Assembly: GCA_013297885.1 (NCBI GenBank)
Contig: JAAFIR010000036.1
Coordinates: forward strand, 1 to 50,136
Source: Leptospirales bacterium
Lineage (GTDB): Bacteria; Spirochaetota; Leptospiria; Leptospirales; Leptospiraceae
Direction: 5' to 3'
Length of the DNA stretch: 50,136 nt
Shown: in pieces, positions 1 to 50,136 of the stretch
Position numbering within the stretch: position 1 is the stretch's first letter
Layout of the letters: each line of letters starts with the position of its first letter
The notes under the pieces: model-generated
What the model was told of the DNA's origin: nothing
Seen by the model: only the letters and a program-made list of their open reading frames with translations
Databases searched by the model: none
Position numbers and translations under genes: made by a program

Positions 1-66
1 TTTTTTTAAACAATTTAAAGTATTTTTTGATGCCTCTTTCCAAAATAAATTTGTTTTTTGAATTCT

Positions 67-846
67 TCATTCAAAATTTTTATAATCTACTTTTATACTT
101 CCTTTTGAATCATTATCAACATTTTTTATTATATCAAATTCTTTTTTAAAATAAATTCTAAAATCAATACTAAACCTAGAAAATTTAGTTAAATTAGGGT
201 TTGTGGCATGTAGATGTTGACTAGAAAAAACTAAAATATCTCCTTTTTTTAAAATTGGAATTAACTGATTTGTTTTAATAATTTTTTCTTTCGCATCTGG
301 AAAAATTCTTTCATGAGATTTTGAAGCAAATCCACCTTGTAAATTTAAAATTTGGTAATCAAATTCAATTGAATTGTTCAAAACTGGTTTTTGAAAATAA
401 TCTGGGTAAATAGTAAAAGAATTTTTTGTATTTATATCATGTATTGGTATCCAAAAATTAATTTGGTGTTCAGGATTTGCATACCAAGTATCCCTATGAA
501 TTGCAAAAGCAGGTTTAGCTTCTTTAATTTTATGTAAATAGGTTGGTATAATCCTAAGTCTTGGTTTGTCAAAAAAAAAATTTTTGGAATTTAATTTTAA
601 ATCATTTAGAATAGAATTTAATAAGTTATATAAGTATTTATATTCAGAAAATAATTTTTTGATTTTTAAACTAAGATTATAAAAATCATTTTTAGATAAG
701 TTATTTTCCCAATTTAAATAATTAATTTTTTCTTTTTTGTTCAAGAATTGAATTGTTTCATTTACTAATTTTATGGAAGAACTGGTTTTTGGAAAAGTTA
801 AAATTTTACCTTGAAAAATTTTTTCAAAAAATTGACTTTCAAACAT
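67..846 (-). CDS. Putative 2OG-Fe(II) dioxygenase (phytanoyl-CoA hydroxylase-like)
   Basis: The protein has 259 residues and looks like a cupin-fold non-haem iron dioxygenase. A His-x-Asp pair (H117, D119, in HRDTW) is followed about 90 residues later by a second histidine (H211 or H213, in SSQHLHATNPN). A downstream arginine (R224 or R230) could bind 2-oxoglutarate. This HxD...H...R layout is typical of the phytanoyl-CoA dioxygenase superfamily, but the substrate cannot be read from the sequence. No signal peptide or membrane segment is seen, so it is probably cytoplasmic. The ATG start has no clear Shine-Dalgarno sequence. The gene is transcribed away from the giant kinase gene, whose start lies only 54 bases off, so the two must share a very short promoter region. 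The family call is an inference from motifs. Confidence 0.6.
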   Translation of the reverse strand: MFESQFFEKIFQGKILTFPKTSSSIKLVNETIQFLNKKEKINYLNWENNLSKNDFYNLSLKIKKLFSEYKYLYNLLNSILNDLKLNSKNFFFDKPRLRIIPTYLHKIKEAKPAFAIHRDTWYANPEHQINFWIPIHDINTKNSFTIYPDYFQKPVLNNSIEFDYQILNLQGGFASKSHERIFPDAKEKIIKTNQLIPILKKGDILVFSSQHLHATNPNLTKFSRFSIDFRIYFKKEFDIIKNVDNDSKGSIKVDYKNFE

Positions 847-900
847 AATTTACTTAAAAACTATTTGACATTAACATAACAAGAATTTAACATATGACTT

Positions 901-3900
901 ATGTTTTATTCAAAAGAAATAGGGAATTATACTTTAATTGAAGAAATTTTCCAAAGTCAAAAAACAATTATTTATTCTGCTCAAAGCAAATCGAATCTAA
1001 AAAGAGTTATTTTAAAATTATATAATGAAGAAGAGTTAAATTATAATGAAATTTCTAGATTTGAATATGAATTTTCTATCTTAAACAGTCTACAAATCGA
1101 GGGTGTAATCAAACCCATTAGAATTGAATATATAGATCATAGACCTTTTTTGGTGTTAGAGGAATTTAATATTGGCGGAACCTCACTAAAAAAAATCATC
1201 AAAAATTTCAGATATGATTTAAAATTTTCTCTGAAAATAGCAATCGAGATATGCAGGGTTATATCAGAAATTCATAAACAAAACATTATTCATAGAGATA
1301 TTAAACCAGATAATATTTTAGTTGATAAAGAATTTTTGAAAATTAAAATTATTGATTTTGATTTAGCAACAAGAATTCAAACAGAAAAAAAAACAACTAG
1401 TCTGGTAAAATCGATTGAAGGAACAATTCAATATATTTCTCCTGAACAAACTGGTAGAGTAAATCGTTACATAGATTATAGGACAGATTTTTATTCACTA
1501 GGAATCACACTTTACGAACTATTCACAGGAAAATTACCTTTTACAAGTTCAGATCCAATGAAACTTATTCATCAACATATTGCAAAACAACCAATTCCAC
1601 CAATTAATATTAATTCAAATATTCCAATTACAATTTCCAATATTATTTTAAAACTTATTTCTAAAGTTCCAGAGAATCGATATTCTTCAGCTTTGGGAAT
1701 TATTTCTGATTTAGAAAAAGTTTATTCTAATTTAGAAAAAGTCAAATTTAAATTAAATTTATTTCAAGATTTTTCCATTGCTACAAGAGATTTTGCTGAT
1801 AAATTTATTCTGCGTAGCAAACTTTATGAAAGAGAAAATCAAATTGAAGTTTTAGAAAACTTTTTTTTAGAAGCAACAAAAGGTGAGCCGCAAGTTTTAT
1901 TTGTAGCTGGTTATCCTGGAATAGGTAAAACGAGTTTTGTAAATGAATTAAATAAAAAAGTAGCTCAGTATTCTGGTTTTTTTATTAAAGGGAAATATGA
2001 AGATTTTAATAAGGCAACTCCTTACAAAGCTTTTATTGAAGCTTTTAAACAACTTATTTCAGAAATATTAACCGAAGATGATTCTAAAATTTTAAAATGG
2101 AAAGAAAAATTAGAAACAAATTTAAAAGATAATATTTCAGTAATTACTTCTATTTTACCTGAATTAGAATTAATTGTTGGAAAAAAAGAACCTCCAGTTG
2201 AAGTTGATTCTCTCAGTACGCAGATTAGATTTAACTTAAGTCTATTATGTTTTGTAAGAGTTTTTGCTGACAAATCACATCCATTAGTTTTATTTTTAGA
2301 TGATCTACAGTGGCTTGATTCTTCATCACTTACTTTAATAAAATATTTGATTTTATCTAAAGATCAAAATTATTTTTTTCTAATTGGTTCTTATAGATCC
2401 AATGAAGTTGATTATTTTAATAAAAGCTCAATTCATCCTTTAAAAACACTACTTGACGAAATCAAAGAATCTGAAACCCATTTTCAAACAATTTTACTCT
2501 CACCTTTATCCAAAAAAACTATTGAAAAAATAATTTTAGATACAATTTCTTCTAATGAAGATGTTTCAGAACTTGGTGAAATTATTTTTCAAAAAACTGG
2601 TGGTAATCCTTTTTTTATTAATGAAATTTTGAAAATATTTTTTGACAAAAGATATATTTATTATGATTATTCAAAAGAATCCAAACTAGATGAATTTAAA
2701 ACAGGTAGATGGAAATGGGATATTGAGAAAATTAAAAGTGAATCAATAACAAATAATGTAATAGAATTAATGTTATTAAAATTAAAAAATTTAAATAAAG
2801 AAACTTTAGATATTTTAAAATTAGCTTCTTGTTTAAAAATTGAATTTGACTTACACACACTTTCAATTATAAATGAAAAGTCTTATATTCAAACTTCAAA
2901 AGCAATCTGGCAAGCAATAACTGAAGGGATTATTATCCCAAAAGGTAACGTTCATATGATGATTCATGAACTTGACCTCACAAAATCTCCAGATTCAATT
3001 ATTTCTTATATTTTAAAATCTTCAGATCAATTTTTACATGATGAAGTTAGAGATGCAGCTTATTTATTATTTAAAGAAGAAGAAAAAAAGAAAACTCATT
3101 TAAAAATTGGAAGATTACTTTTACAAGAATATTCTGAAGCACAAATAAATTCTGAATTATTTGAAATTACTTCTCACCTGAATCGTGGTAAAGAGTTTAT
3201 TACAGAAGAAAATGAAAAAATTAGTCTTTTGAATCTAAATTATAAAGCAGCTGAAAGAGCCTTTCAGTCTTTAGCATACCCAACAGCTATTGATTACTTA
3301 AAGAATTCAATTTCATTATTTAAAGGAAATCCATGGGAAGAAAATTTTGAGCTAGCTTATAAAATTTATTTTAAAATTTCTGAAGCACAATATTCAATTG
3401 GTAATGGAAACCAAGCCAAAAATTATGCTAAAGAAATTTTATTAAATGTGAAAGATACAATTTTATCTGTAAGTGTCTATGCACTTTTAATTAAAATATA
3501 TAATCAATTAATAGATTTTGATTCAGCATTTAAAGCGGGAATTGATTCTTTAAGAATCTTAAATATTAAACTTCCTGAAGAAGATTTTGACAAAGCATTA
3601 AGAATTGAATTTCAAAAAGCAGACAATTATTTAGAAGAAAGAAAAATTTCAGATTTGCTTTTTGAAGATGATATGTTTGAAGAAGACAAATTAGTTGCCA
3701 TGGATGTTTTATCTTCAATAACTTCAACTGCTTATCTAACAAATTCAAATTTATATCCTATCATTGTTTTAAAATCTGTTACTCATTCTTTAAAATATGG
3801 GAATGCAATTCATTCTTGTTTTGGTTTTGCAACTTATGGATTAATTCTTGGAGCAATTCAAAATAGATATAGTGAAGGTTTTGAATTTGGACTATTAGCA

Positions 3901-6792
3901 ATTCGATTAAGTGATAAATACAATTCAAAAACACAGAAATGTAGATCAGCATATATATTTGCAAATTTTAATAATTCTTGGAAAAAACATATTAAAGTTT
4001 CAATTTCAATAAATGAAGAAGCAATTAATATTGGTAAAGAAATTGGTGATATGCAATTTACTGGTTTTTCTTATTCAGGAAAATTATTAAATTTACTTTA
4101 TGAAAGTGAAAACTTAGACCATATTTTTCAGGATTCTATTTCAATTTATAAATTTAATGAAGATACTTCCAATTTTTGGGCTAGAGATATTGCTTCTGCA
4201 GTTCAATTAGTTACAAATAATTTATTAGGAAAAACAATTTCTCACAAAGAATTTAATTCTGAACAATTAAATGAATCTAAATTTATGGAAGAAACTGAAA
4301 AAAATAAAACTTTTTCTGCACAAGCCGTTTTTCTAATTTATAAGATGATAACTCTTTATCTTCATAATGAATATGAAGATGCATATTATCTATTAAACCC
4401 AATTAGAGATCTCCTCCCCTACTTACTTGGTCAAATTGAAGTATCTGAATTTTACTTTTATGAAGCATTAATACTTTCTAAACTTTTTTCCAATCAAACA
4501 AAAGACGATCAAGAAAGATTTTCAGATATAATTATGATTACTTTAATCAAATTTAAAGATTGGATGGAAAATTGTCCTGAGAATTTTACTTGTAGATATA
4601 AACTAATTCAAGCTATTACAAAAATGAGTAGAGGTGGTGGAATTGATTCACTTTATACTTTTGATGAAGCAATTCAGAATTCTAGAATAAATGGATTTAA
4701 ACATATTGAAGCAATTGCTACTGAAGAAGCTGGAAGATTTTTATTACTCCTAGACAAACCAAAATTAGCAAAAGTATATTTAAAAGATAGTAAATATTCA
4801 TATACACTTTGGGGTTGTGTTAGAAAAGTTGAAGAACTAAATAAAGAGTTTTCAGTTTTATTAAAAAATCCTAATTCCAATTTAAGTAACATCACTGAGT
4901 ATTCAAATAGTATTAAGAAAGATTCATTTGATATCAATACAGCTTTAAAAGTTTCATTTGCTATAGCAAGTGAAATAAGATTAGATACTTTACTTGATAA
5001 AACAATTCGTGTTCTAGTTGAAAATGCAGGAGCTGAAAAAGGAATATTAATATTAAAACATGAAAAAGCTAACAAGTTTTTCATTCAAGCTGATTACAAT
5101 ACTAAAACTGAAGAAATTTTTGTTTTACAATCTTTACCTTATACTGATGGTGATTTACCTTTTAATATTATTCAGTATGTAATGAAAACTAAAGACAATT
5201 TGGTTATAGCAGATGCTTATAAGGACCAACATTTTTATAAAGACAGTTATATTTTACATAATAAAGTGAAATCAATTTTGTGTACACCTTTTTTATTTCA
5301 CGGAGAACTTTTAGGAATACTTTATATTGAAAATAATCTTTTTGCAAATGCGTTTACAGTTGATAGACTTGAATTACTACACATTATAGCTTCACAAGTA
5401 GTTGTTTCAATAAATAATGCTTTTATTTATGCTAATTTAGAAAGAGAAGTTGATAAAAGAACACTCCAAGTTCAAGAAACATTAACAGACTTAAAAAAAA
5501 TAAAAGAAAACCAAGATGGTGATTATTATTTAACATCTTTATTGATTAAACCTCTGTCCCAAAATTCAATCGAAAATACAAATATCGAAGTTCAAACTCT
5601 AATTTCACAAAAGAAAAAATTTCAATTTAAAAACCATAAAGAAGAAATTGGTGGAGATATTGTAATTTCGAGTACTGTAGTTTTAAAAAATAGAAAAATG
5701 ACATTTTTTATTCTTGCTGATGCAATGGGAAAATCCATGCAAGGTGCAGGTGGTGCTTTGGTTTTAGGATCTGTCTTAAAAGCAACATTGGAAAGAACAA
5801 AAATTAATGATAACTTAAAAAACTTATTTCCTGAACAATGGTTAAAATCAGCTTTTATAGAACTTCATAGAGTGTTTTTGAGTTTTGAAGGTTTAATGTT
5901 AGTTGCAGGAAATATGGCTATAATTGATAATCAAACTGGATTTATGTACCATTTGAATTTTGAAAACCCCATATCAATTTTGTATAGGAACAATAAAGCA
6001 CAGTTTATTCCATTAAAACAAATTTTAAGAAAGCTTGGTTCTTATGGTACAGAGAATAATGAAATTATAATACAAACTTTACAATTAAAAAATCTGGATA
6101 AAATCATAAGTGGTTCTGATGGTAGGGATGATTTTGAAATTGGAAAAGATGCAGATGGAGGGATGATTTTAAATGATGATAATAATTTATTTTTACAATT
6201 AGTGGAAAACTCAGATTCCAATCTTGAAAATCTTCATCAACTAATTATAAAAAAAGGAAATCTTATTGATGACATAGCCCTTCATAAATTAACTTATCAT
6301 GAGAATGAAAATGAAATTAAAAACGAAAAAATATCTCTAAAAGAAATATTGCCGGATTATTTTGACTTTACTAAAAAAGAAGATAGACTAAACCTATTAA
6401 AAGAAGTATATTTATCTAAAAAGTTTTTAAACCAAAATTATTATTCTTTAAAACTACTTGGAATCAGATTTTTAGCACATAAAGAGCTTGACTTAGCGAT
6501 ATCTTGTTTTGAGAGTTTTTTTTCACATAATCCTGTTGATGAAAAAGTGATTTATTTAATAGGATTACTCCATTCCAAGAAAAATAATTTGAATATTGCA
6601 ATAGATTATTTTGAAATACTTAGACTCAGAAATCCCTATAATTTAAGAGTTTTAACTAAACTTGCTGAAATTTATTTAGAGCAAAAAAATTTAAAAGAAA
6701 CAACCCGTTATTTAAATAAAATTTTTGAAATTCACAAAGAATATCCAAGAGCAATACAGTTAGAAAAAAAACTGAACAACAAAAACAATTGA
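901..6792 (+). CDS. Giant Ser/Thr kinase - AAA ATPase - GAF - SpoIIE/PP2C-type phosphatase - TPR protein
   Basis: This 1963-residue cytoplasmic signalling protein has these parts in order. Residues about 10-270 are a Hanks-type kinase with HRDIKPDN (131-138), DFD in place of DFG (152-154) and SPEQ. Residues about 300-600 are an AAA-type ATPase with Walker A GYPGIGKT (337-344) and Walker B LFLDD (464-468). A long helical TPR-like region reaches about 1340. A GAF domain covers about 1350-1510 and a short coiled coil about 1510-1540. A PP2C/SpoIIE-type phosphatase starts near GGD at 1584 and ends near SGSDGRDDF (about 1737). TPR-like helices fill the C-terminus. Kinase-AAA-GAF giants are known in cyanobacteria and Leptospira. 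Kinase and phosphatase in one chain suggest a self-contained switch acting on an anti-sigma-antagonist-type partner, but no such partner lies nearby. Confidence 0.9.
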   Translation: MFYSKEIGNYTLIEEIFQSQKTIIYSAQSKSNLKRVILKLYNEEELNYNEISRFEYEFSILNSLQIEGVIKPIRIEYIDHRPFLVLEEFNIGGTSLKKIIKNFRYDLKFSLKIAIEICRVISEIHKQNIIHRDIKPDNILVDKEFLKIKIIDFDLATRIQTEKKTTSLVKSIEGTIQYISPEQTGRVNRYIDYRTDFYSLGITLYELFTGKLPFTSSDPMKLIHQHIAKQPIPPININSNIPITISNIILKLISKVPENRYSSALGIISDLEKVYSNLEKVKFKLNLFQDFSIATRDFADKFILRSKLYERENQIEVLENFFLEATKGEPQVLFVAGYPGIGKTSFVNELNKKVAQYSGFFIKGKYEDFNKATPYKAFIEAFKQLISEILTEDDSKILKWKEKLETNLKDNISVITSILPELELIVGKKEPPVEVDSLSTQIRFNLSLLCFVRVFADKSHPLVLFLDDLQWLDSSSLTLIKYLILSKDQNYFFLIGSYRSNEVDYFNKSSIHPLKTLLDEIKESETHFQTILLSPLSKKTIEKIILDTISSNEDVSELGEIIFQKTGGNPFFINEILKIFFDKRYIYYDYSKESKLDEFKTGRWKWDIEKIKSESITNNVIELMLLKLKNLNKETLDILKLASCLKIEFDLHTLSIINEKSYIQTSKAIWQAITEGIIIPKGNVHMMIHELDLTKSPDSIISYILKSSDQFLHDEVRDAAYLLFKEEEKKKTHLKIGRLLLQEYSEAQINSELFEITSHLNRGKEFITEENEKISLLNLNYKAAERAFQSLAYPTAIDYLKNSISLFKGNPWEENFELAYKIYFKISEAQYSIGNGNQAKNYAKEILLNVKDTILSVSVYALLIKIYNQLIDFDSAFKAGIDSLRILNIKLPEEDFDKALRIEFQKADNYLEERKISDLLFEDDMFEEDKLVAMDVLSSITSTAYLTNSNLYPIIVLKSVTHSLKYGNAIHSCFGFATYGLILGAIQNRYSEGFEFGLLAIRLSDKYNSKTQKCRSAYIFANFNNSWKKHIKVSISINEEAINIGKEIGDMQFTGFSYSGKLLNLLYESENLDHIFQDSISIYKFNEDTSNFWARDIASAVQLVTNNLLGKTISHKEFNSEQLNESKFMEETEKNKTFSAQAVFLIYKMITLYLHNEYEDAYYLLNPIRDLLPYLLGQIEVSEFYFYEALILSKLFSNQTKDDQERFSDIIMITLIKFKDWMENCPENFTCRYKLIQAITKMSRGGGIDSLYTFDEAIQNSRINGFKHIEAIATEEAGRFLLLLDKPKLAKVYLKDSKYSYTLWGCVRKVEELNKEFSVLLKNPNSNLSNITEYSNSIKKDSFDINTALKVSFAIASEIRLDTLLDKTIRVLVENAGAEKGILILKHEKANKFFIQADYNTKTEEIFVLQSLPYTDGDLPFNIIQYVMKTKDNLVIADAYKDQHFYKDSYILHNKVKSILCTPFLFHGELLGILYIENNLFANAFTVDRLELLHIIASQVVVSINNAFIYANLEREVDKRTLQVQETLTDLKKIKENQDGDYYLTSLLIKPLSQNSIENTNIEVQTLISQKKKFQFKNHKEEIGGDIVISSTVVLKNRKMTFFILADAMGKSMQGAGGALVLGSVLKATLERTKINDNLKNLFPEQWLKSAFIELHRVFLSFEGLMLVAGNMAIIDNQTGFMYHLNFENPISILYRNNKAQFIPLKQILRKLGSYGTENNEIIIQTLQLKNLDKIISGSDGRDDFEIGKDADGGMILNDDNNLFLQLVENSDSNLENLHQLIIKKGNLIDDIALHKLTYHENENEIKNEKISLKEILPDYFDFTKKEDRLNLLKEVYLSKKFLNQNYYSLKLLGIRFLAHKELDLAISCFESFFSHNPVDEKVIYLIGLLHSKKNNLNIAIDYFEILRLRNPYNLRVLTKLAEIYLEQKNLKETTRYLNKIFEIHKEYPRAIQLEKKLNNKNN

Positions 6793-6875
6793 ATTTTTTA
6801 TTTTTTTTCAAACTATTCTTTACTTTTTTTTAGGCTTTCCATGTATTGATTAGTATAAAAAGTTTGGAGAAAAAA

Positions 6876-8081
6876 ATGTTTAAGTTTTTAAATATTAAAT
6901 TAACAATTCTACTCTTGGCAATGTTTGTATCTTATAATTGTTCATCAACCCCAGAAACAAAAGATGCAAAAGATGCTAAGACTACTGATGGTTCAAAAGA
7001 TGCTAAAACAGCTGATACTGCTGGTTCAAGTTCAAGAACAGGTGGAGAAACAGGAACAGGTACTAGTTCAGGAAATTCAGGTTCAAGCTCACCTACAACT
7101 TCCGGTTCAAATACTGGATCTACTACTTCCTCTAGTTCAAGTTCTAATTCATCTACTTCTGGATCAAATTATGGTTCAAAAGAATCTACAGGGATGAGAG
7201 CTGCAGATCAATCATTAGGTAATCAACCAATTACTGATGCACCAAGTGGAGCAAGACCAGGTCAATGTTGGTTAAAAGTTTCTCAACCTGCTACTTATAG
7301 AGATGTTCAAGAGCAAGTTGTAAAAAAAGCAGCTTCTGAAAGATTAGAAATCATTCCTGCACAATTTCAACAAGTATCTGAGAAAAAAGTTACTAAAGAA
7401 AGAAGCACTCAATTAGAACCAATTCAAGCTGTTTATGAAGATATAGAAGAGAGAGTAGAAGTAAAACCAGCTTCTAAAGTTTTAGAAACAATTCCTCCAG
7501 TTTATGAAAAAATGGAAGAAAAAGTTGTTGATAAAGAAGCTTTTTCAGAATACAAAAGAGATTCTTCTGGGCTTTTATGTTTAGTTGAAGTTCCTGCTAC
7601 CTATAAAACAATTGTAAAAGAAGTTGTTAAAGTTCCTGCCAAAACTACTGAAAGAGAAGTTCCTGCTGAATTTCAAACTATTAGAAAAAAAGTTTTAAGA
7701 ACTCCACCTTCTACAAGACAAGTTGAAATACCTGAACAAGTTTCTGATGTTACATTGACAAAATTAGTTTCTCCAGAAAAAGAAAACAGAGTATCAATAC
7801 CTGCAGAATATGAAACTGTTACAAAAAAAGTTTTAGACCAACCAGAAAAAAATGAATGGAAAGAAGTACTTTGTGAAAACAACGCTTCTACTGGAAAAAT
7901 TTCTGAAGTTCAAAGAGCTTTAAAAGGAAATGGATTTGATCCAGGTTCTTCAGATGGAAAATTCACTGGTGGAACAAAATCAGCAGTAAATAATTACCAA
8001 AAATCTAAAGGTTTATTAGTAAATGAAGATAATCACATTTTTATTGATACTTTAAATGCTTTAGGTGTAAGCCCAAAATAA
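6876..8081 (+). CDS. Lipoprotein with low-complexity linker, valine/proline-rich repeats and C-terminal peptidoglycan-binding domain
   Basis: I chose ATG 6876 over an upstream in-frame TTG (6846) because a GGAG lies just before the ATG and the signal peptide begins there. The product has 401 residues. The lipobox VSYNC puts the lipidated cysteine at residue 22. A Ser/Thr/Gly-rich linker follows to about residue 120. About eight degenerate units follow, each with a P-A-x-[YF] or P-x-x-Y start and a following V-x-x-[KE]-V strand (about 130-330). The last 60 residues match a PG_binding_1 domain (VQRALKGNGFDPG, then DGKF, then AVNNYQ). It probably tethers the outer membrane to peptidoglycan. The repeat section is of unknown function. 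The gene is monocistronic and ends at a hairpin shared with nadD. Confidence 0.75.
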   Translation: MFKFLNIKLTILLLAMFVSYNCSSTPETKDAKDAKTTDGSKDAKTADTAGSSSRTGGETGTGTSSGNSGSSSPTTSGSNTGSTTSSSSSSNSSTSGSNYGSKESTGMRAADQSLGNQPITDAPSGARPGQCWLKVSQPATYRDVQEQVVKKAASERLEIIPAQFQQVSEKKVTKERSTQLEPIQAVYEDIEERVEVKPASKVLETIPPVYEKMEEKVVDKEAFSEYKRDSSGLLCLVEVPATYKTIVKEVVKVPAKTTEREVPAEFQTIRKKVLRTPPSTRQVEIPEQVSDVTLTKLVSPEKENRVSIPAEYETVTKKVLDQPEKNEWKEVLCENNASTGKISEVQRALKGNGFDPGSSDGKFTGGTKSAVNNYQKSKGLLVNEDNHIFIDTLNALGVSPK

Positions 8082-8098
8082 TTTAGTTTATTTTTCTT

Positions 8099-8136
8099 CA
8101 ACTAGCTTTCTTAATCTTTTTAAGAAAGCTTGGTTG
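8099..8136. terminator. Hairpin between convergent genes
   Basis: The ten-base arm AGCTTTCTTA (8104-8113) pairs perfectly with 8121-8130, and CAAC/GTTG extends the stem beyond a small internal loop. The hairpin sits between the convergent lipoprotein gene and nadD and contains the last codons and stop of nadD. There is no good T-run on either side, so intrinsic termination is an inference. Confidence 0.5.
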
Positions 8137-8680
8137 AGTTTAAAATAAAATCACTTACTTTTCTATTTAATAATTCTACATTCAAATTTTTCTTAAACTC
8201 AGTAGAACTAATTTCAACAATTTGATTCTTCAAGATTTCAAAATTTTTTAAGTATTTTGGAATGATTAATTTTGACTCTTTAAATCTTCTAAAAATAATG
8301 ATTTTAACAAGTTCTAAAATTTTTAAATAATCTTTCCATAAATGAAATTTATCCAAAATATCTTCTCCGATTAAAAAATGAATTTTATCATTTGGAAATA
8401 GATTCTGAAAGTGTTGAATTGTTTTAATAGAATAATTAATTTCAGTTTTGTATATTTCAAAATCTGAAATTTCAATAAGAAGATTTTTATCTTGGATCAT
8501 TAATTTAAGCATAAAAAGAATTTCATCATTAGAAAAAGTTTTAGTTTTTTTAAAAGGTGAAATTTGATTAGGAATAATAAATAATTTTTTTGTATTTGGG
8601 AAAACATTAAAATATTCAGTTATGACTTGTTCATGACCTAAATGAGGAGGATCAAAACTTCCTCCAAATAAAGCAATCAT
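8120..8680 (-). CDS. nadD: Nicotinate-nucleotide adenylyltransferase
   Basis: This 186-residue enzyme joins nicotinate mononucleotide to AMP from ATP, giving deamido-NAD in NAD synthesis. The N-terminus carries the nucleotidyltransferase signature [11 protein letters not shown] (residues 6-16). The C-terminal ISSTEFKKN matches the ISSTxIR phosphate-binding motif, with Lys where Arg is common. The length is typical for NadD. It is the last gene of the minus-strand operon. Its ATG overlaps the proA stop by four bases, pointing to translational coupling. In Leptospira the same genes also sit together (from memory), so the call is firm. Confidence 0.93.
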
Positions 8681-9930
8681 GCTCTAATTTGACCATCTCC
8701 ACGTAGAATTGTTTTTGTAGTTGTTAAATGAACAAGCCCCATAGGTCCTCTAACATGAAGTTTTCCAGTTGAAATTCCAACTTCAGCTCCAAAACCAAAT
8801 TGTCCACCGTCATGAAATCTAGTTGAACAATTTACAAAAACTGCAGCAGAATCAACTTTAAGTAAAAACTCTTCTATATTTTTGTGATCTTCAGATAAAA
8901 TTGCTTCAGTGTGACCAGAAGAGTAGTTTTCTATAAATTCAATAGCTTCAGCGATATCTAAAACTTCTTTAAAAGAAAGTCTATTATCTAAAAATTCAGT
9001 TTTGTAATCTTCAATTGTAGCTAATTTTTTATTTGGGTAAAGTTTTAAAAGATTTTCATCTAAAATTAATTCAACTAGGTTAGATTCTAATTCTGATAAC
9101 AATTTTTCTTTATGTGGAAAATTTTTGTGAACTATAACATTTTCGACAGAGTTACAAACACCTGGTCTTTGAATTTTTGCATTTATTATAATTTTTATAG
9201 TTTTTTCAAAATCCGCAGATTCATCTATAAAAATATTACAAACACCTTTGTCATGTTTGACAACTGGAATTCTAGAATTTTCAGTAACAAAATTAATTAA
9301 AGCTTCACCACCTCTTGGGACAACTAGATCAATAAATTTATCTTCTTTAAGTAAAGAAACAATATGAGATCTATCTGTTTTATCAACAAAAATTATTGCA
9401 TCTTCATTGATGTTATTTCTTTTTAAAGCTTGTTTAAAACAAGTTGTCAAAATTAAATTAGAATGAATAGCTTCTGAACCACCTCTTAAAATTGCAACAT
9501 TTCCTGATTTAAAAGATAACGCACCAACATCAATTGTAACATTAGGTCTTGATTCATAAATTACTAAAACTGCACCAAGTGGAACTCTTTTGGAATATAA
9601 TTCCAAACCATTTGGCAAATTTAATCCCCTAACCACTTCACCAATTGGATCAGGTAACAAAATAATTTCTTCTAAAGAAGATATTAAGGAATCAATTCTT
9701 TTTTCATTTAAAAGTAGTCTATCTAGCATTGCTTCAGAAAGTTTTTTTTCTTTACCATTAATAATATCTTTTTCATTTTCAATTAAAATTTCATTTTGTT
9801 TTTCTTTAATAATAATAGACAATGTTTTTAAAACATTGTTTTTAATTGAAGTTTTTAGTGTTCTAATTTCTTTTTTTGCATCATTTGCTTTTTTTGCAAT
9901 TATATCAGTGTATTCTCTAAGTTCACTCAT
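8677..9930 (-). CDS. proA: Gamma-glutamyl phosphate reductase
   Basis: This 417-residue NADPH-dependent reductase makes glutamate-5-semialdehyde in proline synthesis. It belongs to the aldehyde dehydrogenase superfamily. The catalytic cysteine is C259 in [11 protein letters not shown]. The nucleotide-binding region contains YESRPNVT, and the C-terminal block [16 protein letters not shown] is characteristic of ProA. The length matches the bacterial enzyme. Four-base ATGA overlaps with both proB and nadD show a tightly coupled operon. It should hand its product to proline synthesis next to ProB, the preceding step. Confidence 0.96.
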
Positions 9931-10772
9931 TTATCTAACCTATAATTTTTTTTTATTTCTTCAATACTTAATTTTTTTTTAACTCTAGTATTTGCAACTA
10001 AAGTCCCAATTTTATTTTTAAAGAAAAATTCTCTCAAAGAAAATTTTAGTTTTCCATTAATAATTGCTGTTGGAATATTTTGTTCAATTAAAATTTTTGC
10101 AGCTTTTAGTTTTGTGTTCATTCCACCAGTGCCTGGACCTTCAGGACCTTTTGCAAATTCTAAATCTTTGTCTGAAATTTTTTCCATATAAGTTACTAAT
10201 TTTTCTTTTTTTAAAAATCCATCAACTCCTGTTAAAATTATAAGTAAATCTGCTTCAATCAGTAAAGTAACCATAGAAGACAAAATATCATTGTCACCAA
10301 ATTTTAATTCTTCAATTGAAGCAGAATCATTTTCATTTACAATTGGAAGAATTGACCAACTCAATAAAGTTTCAAAAGTATTTTTTAAATTTTTTGCAGA
10401 AGAATTACTTTGTAAATCATTCATACCAAATAGAACTTGAGAAATTGGAACATTAATTTTAGAAAAAGCATTTTCATATAAATTCATTAAATGGGATTGA
10501 CCAATAGAAGCCAGTGCTTGCCTTTCAGAAATAGTTTTGCTTTTTAGTTTTGTGGAAGTATGCCAATTTAGAATTCTCTCACCTTGTGCTACTGCTCCAG
10601 AAGTTACTAAAATGATTTCCTTGTTTAATTCTCTTAAAGCTTCTATATCTGAAATAAGAGAAAACAAAAATTGATTCACTTTTTTTTGATCTCCAGATAC
10701 TCTAGCTGATCCAATTTTGATTACAATTCGTTTAGCTTTTAAAATTTTTTCAGAAAAATCAATACGTTTCAT
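9927..10772 (-). CDS. proB: Glutamate 5-kinase, short form without PUA domain
   Basis: The enzyme phosphorylates glutamate as the first committed step of proline synthesis. At 281 residues it holds only the amino-acid-kinase fold. The C-terminal PUA domain found in the roughly 367-residue E. coli enzyme is missing. Visible motifs are [11 protein letters not shown] near the N-terminus, [16 protein letters not shown] followed by FGDND, and [17 protein letters not shown] lies near the C-terminus. It is coupled to obgE and proA by four-base overlaps. PUA-less ProB proteins are known in several phyla, so this is a natural short form rather than a truncation. Confidence 0.94.
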
Positions 10773-11800
10773 TTTTTCTTTGCTTTCTTTTTTGATTTTG
10801 GTTTTTTTAAGTTTAAAACTAATTCATCTAATTTTTCTAATAAAAAATCTAAATTGATACTTTTATCAGCTGAGACAGGAATGATTTCTCCTAAGTGTTT
10901 ATATTTTTTTAAAATTTCTTTTGTAAAATCTTTATCTTCCCATAAATCAATTTTATTTAGCACAATTAAAAATGGTTTTTTTAAAAGAGATTTGCTATAG
11001 GACTTTAATTCAGTTTGGAGTATTTTCATCTCCTCTTCAATGTCCACATTTCCTCCATCAAAAACATAAAGAATACCTTTTACTCTTTCAATATGTTTCA
11101 AAAAAGAAATCCCTAAACCATGACCTCTACTTGCCCCTTCAATCAATCCTGGTATATCTGCGATTGTATATCTAAAACTATCATCTTCTCTTTTTACAAC
11201 TCCTAAGTTTGGAATTAATGTGGTAAAAGCATAGTCTGCAATTTTTGGATGAGCATCTGTAATCTTAGACAATAATGTTGATTTGCCAGCATTAGGAAGA
11301 CCAACGATTCCTACATCAGCTAAAAGTTTTAAACTAAGTTTGATTTTTTTAAATTCACCGTCTTCACCTGGTTGAGCAAATCTAGGAGTTTGGTGTGTAG
11401 ATGACTTAAAAAAAGCATTTCCTTTTCCACCACGACCACCTTTCAAAATCAAAATTTTTTCATTATCTTTTAAAAATTCATGAATCATTTCGTCTTCTTC
11501 AAGATCAATAATTTCAGTCCCAATTGGAACTTTTAAGATTTCGTCTTGTCCATCTGCTCCATATGAATTTCTGGCACCACCGTGAATTCCATTCTTGGCT
11601 TTATAAATTTTAAGTGGAATATATTTATCCAAAGTTTGAACTCTTGAATCAGAAACAATATAAAGATCTCCACCTTTACCACCATCTCCACCATCTGGCC
11701 CTCCAAACTCAGCAAATTTTTCATGCCTAAAAGAAATTGCACCAGGACCACCATCTCCAGATTTAATCTGGATAATTACTTCATCGATAAATTTAGACAT
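10769..11800 (-). CDS. obgE: Obg-family GTPase (CgtA), without C-terminal OCT domain
   Basis: This 343-residue GTPase is involved in assembly of the large ribosomal subunit and in stress responses. Residues 1-158 are the glycine-rich Obg fold. The G domain follows with G1 GLPNAGKST (167-175), the TT switch (193-194), G3 DIPG (215-218) and G4 NKIDLWE. The chain ends in a Lys-rich tail, so the OCT domain of some homologues is absent. The neighbours are proB downstream (four-base overlap) and the Cys-rich gene upstream (eight-base overlap). The usual rplU-rpmA partners are not in view. Confidence 0.95.
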
Positions 11801-12425
11801 ACTTTAATAAATAATCTCTTCCTTTGAGATGTGAAGGAAACAGAATTGGAAAATTCTTTTTTGTTTTGGTTCTGTCTCTTCGATAAGATTTAGAAGAATC
11901 TGAATATGTGTCGTATTCCCTTTTTCTTCTAAAAAGTAATTTTTCCCAAAAAATAAAATGCTGGTCAATAAAATCTTGCCTAATATCAAATTCCCTTTGA
12001 ATTAATGGACAACCATGAGAAAATTCTTTCATAAAAACAAGTCCAACCATCACACCACGTTTATCAATATATGGCTCAAGAGGAAAAGTTCTACAAGAGA
12101 TTGAACGATTTTCTCTTTCACAAAAAGCGACACCTTTACATTTACAAAAAATTGTTCCTTCGTCGTCATGTTCATTAATTAATTTTTTGCTGTCTTTTTC
12201 GATTGGATTCCAAACTGACCAAAGTGTAGAGCGTGATTCAAGTAATGAAAATTCTTCTTTAAATAATAAAGGAACTGCATTTTCTGTAACACAACAAAAT
12301 GGAACCCCATCATTATCATCTTTGCAAAGTGTTCCACAGTCATAAGAAGTGATTTCTTCAGTGAGAAGAGTGTAATAATAAGAAATTTCATCTTCAGTTA
12401 AATCTTTAAATACTTTGGCAGACAT
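11793..12425 (-). CDS. Cys-rich protein of unknown function, possibly YkgJ-like metal-chelating
   Basis: This 210-residue soluble protein is the first gene of the obgE-proB-proA-nadD operon. It has many cysteines in two clusters: DCGTLCK followed by FCCVTEN, then FCKCKG, FCER and [10 protein letters not shown]. The CxxxC...CC and CRTFPLxPY pieces recall YkgJ-type zinc- or iron-chelating proteins, but the match is only partial. The C-terminus is basic. The overlap with obgE implies coupled translation, so a link to ribosome assembly is conceivable but unproven. There is no signal peptide. The upstream region runs directly into the inverted repeat block at 12490. Confidence 0.6.
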
Positions 12426-12489
12426 ATATACTTTAAATATAAAAAAAGGAATCTTGACAAGCTAAACTTATTTGAAGATTCTTGTTTCT

Positions 12490-12634
12490 ATTTTGGGTGA
12501 ATTTTTTTGTAGAGTCGTAACATGAAACGACTCTTCAAAAAAACCGGGCTTTTTGCTACTTCTTGTAGAGGCAGAAAGACTTCTGTCTCTACAAGAAACG
12601 CTTCAATCCCTTTCACTAGAATAGAAAAAAATTT
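12490..12634 (+). repeat. Two-hairpin repeat, type A, left unit of an inverted pair
   Basis: Hairpin 1 pairs 12502-12518 with 12527-12543 (T-tract plus AGAGTCGT and their complements, one T/T mismatch). Hairpin 2 pairs 12560-12576 with 12581-12597, 17 base pairs with one G-T wobble. Between and after them lie the shared core strings GGGCTTTTTGCTAC and AACGCTTCAATCCC. The bases GGG (12546-12548) and CCC (12608-12610) can close a stem around hairpin 2. The 3' tail AGAATAG(G)AAAAAA recurs at 37067-37080. No coding potential is seen. Confidence 0.8.
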
Positions 12635-12773
12635 TTCAAGACGAATAAGATAAGCGAAAGAGATCGACTTGATGTCAAGAAATTGTGAATACAATTTCTT
12701 GACAAGAAAGGAGAGCTCGGTTTTTTGTGGTCACTGAGCTGATGCGAAGTGACACAAAAAATTTGCCCAAAAT
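12635..12773 (-). repeat. Two-hairpin repeat, type B, right unit of the inverted pair
   Basis: On the minus strand this unit has the same layout as its left neighbour. The outer end is ATTTTGGGCAAATTTTTTGTG. Hairpin 1 pairs 12721-12735 with 12747-12761, with one bulge. Hairpin 2 pairs 12673-12686 with 12691-12704, 14 perfect pairs. The closing bases read GAG (12716-12718) and CTC (12660-12662) on the minus strand. The outer 20 bases of both units are inverted copies of each other, so 12490-12773 is one large inverted repeat with four hairpins. Confidence 0.75.
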
Positions 12774-12800
12774 AAGAATTTAGAATTAAAAATTTGGATA

Positions 12801-12965
12801 AACCTCACACAATTTTATTTGTATTGAGGTATCAGAGAGTTAAATGCCCTCTCCAATTTTAACAAAACGGAGAAGGCAAAGTTCTCCCCTCTCTAAGTTG
12901 TCAAACTTGGAGATGGGACTTCACTGTATAACACTCCAAAACAAAACAAGTTGGGGTGAGGTGGA
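12801..12965. repeat. Cluster of hairpins of a second type (CCTCAC...GTGAGG)
   Basis: An outer pair ACCTCAC (12802-12808) and GTGAGGT (12956-12962) encloses several inner stems. GCCCTCTCC (12846-12854) faces 12869-12877, and TCCCCTCTCTAAGTT (12885-12899) faces 12904-12918 with wobbles. Locally G+C-rich arms stand out in this AT-rich DNA. The block directly follows the stop of the minus-strand gene at 12973, so it could serve as its terminator. The rest of the gene-free stretch 12426-12972 is the inverted pair of two-hairpin units. I see no gene in it. Confidence 0.6.
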
Positions 12966-12972
12966 GAATTAA

Positions 12973-13845
12973 CTAAAAAGAATAAACATAATTTATATCA
13001 AAAGAATTTTCTTTGGAACCTATTTGGTTTTCAGAATTTTTTTGTTTCACATCAAAATTCCAACCAATATCTAAAACTTTTCCTGAAGGTGAAATTGCTG
13101 TTTTGGAAGGTCCTTCTTTTTCCCATTTTCTTCCTAAATAATAAGCATAACCGAGCTGGGCAATATAAACAACACCCATTGTAATTAAGGCATTATTTGC
13201 AAAACTTGCAGCATTCTCAACTGGTTCGTAAGATGATCTACTATTGATTGAATTGTACACTATCCAAAACCCTTTTTCAGTGTTGCTAGTTCTTTTAGTT
13301 TCAGTACCCAGAACATTCTCATTATCTTGAACTTTAAATAGAGCATAAGAACCAATAAACCTAGTTTGTGAATCATAACTATCTTGAGAAGAATAAAAAG
13401 ACTGAGTTCTTTCAGCTGCATAAAGACCAGCACCAACAATTGTTCCAAGCACTAAAATAGCTAATAATTTTTTATCTGCTTTCCAAAGCCCCCAGCCAGG
13501 CAGAGCAGCTGAACGCCAGATGATCTGCATTTTATTTCTTGGTTCTTCTTTTTTTGTAGATTTTATACCTTTTTTTTCTTTTTCTTCTTTGATGATTTTA
13601 TCTAGTTCTTTTTGATCTGTAACATCACGATAAACAACTTTTAGAATTTCAGTTTTAGAAAAGATTTTATCTTTACCCTTTTCGTCTGTCATTTTAAGGG
13701 TATTTGCATCTTGAGAAATTACTTTTCCACGAATAACTTCTTCATGAATTAAAATAACTGTATCGGAAAAAAGGTTATTTAAACTGAAACAAAAAATAAA
13801 TAATATATGAAATTGATTTTTTTTTAAAAAACGTTTTAGAAACAT
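12973..13845 (-). CDS. Exported membrane protein with SH3/LSm-like N-domain and PGWG C-domain (DUF5683-like)
   Basis: I favour ATG 13845 over GTG 13860, because AAGGAG overlaps the GTG but lies 14 bases before the ATG. A signal peptide (FHILFIFCFSLNNLFS) is followed by a small beta domain (LIHEEVIRGKVISQD, then KIFSKTEILKVVYRD). A charged linker comes next. The membrane part begins with WRSAALPGWGLW and has hydrophobic stretches AILVLGTIVGAGLYAA and NNALITMGVVYIAQLGYAY. The PGWG block recalls DUF5683. The gene at 37232 is a clear paralogue with the same domain order. The function is unknown; a role in the envelope is an inference. It is monocistronic and its 3' side abuts the repeat block. 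Confidence 0.75.
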   Translation of the reverse strand: MFLKRFLKKNQFHILFIFCFSLNNLFSDTVILIHEEVIRGKVISQDANTLKMTDEKGKDKIFSKTEILKVVYRDVTDQKELDKIIKEEKEKKGIKSTKKEEPRNKMQIIWRSAALPGWGLWKADKKLLAILVLGTIVGAGLYAAERTQSFYSSQDSYDSQTRFIGSYALFKVQDNENVLGTETKRTSNTEKGFWIVYNSINSRSSYEPVENAASFANNALITMGVVYIAQLGYAYYLGRKWEKEGPSKTAISPSGKVLDIGWNFDVKQKNSENQIGSKENSFDINYVYSF

Positions 13846-13980
13846 AAATAAATTTACCACTCCTTTACATTGATTTTAGGTTTTTTTATTTGAAAAGAAT
13901 TTTATTAAGTAAAAAAAATTAATTGAATTATAATTTGCATCTGAAATCATTTTAGTAATTCTTTTAATCTGAAGGTTTAT

Positions 13981-14430
13981 ATGCCCAAATTTTATATTTT
14001 ACCAATCCTTATATTTAGTTTTTTTTGTAATAAATTACCTGAACCGGTTATAAGTTCAATAGATAATATTTTAGCTGAAAATGAAATAATACAATCAGAA
14101 TTATTAAATGAAAAAATTCCAAAGCTAGAAAATTTAAAATTAAAAGTTAACTTGAGTTTAGAATCAAGTAAAGAAATTCCTGAATTAAATGCTAAATTAA
14201 AAAAATTAGCTACTACATTAAATCTTTCAAATGTTCCTAAGGAAGAACTGTTTCTTATTTTATCAAATTTTTCAGAACAATTATCTGAAGTTTTAATTTC
14301 AAGTAATATTAAAACTGAACACCATAAATTTTATTGTCCAATGGTATCTAAATATTGGATTGCCAAAGGTATTGATGTTAAAAACCCATATGCTCCAGAA
14401 ATGAGAGATTGTGGGGAATTAGTTAAATAA
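13981..14430 (+). CDS. Small lipoprotein with CPMV...NPY...DCGE metal-binding-like motif (DUF3347-like)
   Basis: The 149-residue product has a lipoprotein signal (FSFFC, Cys16) and a helical middle. It ends with FYCPMVSKYWIAKG, then NPYAPEMRDCGE. This Cys-Pro-Met plus NPY...CGE block resembles the C-terminal part of DUF3347 and related copper-handling proteins; two Cys, His and Met residues could bind a metal. The next open frame is in the same reading frame, separated only by TAA plus one codon (AAC) and a TTG. The two may therefore be halves of one gene of about 479 codons. Metal binding is an inference. Confidence 0.65.
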   Translation: MPKFYILPILIFSFFCNKLPEPVISSIDNILAENEIIQSELLNEKIPKLENLKLKVNLSLESSKEIPELNAKLKKLATTLNLSNVPKEELFLILSNFSEQLSEVLISSNIKTEHHKFYCPMVSKYWIAKGIDVKNPYAPEMRDCGELVK

Positions 14431-14433
14431 AAC

Positions 14434-15417
14434 TTGGGACAGAATAAATTAAGTAAATGCTTTCTAGACACAACTGAAACAGGAGTATGTGTCGAAAATT
14501 GTAGAAATATTTTATCTACAAATACTTGGATGGGAAATTACCAAGAGTATTGTAATGCTGGTGATAAAATGGATTCATTTATGAATGGTAGAAATACGTT
14601 TACTACTGCAGTCTCTGCTTTTCTTCAAGCACAACCATCCGTAATAGATAATTTTGCTTCTAAATCAGAAAATCATTTAGAGTTGATTAGATATTTTTTT
14701 GGAATTTGTGAACCAAACCAAGTAAAAGAACATGCAAATAAAATTAGTAATGAAATATTGTTTCAAATTCTTTATGCTGATTATGAAAATTATTTAAAAG
14801 TTAGAAAAATGTATGGCAAAAAACCTGAAGCCACAAATTATTTTGCAGTTAAAAGTAGTTCTTTTTGGAAACTAGTATCTAACCAGAAAATTTGTGATAT
14901 GATTGTTTTTCTTCTCAGAGAAAAAAAATCATATTCACTTGCTGCCCAGTTTTTATTAATTTTACCTACAGAAGTAATGTCTGAATTTACCACATTAACT
15001 GATTTAAGTGAAGATGATGAAAGAAACTTATATTTAGCACTTGAAGATAATATTTATAATTTACCTCTTATTTCTCCTAAAATTTATCCTCATATGTTGG
15101 TTTTATTTAAAGATAATATAGAAATATTTTTTATTTTAGAAACAATGGTTGAGTTAGTAAAAAGAAGAAGTTTAATTGAAGATATAACTCGCTCTTTTAT
15201 TAAATATTATAAAAAAAGTGGTCATAAATTAACTATTCAATGGATTTATTCTGAACTGTATGGGTTAGAATATGAACTTGTTGTAGAAGTTTTAGATTTA
15301 TTAAAAGAAAAAGAATTTATATCAGCTTCAGAAAAAGTTACACTACAAAATTTATTAAAAACAGGAAGTTTAGATTCGTTAAAAGAAGTTAAATTAGAAA
15401 TTTTAAATAATACTTAA
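14434..15417 (+). CDS. Hypothetical helical protein, probable continuation of the preceding lipoprotein
   Basis: The 327-residue frame opens with TTG at 14434, without a ribosome-binding site, in frame with and one codon after the stop of the preceding lipoprotein. The first 45 residues hold four cysteines (KCFLD, VCVENCRN, EYCNAG), as expected of an exported protein, yet there is no signal peptide. The rest is alpha-helical. I do not recognise a family. The two likely explanations are a nonsense mutation splitting a larger lipoprotein, or a downstream cistron translated by re-initiation. The TTG start is a guess. The next in-frame ATG (residue 33) would discard three of the four cysteines. 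Confidence 0.5.
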   Translation: MGQNKLSKCFLDTTETGVCVENCRNILSTNTWMGNYQEYCNAGDKMDSFMNGRNTFTTAVSAFLQAQPSVIDNFASKSENHLELIRYFFGICEPNQVKEHANKISNEILFQILYADYENYLKVRKMYGKKPEATNYFAVKSSSFWKLVSNQKICDMIVFLLREKKSYSLAAQFLLILPTEVMSEFTTLTDLSEDDERNLYLALEDNIYNLPLISPKIYPHMLVLFKDNIEIFFILETMVELVKRRSLIEDITRSFIKYYKKSGHKLTIQWIYSELYGLEYELVVEVLDLLKEKEFISASEKVTLQNLLKTGSLDSLKEVKLEILNNT

Positions 15418-15491
15418 AAATTTCTTTACAATTTTTATTTTATGATTTTTGCTAAATCTAGGAAATAAATTTCCTATTCTTCGAGGTAAAA

Positions 15492-16370
15492 ATGAAAATA
15501 ATAATCCTATTATTAATAATTCTAGTCCAAAATATATATTCAATTTCAAAATTAAATGTTGCTGTTTTATCAAAAGACCCAAACCTAAGAACTAGAATTG
15601 AATCTGAATTTTCAGAAAAAAAATTTATTCAAATAATTGATAGAATGAATATTGAAGAGATTTTAGAAGAGATGAAACTTGGTCAATTAGGAATTTTAAA
15701 AGAAGGGACATATCCAAAAACTGGGGAGTTATTAGGAGCAGAATATTTAATAATCATAGAGAATTTTGGTGAAACTTTCAAATTAGTACATTCTCCAAGT
15801 GCTAAAATAATTGGTTCATGGTCTGAGTTTTCATATAAAAATATTTCTACAATGACTAAACTTTTAGAAAGAGAATATTCAATTAAAGAACTCATTTCAA
15901 AAACTGAAAAAGAATCTAAGGATTTTTATTTTAAAATAATTAATTTTCCAAGTATCTCAGATAATAAAAATTTAAAAGTAAACGATGAAATTAAATTTTC
16001 ACTGGAAGTAAAATCTCTAAAAAAAAGAAAATTATTTTTAAATATTTTTGTTTATAGTACTGATGGTTCTATGACTAGAATTTTTCCCAATTCATTTCAA
16101 AAAAATAATTTGATATCTACAAATGAGATTTTTGAATTTCCTAATTCATTAATTCCAAAAGAATATAAATTAGTTGCAACACCACCTGTTGGTGAAGATC
16201 AATATATTTTTATTGCGTCAGAAAATAAGCTACTACTTGATGAAAATAAATCAGATTCATATCAAGTATTTGAAGAGAATATTTCTGAGATTACAAAAGG
16301 AGTTGCTTTTCAATTAGAAAAAAAGGGTTTAATTTCTATAAAAAAAATGAAAGTTGAAATTATTGAATAA
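15492..16370 (+). CDS. Exported CsgG-like / DUF4384 protein
   Basis: This 292-residue protein has a signal peptide (IIILLLIILVQNIYS). GAGGT lies just upstream of the ATG. Residues about 20-130 resemble the CsgG/curli-assembly fold: KLNVAVLS, then IIDRMNIEEILEEMKLGQLG, then GELLGAEYLIIIENF. Residues about 145-290 match DUF4384 (FVYSTDGSMTRIFPN, then PVGEDQYIFIASE). Such fusions are common in spirochetes and delta-proteobacteria and are thought to sit at the outer membrane. The exact role is unknown. A 16-base inverted repeat (AGGAAAT/ATTTCCT) precedes the ribosome-binding site. Confidence 0.7.
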   Translation: MKIIILLLIILVQNIYSISKLNVAVLSKDPNLRTRIESEFSEKKFIQIIDRMNIEEILEEMKLGQLGILKEGTYPKTGELLGAEYLIIIENFGETFKLVHSPSAKIIGSWSEFSYKNISTMTKLLEREYSIKELISKTEKESKDFYFKIINFPSISDNKNLKVNDEIKFSLEVKSLKKRKLFLNIFVYSTDGSMTRIFPNSFQKNNLISTNEIFEFPNSLIPKEYKLVATPPVGEDQYIFIASENKLLLDENKSDSYQVFEENISEITKGVAFQLEKKGLISIKKMKVEIIE

Positions 16371-16538
16371 ATTTTCAATATATTAGAGGCAAACTATTGT
16401 TATACGAGGAAAATTCCTAAATTCACCTCAGATTCTTGCAAAATGTAATTTCGAATTTAATTAAAATTTTTATATTATTTGTAATTATACGAACTTAATA
16501 TGATGATAACTTATCTAAAATGTTGTAAGGATTTAGTA

Positions 16539-16748
16539 ATGGTAATAAACAATACAGTTGATTTTTTAATTGGTGCTTACTCCCAACTAAATGAAGAAAA
16601 AGATAAATTTGTAAATAATATAAAAAATGAATACGACAAAATTTTAGAGTTAGGGGTAAACAATAATTCTGAAGAAGCTATTGCAATTAGAGAAACAACT
16701 GATTTAGTTTTTTCATTTATTGATGAACTTAAAGATTCTTCAAAATAA
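16539..16748 (+). CDS. Small helical protein, possibly phasin-like
   Basis: I start this 69-residue protein at ATG 16539, which has TAAGGA (16526-16531) seven bases upstream. The ATG at 16500 has no ribosome-binding site. The product is one long amphipathic helical stretch (VINNTVDFLIGAYSQLNEEK, then NEYDKILELGVN). It is reminiscent of phasin or polyhydroxyalkanoate-associated small proteins, but it is too short to be sure. Its last nine bases overlap the 3' end of the convergent thioesterase gene, so the pair cannot be separated by a terminator. Confidence 0.6.
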   Translation: MVINNTVDFLIGAYSQLNEEKDKFVNNIKNEYDKILELGVNNNSEEAIAIRETTDLVFSFIDELKDSSK

Positions 16749-17588
16749 TTTAGAAAAATATTTTGAATAGGAGAAGTTATCAAATTTGCTAACTCTGTTT
16801 TCAGTATCAATCAAATTACAAATAGAATAAGAAGTAGATTTAAGTTGATCATTTGACTTAAGCTCTTGGTAATATGAAACTGAATATTGATTAAGCTCAA
16901 CTAGATAAGTATTTAACTCTAATTCTTCTAAATTAAAACAAGGTTTTAAAAAATCAATTTCCAAAAAAGTTAGCACAGATTTTAATCCTAATTTTTTAAA
17001 ATAATTAATATCTCCTAAAATTTCTTTTCTCAAATTCCATCTCCCCATCTCAAAGTAATTTGCATAAACAGAGTTATTCACATGTTGAAATGCATCAATT
17101 TCATAAGGTCTTACTTGTATTAAGGTTTTAGTAGAAAAATGATTTTTATCTTTAATAAATTTTTTTGATTCAATTAACTTTGTATTTTCTACATTTTCAC
17201 CACCAAATTTTGAAGCAAACTCAACCAGTTTATTTAACTTAGATTTATCTTCTGAAAAGTATGCCCAATATGCATCAGCTTCAAAAGAAAGTTTATTTTC
17301 AGCATTATAAATTTCTTGTCTTAAAACACCTCTAACTTTTTTTGTAGAAATCTGTTTACTTTGAATTAAAATTATTTCAGGATATTTAATTTGATTTTTA
17401 AAATTACAAATATATTTATACAAAATCATTTGAACTGATTCTTTATGAACGTCTTCGATTGGAAACTTTTTTTCTTCCATCATTTTAACTCTAGCTTCTT
17501 CTAAATACCTAAAAAAATTTGCATTATTAATATGAGAAGATGAGTCCTGTTCATAATTTCTCGTTTCGAAAAAATTTTTATAAATCAT
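16740..17588 (-). CDS. Double-hotdog acyl-CoA thioesterase-like protein
   Basis: The 282-residue protein has two 4HBT hotdog domains in tandem. Each shows the thioesterase motif: NYEQDSSSHINN (D15, H19) and PYEIDAFQHVNN (D165, H169), followed by a helix with FFRYLEEAR or YANYFEMGRW. Such proteins hydrolyse acyl-CoA or acyl-ACP thioesters in the cytoplasm. The chain length preferred here is unknown. The start overlaps the stop of the zinc-ribbon gene by one base (TAATG), so both are probably co-translated. Confidence 0.8.
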   Translation of the reverse strand: MIYKNFFETRNYEQDSSSHINNANFFRYLEEARVKMMEEKKFPIEDVHKESVQMILYKYICNFKNQIKYPEIILIQSKQISTKKVRGVLRQEIYNAENKLSFEADAYWAYFSEDKSKLNKLVEFASKFGGENVENTKLIESKKFIKDKNHFSTKTLIQVRPYEIDAFQHVNNSVYANYFEMGRWNLRKEILGDINYFKKLGLKSVLTFLEIDFLKPCFNLEELELNTYLVELNQYSVSYYQELKSNDQLKSTSYSICNLIDTENRVSKFDNFSYSKYFSKLF

Positions 17589-17896
17589 TAAATTTTAAAC
17601 AAATCTTTTGCTAGATCTTTAGCTGAAGCACTTGTGTAATCAACTTTTTCAATTAAAATCAAATCCAGATTTTCAGATTTAATTCTGTTTAAAATTTTTT
17701 TTACATCTTCTAATCGAGTACTAGATGTTGCTAAATATTTGAATTCAGTTTTACAAGATGGGCAAATTTTATCATTTGTAAACTTCAATCCAAGCTGTTT
17801 ACAATTAGCACAAGTACCATATAAATCATCTATTAATAATAAATGTTTTTTTATTTCGTCAATATCTAGATCTTTCCAAACTCTGATATAATTCAT
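17588..17896 (-). CDS. Small zinc-ribbon protein
   Basis: This 102-residue protein has two CxxC knuckles (C29/C32 and C45/C48, in CANC and CPSC) that would hold one zinc. A helical C-terminus without a known domain follows. No signal peptide is seen. It is coupled to the thioesterase gene by a TAATG overlap and lies 42 bases downstream of ruvA. The family is unknown to me. The role could be nucleic-acid or protein binding, as for other zinc ribbons, which is only an inference. Confidence 0.65.
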   Translation of the reverse strand: MNYIRVWKDLDIDEIKKHLLLIDDLYGTCANCKQLGLKFTNDKICPSCKTEFKYLATSSTRLEDVKKILNRIKSENLDLILIEKVDYTSASAKDLAKDLFKI

Positions 17897-17938
17897 AATG
17901 ATAATTTAATTATTTTTTTCATAATTTGTCAAGAAAGT

Positions 17939-18526
17939 TTAAGTACTTAATACTCTTTTAATAATACTAGCCGTATCTAGACTTGATTCTAATTTTAAAA
18001 TTTTATCTACTTCTTTTTCTGCAGTTTTTTCATCAAAACCAAGTTGAACTAATGCTTGAATAGAAAGTTCTTTTTCTCCAGTAATGGTTTTTTCTTTTTC
18101 TTTATCACTTAAAAATTGTTCCAATTTTTTTATATTTTGTTTTATTTCAAAAATTATTTTTTCTGAAGTTTTACCTTTTACTTTTGGAATTTTTTCTAAT
18201 GCTGAACTATTTCCATTTAAAACAGCATGGTATAATTCTTGGGCATTCAGATAAGATAAAATTTTTAAAGCAGTCATTTCTCCGATTCCGTTTAAACTTC
18301 TGATTAGTTTAAACAATTCTCTATCTTTATAATTTTTAAAACCAAAAAGTTTTTCTATTCTGTCTGTAATATGATGATATATATAAAGTTCTATTTGATC
18401 TAATTTTTTTATTTCTTCATATACTTTAAAACTTATACTAATTTCATAACTTACACCAGAATTAGTTTCTAAAATTACTTTTGAAAATTCTAATTCTCTT
18501 ATTTTACCTTTGATAGCTGAGATCAT
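17939..18526 (-). CDS. ruvA: Holliday junction DNA helicase subunit RuvA
   Basis: This 195-residue protein binds four-way junctions as a tetramer and recruits the RuvB motor. Domain I is the N-terminal beta barrel (MISAIKGKIRELE). Domain II has two helix-hairpin-helix motifs (LNGIGEMTALKIL and IPKVKGKTSEKII). Domain III is the C-terminal three-helix RuvB-binding piece (ALVQLGFDEKTAEKEVDKIL). It starts two bases after the stop of the PTS enzyme I gene, so the two should be co-transcribed. ruvB and ruvC are not in the window. Confidence 0.95.
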   Translation of the reverse strand: MISAIKGKIRELEFSKVILETNSGVSYEISISFKVYEEIKKLDQIELYIYHHITDRIEKLFGFKNYKDRELFKLIRSLNGIGEMTALKILSYLNAQELYHAVLNGNSSALEKIPKVKGKTSEKIIFEIKQNIKKLEQFLSDKEKEKTITGEKELSIQALVQLGFDEKTAEKEVDKILKLESSLDTASIIKRVLST

Positions 18527-18528
18527 TT

Positions 18529-20253
18529 TTACTCTCTTATATGTTTGTTAAATAAAAAAGCTTCAAGATCTGAAAACTTTTCTTTTTTAGATAAATTTAT
18601 TACTTTTTTTAATAATTTTTCTGTTTGAATAATTTCTATCTGAGAAATTATCCTTGTAATTTTTTCAATTAATGGAGGTGAAACTGATAATTCTCTTAAT
18701 CCAAAACCTAAAAGTAATAAAGTAAAATTTACATCTGAGGCTAATTCACCACAAATTGAAATTGGAATATTTTTTTTAATTGCAAAATTTGTTACAGTTT
18801 CAATTAATTTTAAAAAACCATAATGATAAGGGTTGTATAAATTTGAAATATAAGGATTATTTCTATCAACAGCTGTAGTGTATTGAAGTAAATCATTTGT
18901 TCCTATTGAAATAAAATCAATATGTGGATAAAAACTTTCTATAGCAAGTGCTGCTCCAGGTGTTTCAACCATAATCCCAATTAAAAAATCTTTAAACGGG
19001 ATATTTTCATTTTTTAATTCTTCTTTACATTCTTCAATTATTTTTTTTGTTTCAAGAACTTCATTTAATGTTAAAATCATAGGAAGCATTACTTGAAGAT
19101 TTCCAAAAATAGATGCTCTAAGTAATGCTCTTAATTGTTTTTTAAACCAATATTTATTTGATAATGCAAGTCTGATTCCACGGTTACCTAAAAATGGATT
19201 ATCCTCAATTTGCTTATTATCTAGTTTATCTCCGCCAATATCAAAAGTTCGAATAATTACAGGTAAATCAATCATGTCCTTGAGTATTTTTTTATAAACT
19301 TCAAATTGGTATTCTTCATTATTTATCTTAGTATAATCTTCTATTAAAATGGACTCAGATCTATAAAGTCCAACACCCATTGCTCCAAGTGAAAGAGCAG
19401 TTTCACAATCATTTTCAGAATCTAAATTTACTTTGATAAAAATTTTAGTTCCATCTTTAGTTATTGGTAAATATTTTTTATCATATTTGCTTTTATATTT
19501 TGAACTTGATCCATGTTGTTTAATTAAATTAATACTTGGGTATTTAACAACGATTCCTTCATCAGCATCAATAAATATAAATTCGTCTTCTTCAATTTTA
19601 TTTGTAATTTTTGAAAGTCCAACAATGGTAGGAATAGAATAATTTTTTGCAAGAATAGCCATATGCCCAGTCTTGCCACCCATTTCAGTTACAATACCTT
19701 TAACAAACTTTTTATTAAGATGAATCATTTGAGAAGGAGTTATTTCATGTGCAAGCAAAATAACTTCTTCATTTAAAGTTGAAAGAATCTCAAAATCATT
19801 TTTCTTTCCTAATAATTTATTCTCTATTCTTTTTCCAATATCACGAATATCTACAGCTCTTTCTCGAAAATAATCATCCTCTATTAACTCGAACTCATTT
19901 GAAATTTCTTCTATAGTATGAAACAATGCTAAAGCTGAATTTTCATTTTTTTCAAATATTCTTTTTTTTACACCATCATATAAAATTGGATCATCTAACA
20001 TCATAATCTGAGCATTTAAAATTTCTTTTAAATCTAAATGAGGATTTTTTTTAAAGATAATAGATTCTAATTCAATTTTAGTAATTGCAATTGCATTTGT
20101 AAATTTGTCTAATTCAATTTGTTTATAACTAGATAAAATTTTTGTATCAAGAATAATATGTTCACTTGAAATAATTTTTAAAGCTTTACCATAAAACTTT
20201 CCGTAAGAGGCTGCGACTCCTTTAAAAATTAGTTGTGTTAATGTATTATTCAT
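18529..20253 (-). CDS. ptsI: Phosphoenolpyruvate-protein phosphotransferase (PTS enzyme I)
   Basis: The enzyme transfers phosphate from PEP to HPr. I start it at ATG 20253, giving 574 residues, close to the usual 575. An upstream in-frame TTG (20310) would add 19 unlikely residues. The phosphohistidine lies in GGKTGHMAILAKN. The PEP-binding barrel has GVGLYRSE, RTFDIGGDK and GNRGIRL, then ETPGAAL, GTNDLLQYT and the acid/base cysteine in ISICGELASD. There is no GAF domain, so it is not PtsP. Spirochetes of this group often carry a reduced, regulatory PTS. No permease is nearby. It is co-transcribed with ruvA. Confidence 0.93.
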   Translation of the reverse strand: MNNTLTQLIFKGVAASYGKFYGKALKIISSEHIILDTKILSSYKQIELDKFTNAIAITKIELESIIFKKNPHLDLKEILNAQIMMLDDPILYDGVKKRIFEKNENSALALFHTIEEISNEFELIEDDYFRERAVDIRDIGKRIENKLLGKKNDFEILSTLNEEVILLAHEITPSQMIHLNKKFVKGIVTEMGGKTGHMAILAKNYSIPTIVGLSKITNKIEEDEFIFIDADEGIVVKYPSINLIKQHGSSSKYKSKYDKKYLPITKDGTKIFIKVNLDSENDCETALSLGAMGVGLYRSESILIEDYTKINNEEYQFEVYKKILKDMIDLPVIIRTFDIGGDKLDNKQIEDNPFLGNRGIRLALSNKYWFKKQLRALLRASIFGNLQVMLPMILTLNEVLETKKIIEECKEELKNENIPFKDFLIGIMVETPGAALAIESFYPHIDFISIGTNDLLQYTTAVDRNNPYISNLYNPYHYGFLKLIETVTNFAIKKNIPISICGELASDVNFTLLLLGFGLRELSVSPPLIEKITRIISQIEIIQTEKLLKKVINLSKKEKFSDLEAFLFNKHIRE

Positions 20254-20487
20254 GAAGCTATTCAATAAAATTATTGTTTCAAATTGTTTCAATTGAAATT
20301 TCTTATTCAAAGAATAGAAAAACTATAAAATATAGATTTTTTAGCTATTTAATTAGAAAATTTTTATCGGATTTTTTTTTAAAATATCAATAGTTTATAA
20401 AAAAAAATTGATTCAAAAAAAAATATAAATTTAAAACTTTTGCTTGGAAAAACATTTCTAACTAATAGTTTAATCTTAGAGGTAATG

Positions 20488-21558
20488 ATGACAAAAATTT
20501 TATTAATTTTCTTTTTAATCTTGACAAATCTTTTTTCAAAAACTGATATTGAAACTTCCATTTCTGCTGCTGTTTCTATTCAAAATGCTTTTAACGAAGT
20601 ATTTAGAAAAACTGCTGATTCAGTTGTTTCAATTTCCACAGAAAAAACTGTTGAATTTAACCCTTCACCTTTTAATCACCCTTTATTTCGAGCTCCCAAT
20701 GGTGGTCAATTTAAGTCAGAAAAACAAAAACAAAAAGGTATAGGATCTGGAATTATTTTATCAAAAGAAGGATACATAATTACAAATGAACATGTTATCC
20801 AAGGTGTTGATAAAGTTCTAGTAAAGCTAAGAAACAAAAAAGTTTATGAAGCAGAAGTTGTTGGTTCAGATAAACAAATGGATATTTCATTATTAAAAGT
20901 AAAAGGAACAAATGATTTACAAGCAATTGAAATTGCAGATTCATCCAAAGTGAATGTAGGTGACTGGTCAATTGCAATTGGTGCTCCAATGGGATTTGAA
21001 CATTCTTTTACTGTTGGTGTTGTAAGTGCTATTTCAAGAGGTGGTATAGATGATTCAGGTGTTGGGTTTATACAAACTGATGCATCTATCAACCAAGGAA
21101 ATTCTGGTGGACCTTTATTAGATATTTATGGGCGTGTAATTGGTATTAACCGTATGATAGCATCCCCAACTGGTGGTTCAATTGGTATTGGTTTTGCAAT
21201 TCCAATAAATGACGTAAAAAGAATTATAGATGAGCTAAAATTAAATGGTAAAATCAAAAGACCTTGGGTCGGAGTCAAAATTTCTAGTATTGATGAAAAA
21301 ACAAAAGATGAATTAAAATTACCAAGCACAGAAGGGGCATTGATTCACCAGATCTATTCAGATTCTCCAGCAGAGGAAGCTGGACTTGAGCTCATGGATT
21401 TTGTAATAAAAATTGAAGATATAAAAATTAAATCTTCTGAAGAATTAGTAGCGTATGTTAGAAAATCAAAAATTGGAGATAGATTAAGTTTTGTGGTTAT
21501 TCGTAAAGGAAAAGAATTAAAATTATCAGTAAAAATTCGTGAGATGCCTAACGGCTAA
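20488..21558 (+). CDS. htrA: HtrA/Deg-family periplasmic serine protease with one PDZ domain
   Basis: I use ATG 20488 because GAGGT (20479-20483) lies four bases upstream; the ATG at 20485 is too close and TTG 20440 has no site. The product has 356 residues. A signal peptide (ILLIFFLILTNLFS) is followed by a trypsin-like domain with the triad H102 (TNEHVI), D132 (MDISLL) and S206 (QGNSGGPL). One C-terminal PDZ domain holds GALIHQIYSDSPAEEAG. It should degrade or refold damaged envelope proteins. The last 11 bases overlap the convergent gene at 21548. The gap to ptsI on the other strand (about 230 bases) must hold both promoters. Confidence 0.93.
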   Translation: MTKILLIFFLILTNLFSKTDIETSISAAVSIQNAFNEVFRKTADSVVSISTEKTVEFNPSPFNHPLFRAPNGGQFKSEKQKQKGIGSGIILSKEGYIITNEHVIQGVDKVLVKLRNKKVYEAEVVGSDKQMDISLLKVKGTNDLQAIEIADSSKVNVGDWSIAIGAPMGFEHSFTVGVVSAISRGGIDDSGVGFIQTDASINQGNSGGPLLDIYGRVIGINRMIASPTGGSIGIGFAIPINDVKRIIDELKLNGKIKRPWVGVKISSIDEKTKDELKLPSTEGALIHQIYSDSPAEEAGLELMDFVIKIEDIKIKSSEELVAYVRKSKIGDRLSFVVIRKGKELKLSVKIREMPNG

Positions 21559-22111
21559 TTTTTAGTTTAAGAAAAATTTCTTGTCTTAGTTCTTTTGAAA
21601 TAGAATTAAAAAAATCTCTATGAAGAACTAAGACAGATGCATAAATAACTTTTAGTTCTTCTTCATAAAACTTCAAATCTTCTTTTTCAGAAATTTCTTG
21701 AACTCGATTTACTAAAACTGAATTCAAATCAAATTTTGCTTTAACAAATTCTGTTGTTTTTTGCCTATCAAGCGGGGATAAAGAAGATTTTTCATATGAA
21801 TAAATAAATCTATTAAATAAATCTAATTCGGATTGTAAATTTGAAAAAGAAAATTCAATTTGAAATTTAATTTCTTCTTTTGTAGAATTTTTTTTTGCAC
21901 ATTCTAATTGTAAAATTGTTTTTGAAGAGTTAAATTTAGAAATAGCTTCAATTTCTTTATAATTTTTTTCACTAAAATTTTTAAATTCAGCATCTTTTGA
22001 ATTAAAATAACAATCTTCCCATTTTTTTTTTGACTCATTTTTAAAATTAAAAAAAACCGGTTCTGCAGCAATATTTAAAATTAGTAAAAGAAAAAAAAAT
22101 AATTTAATCAA
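21548..22111 (-). CDS. Exported hypothetical protein, coupled to the CapA-like gene
   Basis: I prefer TTG 22111 as start. GAGAGGT lies eight bases upstream, and the TTG overlaps the stop of the capA-like gene (TTGATTAA). ATG 22132 would extend the frame by seven residues but has no site. The protein of about 187 residues begins with a signal peptide (LFFFLLLILNIAAEP). It continues as a charged, mainly helical region with two cysteines (DCYF, LECAKK). No family is recognised. Coupling to the preceding gene suggests a shared envelope role. Confidence 0.6.
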   Translation of the reverse strand: MIKLFFFLLLILNIAAEPVFFNFKNESKKKWEDCYFNSKDAEFKNFSEKNYKEIEAISKFNSSKTILQLECAKKNSTKEEIKFQIEFSFSNLQSELDLFNRFIYSYEKSSLSPLDRQKTTEFVKAKFDLNSVLVNRVQEISEKEDLKFYEEELKVIYASVLVLHRDFFNSISKELRQEIFLKLKISR

Positions 22112-23123
22112 AACGAATATAACCTCTCCCATTTTTTAATTGAATTTTAGTTCCTAAGTCTTCAGATAAAACAGAAATCTCTATTAAAAATTCTTCAGCT
22201 TCTTGATAATTTAATTCTCTTAAAACATGCTCATTATTTTGAAATTTTCCAATTATAGGAATGATTTCAGCCATAATTAATTTATTATCTTCAAAATACA
22301 ACATAACAGTTAAATTATGATTTAAAAATTGATTTTTACTTCCAAATAAAAAATTTCCAAGAGAATAAATAATTAAACCATTTTTATATTTTTCAATTCC
22401 TTGTGGAATATGAGGATGATGCCCCATAATCACTTTAAAACCAGAATCAATTAATTCATGAGCTTGTTTGACTTGCACTTTTGTGGGAACAGGGCTGTAT
22501 TCTACTCCCCAGTGAATTGCTAAAAGATTTACAAATTCAGAATTTTTATCAGCTATTTTTTTGAGTTTTGGTAAATTCAAAGAAGCAATTCCAGCTTTTC
22601 CTTCAGTAGCAAATAATCTTGCTTCACCAATTTCTGAAACTGACATAACTGAAAAACTTGAATCTGAAAATTCAAATTGAAAAGGAGTAAATGCTTCTGA
22701 AATATTTTTTCCAATTCCTACAAAATAAAACTGTTCATTGTTTAAATTTTTGATTGTATCATCAAAACCTTTAATCCCATAATCCATCGAGTGATTATTT
22801 GCTAAAAATAATAAATCAACTTTAATTTTTTTTAAAAGAGAAAGATCTTCAGGTTTTGCATTAAATACATAAGATTTATTTTGGTCAATAGTTTCAACTG
22901 TATCTGAAACTGGAGTTTCTAAATTCACCATTCTAAAATCTGCTTCAGAAAATAATCTTTCTAAACCTTCGACAACTTTGTACTCACCTAACCTTTTTCT
23001 ACTTTCAGTAAATCCCCAATTGAACATAACATCTCCACCTACTAAAATTTTTGTAAATCTTTTACGGTGAATTATATTTGATTCGATAGTAAGTAGGATT
23101 ATAAAAATCCAAAAAAATCTCAT
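22104..23123 (-). CDS. CapA/PgsA-family metallophosphoesterase-like protein
   Basis: This 339-residue protein has the CapA (poly-gamma-glutamate synthesis) fold, related to calcineurin-like phosphoesterases. Metal-site motifs are LVGGDVMF, MVNLETP, ANNHSMDYG, AIHWGVEYS and MGHHPHIPQG. An N-terminal hydrophobic helix (FFWIFIILLTI) would export or anchor it. No other pgs or cap genes are present, so polyglutamate synthesis is unlikely. A cell-envelope hydrolase is the better guess. A glycosyltransferase gene diverges from it across 191 bases that contain the palindrome TTGATTTAAATCAA (23146-23159). Confidence 0.85.
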   Translation of the reverse strand: MRFFWIFIILLTIESNIIHRKRFTKILVGGDVMFNWGFTESRKRLGEYKVVEGLERLFSEADFRMVNLETPVSDTVETIDQNKSYVFNAKPEDLSLLKKIKVDLLFLANNHSMDYGIKGFDDTIKNLNNEQFYFVGIGKNISEAFTPFQFEFSDSSFSVMSVSEIGEARLFATEGKAGIASLNLPKLKKIADKNSEFVNLLAIHWGVEYSPVPTKVQVKQAHELIDSGFKVIMGHHPHIPQGIEKYKNGLIIYSLGNFLFGSKNQFLNHNLTVMLYFEDNKLIMAEIIPIIGKFQNNEHVLRELNYQEAEEFLIEISVLSEDLGTKIQLKNGRGYIRFD

Positions 23124-23314
23124 TAAATGAATTAGTTTTAAACTTTTGATTTAAATCAAGAAATTTCTTTACCAAGTTTTAATATAGAATTTTCGTTTAT
23201 TTTTAAAAATGAAAAAACTCTAGAATTATATCTAAAAATATTACAATTCTTTTTGACTATCTAAAAACAATTCTTATCTTGACAAACCTGAATTATAACA
23301 AGAAATAATTTTAG

Positions 23315-24436
23315 ATGGTTAAAAAAATTCCTAAAATTGGATTTGATGCTAGAATGATTGAACATTCTGGAATTGGTGTTAGAATTTTAAATGTTTTAAA
23401 TAAACTTCATCTGTACAAACCAGATTCTTTTCAAATTGTTTTATTAGGAAAAAAAAAGATTTTAGAAAAATACAAATTACACAAATATTATGAAATTGAA
23501 GAATACAATCCCGAAATATATTCTATTCGAGAAATTTTAGGTGCACCACTATTAAAAAAATTTGAATATTTAGATATTCCACATTTTAATATTCCGATTC
23601 CATTTATCCACAAATCAATTGTAACTATCCATGACATTATTCCTTGGAAAATGAAGGAGTTTTTTCCTGATACAAAAAAAAGAATTTATATGCGAGTTAT
23701 TTTTTTTCTAATTAAAATCTTTTCAAAAAAAATAATTTCTGTTTCGGAATTTACAAAAAAAGATTTAATTGAAGAATTTCATTTTAAAACAAACCAAATC
23801 CAAACTATTTATAATGGAATTGACCAAGAATTATTTAGAAAAAAAACACCAAAAGAAATTAATACTTTTAAAACTAAACACAAATTACCAAAAGAGTTTT
23901 TCTTAACTGTTGGAATTGGAAAAGAACATAAAAATGTTTCTTTTTTGATTGAAGCTTTAAAAGAGAAATGGAACAAAAATAAAAATTTCCCAATATTAGT
24001 AATTGCTGGCTCAGATGCCATAATTCCACAATATTTAGAAAAAGTAATTTTAGGTTACGAATCAAAAATTTTATTTTTGGAAAAATTAAATTTCGAAGAA
24101 CTTCCCCTACTTTACCAATCTGCAAAACTTTATTTATATCCATCACTTTATGAAGGATTTGGATTTCCTGGACTTGAAGCACAATCAATGTATTGTCCAG
24201 TTTTAAGTTCAAATTCTACTGTTCTTCCTGAAATTTTAGGAAATTCAGCTTTTTATTTTGATCCAAAAAATAAAAATGATTTTTTAGAAAAACTAAATGA
24301 ATCTTTATCTTTTATTGAAAAAAATAAAGATTTTTTAAAACTAGGAAAAAAAAATTCAGATAAATTTACTTGGGAAAAAGCAGCTGAAAAAATAATTTTG
24401 ATTTATTCTGACCTAATAAAGAATATAGATTTATGA
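23315..24436 (+). CDS. Glycosyltransferase family 4 (GT-B fold)
   Basis: The 373-residue cytoplasmic or peripheral-membrane enzyme transfers a sugar from a nucleotide sugar to a lipid or polysaccharide acceptor. The N-terminus (GFDARMIEHSGIGVRI) resembles GT4 mannosyl- and rhamnosyl-transferases. The donor-binding half has the E-x7-E motif in EGFGFPGLE, preceded by LYLYPSLY. The substrate is unknown. Its ATG follows a TTGACA-containing AT-rich region (23279-23284). Its end overlaps tlyA by four bases, an unlikely functional partner but clearly the same transcript. Confidence 0.88.
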   Translation: MVKKIPKIGFDARMIEHSGIGVRILNVLNKLHLYKPDSFQIVLLGKKKILEKYKLHKYYEIEEYNPEIYSIREILGAPLLKKFEYLDIPHFNIPIPFIHKSIVTIHDIIPWKMKEFFPDTKKRIYMRVIFFLIKIFSKKIISVSEFTKKDLIEEFHFKTNQIQTIYNGIDQELFRKKTPKEINTFKTKHKLPKEFFLTVGIGKEHKNVSFLIEALKEKWNKNKNFPILVIAGSDAIIPQYLEKVILGYESKILFLEKLNFEELPLLYQSAKLYLYPSLYEGFGFPGLEAQSMYCPVLSSNSTVLPEILGNSAFYFDPKNKNDFLEKLNESLSFIEKNKDFLKLGKKNSDKFTWEKAAEKIILIYSDLIKNIDL

Positions 24437-25200
24437 GTTATGCTATTATAAAAAAAATTAGACTAGATGAACTACTTGTAAAAAAAAAATTCGCTGAAGA
24501 TATAAAAAAAGCAAATTCTTTAATTTTATCAGGTTCAGTTTTGGTTAACGAACAAAAGATTTTTAAAGCTGGTGAAAAATTTTTATCCAGTTCGAATATT
24601 CGTATATTAAAAATTATTCCTGAATATGTAAGTCGGGGGGCATTTAAACTCAAATCAGCAATCGAATATTTTAATCCAACAATAAAAGATAAAATTTGTT
24701 TAGACCTAGGAGCTTCCACTGGTGGATTTACAGAAATTCTTCTCTTAGAAAAAGCAAAAAAAATTTATGCTTTTGATGTAGGTTATGGGCAAATGGCAAC
24801 AAGGCTTCAAAATAATATTAAAGTAAAACTAATAGACAGATTTAATGTTCGGGATTTGACTTTAGATGTGATAGATGAAAAAGATATTAATGAAATTTTT
24901 ATCGTAATTGATTTAAGTTTTATTTCTCTAATTCCAATATTTCAGACAATTAAAAATTTAAAAAAAGAAAAATTAAATTTTAAAATAGAAGTTTTAGCTT
25001 TAATAAAACCTCAATTTGAGGCTGATAAAAAAGACACAGAAAATGGAGTTATTTCAAATCCAAAAATTCATTTTGGAGTTTTAAAAAAAATTCTAAAATT
25101 CGTCAAATTAGAGTTAAATGGTAAAATTTTTGGAATCTGCAATTCCATAATAAAAGGTAGATCTGGTAACAAAGAATTTTTTATTTTTTTTAGTATTTAA
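24433..25200 (+). CDS. tlyA: TlyA-family rRNA methyltransferase with S4 domain
   Basis: The 255-residue protein has an N-terminal S4 RNA-binding domain (residues about 9-70, RLDELLVKKKFA, GSVLVNEQ). An FtsJ-like methyltransferase domain follows, with the SAM-binding motif CLDLGASTGGFTE. Later motifs are AFDVGYGQ, VIDLSFISL and LIKPQFE. TlyA proteins 2'-O-methylate ribosomal RNA. Some were first named haemolysins because of Brachyspira TlyA, but a methyltransferase is the supported role. It overlaps the glycosyltransferase gene by four bases (ATGA). Confidence 0.92.
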   Translation: MSYAIIKKIRLDELLVKKKFAEDIKKANSLILSGSVLVNEQKIFKAGEKFLSSSNIRILKIIPEYVSRGAFKLKSAIEYFNPTIKDKICLDLGASTGGFTEILLLEKAKKIYAFDVGYGQMATRLQNNIKVKLIDRFNVRDLTLDVIDEKDINEIFIVIDLSFISLIPIFQTIKNLKKEKLNFKIEVLALIKPQFEADKKDTENGVISNPKIHFGVLKKILKFVKLELNGKIFGICNSIIKGRSGNKEFFIFFSI

Positions 25201-25383
25201 TAATGATTACTTAATACAATATGAATAGTATTTAATAGATTCTTTCAAAGAAGAATATTTGGATTTTTTGGGTTTTGGTTTTTAAATATTCCTCTTGATT
25301 AAGAAAATGTAGAACAAAATTTTTCTCCAAAATAGAATAAATAATTTACATTCCTTGAACTTCATCTCAGAAAATATGGTTTT

Positions 25384-26766
25384 ATGAATAATGAAAAATC
25401 TCGTCTAAAAACAATTTTAGAAATTGCCATTCCATTAATTCTCGCAAATAGTTTTTGGAATTTGCAAATGACGATTGATAGAATTTACCTTGGAAAATTA
25501 TCAACTGAATCTCTTGGTGCAGCAATGGCAGTGATGGGAGTTTTCTGGGTGCCAATGGCTTTGCTTCAACAAACTGCTGCTTATGTGATGGCCTATGTAG
25601 CACAATATTTTGGAGCAAATGAAAAAGAGAAAATTGGTTCATCAGTTTGGCAATCTTTTTATGTTAGTATAATTGGTGGCTTATTACTTTTGCTATTCAA
25701 TTTAGTAAGTATTGATTTTTTTAAACTAGTAGGACATTCCAACAAAATGCAAATTCTTGAAGTTGAATATTATAATGCGGTTGCATTTTCTGCTTTACCA
25801 ACAGCGTTAATTGGTGCAATTAGTGGATTTTTTACAGGGCTTGGTAGAACTAAAATTGTGATGAGCATAAATTTTGTTGGACTGATATTAAATTTTTTCT
25901 TAGATTATGTATTAATTTTTGGAAATTTTGGTTTTCCAAAACTTGGAATTATGGGTGCAGGACTTGCTACAACTCTAGCTAATTTTGGTGCTGCATTTTA
26001 TGGACTTTCACTAGTTTTTACAAATGAAAACGAAATTGTTTATAAAATAAAATCTTCTTTTAAAATTAATTTTGATTTGATAAAACAATTTTTAAAATAC
26101 GGTCTGCCATCAGGACTACAATGGGCACTAGAAGGAATGGCCTTCACTGTATTTTTGATGATAATGGGAAATATGAGAAATGGTGAAGCAAATTTAGCAG
26201 CAAGTAGTATTGCAGTTACAATTATGATGCTTGCAATTTTACCAGCAATGGGAGTAGCTCAAGCAGTTATGACTTTGGTGGGACAGTCTCTAGGAAATAA
26301 AGAACCTGATGAAGCAGAGAAATTTACTTATGGAGGAATTAAAATTTCTAGTATATATATGATTACAATGGGAATTAGTTTTTTTCTATTTCCAGAATTT
26401 TATATTTCATGGTTTGAAAACAAAGAAAATTTTATTCTTTGGTCAGAGACAGAAAAAATTACTATCATAGTTTTAAAAGTAGTAGCTTTTTTTACTTTGC
26501 TTGATAGTATTTATTTTAATATTTCATTCGCAATTAAGGGTGCCGGGGATACAAAATTTGTTTCAATTATCGCCCTAACTCTTCCTTGGCCTTTATTTGT
26601 TTTGCCCACTTTTCTAATTAGAAATGTGGATAATGCAGTAATTTATGGTTGGTTGTCAGTTGCAGTTTATGCAATTGTTATTACTTTAACTATTTATTTT
26701 AGATTTATACAAGGTAAATGGAAAATGATGTCTGTTATCAACCAAACCAAAGATAAAAATTCATAA
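25384..26766 (+). CDS. MATE-family multidrug/Na+ efflux transporter
   Basis: This inner-membrane protein of 460 residues has about 12 hydrophobic segments in two related halves, the usual MATE layout and length. Recognisable pieces are AIPLILANSFWNLQMTIDRI near the N-terminus, GAAMAVMG, GLGRTKIVM and GAGLATTLANFGA. In the second half, AQAVMTLVGQSLGNKEPDEA and IKGAGDTKF match. MATE pumps expel cationic compounds using an H+ or Na+ gradient. The substrate is unknown. It stands alone after a 183-base gap that shows no clear promoter. Confidence 0.93.
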   Translation: MNNEKSRLKTILEIAIPLILANSFWNLQMTIDRIYLGKLSTESLGAAMAVMGVFWVPMALLQQTAAYVMAYVAQYFGANEKEKIGSSVWQSFYVSIIGGLLLLLFNLVSIDFFKLVGHSNKMQILEVEYYNAVAFSALPTALIGAISGFFTGLGRTKIVMSINFVGLILNFFLDYVLIFGNFGFPKLGIMGAGLATTLANFGAAFYGLSLVFTNENEIVYKIKSSFKINFDLIKQFLKYGLPSGLQWALEGMAFTVFLMIMGNMRNGEANLAASSIAVTIMMLAILPAMGVAQAVMTLVGQSLGNKEPDEAEKFTYGGIKISSIYMITMGISFFLFPEFYISWFENKENFILWSETEKITIIVLKVVAFFTLLDSIYFNISFAIKGAGDTKFVSIIALTLPWPLFVLPTFLIRNVDNAVIYGWLSVAVYAIVITLTIYFRFIQGKWKMMSVINQTKDKNS

Positions 26767-26940
26767 TAAATAAATTATTTATTTCATTTTAAAAGAATAA
26801 ATTAAAGAAGCCTTTAAAAAATAAAATAGCAATATAAATTAAAAGTTAATTTTTTTGGTCAAAAAACTCAAAGTAGTTAGTAATTTGGAATCTGAATTTT
26901 TTGACTCAATTTTTTTATCGTAAGATTCTTAAATGAGACA

Positions 26941-26971
26941 AAATATTTTAATCAATAAAACTAAAATATTT
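26941..26971. terminator. AT-only hairpin between convergent genes
   Basis: AAATATTTTA (26941-26950) pairs perfectly with TAAAATATTT (26962-26971) across an 11-base loop. It lies between the MATE gene and the convergent lipoprotein gene and is the best terminator candidate there. Because the stem has only A-T pairs it is weak. The remainder of 26767-26993 shows nothing else I can support. Confidence 0.35.
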
Positions 26972-26993
26972 ATTATATATTAAGATGTTAAAT

Positions 26994-27374
26994 TTAAAAG
27001 AAAGGTAAGTCTATTTTGACTGGCCATTCAATTAAGAATTCTCTTTCTTTAGATTTAATCATACACACTGCTGTACCAAGAGGTTGAGAGATTGCATTGA
27101 TTAATAAAGCATTTTGGGCACATTCATCCACATCTTTAGCATTATAGAAACGATCATCTCTTATTTTATTTGTTAAAAAAACTCTTGAAATAAAAGCTTG
27201 AACAACTTTATCGCCACCACCTGGACCAGCTCCAATTAATGCATAAGTCATAATTTTATTTTTTGCATCTCTTCCCAAGACTGCTTCTTGGTCTAAATTT
27301 AATCCTAGGCTATCTAAAAAATAACAATTAGATAAAAGTAATATTGAAATTATACTTAAGATAATTTTCTTCAT
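26994..27374 (-). CDS. Small lipoprotein of unknown function
   Basis: The 126-residue product has a clear lipoprotein signal (SIISILLLSNC, Cys17). AAGGAAG sits eight bases before the ATG. The mature part contains ALIGAGPGGGDKVVQAFISR and two further cysteines (DECAQN and AVCMIK) that could form a disulphide. It resembles short lipoprotein families seen in Leptospira, but I cannot name one with confidence. It is monocistronic, downstream of the hybrid kinase gene by 69 bases on the same strand, and could be part of that transcript. Confidence 0.65.
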   Translation of the reverse strand: MKKIILSIISILLLSNCYFLDSLGLNLDQEAVLGRDAKNKIMTYALIGAGPGGGDKVVQAFISRVFLTNKIRDDRFYNAKDVDECAQNALLINAISQPLGTAVCMIKSKEREFLIEWPVKIDLPFF

Positions 27375-27443
27375 TTGGAAACTTCCTTAATTAGCTATGA
27401 AATACTATTGCCTTAAAACTTAGCAATAAGACAATAACTTTTT

Positions 27444-29960
27444 CTAAGAATTTAGATTTTTTAGATTTTTGCTAATCATTTCACCTAATTCATTTAATTG
27501 AAATGGTTTATTTACAAATCCATTCATGCCCGCTTTTTTTGCTCTTTCTTTGACTTCATCAAAAACATCTGCTGACAAAGCAATAATTGGAGTATCAAAA
27601 TTCAAATTATTAGCATCAGAATGGATTAATGAAGCCACTTCATCACCAGCTAAATTTGGCATTTGAATATCCATCAAAATTAAATCAAATTTACTTTTTT
27701 TTGTTTTTGAAAGTGCATCCAAACCATCTGTTGCTGTTTCTACAATCATATTCCATAAAGATAAAATTTCTTTTCCAACAAAAAGGTTAGTTTCATAGTC
27801 GTCAACTAAGAGTACTTTTTTATCTTTCAATTTAACAGCAAAAGAATCAATAGGATTTAAAATACCAGAAACTTCTTTTTTAACTTCAGTAAGATTAAAT
27901 GGAATTAAAATTTTAAAACTTGTTCCAACTCCTAAAACACTTTCAACATTAATTTTTCCATTTAAAAGTTCTACTAGTTTCTTAGTTATAGTTAGACCTA
28001 ACCCAGTTCCCTGAATTTTATGATTCGAAACTCTCTTTTGGTAATATGGTAAAAATAAATTTTCTAGTTGAGTATCTTCCATTCCAATTCCAGTATCCAC
28101 TACTTCAAATTCAATTTCTACACTTTGGTTAGATTCAGAAATTTTATTTATATTAAAGTTGATAGTTCCTTCTGCTGTAAACTTAGCAGAGTTAGTTAAT
28201 AAATTTAAAAATATTTGTTTTAATCTTAATGAGTCACCAAGTAATTCAGTTGGAATTTTTTCATCAAAATTTAATACTAAATCAACCTCATTTCCTCCAA
28301 TTAAAGTTTCAATTGCTCTAAATGATGTTTCAACAACTTCTTTTAGATTAAAAATATCTTTTTTAATATCTATGATACCATTTTCAATTTTGGATAAATC
28401 TAAAATATCATTTACAATTGAAAGTAAAATCCCTGCAGAGTATTTCATTAACTCAACATTTTCTTTTATTTTTGGATTTAAATCTTCTTTAATAATTAAT
28501 TCTATAAGACCAATTAAACCATAAAGTGGAGTTCTGATTTCATGACTCATATTAGATAAAAATTCAGATTCTAATTTTTTTGATTTTTCAGCAATTTCTT
28601 TAGCTTTTATTAACTCAGCTATAAAAATTTTTTTATCAGTTATATCTCTAACTAAAATAGAAATTTTTGGAGACTTCTCGTTTTCAGTATAAAACAAATT
28701 TAGTTTAGCCTGAAACCATTTTGGATTTTTTTCATTTAATATATTTAATTGATATTCAATTGTTTGCGGAATTTTTGTGTACAAAAGTAAATTCAAATGG
28801 TTTGTAAAAATGGTTGCAAGATTTTCAGGAAAAGTTTCTCCAACTTTTTTTCCAATTAATTCTTCTTTTGGAAAAACTAATAATTCATCATTTTTAGTCC
28901 AAATATTTACATATTGAAAAGTATCATTTAATTCAAAAATCATATCATCTAAAGAAGTTACCATTGCGAGAACATCATCTTTTGATTTTAAAATTTCTTC
29001 TTGGTATCTTTTAATCTCTGTAATATTTTTTACTAAAATAATTACGGACTTTACACTTAGGTCCATTAATACAGGTGAAAAGCTAAATTCAAAATGATAA
29101 TGTCCAATTTTGTAAACTTTTTGTTTAAAAAATCCAAGAAAAGACTCATGTATTGACTTTTTTATATCTTCAAACTCATCAATATTTTCAAAATAATCGA
29201 GTATATTTTCCACTGGCGTAATAGTTTTACCAATTAATTCATTAAAATAAACATGGAATAAGGAATTTGATTCTTGTACTTTATAATTGTTATCAATTAC
29301 AACAAGTGCATCTTGGATGCTATCTAAAAGAGTTTCTAAATTGATCCTAGAATTTTTTAATATACTTCTTTTTTCTTCAATTTCTGAATCTTTTTCAGAG
29401 CTTATATAAGTTAAATACAATCCTAATAATATCAAAACAAAACAACTAAAAAATAAATTTAAAATACTTAAATATTTTAAATCAAGAGGTATGTTAAGTG
29501 GGTTTGAAATTTTAAAGTAATTCTGAAAATTTGAATAAAATAGAAAAGTAAGAAGTAATGGACTAACTAAACCGTTTCCAATCATTATTTTTTTTTCTCT
29601 AATATCAAATAGTACAATTGGCATTATACATAATGGTAAAAAAAATAAATAAAGTTGGGCTTGAGTATCAATTATTGTACATGATATATAAAGTCCTAAA
29701 TTTGAAAATAAAACTATTATCGTTCTGGAGGTATTATATTTTTTGTAAAATAATAATATTCTTGCTACACTAAATATACTAGCTGTTAAAATTGTTGAAA
29801 AAAATAAATAACCAAATCCAAAACCAATAAAAAATATCACTGCATATGCTGTTGTAGCAATAACAGCTATTAAAATCGCTAAATCTGTAAATTTAATTTT
29901 CTTTCTTAAATAATCTTCTTTAATAAAATCAAATTTAGGAAAAAAAAACTTTTTAATCAT
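27444..29960 (-). CDS. Hybrid sensor histidine kinase (TM - PAS - PAS - HisKA - HATPase - receiver)
   Basis: This 838-residue inner-membrane signalling protein begins with about six membrane helices (residues about 25-195). Two PAS-like regions follow (about 205-320 and 330-450). The phosphoacceptor is H473 in SHEIRTP. The ATPase part has the N box (LTNSAKFT), VVDTGIGM and GTGLGLTI. The C-terminal receiver (about 710-835) has LLVDD and phosphoacceptor D764 in LMDIQMP, with Lys in VNKPF. There is no DNA-binding output, so phosphate must pass to another protein. It overlaps the ankyrin gene by four bases, so a thioredoxin-like lipoprotein, an ankyrin protein and the kinase form one operon. Confidence 0.93.
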   Translation of the reverse strand: MIKKFFFPKFDFIKEDYLRKKIKFTDLAILIAVIATTAYAVIFFIGFGFGYLFFSTILTASIFSVARILLFYKKYNTSRTIIVLFSNLGLYISCTIIDTQAQLYLFFLPLCIMPIVLFDIREKKIMIGNGLVSPLLLTFLFYSNFQNYFKISNPLNIPLDLKYLSILNLFFSCFVLILLGLYLTYISSEKDSEIEEKRSILKNSRINLETLLDSIQDALVVIDNNYKVQESNSLFHVYFNELIGKTITPVENILDYFENIDEFEDIKKSIHESFLGFFKQKVYKIGHYHFEFSFSPVLMDLSVKSVIILVKNITEIKRYQEEILKSKDDVLAMVTSLDDMIFELNDTFQYVNIWTKNDELLVFPKEELIGKKVGETFPENLATIFTNHLNLLLYTKIPQTIEYQLNILNEKNPKWFQAKLNLFYTENEKSPKISILVRDITDKKIFIAELIKAKEIAEKSKKLESEFLSNMSHEIRTPLYGLIGLIELIIKEDLNPKIKENVELMKYSAGILLSIVNDILDLSKIENGIIDIKKDIFNLKEVVETSFRAIETLIGGNEVDLVLNFDEKIPTELLGDSLRLKQIFLNLLTNSAKFTAEGTINFNINKISESNQSVEIEFEVVDTGIGMEDTQLENLFLPYYQKRVSNHKIQGTGLGLTITKKLVELLNGKINVESVLGVGTSFKILIPFNLTEVKKEVSGILNPIDSFAVKLKDKKVLLVDDYETNLFVGKEILSLWNMIVETATDGLDALSKTKKSKFDLILMDIQMPNLAGDEVASLIHSDANNLNFDTPIIALSADVFDEVKERAKKAGMNGFVNKPFQLNELGEMISKNLKNLNS

Positions 29961-30517
29961 TTTAATTGTTCAACCCTGATTGCTTCATTTAATAAATCAT
30001 AAATTTCAATATTACCTGACATTTTTGCTAAATCAGATGGTGTATTATCATTTAAGTTTTTTTCATTTGGTTTAGAACCATTCATTAATAAATACTTAGC
30101 AATTTCAGTATAACCATAATTTGCTGCATGATGCAGTGCTGTAACTCCATAATCACCTTTGGTATTTAGATCAGCTCCATTTTTAAAAAGAATTTTTACT
30201 ATCTCAAAATGACCATTTAAACTAGCCAATATTAAACTTGAATTTCCAGAATTATCTTTTTTATTTATTTCTGCTCCTGAATCAATTAAAAATTTTACTA
30301 TTTCGTAATAACCATAAGAACAAGCTAGGCTAAGTGGAGTTCCATCTATTTCATCTGTTGAATTTATATCAGCACCTTCTTTTACAAGTTCAATTACTTC
30401 ACTCAATTGATTATTTAAAACTGCAGTTTGAAGTTTTTCGTTAATATATATTTTTGTATCTAAATTTTGTGAATATAAAATAGAATTTAAAAAAATGATT
30501 GTTAAAACAAATTTCAC
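29957..30517 (-). CDS. Exported ankyrin-repeat protein
   Basis: This 186-residue protein has a signal peptide (FVLTIIFLNSILYS) and four to five ankyrin repeats (residues about 28-180). Typical pieces are GTPLSLACSYGYYEIVKFLI, SLILASLNGHFEIVKIL and TALHHAANYGYTEIAKYL. Ankyrin stacks bind protein partners. Being exported, it would act in the periplasm. It starts one base after the thioredoxin-like gene ends and overlaps the histidine kinase start (ATGA). It could therefore modulate the sensor part of that kinase, which is an inference from gene order. Confidence 0.85.
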   Translation of the reverse strand: MKFVLTIIFLNSILYSQNLDTKIYINEKLQTAVLNNQLSEVIELVKEGADINSTDEIDGTPLSLACSYGYYEIVKFLIDSGAEINKKDNSGNSSLILASLNGHFEIVKILFKNGADLNTKGDYGVTALHHAANYGYTEIAKYLLMNGSKPNEKNLNDNTPSDLAKMSGNIEIYDLLNEAIRVEQLK

Positions 30518-30955
30518 CTATTTATACCTCAATAAAAATTCTTTTACTAATTGGCTAGTTATCAATTTTGCTGAATATATTTTTTCAGTTTTATTAGGAT
30601 TAAGAATTTGCTTATTAGAATTAAAAACAATTACATTTGGAATTCCTGTTTCTTCTAAATTTTTACCAAATTCTTTTGCTAAATCTAGATTTTTTTCAAA
30701 ATTACCAATATCCACTTTTTGAAGAATAAAATTCTTATTTAAAATTTCTAAATTTTCTTTTTCATTAAAATATTTATCAAATTCTCTACAATCAACACAC
30801 CAATTAGCTCCAAATACTAAAATAAGTTTTTTATTCGCTGTTTTTAAATCTAAAAAATTTTTTTGTAAAATTTCTTTTTCAGAAATTCTTTGGATAGGTA
30901 TTTCGTTTTCTTTACAAAATAAAAATATAAATATTAGAAATAGAATTTTTTTCAT
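30518..30955 (-). CDS. Thioredoxin-fold lipoprotein
   Basis: The 145-residue product has a lipobox-like FIFLFC (Cys14) and then a thioredoxin fold. The redox motif is NWCVDCREF (C53 and C56), followed by VDIGNF and the cis-proline region ETGIPNVIVF. It should be a membrane-tethered disulphide reductase or isomerase in the periplasm. The CVDC centre resembles thioredoxin_7 and DsbD C-domain types. It is the first gene of the thioredoxin/ankyrin/hybrid kinase operon, diverging from the NRDE gene over only 45 bases. Confidence 0.85.
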   Translation of the reverse strand: MKKILFLIFIFLFCKENEIPIQRISEKEILQKNFLDLKTANKKLILVFGANWCVDCREFDKYFNEKENLEILNKNFILQKVDIGNFEKNLDLAKEFGKNLEETGIPNVIVFNSNKQILNPNKTEKIYSAKLITSQLVKEFLLRYK

Positions 30956-31000
30956 TTATTTTTATAAGTCCTTTCCGATTATAGTTCTAATTTTTAGAAT

Positions 31001-31720
31001 ATGTGTCTAGTTTTTTTTTCATATAAATTTCCTGAATCGATAGATTTTTTCATTTCTTCTAATCGTGATGAATTTTATTCTAGAAAAACCAAAAAAGCTG
31101 ATTTTTGGGAAAAAAATAAAAACATCTGGGGTGGAATTGATCTAGAATCAAATGGCACGTGGTTAGGAGTTAAAAATGAAACTAAATTTGGTTTTTTAAC
31201 AAATTATAGAAATTTAAAATTACCCAAAGTTCCTAATCCATTATCTAGGGGTTTAATTTTAAAAGAATATTTAGAATCAGATAAGAATCCAAAAGAATTT
31301 ATATTTGAATTAAGAAATAATAGAGAAAATTATGAAGGTTTTAATTTAGTTATTGGAAATCCTGAAGAATGTTATTATTTTAATAATAAAATAAATATTT
31401 TATCTAAACTAGAAAAAGGTTTTTATGTTCTTTCAAATGGAATTTTAGATGAGCCTTGGTTCAAGTCTTTAAAATTAAAAAAAGAAATGATTAATATCAT
31501 TTTAAATAATCAGCTTAATCCAGATACCGTTTTTACGATATTAAACGATAAAACAAAATCAGAAATAGACTTTTTACCAGATACTGGAATAGGTTTAGAA
31601 AAAGAAATTTTGTTATCATCAAAATTTATTTCTTTGGAAGGATATGGAACTAGAAGTAGTTATTTCGTTTTAAAAAAAAATAATAAAAAACCAATTTTTA
31701 TTGAAAAAAACTGGATTTAA
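31001..31720 (+). CDS. NRDE/TANGO2-family protein
   Basis: This 239-residue protein starts MCLV and shows the family motif SSNRDEFYSR near residue 25, with GGIDLESNGTWLG after it. It continues with TNYRN and a late TRSSYFV. NRDE (TANGO2) proteins have an N-terminal-nucleophile-hydrolase-like layout with a conserved Cys2. Their bacterial role is unsettled, with haem handling proposed for eukaryotic members. It is monocistronic. Its start lies 45 bases from the divergent thioredoxin-like gene, so the promoters overlap. Confidence 0.87.
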   Translation: MCLVFFSYKFPESIDFFISSNRDEFYSRKTKKADFWEKNKNIWGGIDLESNGTWLGVKNETKFGFLTNYRNLKLPKVPNPLSRGLILKEYLESDKNPKEFIFELRNNRENYEGFNLVIGNPEECYYFNNKINILSKLEKGFYVLSNGILDEPWFKSLKLKKEMINIILNNQLNPDTVFTILNDKTKSEIDFLPDTGIGLEKEILLSSKFISLEGYGTRSSYFVLKKNNKKPIFIEKNWI

Positions 31721-31809
31721 ATTCTGAAAATTATTTTTTTTCAATAAAATAATTATGATAGATTTTTAATTATTTTTTAGTTAAATGTTTTATTCAAGGG
31801 GGAACTAGT

Positions 31810-34800
31810 ATGAAATATCTAGCCTATATTTTAATAATTGCATCAGCTATTTTTTCAAGTTGTAGCAAAACAAAAAAAAATTTAATACCTTTGGTTCAAG
31901 ACCAAAAAAATAATAAAACTGGGACAGTCGTTATAACTCCAGCTGTAAACCAAAATTCAAATTTAACTTCTTTAACAATATCTCCAGCACTAGTGACAAT
32001 TGCACAAAATACTCATGCAAATTATACAGCTACTGGTATTTATTCTGATAATTCTCAAAGAGATTTAACATCTAATGTAACTTGGTCAAGTAATACAACA
32101 AATGCAACAGTTGTTTCAACAGTTAATGGAGCATTTTTAGGAACATCGGTAGGTGATGGCAAAATTACTGCAACTTATGAAACATTATCTGCAAATGCGA
32201 ATATCTCAGTTACAAATTCTAGCTTGAGTTCAATTCAAATAAGTGCTCATCCCATAGTTCCAGGTGGAACTACAGTTAATTATTCAGCTATTGGTTTGTT
32301 TTCAGATGGAACGACCCAAGATATTAGCAATTTAGTTACTTGGTCTAGTTCAAACACTTCATCAATGACAATTATTGAAGGTGGAAAAGGATCAGCTAAC
32401 CAAGCTGGGTCAACTGTTATTACTGCAATTGCAGGTCCTGCATTAAATAATAGAACAGCAACTACCACAACTCAAGTTACCTCAGTATCTTTGGTTAGTA
32501 TTTCCATTACTGGTTTGGATACTTTGTTCACAAATGTAATATCTAATTATCGAGCTATTGGAGTTTACTCTGATGGAACAAGAATAGACATTACTAGTTT
32601 AGTTACTTGGTCTAGTTCTGTAACTTCAATAGGAAGTATAAATGATGATTCAAATACAAAAGGTTTGTTTTCAGCAATTTCTGTTGGATCAACAAATTTG
32701 AATGCAAGTTTGAATGGTATCACTGGAACAAAACCTGTTTCTGTTATTCAAACAAATATAACTTCAATTTCTGTTCAACCTACTACAGCAACAATTCCTA
32801 AAAATTACCAAAGACAATACTCTGCAATTGCAACTCTAAGTAATGGTAGTTTAATTAATATTACAACTCAAGCAGTATGGTCTTCTTCTAACCCTACTAT
32901 TGCAGGTGTTTCCACTTCTTCCACAACTGGAGGATTAGCTACAGGTGTAACAGCTGGTTCAATAACAATAACTGCAACTCTTGGTGGGATTTCAGGTACT
33001 GCAAACTTAAATGTTACAAATTCAACTTTAGTTTCAATTAATATTGGTTCAAATATTTCTGTTAATTTAAATTCTACTAAACAATTAACTGCAATAGGAA
33101 CTTTTTCTGATGGAACAACTCTAGATGTTACGAGCTTAGTAACTTGGTTATCAAATAATTCAATTATTGCTTTTGTTAGTAATACTTCTGGTACAAAAGG
33201 ATTAGTTTCAGGTAACTCTGCTGGAACAGTAAATATTCAAGCTTCACTATTTGGAGTAACTAGCAATATTATTCAAACATCTGTAATTGGACAAATCTCA
33301 GGAAATAACCCAAATTTACCAGATGGTTATATCGCAGGAGTTACTCCAACTGGAAATTTTAATGGAATTACTTATTCAGGTGGATCTGATGTTGCTGGTT
33401 TTATTGCTTCTGTGCCTGATAGAGGAACTACTTCTTGTACTTCATTAGGTTCAACTATTTTAGGAATTGTTTCAACAGGTACAACAAATGTAACAGCTTC
33501 GAATTTAATTTCTTCAAATACGGTTGGAACAGCACCAAATTGTTCAGCATTATATGAACTAGGAGTAACTACAAATACAAACTTAACTCCAACTCAGTTG
33601 TCAAATAATTTGATTCAATCTATAGGTGTAAATCAAGTTGGTGGCGTGGTATCGAGTTTACCTAATAGCACCGGAACTGCAACGAATGATTTTAGAGTTT
33701 TAATTCAGGCAACTTATTCCACAACTGGTGCTGAATTAATTGGTGTAGGTGTTAGTTCTGAATCAAATTATCCAGCTAACCAAGCAACTTTAACTAATTT
33801 TTTAAATGGAACAAATATACGAAATTCTAATGCTGTATATACTGCTAAAATAGATAATTTCATTGGAAGCCAAGATCCAAAAGTTGATTTCTTATGGGTA
33901 GTAGATAATTCTGGATCCATGGCAGGTGAGCAAGCTTCAGTTTCAAGTAATTCAGTTACTTTTTTTAATAAGTTAGGCAACAAACATTTAGATTTTAGAT
34001 TAGGTGTAATTGCTACTGGAGGAACAGGAACTGCAGCAACAAAGTGCAGTTTTGATAATGCTTCTTCAAAAAAAGGGCATGAATTATTTGGTATAGGATG
34101 GACAACTTCGACAGAAGGTGCAACAGCTTTTCAATCAAATGTTAATTCTGTAACAACTAGTGGTTGTGGAGATGAAACAGGTATTTATTCTGCTGAAAGA
34201 GCACTTGGGGGACACTCAGGTGTAACTGCAACTGTAACTCCAAGATCAGGTTCAAAACTAGTATTGGTTATTTTATCTGATGAAGGAGATTATTATGAAT
34301 GTTATAATGGTGGCTCAAAAAATGGAGATAGCAATAGCAATCCACCATGTAATAATGGACCAACACCATTTAATTTTTCAAATAATATTTTCAAAAACAA
34401 CAACTACAAAGTTTATACTATAACTGGTTTAGGTTCAAATGGATTACCTGGAACTTGCTCTGACACAGCTTCGGGAACTTCAGCAGATAATGCTAATAAT
34501 GGTTATAACTATTATTACCAATTAGCTCAAACCACTGGTGGTTCTTCAGCAAGCATTTGTAACTCGGATTATTCAGCAATTTTAGACAATATTGTAAATA
34601 ATGCAGCAGCAAATTCTTCAACTTATTCACTTGCTAAAGTTCCAGTATCGACTTCAATTCTTGTGAAAAAAAATGGAGTGATTGTGAATCAAAATTCTTC
34701 AAATGGTTGGTTATACAATGCTACTTCAAATTCAATCGTATTCTCAGGAACAGCTTGGCCAAATCCTGGGGATAGTATCGAAGTTTCCTATACTTATGAT

Positions 34801-34947
34801 GCAAATGTTTCAGCAGGTTCAGGTTTAACAGCATTTATTGCAAACGTAACTAATTCTAATACAACAAAATTAGCTTTATTATTTTTGGTTATTGCTGGTG
34901 CAATTTTTGGGTACAGACAATTTTCAAGAAAATCTGAATTAGCATAA
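31810..34947 (+). CDS. Surface lipoprotein with Big_2-type repeats, von Willebrand A domain and C-terminal membrane anchor
   Basis: AGGGGGA lies six bases before the ATG. The 1045-residue product has a lipoprotein signal (SAIFSSC, Cys18). About five bacterial Ig-like Big_2 repeats of about 85 residues follow (residues about 50-490), each with a strand like YSDNSQRDLT...VTWSS and a Ser/Thr-rich end. A region of unknown fold comes next. A vWA domain has a MIDAS motif DNSGSM (D699, S701, S703) near residues 690-900. The C-terminus has a hydrophobic helix (LALLFLVIAGAIFGY) and basic tail. Big_2 proteins of this group (Lig-type) act in adhesion. Having both a lipid anchor and a C-terminal membrane segment is unusual. 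Confidence 0.88.
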   Translation: MKYLAYILIIASAIFSSCSKTKKNLIPLVQDQKNNKTGTVVITPAVNQNSNLTSLTISPALVTIAQNTHANYTATGIYSDNSQRDLTSNVTWSSNTTNATVVSTVNGAFLGTSVGDGKITATYETLSANANISVTNSSLSSIQISAHPIVPGGTTVNYSAIGLFSDGTTQDISNLVTWSSSNTSSMTIIEGGKGSANQAGSTVITAIAGPALNNRTATTTTQVTSVSLVSISITGLDTLFTNVISNYRAIGVYSDGTRIDITSLVTWSSSVTSIGSINDDSNTKGLFSAISVGSTNLNASLNGITGTKPVSVIQTNITSISVQPTTATIPKNYQRQYSAIATLSNGSLINITTQAVWSSSNPTIAGVSTSSTTGGLATGVTAGSITITATLGGISGTANLNVTNSTLVSINIGSNISVNLNSTKQLTAIGTFSDGTTLDVTSLVTWLSNNSIIAFVSNTSGTKGLVSGNSAGTVNIQASLFGVTSNIIQTSVIGQISGNNPNLPDGYIAGVTPTGNFNGITYSGGSDVAGFIASVPDRGTTSCTSLGSTILGIVSTGTTNVTASNLISSNTVGTAPNCSALYELGVTTNTNLTPTQLSNNLIQSIGVNQVGGVVSSLPNSTGTATNDFRVLIQATYSTTGAELIGVGVSSESNYPANQATLTNFLNGTNIRNSNAVYTAKIDNFIGSQDPKVDFLWVVDNSGSMAGEQASVSSNSVTFFNKLGNKHLDFRLGVIATGGTGTAATKCSFDNASSKKGHELFGIGWTTSTEGATAFQSNVNSVTTSGCGDETGIYSAERALGGHSGVTATVTPRSGSKLVLVILSDEGDYYECYNGGSKNGDSNSNPPCNNGPTPFNFSNNIFKNNNYKVYTITGLGSNGLPGTCSDTASGTSADNANNGYNYYYQLAQTTGGSSASICNSDYSAILDNIVNNAAANSSTYSLAKVPVSTSILVKKNGVIVNQNSSNGWLYNATSNSIVFSGTAWPNPGDSIEVSYTYDANVSAGSGLTAFIANVTNSNTTKLALLFLVIAGAIFGYRQFSRKSELA

Positions 34948-34966
34948 TTTAGTAAAATTCTACTTA

Positions 34967-34998
34967 AAATAAAGCCCACTAGCTAGTGGGCTTTATTT
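34967..34998. terminator. Perfect bidirectional hairpin terminator
   Basis: A 32-base perfect palindrome has 16-base arms (34967-34982 and 34983-34998) with the centre CCCACTAGCTAGTGGG. The arms end in A- and T-rich runs on both sides. It lies 20 bases after the Big_2/vWA gene and 59 bases after the stop of recN on the other strand. It should terminate both. Confidence 0.9.
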
Positions 34999-35057
34999 TT
35001 AAAACTTCTTATATTTAATTTATAACTAATTCATTAAATAAAACCTTGCTACAAAAA

Positions 35058-36752
35058 CTACACTGCTTTTTTCAAAAGTTCTTTGGCATGTTCTAATGCA
35101 CCTTTTGTGATTTCTTCTCCAGAAATCATTTTTGCTAATTCTCTTATTCGTTCTTCTTTTCTGAGCGATTGAACTGAAGAAATAGTTCTTTCGTTTTTCA
35201 CAGATTTAGTTACTAAGAGATGAATATCTGAGTTTGCAGCAATTTGACCAGAGTGAGTGATTAAAATGATTTGAGATTTTGTAGAAATCGATTTTAATTT
35301 TTCAGATAAAAGTTTTGCAGTTTCACCACTAACACCTGAATCAATTTCATCAAAAATTAAAATTTTATCATTACCTAAAATAGATTTTAAAGCTAAAGTG
35401 ACTCTAGACATTTCTCCCCCCGAAATAATTTTTCTTAATGGTCTTGGCTTTTCCCCTTGGTTTGCAGAAAAATAAAAATCAATTTGATCAAGACCAGTTT
35501 CTGAAACCATATATTTTTTGTCACCTTCAGACAAATCTCCTTCAATTGCTTGCTCCCAACGCATAACAACTTGAAGTTTGGCTTGTTTTAGACCTAAGTC
35601 TTCAAATTCTTTTGCAAGAGAAGATTCAAATTTTAAAATAGAATTTCTTCGAAGTGTAGAAAGTTTAATTGCAACAGAAGTCATATTTTCTCTAGAAGAA
35701 TACATTTCTTTTTCAAGAGAAGAAATATTTTCTTCAAAATTTTCCAAAACTTCTAGTTCCACTTTTGATTTTTCTAAAAAAGTTAAAATTTCAGAAATAT
35801 CAGAGCCATATTTCTTTTTCAATTTGTGAATTGCATTTAATTTTTGTTGCACATTTTCAAGTCTGTCTTCAGAAAAAAAGATTTCATCTTTTTCATCTAC
35901 AATTTGGTGAGAGATATCTTTTAGCCTATCGTAAATTTCGTAAAATTCTTTTTTGATATTTGCAAATTCTGGATGAATGGTTTCAATTTTATCGGATGCA
36001 TGAAGAATTCGGGAGAATCCTTTTAAAATAGATTCTTCTGATTCAGATAAAATTTCAGAAATTAAAGAATAATTTTCTAGAGATTTTTCGCCATGAAGCA
36101 ACATATTTTCTTCCTTTAGAAGTTGATCTTCTTCTTTTTGGCTTAAACCAGAGATTTCAATCTCTTCAATTTGAAACTTTAACTCGTCAATTTTTTTTTG
36201 TTTTTCTAAAGTTTGATTGGATAGCTCGGTGAATCTTTTTTTCAAAGTTAAATACGTTTTGTATTTTTCAAAAAATTCTTGTTTTAGAGAATCAAGTCCT
36301 GCAAATCTATCCAAATAATCAAGTTGGGAAGATTTTTCGATGAGAAATGTTTGGTCGTTTTGTCTATGCACTTCAGATAGTATTGCACCAAATTCTTTAA
36401 GTAAACTCGCTGGAGCAAGGGATTTACCAATTTGGATTCTAGATTTTCCGTCTGAATATAATTCTTTTTTGATGTAAATTTCTTCTTGTTCAAACTCAAA
36501 ACCATGAATATCTAACCAAGCTGCTTCCATCGAATTTTGTTTTATTTCAAAAATTCCTTCAATTTGGTATTTTTTTTCACCTGAACGAATATTCATAGTA
36601 TTACATTTTGATCCTAAAAGTGAAGAAATTGCATCAAGTAGCAAAGACTTTCCTGAACCAGTCTCCCCAGTGATTGCAACCAGACCTTTTATAAAATCCA
36701 TTTCGGCATGTTCAATCAAAGCAAAATTTGTGATTTTTAAAAACTTCAACAT
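35058..36752 (-). CDS. recN: DNA repair protein RecN
   Basis: The 564-residue SMC-like ATPase acts at double-strand breaks. The N-terminal half-domain has LKFLKITNFALIEHAEM and Walker A GETGSGKS. A central coiled coil (about 155-380) is interrupted in the usual way. The C-terminal half has the ABC signature ISGGEMSRV, Walker B ILIFDEIDSGVSGE and ILITHS. The length is normal for RecN. AGAGGGA precedes the ATG. The upstream region carries an AT-rich stretch and then the two-hairpin repeat at 36884. No SOS box is obvious to me. Confidence 0.95.
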   Translation of the reverse strand: MLKFLKITNFALIEHAEMDFIKGLVAITGETGSGKSLLLDAISSLLGSKCNTMNIRSGEKKYQIEGIFEIKQNSMEAAWLDIHGFEFEQEEIYIKKELYSDGKSRIQIGKSLAPASLLKEFGAILSEVHRQNDQTFLIEKSSQLDYLDRFAGLDSLKQEFFEKYKTYLTLKKRFTELSNQTLEKQKKIDELKFQIEEIEISGLSQKEEDQLLKEENMLLHGEKSLENYSLISEILSESEESILKGFSRILHASDKIETIHPEFANIKKEFYEIYDRLKDISHQIVDEKDEIFFSEDRLENVQQKLNAIHKLKKKYGSDISEILTFLEKSKVELEVLENFEENISSLEKEMYSSRENMTSVAIKLSTLRRNSILKFESSLAKEFEDLGLKQAKLQVVMRWEQAIEGDLSEGDKKYMVSETGLDQIDFYFSANQGEKPRPLRKIISGGEMSRVTLALKSILGNDKILIFDEIDSGVSGETAKLLSEKLKSISTKSQIILITHSGQIAANSDIHLLVTKSVKNERTISSVQSLRKEERIRELAKMISGEEITKGALEHAKELLKKAV

Positions 36753-36883
36753 ATATCCCTCTTAACTAAAATTTATTATACTATAATCTTATTTAGTATA
36801 ATAATATTATCGTATGTTTAGTAAACAAAAATTTAATCTTAAATAAAAAATTTTTAGTTTTTTTAAATTTTTTTTAATTAATT

Positions 36884-37080
36884 CGGGCGAATTTTTTTTG
36901 TCGCCTAACCCTAAATCCCTTTCCTTATAACGAACAGACTTTATAAAAAGATTATTCAAATCAGATAAAATAAGGTTAGGTGACAAAAAAAACCGAGCTT
37001 TTCGCTACTTTTGAATGCCTTTACCTAAAGTCAGAGTCATTCAAAAACGCTTCAATCTCTTTCGCATAGAATAGGAAAAA
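36884..37080 (+). repeat. Two-hairpin repeat, type A
   Basis: The element begins GGGCGAAT (36885). Hairpin 1 pairs 36892-36910 with 36974-36992, 19 base pairs with one wobble, around a 63-base loop. The core CGAGCTTTTCGCTAC follows. Hairpin 2 pairs TTTTGAATG (37009-37017) with 37038-37046. The closing core is AACGCTTCAATCTCTTTCGC. The bases GAG (36995-36997) and CTC (37057-37059) can pair. It fills most of the 479-base gap between recN and the gene at 37232. The flanks (36753-36883 and 37081-37231) are AT-rich and show no gene. Confidence 0.8.
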
Positions 37081-37220
37081 ATAATCGAATTGAAATATAA
37101 AAACTTGGTTTGAATTGAACTTTAAAAATAAATTATTCAGTAACTTTTCCCAACTAAATCTTAATCAAATTTACTTGACTTAGTAAATAAATTAATTCCA
37201 ATGAAATTGATTGAATTATG

Positions 37221-37225
37221 AGGAG
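37221..37225 (+). promoter_or_regulatory. Shine-Dalgarno sequence pointing to an AUU start
   Basis: AGGAG sits six bases before ATT 37232, which opens a frame beginning ATT-AAA followed directly by a signal peptide. The only canonical start in frame, TTG 37211, lies upstream of the site and lacks one of its own. Confidence 0.5.
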
Positions 37226-37231
37226 TATAAT

Positions 37232-38182
37232 ATTAAATATTATTACTTACTATTTTTCACTATTTCTATTTGTATTACTTCTGTTTCCAGTGAAACATTA
37301 CTTTTAAAAAATGGTGATTTAAAAAAAGGTAAAGTCATTATAAAAACAGATGTAATTCTTATGACTTTAGCTGATGGACAAACTTTAGAATATCCAAGAA
37401 GAGCTGTATTAAAAATTTTATTCAGAGATGATTTAACAGATGCTGAAATTCAAAAAATTCGTATAGAAGAAGAAGCTAAATTAAGACAACTATTAGAAAA
37501 AAAGAATCAAGAAATTGGAATTTTAAATGCAGAACTTCAAGTATTAAAATTAAAAATCGAATCTAAGGATCGTAATGCCCAAGAAGAACTAGAAAAAAAA
37601 TTAATTGAAATTGAAAAATTAAAAAAAGAAATTCAACAAAACAGTTTTAAAGAAGGAATTCCTTCAATTTTTAGCCCTATGTGGAGGTCTGCGATTATTC
37701 CCGGTTGGGGTCATATCTATTTAGGCAATATTAATGGTGATAATTTAAACAAGTCATTAGGTTTTATTTATGGAGTATCATTTATAGGGAGCATTCTATA
37801 CAATATTTCAGTTTATTCCAATGTAACAAATAAAAAAGATGCATATATTTCAGCTGCAAATACTTCTTTTTTTTTAAATTCATTTTTTACTTTGACAGGT
37901 AACCCGAATGCATATATTTTTGCAATTTTATATACCGAACCTAAAAATAATGCTTATTCAGAAGCTGTTGATAGAGCCAACCAAGCACCATTTATTATAC
38001 TAGGTGTTTATTTAGCTCAAATTGTACATTCTTTTGTTTCAGGAGGATTAGTAAAAATGCATGAAAACGAATTTGAGACTTATTCAAAATCTAGTTGGAA
38101 TTTGAGAACTAAAAACGAAAAAAATTTAACTTCAGGTAAAGAATCAGTTTTTTATGAAATCGGATATAGTATTAAATTTTAA
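37232..38182 (+). CDS. Exported membrane protein with SH3/LSm-like N-domain and PGWG C-domain, paralogue of the 12973 gene
   Basis: The start is uncertain. TTG 37211 would give 323 residues, but AGGAG is placed for ATT 37232 (316 residues), which begins right at a signal peptide (KYYYLLFFTISICITSVSS). The mature part has a small beta domain (LLLKNGDLKKGKV, then RRAVLKILFRDD) and a coiled coil (about residues 80-140). A membrane domain opens with WRSAIIPGWGHIYLG. The order and motifs match the gene at 12973. The function is unknown. The tandem lipoprotein genes follow closely, so it may lead an operon. Confidence 0.75.
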   Translation: MKYYYLLFFTISICITSVSSETLLLKNGDLKKGKVIIKTDVILMTLADGQTLEYPRRAVLKILFRDDLTDAEIQKIRIEEEAKLRQLLEKKNQEIGILNAELQVLKLKIESKDRNAQEELEKKLIEIEKLKKEIQQNSFKEGIPSIFSPMWRSAIIPGWGHIYLGNINGDNLNKSLGFIYGVSFIGSILYNISVYSNVTNKKDAYISAANTSFFLNSFFTLTGNPNAYIFAILYTEPKNNAYSEAVDRANQAPFIILGVYLAQIVHSFVSGGLVKMHENEFETYSKSSWNLRTKNEKNLTSGKESVFYEIGYSIKF

Positions 38183-38183
38183 C

Positions 38184-39164
38184 ATGTGTAATTTGAAAAA
38201 ATTTTTCTTTCTATTTATATTCTTAAATTCATGTGTAAATAAAACAAACTATTCACTAGATCCAACAACACCTCTAGGATTTAATCTCCAATACAATCTT
38301 TGTGGAATATTAAAAATATGTATTCCAAAAGTTGATCAAGCTCCAATTCCTGGTGATTCTGGAAAATTAAATTTTACAAATATAAGCAAAACCTCCATTA
38401 CCCTAAATTGGACTTTAGCGATTGATGACAATACTCCTCAAACTGCAATACAATACTTAGTTTATTATTCTACAAAAAATAATATTACAGCTCTAGCTGA
38501 CATAAAAGCAAATGGAATTCCATTTGATTCATTTGTTGAAAATATTAACACAAAGACTATCTCAGGGCTTTCGCCACGAACTTCATACTATTTTAATTTA
38601 GTAGCATTAGATAGTTTTGGCAACCAAGCAGTTTATGTAAATAATAATGCTTATACTCAAAATGATATTATTGTTCTATTTAGAAATACATTTTCTACTT
38701 CAGGAAATATGAGTGGTAGAAATGGAGCAGATAGTTTGTGTTCAACTTCGAAAGAGAATTTCTTTATAGCACCTAACAATATTACTTGTGCTGGTATAAG
38801 AGCTTTTGTTTCTTTTAGTGGTGATAATATTGTAGATATGGCTAAAAAATATGGATTTAATAGTACAAACCCAATAGTATCTGGTTCGAATATTTTAATT
38901 GCAAACAACTGGAATGAACTTACAACGAATAATTCAATTATTAATTCTATTTCGACTTCTCAAGTTTCTATTTCCAGTTATTGGACTTTTACTACCAATA
39001 CTGGTGGAATATTTGATCCAGCAAATTCTTGTTTAAACGGAACTAATGACACTGATACTTATAACGGAATTATTGGTGATGCAACAGCAACAAATGTAGC
39101 TTGGATTAGTAGAATACCTCAAAGTTGTAATACATTACGTAGTATTCTTTGTGTTTGTTATTGA
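38184..39164 (+). CDS. Lipoprotein with fibronectin-III and DUF1554-like domains, copy 1
   Basis: I start at ATG 38184, one base after the preceding stop. An in-frame ATG at 38154 would overlap the upstream gene and bury the signal peptide. The lipobox is LFIFLNSC (Cys17). Residues about 55-145 are a fibronectin type III domain (TSITLNWTLAIDD, YLVYYST, SYYFNLVALDSFGN). The C-terminal part, with GRNGADSLC, CAGIRAF, YWTF and a Cys-rich end, resembles DUF1554, a family described mainly from Leptospira. It is probably surface-exposed. It is the first of a tandem pair with the gene at 39171. Confidence 0.78.
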   Translation: MCNLKKFFFLFIFLNSCVNKTNYSLDPTTPLGFNLQYNLCGILKICIPKVDQAPIPGDSGKLNFTNISKTSITLNWTLAIDDNTPQTAIQYLVYYSTKNNITALADIKANGIPFDSFVENINTKTISGLSPRTSYYFNLVALDSFGNQAVYVNNNAYTQNDIIVLFRNTFSTSGNMSGRNGADSLCSTSKENFFIAPNNITCAGIRAFVSFSGDNIVDMAKKYGFNSTNPIVSGSNILIANNWNELTTNNSIINSISTSQVSISSYWTFTTNTGGIFDPANSCLNGTNDTDTYNGIIGDATATNVAWISRIPQSCNTLRSILCVCY

Positions 39165-39170
39165 ATTAAG

Positions 39171-40151
39171 ATGAAAATAAAAAATTTATTAAATTTAGTT
39201 ATTTTTACAATTATTAGTTGTGTTCAAAAAGAAAATTATCTTCTTGATCCAACAACAGTTTTAGGATTTAATCTCCAATACAATCTTTGTGGAATATTAA
39301 AAATTTGTACTCCAAAACTTGGCCAGGCTCCAATAGCTGGTGACTCTGGAAAATTGAATTTTACAAATATAAGTAAAACTTCTATTACCCTAAATTGGAC
39401 TTTAGCGATTGATGATAATACTCCTCAAACTGCAATACAATACTTAGTATATTATTCTACAAAAGATGATATATCTGTTCTTGCTGACATAAAAGCAAAT
39501 GGAACTCAATTTGATTCTTTTGTTAAAAATATTAACACAAAAACTATTACAGGGCTAAATCCAAGTATAGATTATTATTTTAATTTAATTGCAATGGATC
39601 AAGATGGAAACCAAACTGTATATTTAAAAAACAATACATATACATTAAATGATAAAATTGTTTTATTCAGTTATCAATTTACTACAGGTGCCGTGGGTGG
39701 AGGAAGAATAGGTGCTGATTCACTTTGCTTATATACTAGAAAGAATTTAGTAATTTTACCAATAAATATTAATTGTAATGGGGTTAGAGCATTTATATCT
39801 TTTAACGGAGATAATATAGTTGATATGGCAACAAAGTATCTTTTTGATAGTTCCCTTCCAATTGTATCTCCTACAAATATTAGAGTTGCAAACAACTGGA
39901 ATGATTTAACAACTGGTAATTCAATTTTAAACTCAATGATTACAGCTCAAGTTTCATACTTTCCTTATTGGACATTTACAAAAAATAGTGGTGGAGTTGT
40001 TGATACCAGTAATACATGCATAGGTGGTACAGAAAGTACAGCTTTAGCAAATGGTATTGTTGGAGATCATACTGCAAAAGATTTATTTTGGATTAATAAA
40101 ACAATACAGTCTTGTAATAATATCCGGTCTCTATTATGTATATGTTTTTAA
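39171..40151 (+). CDS. Lipoprotein with fibronectin-III and DUF1554-like domains, copy 2
   Basis: This 326-residue tandem paralogue starts seven bases after copy 1 ends. The lipobox is IFTIISC (Cys17). The fibronectin-III half is nearly identical to copy 1 in protein and DNA. The DUF1554-like half (RIGADSLC, CNGVRAF, YWTF, Cys-rich end) has diverged strongly. The contrast suggests recent duplication or gene conversion in the 5' half. A loop-rich C-terminus with many Asn and Ser residues suits an exposed ligand-binding domain. Ligands are unknown. Confidence 0.78.
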   Translation: MKIKNLLNLVIFTIISCVQKENYLLDPTTVLGFNLQYNLCGILKICTPKLGQAPIAGDSGKLNFTNISKTSITLNWTLAIDDNTPQTAIQYLVYYSTKDDISVLADIKANGTQFDSFVKNINTKTITGLNPSIDYYFNLIAMDQDGNQTVYLKNNTYTLNDKIVLFSYQFTTGAVGGGRIGADSLCLYTRKNLVILPININCNGVRAFISFNGDNIVDMATKYLFDSSLPIVSPTNIRVANNWNDLTTGNSILNSMITAQVSYFPYWTFTKNSGGVVDTSNTCIGGTESTALANGIVGDHTAKDLFWINKTIQSCNNIRSLLCICF

Positions 40152-40204
40152 CAAAAGTTAGAAACTTTAGATGAATTTAACATTTTAATTCTTCAAAATT
40201 CATC

Positions 40205-40234
40205 TTGACAAATCTTATCATTTCATGATACAAT
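40205..40234 (+). promoter_or_regulatory. Sigma-70-type promoter of the ECF sigma operon
   Basis: TTGACA (40205-40210) and TACAAT (40229-40234) are separated by 18 bases, a near-consensus housekeeping promoter. It lies 44 bases before the DUF6249-like gene and reads into the seven-gene block ending at 45611. It does not look like an ECF promoter, so self-activation through this site is not supported. Confidence 0.75.
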
Positions 40235-40278
40235 AATGTGTGTTTCTGATTGACAGAAATTTTATTTAAAGTGATGAG

Positions 40279-40668
40279 ATGGATAACCAAAAAATTTTAG
40301 AGCAGATTTTAAAAAATCAAGAATTAATACTTGATTTAATACAAAATTATGAACCTAGTAATGGTTATAAAATTGTTTTATTTTTAGTTCCAATTTTTGG
40401 AATTGTCTTTGGATCAGTTTTAATTTCTGTGATTGCCTATTTTTGGTACAAACAAAGACTTGAGTTAATCAGGGCTGGACTTTATAAATCTAGTGGATTT
40501 AACTTCAGAGTATATTCTTTTTTTGTTGGCTTAGTTCTTAGTTTTACAGGTATAGCTTTATTAATAGTGTTTATCCTCGTTTTAGGTAATTCTTTAGCGA
40601 TGTTAGGAGGGGTAATCCCATTAGCGATTGGTCTCAGTCTATTGACATATTACAAAATGCAGAAATAG
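40279..40668 (+). CDS. DUF6249-like small membrane protein
   Basis: The 129-residue protein has a short charged N-terminus, then membrane helices near residues 32-55, 78-100 and 105-125. The C-terminal block GGVIPLAIGLSLLTYY matches the typical end of DUF6249 proteins, which often lie directly before an ECF sigma gene. It overlaps the sigma gene by about 49 bases, and the ribosome-binding site for sigma lies inside it. A membrane tether or regulator of the sigma factor is a fair inference. The product has no known enzyme motif. Confidence 0.7.
   Translation: MDNQKILEQILKNQELILDLIQNYEPSNGYKIVLFLVPIFGIVFGSVLISVIAYFWYKQRLELIRAGLYKSSGFNFRVYSFFVGLVLSFTGIALLIVFILVLGNSLAMLGGVIPLAIGLSLLTYYKMQK
40605..40610 (+). 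promoter_or_regulatory. Perfect Shine-Dalgarno sequence for the AUU-initiated sigma gene
   Basis: AGGAGG lies inside the preceding gene, nine bases before ATT 40620. No ATG, GTG or TTG exists in the sigma frame between the upstream in-frame stop (40587-40589) and ATG 40929, which is already inside conserved region 2. Confidence 0.65.
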
Positions 40669-41228
40669 AAAAAATTTCAGCAGAGCATACAGCAGATTTT
40701 AAATTAGTAATATCTATTCTAGAAGGTAATTATGATTTATTTGAAAAAATTATCGAGAAGTATGAAAATTTAATAAAATCTCAAGCTGTTAGATTTACAA
40801 ATTCTGAAGAAGAATTAGAAGATTTAGTTCAAGATATTTTTATAAAAGTATTCGAATCTCTTTCAAAATTTCGAGGTGAATCAGCATTATCAACTTGGAT
40901 TTATAGAATTTCTTCAAACGAAATCAAAATGAAATTTAGAAAAAAAACTATTTCAGCAACAGAATTAAATGATGAAATTTCAATTCCAAAAGAAAATAAT
41001 ACACCAGAAATACAAATTATTGAATCAGAATTAAAAACAAAAATTTCTCATTTTATTTCAAAATTACCAAAATCATATTCTGATGTTTTAAAACTTTATT
41101 ATTTTGAAAATATGAGTTATAAAGAAATTTCTGAAAAATTAAATATAAAGCTAAATACATTAAAAAGTAATTTACTTCGTGCTAAAGAAAGTTTAAAAAG
41201 GAGTATTGAGAATTATGACAAATCTTAA
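40620..41228 (+). CDS. ECF-type RNA polymerase sigma factor with probable AUU start
   Basis: Reading upstream of ATG 40929 in the same frame restores a full ECF sigma factor of 202 residues. Region 2 has ISILEGNYDLFEKIIEKY, EDLVQDIFIKVF and FRGESALSTWIYRI. Region 4 has LPKSYSDVLKLYYFENMSY and KEISEKLNIKLNTLKSNLLR. The frame is open from 40590, and the only plausible initiator is ATT 40620, nine bases after AGGAGG. Rare AUU starts (as in infC) allow control by initiation factor 3. A sequencing error is the main alternative. The gene sits between a DUF6249-like protein and small membrane proteins that may be its regulators. Confidence 0.85.
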   Translation: MSDWSQSIDILQNAEIEKISAEHTADFKLVISILEGNYDLFEKIIEKYENLIKSQAVRFTNSEEELEDLVQDIFIKVFESLSKFRGESALSTWIYRISSNEIKMKFRKKTISATELNDEISIPKENNTPEIQIIESELKTKISHFISKLPKSYSDVLKLYYFENMSYKEISEKLNIKLNTLKSNLLRAKESLKRSIENYDKS

Positions 41229-41490
41229 AACCAATTTTTTTGCTAGAATCATCCCTTTTAAATACATTAAGGTTTCCCTTTGGATTATGTTTTTGTTATT
41301 TTTTTCACCAATTTTAATAATTTGTGCTGAACCTAGTTTAATTAAAGATTCTAAAACATTAAACTTAGTTATTTGGACTTTAAGTTTCAGTTTTTCCATC
41401 TACACTATATTGCTCGGATTTATTTTAGTTTTTTATAAAAATCCATTTATGCAAGAACTAAAAGACAAATTAGGTTATAACGAAATATAA
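41215..41490 (+). CDS. Small membrane protein, possible anti-sigma factor
   Basis: I start at ATG 41215 with AAGGAG 11 bases upstream. TTG 41206 is nearer the site (two bases) and less likely. The 91-residue protein has two membrane helices (SLWIMFLLFFSPILIIC and LNLVIWTLSFSFSIYTILLGFILVF) with a short cytoplasmic N-terminus. Its start overlaps the last codons of the sigma gene. Position right after an ECF sigma gene suggests a membrane-bound anti-sigma factor, but there is no recognisable zinc-binding or anti-sigma motif. Confidence 0.6.
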   Translation: MTNLKTNFFARIIPFKYIKVSLWIMFLLFFSPILIICAEPSLIKDSKTLNLVIWTLSFSFSIYTILLGFILVFYKNPFMQELKDKLGYNEI

Positions 41491-41864
41491 TGAAATTTTT
41501 TTTGTTCTTTTTTTTTATCTTTTTCATTGTTTCGGAAGATAAAAAAAATTTATCTGTTAAAGATTTTTTTTCACTTTCTGAACAAGAGAGTTTTAATTCT
41601 ATTTCTAAACTGAGTAAAGAAGAAACTGCCAGCTTAATTACCTCCATAAGATCTGAAGCAAGAAAAGATTATAAAGATATTGATAAATTTTATTTGTTAA
41701 TTTCACATTTAGAATCGATTAAAGCAATTGAAGAAGAACAAGAAAGATTAAAAGGGTTAAATTTAGTTTATCAAATTTCACTTCTATTGATTTTACTTTT
41801 GCTAGGCTACATTATTTATTCCCAAAAAAAAACAATCAATGAAGTTAAAAATTTAATAGAATGA
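41490..41864 (+). CDS. Small exported protein with C-terminal membrane helix
   Basis: This 124-residue protein has an N-terminal signal or anchor (FFLFFFFIFFIVS), a charged helical middle (about residues 20-88) and a C-terminal membrane helix (ISLLLILLLLGYIIYS) with a short tail. It overlaps the preceding gene by one base (TAATG) and holB by four (ATGA). No family is recognised. It may work with the preceding membrane protein on sigma control, which is an inference from position only. Confidence 0.6.
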   Translation: MKFFLFFFFIFFIVSEDKKNLSVKDFFSLSEQESFNSISKLSKEETASLITSIRSEARKDYKDIDKFYLLISHLESIKAIEEEQERLKGLNLVYQISLLLILLLLGYIIYSQKKTINEVKNLIE

Positions 41865-42790
41865 GTTTTAAAATTGATGAAATTTTAGGTCAGGAAACTG
41901 CTTTAAATTATATCGAAAAATATATTTCTGATATTGAAAAAATTCCACCACTTCTCATATTTCACGGACCTAATTCAGTTGGAAAATTATCTTTAGCTGA
42001 AAGATTTGCTTACCAAGTTTTATGTGAAAATGGAACAGGATGTAATATTTGTGGTTCTTGTAAAAGTTTTATGAATCATTCTCATCCGGATTTTATTCAA
42101 TTCCCATTTAGTACTAAAGTGGCAATTGGTGATGATAAAAATCCTGAAGAATTTACAATTCGCTGGTTACAAAATAAACGTCTCAATTACAAACCTCATC
42201 TTTCCAAAAAGAGATTAATTCTAATTCCAGATGCTAGTCTCATAAATGATGAAGCTGAATCTGCTTTATTAAAATCTTTAGAGGAGCCACCAAGTCATAC
42301 AAGATTTATTTTTATAATAGATGATATAAAAAAATTAAGACAAACAATTACAAGTAGAGCTGTTTTAATTCCATTTCAATCGTTAAGTATAAAACTAGTC
42401 AAAAGTATTTCTGAAAAAAATGAAATTTATAGTGAAGATTTTTTTGGAGGAAGTATTTTCCCTTATGAAATACCACCAGAAGCAATTCAGATGATTCGTT
42501 CAAAAGTGGAATCTTCTATTTCAGATTCAATTGAATTAATTAAATTAGAAGAATGGATTTATGTTTATAAAAATAATCATCCTGAATGGGAAGAAGATTT
42601 TGATTTTACTGAATTTTTGGAATTTTTTTCGATTTGTTTAATTAATTCTTATTCAAAATCAGAATTAAAAAACAAAGATATAATTTTAGAAAAAATTTTT
42701 GAATTTAAAAAAGATTTACATAAAAAAATTCCCGGTTTAGATAATTTTTTAATATCAGAATTATTTTTTAATTTGATGAATTTGGTTTAA
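41861..42790 (+). CDS. holB: DNA polymerase III delta-prime-type clamp-loader ATPase
   Basis: This 309-residue AAA protein has a degenerate P-loop GPNSVGKLSL and a zinc module (GCNICGSCKSF). It also has RLILIPDASLINDEAESALLKSLEEPP and TSRAVLIPF, the clamp-loader sensor and SRC-like region. The degenerate P-loop (NSVGKL rather than GTGKT) fits delta-prime, which does not hydrolyse ATP. It loads the sliding clamp together with DnaX. It is coupled on both sides (ATGA and TAATG). Confidence 0.88.
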   Translation: MSFKIDEILGQETALNYIEKYISDIEKIPPLLIFHGPNSVGKLSLAERFAYQVLCENGTGCNICGSCKSFMNHSHPDFIQFPFSTKVAIGDDKNPEEFTIRWLQNKRLNYKPHLSKKRLILIPDASLINDEAESALLKSLEEPPSHTRFIFIIDDIKKLRQTITSRAVLIPFQSLSIKLVKSISEKNEIYSEDFFGGSIFPYEIPPEAIQMIRSKVESSISDSIELIKLEEWIYVYKNNHPEWEEDFDFTEFLEFFSICLINSYSKSELKNKDIILEKIFEFKKDLHKKIPGLDNFLISELFFNLMNLV

Positions 42791-43842
42791 TGAATCCTGA
42801 AACAAAACTAAGAAATTGGTATTTAAAAAATAAAAGAGATTTGCCATTTCGAAAAAATAAAAATCCATACCAAATTTGGGTTAGCGAAATTATGCTACAA
42901 CAAACTAGAATGCAATCTATGCTTCCAATTTATATTCGATTTATAACACGTTTTCCTGATCTTAAGTCTTTAGCATTAGCCAGTGAAGATGAAGTTATTT
43001 CAGAATGGAGAGGACTTGGATATTATTCCCGAGCAATTAATTTAAAAAAATCTGCTTCAGAAATTTTAGAAAAATATAACGGTGAATTCCCAAAAGACTT
43101 AGATGAAATTTTAAAAATTAAAGGAATTGGACCCTATACTGCAAGAGCGATTTTGTCTATTGCTTTTAATTTGCCTTATGCAGTTTTAGATGGAAATGTA
43201 AAAAGAGTTTTGTCTAGATATTTTAAATTTGAAAAAAATATTTCAGAACCAAAGAATCATAATGAGCTTCAGGAACTTGCAGATAGTTTTTTAAATAAAA
43301 ATTTTTCATCTGATCATAACCAAGCTTTAATGGAACTTGGTTCATTAGTTTGTATTGAAAACCCAATTTGTATGTATTGTCCTTTAAATGAAACTTGTAT
43401 TGCATATCAAGAAAATTTAACTAACAGACTTCCAATTTCAGTTAGACTTAAAAAAGATATTCCAATTGATTTAGTTTTTTTTATAATAGAAGAAAATAAA
43501 AAAATTTTACTTACTAAAACAAAGAATAGAAGATTTTTTAAAACTATTTTTTCTTTACCTTATTTGATTTTTGGAAAAGATTTGCCAAAAACTTATTTAG
43601 ATAAGTCTAAATTAGGAATGTTACTAAAAAATTTAAATTTAGATAAAAACAATTTTGGAAAACATTCTATTACTCATCACAAAATAAATCTTATTTATTC
43701 AAATTATAAATTAGATAAAAATAATAAAACAGAATTTATTTCAGAATTAGATAATTTGGAATCAAAATGGATAAATATTTCTGAGCTTGAAAAAGAATTT
43801 CCATCTTCCATTTCAAAAAAAATTTTAAAGGTAATTTTATGA
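42790..43842 (+). CDS. mutY: A/G-specific adenine DNA glycosylase
   Basis: The 350-residue enzyme removes adenine mispaired with 8-oxoguanine. The helix-hairpin-helix is IKGIGPYTARAIL, and the catalytic aspartate lies in VLDGNVKRVLSR. LQQTRMQ near the N-terminus is a MutY signature. The [4Fe-4S] cysteines are in CIENPICMYCPLNETC (spacing 5-2-5, the first gap one shorter than usual). The C-terminal Nudix-like domain (about 225-350) recognises 8-oxoguanine. It sits between holB and the ubiD-family gene with overlaps at both ends. Confidence 0.94.
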   Translation: MNPETKLRNWYLKNKRDLPFRKNKNPYQIWVSEIMLQQTRMQSMLPIYIRFITRFPDLKSLALASEDEVISEWRGLGYYSRAINLKKSASEILEKYNGEFPKDLDEILKIKGIGPYTARAILSIAFNLPYAVLDGNVKRVLSRYFKFEKNISEPKNHNELQELADSFLNKNFSSDHNQALMELGSLVCIENPICMYCPLNETCIAYQENLTNRLPISVRLKKDIPIDLVFFIIEENKKILLTKTKNRRFFKTIFSLPYLIFGKDLPKTYLDKSKLGMLLKNLNLDKNNFGKHSITHHKINLIYSNYKLDKNNKTEFISELDNLESKWINISELEKEFPSSISKKILKVIL

Positions 43843-45611
43843 ATCACAAACCAATCCATTCCACTAAAGAATTTATAGATAGATTAAAAGAAGAAAAAGA
43901 AGTTTTTATTTTTGATTCTGAAATTGATGTTAATCAAGAACTCGCTGAAGTTCAAAGAAGAGTTGTAGCAAAGAAAGGTCCAGCTATTTTATTCACAAAT
44001 CCAAAAGGATTTGACTTTCCTGTTGCCACAAATCTTTATGGTTCAACTAAAAGAATTGAAATTGCTTTTGGTCATAGACCAGTTAATTTAATCAAACAAA
44101 TTGCTGAAACAGCTCAGAAAATAATGCCACCTACTCCCAAAAAAATTTGGGAAGCAAGGAATTTAGCATTTGAAGCATTAAAAGTTGGACTAAAAAAAGA
44201 AAATTCTCCAAGAGCATTAGATTCTGAAATTACCCCTGTTGACATTATGAAACTTCCAGCTATTAAATCTTGGCCAAAAGATGGCGGAAGATTTGTAACT
44301 TTGCCTCTAGTGTACACTGAAAGTTTAGTAAATGGAAAAGGAAATTTGGGAATGTATCGAATCCAATTCCACGACAAAAGCACAACTGGAATGCATATCC
44401 AAATTCATCGTGGGGGTGGATTTCATTACTTTGAAGCTGAACAAATGGGGAAAAATTTACCATGTCATCTTTATGTTGGTGGACCACCTGCAATGACATT
44501 AGCATCCATAGCTCCAATGCCCGAAGAACTTTCAGAACTAATCATCGCATCATTGCTGCTCGGCGAAAGACTAAAAATTACTCGTAACCCCAAAATTTCT
44601 CCACTACCAATTGTATCGGATACTGATTTTACTTTTATTGGTGAAATTCCTGTTAAACTTAGAAGACCTGAAGGTCCATTTGGTGATCATTATGGGTATT
44701 ATGCACTTCAACATGAATATCCTGTTTTAAATGTAAAAAGATTATTTCATAGAAAAGATGCAATTTGGCCTGCAACTGTGGTTGGTCGTCCTCCTCAAGA
44801 AGATCATTTTATCGCTGAATTTTTACAAGAATTACTTTCACCTATGTTTCCAATTGTAATGCCAAAAGTGGAATCAGTTTGGGCTTATGAAGAATCAGGT
44901 GTACACACTCTTGCTGCTGCTGTTGTAAAAGAAAGATACCCAAAAGAAGCTTTTACAGCAGCTCTAAGGATTCTTGGTGAAGGTCATTTGTCATTATCCA
45001 AATGTATGTTTATTACAAATGAAAAAATTAACTTAAAAGATTTTAAAAATACTTTTTTAACTATATTAGAAAGAACTAATATACGAACTGACCTTCATAT
45101 ATTTTCAAATATTTCACAAGACACTTTAGACTACACAGGACCAGAAGTAAATAAAGGCTCTAAGATGGTTTTACTTGGTGTTGGAGAAAAACGAAACAAT
45201 TTGAAAAAAACTTTTGATGGTAAATTTAAAAGTAAAAAATTCTCACTCCCACAAGTTTTTATTCCAGGAGCACTTGTGGTTCAAGGAACAAAATATAAAC
45301 GAGGTGATGAATTAGCTTATGAACTTTTAAAAGAAAATTCTATAGAAGAATTTTTATTTGTATTTTTAGTGGATGATTCAATCGATGCAACAAAATCAGA
45401 TCATGATTTTTTATGGAATATATTTACCAGGTTTGAACCTGCTGGAGATATTTATGGAAATTATGAAGTGATCAGAAATCATATTTCTTATAACTCTCCA
45501 ATTATAATTGATGCAAGACTCAAAGATTGGTATCCTGAAGTTTTAGTTCCTGACCCAAAAATTGTTAAAGCAGTAGATGAAAAATTTGGTAAGATAATTG
45601 ATGGAATCTAA
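43839..45611 (+). CDS. UbiD-family prenylated-FMN-dependent decarboxylase
   Basis: The 590-residue protein is a UbiD decarboxylase. Visible motifs are IQFHDKSTTGMHIQIHRGGG, YVGGPPAM, GEIPVKLRRPEGPFGDHYGYY and WPATVVGRPPQED. These include the region of the catalytic Glu-Arg-Glu triad and prFMN/metal binding. Its length exceeds E. coli UbiD (497) and fits the longer group, some linked to menaquinone synthesis. The substrate is therefore uncertain between ubiquinone-type and futalosine-derived precursors. The gene ends the sigma-holB-mutY operon with an ATGA overlap. No ubiX is in view. Confidence 0.87.
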   Translation: MNHKPIHSTKEFIDRLKEEKEVFIFDSEIDVNQELAEVQRRVVAKKGPAILFTNPKGFDFPVATNLYGSTKRIEIAFGHRPVNLIKQIAETAQKIMPPTPKKIWEARNLAFEALKVGLKKENSPRALDSEITPVDIMKLPAIKSWPKDGGRFVTLPLVYTESLVNGKGNLGMYRIQFHDKSTTGMHIQIHRGGGFHYFEAEQMGKNLPCHLYVGGPPAMTLASIAPMPEELSELIIASLLLGERLKITRNPKISPLPIVSDTDFTFIGEIPVKLRRPEGPFGDHYGYYALQHEYPVLNVKRLFHRKDAIWPATVVGRPPQEDHFIAEFLQELLSPMFPIVMPKVESVWAYEESGVHTLAAAVVKERYPKEAFTAALRILGEGHLSLSKCMFITNEKINLKDFKNTFLTILERTNIRTDLHIFSNISQDTLDYTGPEVNKGSKMVLLGVGEKRNNLKKTFDGKFKSKKFSLPQVFIPGALVVQGTKYKRGDELAYELLKENSIEEFLFVFLVDDSIDATKSDHDFLWNIFTRFEPAGDIYGNYEVIRNHISYNSPIIIDARLKDWYPEVLVPDPKIVKAVDEKFGKIIDGI

Positions 45612-45638
45612 AAATCAACAGTATTAGATATTAAAAAA

Positions 45639-46166
45639 TTAATCTTCTTCTGGTAAAAGTGGAGAAATAAAATAAGCAATAAATTCCAATTTTCCAGTTG
45701 TTCCTGATTTTTGAAAAATTGAAAATGTCTGGTTCTCAATTGTTTTTAAACTTTTATTTCTGATTGCTGCAATTTGTTGATTGGATAAACCTCTTAAAAT
45801 ATAAATAGAAATTTCTTTTTCTGCTGTTGATAAATTCCAAGATTTAAATTGAGATTGTAATGAGTTCCAGAAACTTGTGTTATCTGAAGATAATAATTTA
45901 TTTTGATTTTTTAAATTTGATATTAATTCTTTAGCTTCATTAACTTGGTGCTTATTTTCAGCAAGCAACTTCACCAGGTAAAATATACCTAAAGCAGAAA
46001 GTATAGCCATAAAAATTTCCATATAAGAAAAAAGTTTTTGTGATGACCGAAGAAAATTAAAACTATAATAATGAGAAATTAACTCTTCAGAAATCCAAAG
46101 AGTCATCATTGTTATATAAAAAATTAAAAAATATACCTTTTTATCTAATTGTGAAAAAAATTTCAT
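45639..46166 (-). CDS. Membrane-anchored LuxR-type helix-turn-helix regulator
   Basis: The 175-residue protein has two N-terminal membrane helices (VYFLIFYITMMTLWI and MEIFMAILSALGIFYLVKLL) and a coiled linker. A LuxR-type DNA-binding domain follows (residues about 110-170: LSTAEKEISIYILRGLSNQQIAAIRNKSLKTIENQ in pieces). It would regulate genes directly from the membrane. It is convergent with the ubiD-family gene. It is divergent from a small exported protein gene across 132 bases with repeated GGTATTTACC motifs, a likely operator region for itself and its neighbour. Confidence 0.85.
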   Translation of the reverse strand: MKFFSQLDKKVYFLIFYITMMTLWISEELISHYYSFNFLRSSQKLFSYMEIFMAILSALGIFYLVKLLAENKHQVNEAKELISNLKNQNKLLSSDNTSFWNSLQSQFKSWNLSTAEKEISIYILRGLSNQQIAAIRNKSLKTIENQTFSIFQKSGTTGKLEFIAYFISPLLPEED

Positions 46167-46168
46167 AG

Positions 46169-46279
46169 GTATTTACCCCTATCACCAAAAATTCATTTAG
46201 TTATAATCCCCTAAAATCATGGGTATTTACCTACAATACGGATAACCCCTATTGTAAAAAGTATTTTTTTTGCTATATT
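46169..46279. promoter_or_regulatory. Divergent promoter region with repeated GGTATTTACC and an inverted repeat
   Basis: GGTATTTACC occurs at 46169-46178 and again near 46221-46231. ACAATA (46233-46238) faces TATTGT (46250-46255). A promoter TTGTAA (46252-46257), 16 bases, TATATT (46274-46279) reads toward the gene at 46299, overlapping the inverted repeat. These are plausible binding sites for the LuxR-type protein encoded on the left. Confidence 0.5.
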
Positions 46280-46298
46280 ATTTTTAGAGGTAAAAAAC

Positions 46299-46502
46299 GT
46301 GAAAACAGTAATGACTATTTTTTCTATATTCAATTTGATAGTTTTTTCTAGCGAAAATAAAATTGTCACAAATCAAAGAAAGAGCCGTAAAATAAATATA
46401 GAAATTTTAAGAGAGATAAATTTAATTTTAAATCTAAATTTAGAGAATAAATTATATTTGAAAATAGAAAATAAAAAATCAATTCATAGAGGAATTAGGT
46501 AA
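46299..46502 (+). CDS. Small exported protein
   Basis: This gene has a GTG start with AGAGG (46286-46290) eight bases upstream. The 67-residue product begins with a signal peptide (VMTIFSIFNLIVFSS) and continues as a short basic segment rich in Lys, Arg and Asn. There is no cysteine and no known family. It is followed after six bases by the Gly-rich lipoprotein gene, so the two form a mini-operon facing away from the LuxR-type regulator that may control them. Confidence 0.6.
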   Translation: MKTVMTIFSIFNLIVFSSENKIVTNQRKSRKINIEILREINLILNLNLENKLYLKIENKKSIHRGIR

Positions 46503-46508
46503 ACTAGG

Positions 46509-46850
46509 ATGAGAACTTTAATATTTTTTTTAATATTAACTTTTTTAAGTTATTGTGAAGGTGCAAATAAAGCAAGTTATGAGTCTTGTTTAATAAGATG
46601 CGAAGGAGACAAAGGATTATGTTATTCAACTTTAAGAAATAATCCTTCTGGATTAATATTATGTGAATCAATTTATAGAAGCTGTGATGGTGGTTGTAAA
46701 GGGGATAGCAATAGTGGGGGCTCTAGAAATTCTTCGAGAAGAAGTAGTGGCAGTGGGAGTAGAAGTAGTGGAGGTGGTTCCAGAGGTGGTGGTGGTGGAA
46801 GCGGTGGGGGCGGCGGAGGTGGTGGAGGCGGTGGAACAATTCAGTTTTAG
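46509..46850 (+). CDS. Cys-rich exported protein with twin CX3C and poly-glycine tail
   Basis: The 113-residue product has a signal peptide ending in a lipobox-like LSYC (Cys16). A six-cysteine domain follows: C27-x3-C31, C38, C52, C59-x3-C63. The twin CX3C layout suggests a disulphide-bonded helical hairpin. The last 45 residues are almost only Gly, Ser and Arg and end in an 11-Gly run and TIQF. The codons there are GGT/GGG/GGC-rich, a sharp G+C island in AT-rich DNA. An adhesive or wall-associated surface role is possible. A hairpin terminator follows. Confidence 0.7.
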   Translation: MRTLIFFLILTFLSYCEGANKASYESCLIRCEGDKGLCYSTLRNNPSGLILCESIYRSCDGGCKGDSNSGGSRNSSRRSSGSGSRSSGGGSRGGGGGSGGGGGGGGGGGTIQF

Positions 46851-46888
46851 TAAAATATTTTAATAACAGAAAATCTCTTTAAACTTTT

Positions 46889-46927
46889 AATTTTAATTCC
46901 TTAAATCGCAGTTAAGGAATTAAAATT
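46889..46927 (+). terminator. Rho-independent-type terminator
   Basis: A 16-base arm AATTTTAATTCCTTAA (46889-46904) pairs perfectly with 46912-46927 around a seven-base loop and is followed by ATTTTT. It lies 39 bases after the Gly-rich protein gene. The stretch 46928-47063 after it is AT-rich without further visible features. Confidence 0.75.
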
Positions 46928-47063
46928 ATTTTTGCAACTTTCATTTTTTAAATTTGTCCACAAATAAAAACTAATAATAAAAAATTTTTTAGTTTAAATT
47001 TTTTTAAAAAAAGACAGATATGCACAAATTAAATCTAAACCAAATCTTCAAAAGAAATTTTTT

Positions 47064-47160
47064 GGGACGAGTCCTTTCATCTGCAACCACTAAATCAAAG
47101 CCCTTTATTTGCAGATGAAATATCAGGCTCTCGGCTAAGAGGGTAAATCTCTTTTAATAA
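47064..47160 (+). repeat. Degenerate two-hairpin repeat
   Basis: GGGACGAGT (47064-47072) matches the left-end string. Hairpin 1 pairs TTTCATCTGCA (47075-47085) with 47110-47120, 11 perfect pairs. AGGCTCTCGGCTA follows, a variant of the core. Hairpin 2 is reduced to AAGAG/CTCTT (47137-47141 and 47149-47153). The right core is not clearly present. It lies in the gene-free stretch 46851-47216. Confidence 0.5.
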
Positions 47161-47216
47161 TAAGAAAAAGTTTCCCCCAATTTTAGTTTCTGCTTAAAAA
47201 GTACGATATTGTTTTT

Positions 47217-47381
47217 ATGAAAGACGGATTAAAAGTTAGAGTTCAGAATACAATTCTTGCATTTGCTTGGAAAGTTAAAGCAATAAGTAGAAGACTTGAA
47301 TTAAAAGCTTTAAATAAAAGATTTGATGAAGTATTGGAAAGTCGTGATTATTATACAATTTGTCAAATAGTTAAGAAGTAA
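47217..47381 (+). CDS. Short hypothetical ORF, possible 5' part of a broken gene
   Basis: An ATG opens a 54-residue frame with coherent helical composition (KVRVQNTILAFAWKVKAISR, then RDYYTICQIVKK). There is no ribosome-binding site. Directly after its stop, another frame stays open to 47545 and reads GNPEFSKSKKYFACISADID and on. Removing about five bases around 47379-47390 would join the two into one protein of roughly 107 residues. I lean toward a decayed gene, but the short ORF may be functional alone. Confidence 0.4.
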   Translation: MKDGLKVRVQNTILAFAWKVKAISRRLELKALNKRFDEVLESRDYYTICQIVKK

Positions 47382-47389
47382 ATATTTAG

Positions 47390-47545
47390 GGTAATCCAGA
47401 ATTTTCAAAATCAAAAAAATATTTTGCTTGTATTTCAGCTGATATTGATGCGAATTATGATCCAAACGGGATTCAAATTTATAGCTCCTCAAATCCAATA
47501 AAAAAAGAATTTGAATTGGAATTAGATACATCTGATTTTATTTAA
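47390..47545 (+). pseudogene. Out-of-frame 3' remnant following the 47217 ORF
   Basis: This 51-codon open stretch has no start codon and is preceded by an in-frame TAG. Its composition is protein-like (YFACISADIDANYDPNGI, KKEFELELDTSDFI). It lies in a different frame from the 47217 ORF. The family is not recognised. Confidence 0.35.
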
Positions 47546-47600
47546 TTTTTCGATTAACAAACTTTTTGTCTTGTTGCTCCGCATTGACTTGATGAATTTT

Positions 47601-47690
47601 GCTGAAGAGGTGGAATCAACCGTGAACATAAACTTCCCCGTTGCAACGGGTAAGAAGTGGGTTTTTCAATTGGGGGATTCCACGAAAACT
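47601..47690. other. Nested stem-loop of unknown nature
   Basis: An outer stem GTGGAATC (47610-47617) pairs with GATTCCAC (47676-47683). Inside it AACC (47618-47621) can pair with GGTT (47660-47663) and ACTT (47632-47635) with AAGT (47655-47658). The palindrome CCCGTTGCAACGGG lies at 47637-47650. All pairs are nested. No open frame covers it. It may be a small structured RNA or another repeat class. The neighbouring 47546-47600 and 47691-47807 show nothing else. Confidence 0.45.
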
Positions 47691-47807
47691 ATAAAATTCC
47701 CCAATACGAAATGATTTTTGGGTTCGGATAGATTTTTATAAACTACAAAAGCAATTTCACTAAAAAATTTATCAATACAAAAAAAATTACCCAACTTAGT
47801 ATAGCTT

Positions 47808-47994
47808 GCGAAAAGGATCGACTCGATGTCAAAAAATTTTTTACACTGAGCATTAGCTTGACTAGGAACTTAGATAGAAGTTAGGGAGGGTCGAAGTGTA
47901 AATAAATTTTTTTGACAAAAGAGGAGAGCCTGACTGAATGCTATCATTTCGTGATAGTATCGCAAGACAGAAGTATTAGCATTCAGATTCGCCC
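47808..47994 (-). repeat. Two-hairpin repeat, type B
   Basis: Read on the minus strand it begins GGGCGAAT (47994 down to 47987). Hairpin 1 pairs CTGAATGCTA (47934-47943) with 47977-47986, with a further CTATCA/TGATAG stem nested inside. The core AGGCTCTCC follows. Hairpin 2 pairs 47827-47846 with 47896-47917. Closing bases AGG and CCT (minus strand; 47929-47931 and 47814-47816) can pair. The right core GTCGATCCTTTTCGC matches the type B unit at 12635. It ends five bases from the stop of the uracil-DNA glycosylase gene. Confidence 0.78.
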
Positions 47995-47999
47995 TAAAT

Positions 48000-48611
48000 T
48001 CAAACTAAAATTTTCTTAAAACTTGTATGTTCACTAATTAATTTCATCGCGACTTCAATTAGTTCCAAACCTTCTTTGGTATGATTCCAAACATTTAAGC
48101 CAGAAGGATGAGGAAGTGGGATATATTCAAAACTATGACCAAATTTTGTTGTGCTAAATTTTTTTCCGATGATTTCATTTAACTTGTATTTACCGCTATC
48201 ATGGATTTGGTCAATAGCCATTTTACCAATTGGAATAATTAGTTTTGGTTTGTGGTAATTGATTTCATAGTCCAAATAAATTTTACAATTTTCAATTTCT
48301 GTCTTATCTGGTTTTCGATCACCAGCTTTTTCTTTTCCGGGAAAACATCTGCATACTGCTGACATATTTATATTTTTTCTGTAAGATTCTTCATCTAGTC
48401 CAATAGAGCTAAACCATTTGAATAGAGTTTTTCCAGCAGTGTAAGCAAATGGTTTGCCAAATTTTTCTTCGTGAATTCCAGGAGCTTGTCCAATAGATAA
48501 AATTTCAGTTTTTTTATCTACAAAACCAATCACTGGTTTGCCTTGCATTTTTGGACAAAGTGAACAAGCTAAAACTTTGTTTTTAAATTCTTGAGAATTT
48601 TTAAAGCTCAA
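48000..48611 (-). CDS. Uracil-DNA glycosylase family protein (Fe-S type)
   Basis: The 203-residue enzyme should excise uracil from DNA. Motifs are GQAPGIHEEKFGKPF with TAGKTLFKWF (active-site region), and PLPHPSG (the second catalytic motif). Cysteines C16 and C19 (CSLC), C87 or C89 (CRC) and C109 match the [4Fe-4S] cluster of family 4/5 enzymes. GQAPG is nearer to family 4 (GEAPG). Its ATG overlaps the serC stop by four bases. A repeat unit follows almost directly behind its stop. Confidence 0.85.
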   Translation of the reverse strand: MSFKNSQEFKNKVLACSLCPKMQGKPVIGFVDKKTEILSIGQAPGIHEEKFGKPFAYTAGKTLFKWFSSIGLDEESYRKNINMSAVCRCFPGKEKAGDRKPDKTEIENCKIYLDYEINYHKPKLIIPIGKMAIDQIHDSGKYKLNEIIGKKFSTTKFGHSFEYIPLPHPSGLNVWNHTKEGLELIEVAMKLISEHTSFKKILV

Positions 48612-49684
48612 GAATTTTTCTTTTTAAAGTCTTCTAAAAAATTGATCAAAGATTCAATTCCTTCTTTTGGCATAGCATTATAAATGGATGCTCGAAATCC
48701 ACCGACATCTCTATGCCCTGCTAGTCCGTGAAGACCAGCTAGCTCTGCTTCTTCTAAAAAATTTTTTTCAAGAGAATTATTTTTTAATAAAAAAACTACA
48801 TTCATAGAGGAGCGAGAATTTTTTTCAACAGGTGCAAAATAAAATTCTGATTTATCTAAAAAACTGTACAATAAATTTGCTTTTTCTTCATTTAATTTTT
48901 CAAGCTCCCCTACTCCACCTTTTTTTAAACACCATTCAAAAACTAACTTTGCAATATAAACTGAAAATGTTGGTGGGGTATTATACAAAGATTTATTTTT
49001 TGCCATCAATGAATAATCAAGTAGCACTGGAATAGGTTTAGTTTGTTTGTTCAAATAAGAATTTTTAATTATCAAAATGCTTAAGCCCGATGGCCCAATA
49101 TTTTTTTGAGCACCAGCAAAAATACAAGCAAAGGAATTGATGTTAATTTCACGAGATAATAACTCGCTTGTCATATCAGCCACAAGTGGAATTCCATGAT
49201 CAGGAAAATTTTTATACCTAGAACCATACAAAGTATTATTAGAGGTGATGTATAGATATTTTATACCTTCCTCTATATCTGATTTTTTGATTTCAGGAAT
49301 GACTGTATAATTATTTTCTTTTTGGTCTAGAATTCCTCTAACCTTGTAACCTAATTTTTTTGCTTCTTCAAAAGATTTTTTAGCCCACACACCTGTCAGA
49401 ACGTAATCAGCTTTTTCATTTTCCAAAAGTAAATTCATTGGCACTGCTGAAAATTGCAAAGTAGCACCACCTGAATAAAAAATTACTGAATAGTTATCAG
49501 AAATATTTAAAAGTTTACGCAGATCTGATTCGGCTGTTTTAATCACCTCATCAAAATGGACACCTCGGTGGCTCATCTCCATTACCGAAATTCCAGAATT
49601 TTGATAATCTAAAAATTCATTTTTTGCAATTTCCATCACTTCTTTTGGAAGCATTGCAGGACCAGCATTAAAATTATAAGTCAT
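48608..49684 (-). CDS. serC: Phosphoserine aminotransferase
   Basis: The PLP enzyme makes 3-phosphoserine in serine synthesis and also serves in pyridoxal phosphate synthesis. I start at ATG 49684, giving 358 residues (E. coli SerC has 362) and the classic opening YNFNAGPAMLPKEV. An upstream in-frame ATG (49723) would add 13 unlikely residues. The PLP lysine lies in FAGAQKNIGPSG. SHRGVHFDE, GGATLQF and the C-terminal GHRDVGGFRASIYNAMP are typical. It is co-transcribed with the uracil-DNA glycosylase gene and preceded by a two-hairpin repeat. Confidence 0.95.
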   Translation of the reverse strand: MTYNFNAGPAMLPKEVMEIAKNEFLDYQNSGISVMEMSHRGVHFDEVIKTAESDLRKLLNISDNYSVIFYSGGATLQFSAVPMNLLLENEKADYVLTGVWAKKSFEEAKKLGYKVRGILDQKENNYTVIPEIKKSDIEEGIKYLYITSNNTLYGSRYKNFPDHGIPLVADMTSELLSREININSFACIFAGAQKNIGPSGLSILIIKNSYLNKQTKPIPVLLDYSLMAKNKSLYNTPPTFSVYIAKLVFEWCLKKGGVGELEKLNEEKANLLYSFLDKSEFYFAPVEKNSRSSMNVVFLLKNNSLEKNFLEEAELAGLHGLAGHRDVGGFRASIYNAMPKEGIESLINFLEDFKKKNS

Positions 49685-49764
49685 AATTCCATTTCTCATT
49701 ACAAACTGGACTTGGAAATTCATTTTTTACAATCTAGTAAAGTCAAATTTTGTAGAATTTTGTG

Positions 49765-49995
49765 AATAGTTATGCAAAAGTTTTGGGAGTTCCCATTCAG
49801 AGGAATAAAAAGTCCTCTGAATGGTCGGGCTTTTCGCTACTTCTTTTATAAACATGAGACATAGGTCTCATGTTTATAAAAGAAACGCTTCAATCCCTAA
49901 CTCTTGAGTTGAAAAATTGGATAGTATTGAACTAATTTTCAGTATCTAAAACCTTTTTGTGTTGAATAACCTAACTAAATCCAAATAGTTATGCA
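49765..49995 (+). repeat. Short direct repeats flanking the two-hairpin element
   Basis: AATAGTTATGCA occurs at 49765-49776, just before the element, and again at 49984-49995, about 75 bases after its core. Twelve identical bases in AT-rich DNA may be chance or a trace of insertion. The remaining 49996-50136 contains no gene I can support. Confidence 0.35.
49781..49910 (+). repeat. Two-hairpin repeat, type A, best preserved copy
   Basis: Hairpin 1 pairs CCATTCAGAGGA (49793-49804) with 49813-49824, 12 perfect pairs and an eight-base loop. The core GGTCGGGCTTTTCGCTAC follows. Hairpin 2 pairs 49841-49860 with 49865-49884, 20 perfect pairs and a four-base loop. AACGCTTCAATCCCT closes it. GGG (49827-49829) can pair with CCC (49895-49897). 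It fills the region upstream of serC. Confidence 0.85.
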
Positions 49996-50136
49996 GAATT
50001 TGAATTTTATTGGAAGGCTTTTTCCTAAAAAAGTAGAATTCATAAACTTTCGTACATTGGTAAGGCATATTTGTATTGTGGGATTTTGTAGAGTTAGGAA
50101 AAATTGCCTCTTGTTGAGAAACTTTTCTGCTTATAA

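Follow-up and report, generated by a model that had tools for sequence, protein, structure and literature searches.

Head-to-head units of a dispersed three-way-junction repeat in a Leptospirales genome: probable copies of a mobile DNA element with a Flavo-1-type arm

The four-hairpin feature at positions 12490-12773 of the window probably consists of two independently placed copies of a DNA element of about 140 bp that is dispersed and non-autonomous and would be mobile as a folded single strand; we put the probability of this reading at roughly 0.6. Each copy encodes a three-way junction, whose helices covary over hundreds of copies in the genome and whose tips are free to vary. The window, the whole stretch of DNA that was analysed, is a 50 kb contig (C31; 50,136 nt, 26.9% GC), one of 72 contigs in a genome of 4.6 Mb, and encodes an Obg protein with 65-78% identity to those of five Leptospiraceae metagenome assemblies, on which grounds we assign the host to the Leptospiraceae. 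The feature and the other units found in the window are laid out as follows, P1 being the closing helix and P2 and P3 the two arms.

12495-12617, minus strand: unit A, a whole three-way-junction repeat of subtype T1 (5' end 12617, 3' end 12495; profile score 94.5)
12612-12616, minus strand: unit A, 5' strand of P1 (GTGAA), pairs with 12497-12501
12546-12610, minus strand: unit A, P2 arm, a stem of Flavo-1 type whose 3x3 internal loop is conserved and whose tip hairpin (12560-12597) varies
12502-12543, minus strand: unit A, P3 arm, a stem of T-run/A-run with variable tip
12497-12501, minus strand: unit A, 3' strand of P1 (TTCAC), pairs with 12612-12616
12618-12652, no strand: AT-rich spacer of 35 nt, common to both 5' ends
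12653-12768, plus strand: unit B, a whole three-way-junction repeat of subtype T3 (profile score 73.3)
12654-12658, plus strand: unit B, 5' strand of P1 (GCGAA), pairs with 12762-12766 via one G.T
12660-12718, plus strand: unit B, P2 arm, with variable tip hairpin (12673-12704)
12721-12761, plus strand: unit B, P3 arm, from the DNA fold
12762-12766, plus strand: unit B, 3' strand of P1 (TTTGC), pairs with 12654-12658 via one G.T
36885-37066, minus strand: single unit, from the profile scan
47807-47994, plus strand: single unit, from the profile scan
49785-49903, minus strand: unit with P1 GAGTT/AACTC, Flavo-1 at gathering score, within a cassette-like segment, present in multiple copies, at the contig end

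An earlier note on this DNA had described inverted outer ends, four hairpins in mirror order and two halves of different subtype, and these descriptions hold. The outer ends (12489-12507 and 12756-12774) are complementary at 89%, the hairpins lie at 12502-12543, 12560-12597, 12673-12704 and about 12721-12761 (the fourth taken from the fold), and the halves differ in stem sequence, both being subtypes of one repeat: T1 in unit A (GATTGAAGCGTTTC..GAAGTAGC) and T3 in unit B (GATCGACTTGATGTC..GACAAGAAAGGAGAGC). The 284 nt fold strongly when compared with shuffles (z -11.5 as RNA and -10.9 as DNA), and each unit alone folds as DNA into P1-P2-P3 (z -8.0 for unit A and -7.6 for unit B). The P1 helix of unit A, GTGAA/TTCAC, is a compensated variant of GCGAA/TTCGC. 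The outer ends of the pair resemble inverted copies since one and the same 3' box stands at each; that they are meant to pair with each other was not confirmed, each 3' box pairing with its own 5' box. The differing subtypes and P1 sequences support the proposal that the pair was assembled from separate units and did not arise by inverted duplication. Within the spacer lies the 5' flank of unit A, which is weakly conserved (consensus approximately TTTTTCAACACTAGCG); the flank of unit B is a poor fit to this consensus.

A three-part profile, comprising a 5' box, a middle box and a 3' box, identified 144 units in the first 12 contigs (1.19 Mb; 147 candidates, of which 3 were dropped for scores <22) and 82 units in five more contig sections (800 kb) outside profile building, with none in the reversed sequence of either set. 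The total of 226 units in 1,986,641 bases, or 43% of the genome (reversed-sequence control 0), extrapolates to about 525 copies per genome. An independent scan by pairing rules only recovered 152 of the 226 and found none in the control; the 14 extra units that it returned stay outside the 226. Searched against its own genome with blastn, unit A gave 41 matches. The copies are intergenic and occur on both strands; over all contigs, 2 of the 226 lie inside an ORF called by a simple longest-ORF method.

The closing helix P1 is formed by the 5' box GCGAA and the 3' box TTCGC, and its arms are complementary within the unit in 187 of the 226 copies. Among the first 144 units 122 are complementary, against a mean of 41 and a maximum of 54 when partners are shuffled, and 57 of the 79 off-consensus units remain so, with compensated pairs such as GCGTT/AACGC, GCGAT/ATCGC, GCGAG/CTCGC, GCAAA/TTTGC and GTGAA/TTCAC. 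The same is seen in the contigs outside profile building (65/82; shuffles mean 19, max 28). As the profile columns are scored independently, the complementarity of P1 is not forced by the profile. P2 is the Flavo-1 stem with its internal loops (GAUUGAAGCG..AGCGNAAAGC), a pattern conserved in the 226 units: position 8 is Watson-Crick in 219, with all four pair types in use (shuffled mean 70), and the non-canonical A.G and G.A of the internal loop are retained in 222 and 218, respectively. P3 is a stem of T-run and A-run with a variable tip; an intrinsic terminator, in which a GC-rich hairpin is followed by a T-run, was rejected for it, the order here being T-run, hairpin, A-run on either strand. 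This layout is shared by units of the congeners G001-G003 and by those of G004 and G006, where the P3 stems are richer in GC, and a short unit is also found in G038, from another family of the class.

Over the whole genome sample, P2 and P3 tips turn up in varying combinations (for example, ACCTAAC..GTTAGGT P3 tips occur alongside more than one P2 subtype), which looks as if units had exchanged arms. The idea that tips are mobile palindromes in their own right that inserted into units was considered and rejected, since most of the motifs examined across the first 12 contigs sit inside tips: ACCTAAC..GTTAGGT in P3 in 11/11 cases, GACTTTAGTC in P2 in 13/15 and GAGACTTAAGTCTC in P2 in 4/4. Most tip motifs therefore belong to the units. 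Two lie mostly outside tips, GTGGGT..ACCCAC (3/7 inside) and GATACTATCG (5/17 inside), and nesting of a few such palindromes in units is possible.

One alternative to independent placement is a REPIN-like dimer, in which the head-to-head pair replicates as a whole and single units are its decayed halves. All 12 pairs closer than 100 nt are indeed inverted with their 5' ends facing (9/9 in the first 12 contigs and 3/3 in the contigs outside profile building), and the whole pair folds strongly. However, close pairs are not in excess (12 observed, against a simulated mean of about 17 for random intergenic placement) and take up just 24 of the 226 units; a partner-like 5' box (score >5) occurs in the 150 nt upstream of 2/190 single units; and paired units are no better conserved than singles (median profile score 75.1 vs 81.3, p 0.24). 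In one study, REPIN doublets were over-represented and showed better conservation than singlets (PMC3116915). Of the 30 units in the 15 pairs <600 nt apart, 22 have a complementary P1 of their own, and the outer boxes match in only 3 pairs; the partners mostly carry different P1 sequences, and the pair is therefore not one long hairpin closed through its outer ends. Since single units show almost no decayed partner, it is the single unit that repeats and not the pair. On pair counts, conservation, P1 pairing and the singles, we rejected the dimer as the unit of spread and hold it to be very unlikely, and the REPIN-like organisation of the earlier note falls with it. Its expectation for pairs genome-wide stands in part: orientation is non-random, with 12/12 pairs <100 nt head-to-head, but pairs are not commoner than chance. 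Strict pairing of subtype A with subtype B is not supported either: partners differ in most pairs, yet several subtypes combine.

The orientation bias extends to about 5 kb. With simulated placement, about 4 of some 17 close pairs are head-to-head, and 12 or more are so in 5 of 4000 simulations; of the 12 tight pairs, 7 have a spacer of 26-36 nt. Same-orientation pairs <600 nt are absent among the 226 units, and pairs <600 nt of any kind are too few when compared with simulated placement (15 vs ~41). At a distance of 600-5000 nt, neighbouring units face opposite ways in 62 cases and the same way in 19, whereas 5000 strand shuffles within contigs gave a mean of 42 and a maximum of 59 opposite neighbours; the bias is present in each of the two sets (36:12 and 26:7) and when all pairs at this distance, neighbours or not, are counted (70 opposite, 34 same), and vanishes beyond 5 kb (58 opposite, 55 same). 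Against simulated placement, same-orientation neighbours at 600-5000 nt are too few (19 vs ~34) and opposite neighbours too many (62 vs ~34), so that purging of direct repeats explains only part of the pattern. Homology-dependent purging in particular was rejected, as the likeness of same-orientation neighbours is not clearly lower (0.711 vs 0.733, units ≥260 nt left out). The units also have a polarity: of 186 singles, 128 have the 3' end with its 3' box nearer the gene edge; by our arithmetic this alone would make roughly half of the pairs head-to-head, not all. Both the shortage of direct neighbours, including the lack of direct pairs <600 nt, and the recurrence of the 600-5000 nt bias in both halves of the data would suit structure-read recombination sites, attC-like in principle, between which the DNA separating direct units is excised and opposite neighbours are left. 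We consider this improbable: opposite neighbours are in excess beyond the direct deficit, attC core sites are absent, a recombinase was not found, and direct pairs would likewise be removed by ordinary deletion between the repeats or by selection against such pairs. That the alternation spans several kb, with the 3' box set toward gene edges, might alternatively point to a BIME-like architecture element to which, in the host's service, a nucleoid protein, gyrase or a repair protein binds, with alternation kept for its function; in congeners of comparable size the pattern matches only a handful of times, the array is therefore not required in the genus, and such a role appears extremely unlikely.

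A structured RNA, with the units as copies of an RNA gene or regulator, is what the Rfam entry for Flavo-1 would imply. A search of the genome with Flavo-1 (RF01705), in which 150 of 2029 candidates were scored, gave at least 96 matches of up to 61.4 bits, at least 71 of them above the cut-off. Unit A aligns over model positions 1-76 with 33.4 bits, under the cut-off of 42, and unit B is absent from the Flavo-1 matches of the Rfam search. Flavo-1 RNA is listed by Weinberg et al. 2010 (PMC2864571) and counted among the most abundant small RNAs in a 2022 review (PMC9029176). The sRNA class in Rfam, the matches above cut-off, the covarying helices and a larger space on the 5' side that could accommodate a promoter all favour an RNA, as do several transcribed 5' regions in Flavobacterium psychrophilum that overlap Flavo-1 matches (PMC9723704). 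The same study places the F. psychrophilum matches sense or antisense to transcribed regions without preference, many being untranscribed (PMC9723704). In the present genome the copies number in the hundreds, their orientation relative to genes is random (34/31/31/39 of 135 classed, leaving aside 9 units at contig edges), no conserved promoter-like sequence appears at -60 to -15 in the column alignment of the units, and the 26-36 nt spacers of 7/12 tight pairs hardly fit two promoters. The preference for G.U expected of an RNA is missing: G.T and A.C mismatches stand at 23:33 in the skeleton, and isolated stem mismatches, flanked each side by three Watson-Crick pairs, at 17:14 in P3 and 8:4 in P2, whereas 18 tRNAs from the same contigs gave 30:0. 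A first count of P2 stem-tips went in the contrary direction (G.T 187 vs A.C 46) and was set aside because fixed internal-loop positions were counted in it. The near-equal mismatches, the random orientation and the strand indifference in F. psychrophilum speak for a role at the DNA level, or for decay following insertion, rather than for a conserved RNA; the weak point of the mismatch argument is that neutral decay alone also produces equal G.T and A.C. We therefore regard a structured RNA as rather unlikely.

For the mobile DNA element that we prefer, a series of steps can be proposed. The element would spread while one strand is single-stranded and folded, and an enzyme that reads structure, for which an HUH/Y1-type transposase is the natural candidate, would act at P1, at the internal loop of P2 and at the 5' flank. 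Only copies that fold would be copied, and copies would decay afterwards. A head-to-head pair would form by entry of a further unit into an intergenic gap where one is already present, an arrangement that the polarity of the units, with the 3' box against the gene edge and the 5' end toward open spacer, would favour. Polarity would not by itself give a full account of 12/12, and deletion or excision of direct neighbours is the likely second cause.

Comparison with relatives suggests a lineage-specific expansion of the element, judging from pattern counts: the 5'-box pattern has 229 matches in this genome and 4, 0 and 6 in three congeners, counts that are lower bounds because the pattern is tuned to this genome. 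A unit upstream of gcvP is found in the same orientation in this genome, where it is degenerate, and in the congener G003, and could represent old fixed copies. In samples of 200 kb each from G004 and G006 the structural scan found no unit, and the three weak profile matches, one of them in the control, were judged false. In the loci of four relatives that contain the conserved obg-side gene (L061-L064) no unit was found; the far-side gene is not conserved there.

The search for an autonomous partner gave none: the multi-copy gene families adjoining units include no transposase, and none of the transposase families shows enrichment next to units. The genome has a single Y1 transposase gene, on contig C42, which is RAYT-like but below the NCBIfam cut-off (44.8 against 80) and has one unit about 0.5 kb upstream, as chance allows. 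This small gene (L060:1399-1950; G000:C42, ~66 kb) has GTGGGT..ACCCAC palindromes immediately before and after it; this palindrome recurs within the P2 tip of 3 units from the first 12 contigs. Of 13 genomes searched, 7 contain Y1 genes, and the structural scan found no unit at five Y1 loci of relatives. Insertion of the IS200/IS605 type, on the lagging strand, would predict a strand bias; units are distributed 111:115 relative to GC skew, and a lagging-strand bias was rejected. Among viral contigs, 7 contain the 17-mer of Flavo-1, matches that local sequence leads us to judge as chance; phages gave 1 weak match, and in plasmids unit A found no match and a Flavo-1-rich unit 7 weak partial ones. 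Fragments like the C-terminal part of an integron-type integrase lie at C51:2-184 (a contig end) and C20:30206-30385, scoring 81.7 and 79.5 bits against TIGR02249 over ~60 residues, under the family cut-off; matches under the cut-off are also present in 14/14 control genomes.

Several known systems resemble the element. Like REP and REPIN sequences, the units are intergenic, high-copy and folded with variable tips, their close pairs are inverted, and the genome has one RAYT-like Y1 gene. REPs are, however, palindromes of 20-40 bp, as opposed to a 140-bp three-way junction; the REPIN repeats as a pair, the element here as a single unit; the units have no GTAG or CGTC end tag; and no RAYT gene flanked by the repeats was found, the Y1 flanks carrying another palindrome. 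ERIC, NEMIS and BOX are MITEs or small mobile repeats, and the units share with them that they are short, non-coding, intergenic, strongly folding and enzyme-less. MITEs have long terminal inverted repeats, whereas the units share at their ends only the 5-bp P1, their conserved identity residing in internal loops and at the junction. Integron attC sites, which have GTTRRRY/RYYYAAC core sites, are alike in the imperfect hairpin, the conserved base, the unpaired identity positions and the variable terminal structure; the units are three-armed and dispersed, not arrayed, and no GTTRRRY/RYYYAAC boxes appear in the column consensus of 143 units. Flavo-1 RNA has the same stem and internal loops as the P2 arm. 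The Rfam model covers 76 positions and one hairpin, which here is one arm with P1 and P3 besides, the units include several stem subtypes that the model misses, and the sRNA label differs from the DNA-level reading given here. In the portions of the literature available to us, the work on Flavo-1/RF01705 contains no description of P1, P3 or a DNA-level role, and the work on intergenic repeats and repeat orientation no paper evidently describing a three-way-junction element.

It is possible, if doubtful, that the Flavo-1 'sRNA' of Bacteroidetes and spirochaetes is in general an arm of a three-way-junction DNA element, a mobile or recombination site read by structure and moved by an enzyme, whose signature, close copies only head-to-head and opposite neighbours to ~5 kb, is left by its action or by loss between direct copies. 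If this is true, the Rfam family would be largely a mobile DNA structure, and annotations resting on Flavo-1 would need rereading. Covariation of P1 would offer a simple route to complete units in other genomes, and the neighbour-orientation rule would be a measurable trace of element movement or loss, testable in any many-copy genome.

Two other structures in the window deserve mention. A perfect 16-bp hairpin at 34966-34999 (AAAATAAAGCCCACTAGCTAGTGGGCTTTATTTT), right after the ORF at 31810-34947, looks like an ordinary bidirectional terminator. At 49766-50136 lie cassette-like segments of ~220 nt, multi-copy and 91-99% identical, with direct repeats (ATAGTTATGCA) as bounds; like segments are found at the ends of C44, C16, C30, C2, C55, C10 and C1, and at C11:36444-36809. 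The repeated segment at the end of the window was considered as a transposon of units and rejected, being a cassette-like segment that bears one unit. Such segments concentrate at contig ends, and may belong to a cassette array that interrupted assembly; one segment type includes a three-way-junction unit in full, and in L030 such an array contains a DUF1564 gene (PF07600).

What the first reader, a model, noticed from the sequence alone, without database searches (positions are those of the whole stretch)
40605..41228. ECF sigma factor apparently initiated at AUU
The conserved sigma domain begins well upstream of the first ATG (40929). The frame is open back to 40590, and no ATG, GTG or TTG occurs in it before that ATG. 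A perfect AGGAGG precedes ATT 40620 by nine bases. AUU starts are very rare and in infC serve feedback control through initiation factor 3. An AUU start on a sigma factor would keep its level low and tie it to translation status. It would also be missed by standard gene callers, which would report only a 99-residue fragment.
Basis: partly seen in the sequence, partly recalled or inferred. Interest (0 to 1): 0.7.

Follow-up and report, generated by a model that had tools for sequence, protein, structure and literature searches.

The report
Sigma factor gene starting at AUU
In a family of spirochaete bacteria a gene-switching protein (an ECF sigma factor) lacks any normal start codon and almost certainly begins at the rare codon AUU, hidden inside the previous gene behind a perfect ribosome-binding site; all eight genomes examined keep this arrangement, which should hold the protein at a low level.

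Summary
The ECF sigma frame at 40590-41228 has no ATG/GTG/TTG before 40929, well inside the sigma domain. AGGAGG (40605-40610) lies nine bases before ATT 40620. It is not a sequencing error: all 8 held genomes of the family (5 genera; one carries the label "Leptospiraceae bacterium") have the same arrangement. The sigma frame overlaps the end of an upstream DUF6249-like membrane-protein gene, has no canonical start, and keeps AGGAGG-N9-ATT 8/8. The four synonymously free codons that spell this signal inside the membrane gene (TTA, GGA, GGG, CCA) are frozen 8/8; 26 of the other 27 comparable codon columns vary. Sister families carry the same gene pair with canonical sigma starts. No shared in-phase slippery site supports frameshifting, and the local hairpin is no stronger than synonymous shuffles give. 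AUU initiation with a compensating strong Shine-Dalgarno is therefore the best reading; it is not proven biochemically. The infC feedback analogy needs correction: infC starts with ATG here. The closest precedent is Streptomyces sigR, an ECF sigma with a GTC start, a conserved AGGAGGTG and IF3 repression. This is an independent second case in another phylum, with a different codon and a nested start.

The parts
40279..40668 (+). upstream DUF6249-like membrane protein (129 aa), ATG start; its 3' end contains the sigma gene's SD and start
   Evidence: Pfam DUF6249 E 5.1e-6, 26.8 bits against a 33-bit cut-off; conserved neighbour of the sigma gene in three families
40605..40610 (+). Shine-Dalgarno AGGAGG of the sigma gene, inside the codons TTA GGA GGG (Leu-Gly-Gly) of the membrane protein
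   Evidence: 8/8 genomes; codons frozen at synonymous sites; anti-SD CCTCC intact in two relatives of the family
40620..40622 (+). proposed AUU start codon
   Evidence: 8/8 genomes; the only SD-led canonical or near-cognate codon common to all eight
40620..41228 (+). ECF sigma factor, 202 aa from the AUU
   Evidence: Sigma70_r2, r4_2, TIGR02937 E 3e-33; AF2 model places the sigma fold from about residue 24
40620..40668 (+). 49-nt overlap in which the sigma N-terminus (ISDWSQSIDILQ...) and the membrane protein C-terminus are both encoded, sigma in the -1 frame
   Evidence: D-[IL]-L-Q conserved in the sigma frame
41215..41490 (+). small two-helix membrane protein overlapping the sigma stop, candidate anti-sigma
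   Evidence: present after the sigma gene in all 8 genomes of the family; weak profile match (hhalign probability 63%) to the HxxxCxxC two-TM protein that follows the sigma gene in the sister family

Best explanation
The sigma gene is a real ECF sigma gene whose translation starts at AUU 40620. Ribosomes are directed there by a perfect SD embedded in the last codons of the co-oriented membrane-protein gene. AUU pairs poorly with initiator tRNA and is discriminated against by IF3, so the sigma factor would be made at a small fraction of the level of its neighbours: the upstream DUF6249-like protein and the downstream two-TM candidate anti-sigma, both with ATG. This would keep sigma below its partners, as the GTC start does for Streptomyces SigR/RsrA. 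Shown here: the absence of any canonical start, conservation of SD, spacing and ATT, the frozen synonymous sites, and the canonical starts in sister families. Inferred: the initiation itself, its low yield, IF3 dependence, coupling to the membrane gene, and which neighbour is the anti-sigma.
For: No ATG/GTG/TTG between the upstream in-frame stop and the sigma domain or its linker in 8/8 genomes, save one TTG in the linker of L004 only. AGGAGG-N9-ATT invariant 8/8. The ATT survives even where the membrane residue changes Leu to Phe (L006). Membrane-gene codons TTA/GGA/GGG/CCA are frozen while 26 of 27 other invariant 4- or 6-fold columns vary; GGG is only 10% of Gly codons in these genes and GGA GGG appears in only a minority of outgroup genomes. 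Linker indels between overlap and domain are all multiples of three, linker dN/dS is below 1 (dS 1.38, dN 0.35 for L002/L004) and D-[IL]-L-Q is conserved in the sigma frame, so translation starts at or before the overlap. Sister families f2 and f3 carry the pair with canonical sigma starts near the membrane stop, and the tree groups f1 sigma with these neighbours (88/79; f1 monophyletic 98/95). Precedents: Streptomyces sigR GTC with conserved AGGAGGTG, IF3-repressed (PMC5472188); S. aureus cvfC1 AUU and ccpN AUA with conserved extended SDs and about 10% yield relative to AUG in poor medium (PMC13009471).
Against: No protein N-terminus, ribosome profile or reporter. Only 8 genomes from 5 genera, two of them (L002, L003) nearly identical. 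Nine bases is the long end of usual SD spacing. Few genes in the window have an SD at all, and the window genome's own 16S 3' end is not in the assembly, so its anti-SD is inferred from relatives. Nothing here tests IF3.
Confidence: 0.86

Rival explanations
1. Programmed -1 frameshifting at the end of the membrane-protein gene makes a membrane-anchored sigma fusion; the internal SD acts as the stimulator.
For: The sigma frame is -1 relative to the membrane frame in all eight genomes; an internal SD upstream of a slip site is a known -1 stimulator (own knowledge: dnaX); C_CCA_TTA would allow a P-site slip of tRNA-Pro in 6 of 8 genomes.
Against: No in-phase X_XXY_YYZ heptamer is shared; four of eight genomes have none in the whole overlap. 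The CCCA site is TCCA in L007 and L008. Frameshifting gives no reason to keep ATT or the nine-base spacing. Sister families make a separate sigma.
Confidence: 0.05
2. Ribosomes ending the membrane gene reinitiate at a near-cognate codon (ATA/GTA/CTA) overlapping its stop codon, or start at some other linker codon.
For: In L001 and L005 the sigma-frame codon ATA overlaps the stop (ATAG); coupling by overlap is common in this operon.
Against: The codon differs between genomes (ATA, GTA, CTA) and in L002/L003 the stop lies further downstream; no SD precedes it. The conserved SD-ATT and the D-[IL]-L-Q motif upstream would be unexplained.
Confidence: 0.05
3. The frozen block TTAGGAGGG(T/G)TARTYCCATT is a regulatory RNA hairpin or a protein site rather than a start site.
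For: A GGG-N5-CCC hairpin covers SD and ATT in most genomes.
Against: Its predicted stability equals that of synonymous shuffles of the same peptide (p 0.35-0.80); no covariation in the SD/ATT stem; it would not supply a start for the sigma gene.
Confidence: 0.03
4. The sigma gene is a decayed pseudogene or a sequencing artefact.
For: Gene callers would report a 99-aa fragment.
Against: Open and conserved in eight genomes with strong purifying selection (domain dN 0.034, dS 0.73 for L002/L004).
Confidence: 0.01

Closest known systems
Streptomyces sigR (ECF sigma SigR with anti-sigma RsrA), GTC start codon repressed by IF3 (PMC5472188)
   Same: ECF sigma gene with a non-canonical start kept across a clade, compensated by a strong conserved SD (AGGAGGTG there, AGGAGG here), with a candidate anti-sigma gene overlapping its 3' end
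   Different: GTC/GTT rather than ATT; different phylum; the sigR start is not described as nested in another gene; infC there uses ATC, here ATG; no IF3 test here
S. aureus cvfC1 (AUU) and ccpN (AUA) (PMC13009471)
   Same: Conserved non-canonical start with conserved strong SD; yield about 10% of AUG measured in poor medium
   Different: Not sigma factors; other phylum; not described there as overlapping starts
E. coli infC and pcnB (AUU starts)
   Same: Same AUU start codon and the basis for IF3 discrimination
   Different: infC is autoregulatory and pcnB encodes poly(A) polymerase; in this family infC starts with ATG

Membership tests
ECF sigma factors | Sigma-70 regions 2 and 4, nothing of regions 1 and 3 | tested here: met
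   PF04542 1.1e-16, PF08281 3e-14; TIGR02937 114.7 bits against cut-off 42.9
Genes with a conserved non-canonical (AUU) start | No in-frame ATG/GTG/TTG able to give the whole domain | tested here: met
   8/8 genomes lack one at or before the overlap; a lone TTG in the linker of L004 is not shared
Genes with a conserved non-canonical (AUU) start | Same non-canonical codon behind an SD at fixed spacing in orthologues | tested here: met
   AGGAGG-N9-ATT 8/8
Genes with a conserved non-canonical (AUU) start | Initiation at that codon shown by protein or ribosome data | not testable with these tools
   No expression data
SigR-type IF3-repressed sigma/anti-sigma switch | Cotranscribed anti-sigma next to the sigma gene | tested here: inconclusive
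   A two-TM protein overlaps the sigma stop in all f1 genomes; its sister-family counterpart has HxxxCxxC but no Pfam anti-sigma hit; f1-f2 profile match only 63%
SigR-type IF3-repressed sigma/anti-sigma switch | Translation repressed by IF3 | not testable with these tools
infC-type AUU autoregulation of IF3 | infC itself begins at a non-canonical codon in this organism | tested here: not met
   infC begins ATG in all eight f1 genomes, in most right after GGAGAATGA or a close variant
Programmed -1 frameshift genes | Conserved in-phase slippery heptamer in the overlap | tested here: not met
   None shared; none strict in L001, L002, L003, L006

The most novel reading that the evidence does not exclude
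An independent, family-wide evolution of IF3-limited initiation on an ECF sigma factor: the AUU start and its SD were built into the C-terminal codons of a membrane-protein gene, so sigma synthesis is set by start-codon fidelity and by translation of that membrane gene at once. This would suggest that weak starts are a recurrent way to keep sigma below its partners.
Probability: 0.6. Interest if true: 0.65.

Novelty: new variant of a known kind. Interest (0 to 1): 0.6.

Why it matters
Very few bacterial genes with non-ATG/GTG/TTG starts are documented, and among sigma factors the paper searches here turned up only Streptomyces sigR. A second, independent ECF sigma with this trait, in another phylum and with another codon, suggests that limiting sigma by a weak start is a general device rather than an oddity. 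It also shows how standard callers would cut a real regulator to a fragment in a whole family, and gives a simple comparative test (frozen synonymous codons in the overlapping upstream gene) for finding more such starts.

Tried and rejected
Sequencing or frameshift error: rejected by 8 genomes. Programmed frameshift: no shared slippery site. SD-masking hairpin as the reason for conservation: not above synonymous shuffles (single-sequence fold z -0.22). Internal ATG such as MDKYQGMV in relatives: absent from L001 and L008 and not behind an SD. infC feedback: infC starts ATG. Own 16S anti-SD: not found in the assembly, taken from relatives G006 and G007. The genome-contig scan gave only one family member (L031, the same genome as G006), the rest being unrelated ECF factors. 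The phylum-wide pattern scan found the exact signal in all eight family genomes; two exact matches elsewhere (G246, G296) were not examined. Paper searches for AUU with Leptospira sigma factors found nothing; LIC_12490 of L. interrogans (206 aa, shared with L. biflexa; PMC12655853) may be the orthologue but its sequence could not be checked. The AF2 model (mean pLDDT 67) was too weak at the N-terminus (residues 1-22 under 50) to say what the overlap-encoded residues do.

Full report
Observation. The sigma frame is open from 40590 to TAA 41226-41228. It has no ATG, GTG or TTG before ATG 40929. Pfam places Sigma70_r2 from residue 55 (about 40752) and region 4 behind it, so 40929 cannot be the start of a working sigma factor. 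AGGAGG at 40605-40610 is followed by nine bases and ATT 40620.

Conservation. A search of held relatives found the orthologue in all eight genomes of the window's family, f1, spread over five genera; one of them (G006 = L031) is labelled 'Leptospiraceae bacterium'. In every one the sigma frame runs back into the end of an upstream membrane-protein gene without meeting a canonical start codon in the overlap; L004 alone has one TTG further down, in the linker. AGGAGG-N9-ATT is identical in position in 8/8, and ATT is the only SD-led start-like codon common to all.

Selection on the signal. The SD and start lie inside codons of the membrane gene: TTA GGA GGG xTA xTx CCA TTx. In 31 codon columns of that gene where the amino acid is invariant and the codon 4- or 6-fold degenerate, only five show a single codon in all genomes: TTA, GGA, GGG and CCA of the SD-ATT signal, and one TTG whose G supplies the conserved Asp of the sigma frame. 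The chance that four given columns all fall among five frozen of 31 is 1.6e-4, ignoring relatedness; synonymous sites between genera are near saturation. GGG is 10% of Gly codons in these genes. In L006 the membrane residue changed from Leu to Phe but ATT stayed. In the outgroup the same Leu-Gly-Gly-x-x-Pro is spelled with varied codons.

The sigma frame is translated through the overlap. Between overlap and domain the length varies only by whole codons, dN/dS there is below 1 (small numbers), and D-[IL]-L-Q encoded within the overlap is conserved.

Evolution. The sister family f2 and family f3 have the same neighbours, a DUF6249-like protein followed by an ECF sigma, but there the sigma starts at ATG, GTG or TTG close to the membrane stop. 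A tree puts the f1 sigmas next to these (88/79), with f1 as one clade (98/95). The AUU arrangement is therefore specific to f1 among the held genomes and old enough to predate five genera. The downstream gene in f2 is a two-TM protein, in many genomes with HxxxCxxC as in zinc-binding anti-sigma factors (from knowledge; no Pfam hit). In f1 a shorter two-TM protein occupies that place and overlaps the sigma stop.

Mechanism. The strong SD would hold the 30S subunit at a codon that initiator tRNA reads badly; IF3 lowers the yield. Yield was measured at about 10% of AUG for S. aureus cvfC1 AUU (PMC13009471), and IF3 repression of a non-canonical start on an ECF sigma was shown for Streptomyces sigR, where it keeps RsrA in excess (PMC5472188). 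The same logic fits here: both neighbours have ATG starts and the sigma between them has AUU. This part is inference. The suggested parallel with infC feedback does not hold in this family, because infC begins with ATG in all eight genomes. The anti-SD CCTCC is intact in relatives; the window genome's 16S end was not found in its assembly.

Rivals. Frameshift fusion, reinitiation at the stop, hairpin and pseudogene were considered and are less likely for the reasons listed under rivals.

Verdict. A real, conserved non-canonical start on an ECF sigma factor, most likely AUU; a new variant of a known kind whose best precedent is sigR. The decisive proof, an N-terminal peptide or initiation profile, is outside these tools.

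Noticed in passing
window 38154-39164 and 39171-40151: Two tandem paralogous genes for about 330-aa exported proteins, probably lipoproteins (shared LDPTT.LGFNLQYNLCGILKIC and fibronectin-III-like stretch), just upstream of the sigma operon.
   Followed up: no
window, whole: Few ORFs of 150 aa or more have any SD-like motif upstream, so SD-led starts may be a minority in this AT-rich organism, which makes the perfect AGGAGG before ATT stand out.
   Followed up: partly
L191, L192, L196, L201, L202, L204, L205, L206: infC starts with ATG in all eight genomes of the family, in most right after GGAGAATGA or a close variant, unlike the AUU/AUC/AUA starts known in E. coli, Streptomyces and S. aureus.
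   Followed up: yes
window 41490-41864 and orthologues in L004, L005, L007, L008: A conserved small protein with a YLLISHLE.I.AI.EE..+L+.LN.VY motif and one C-terminal TM follows the two-TM gene, before the holB-like gene (DNA polymerase III delta prime).
   Followed up: no
G002 C112:39981-40181 (L137): A second, partial copy of the DUF6249-like membrane gene (first 67 residues) elsewhere in genome G002, possibly the missing 5' part of the copy cut at the contig edge in C121.
   Followed up: no
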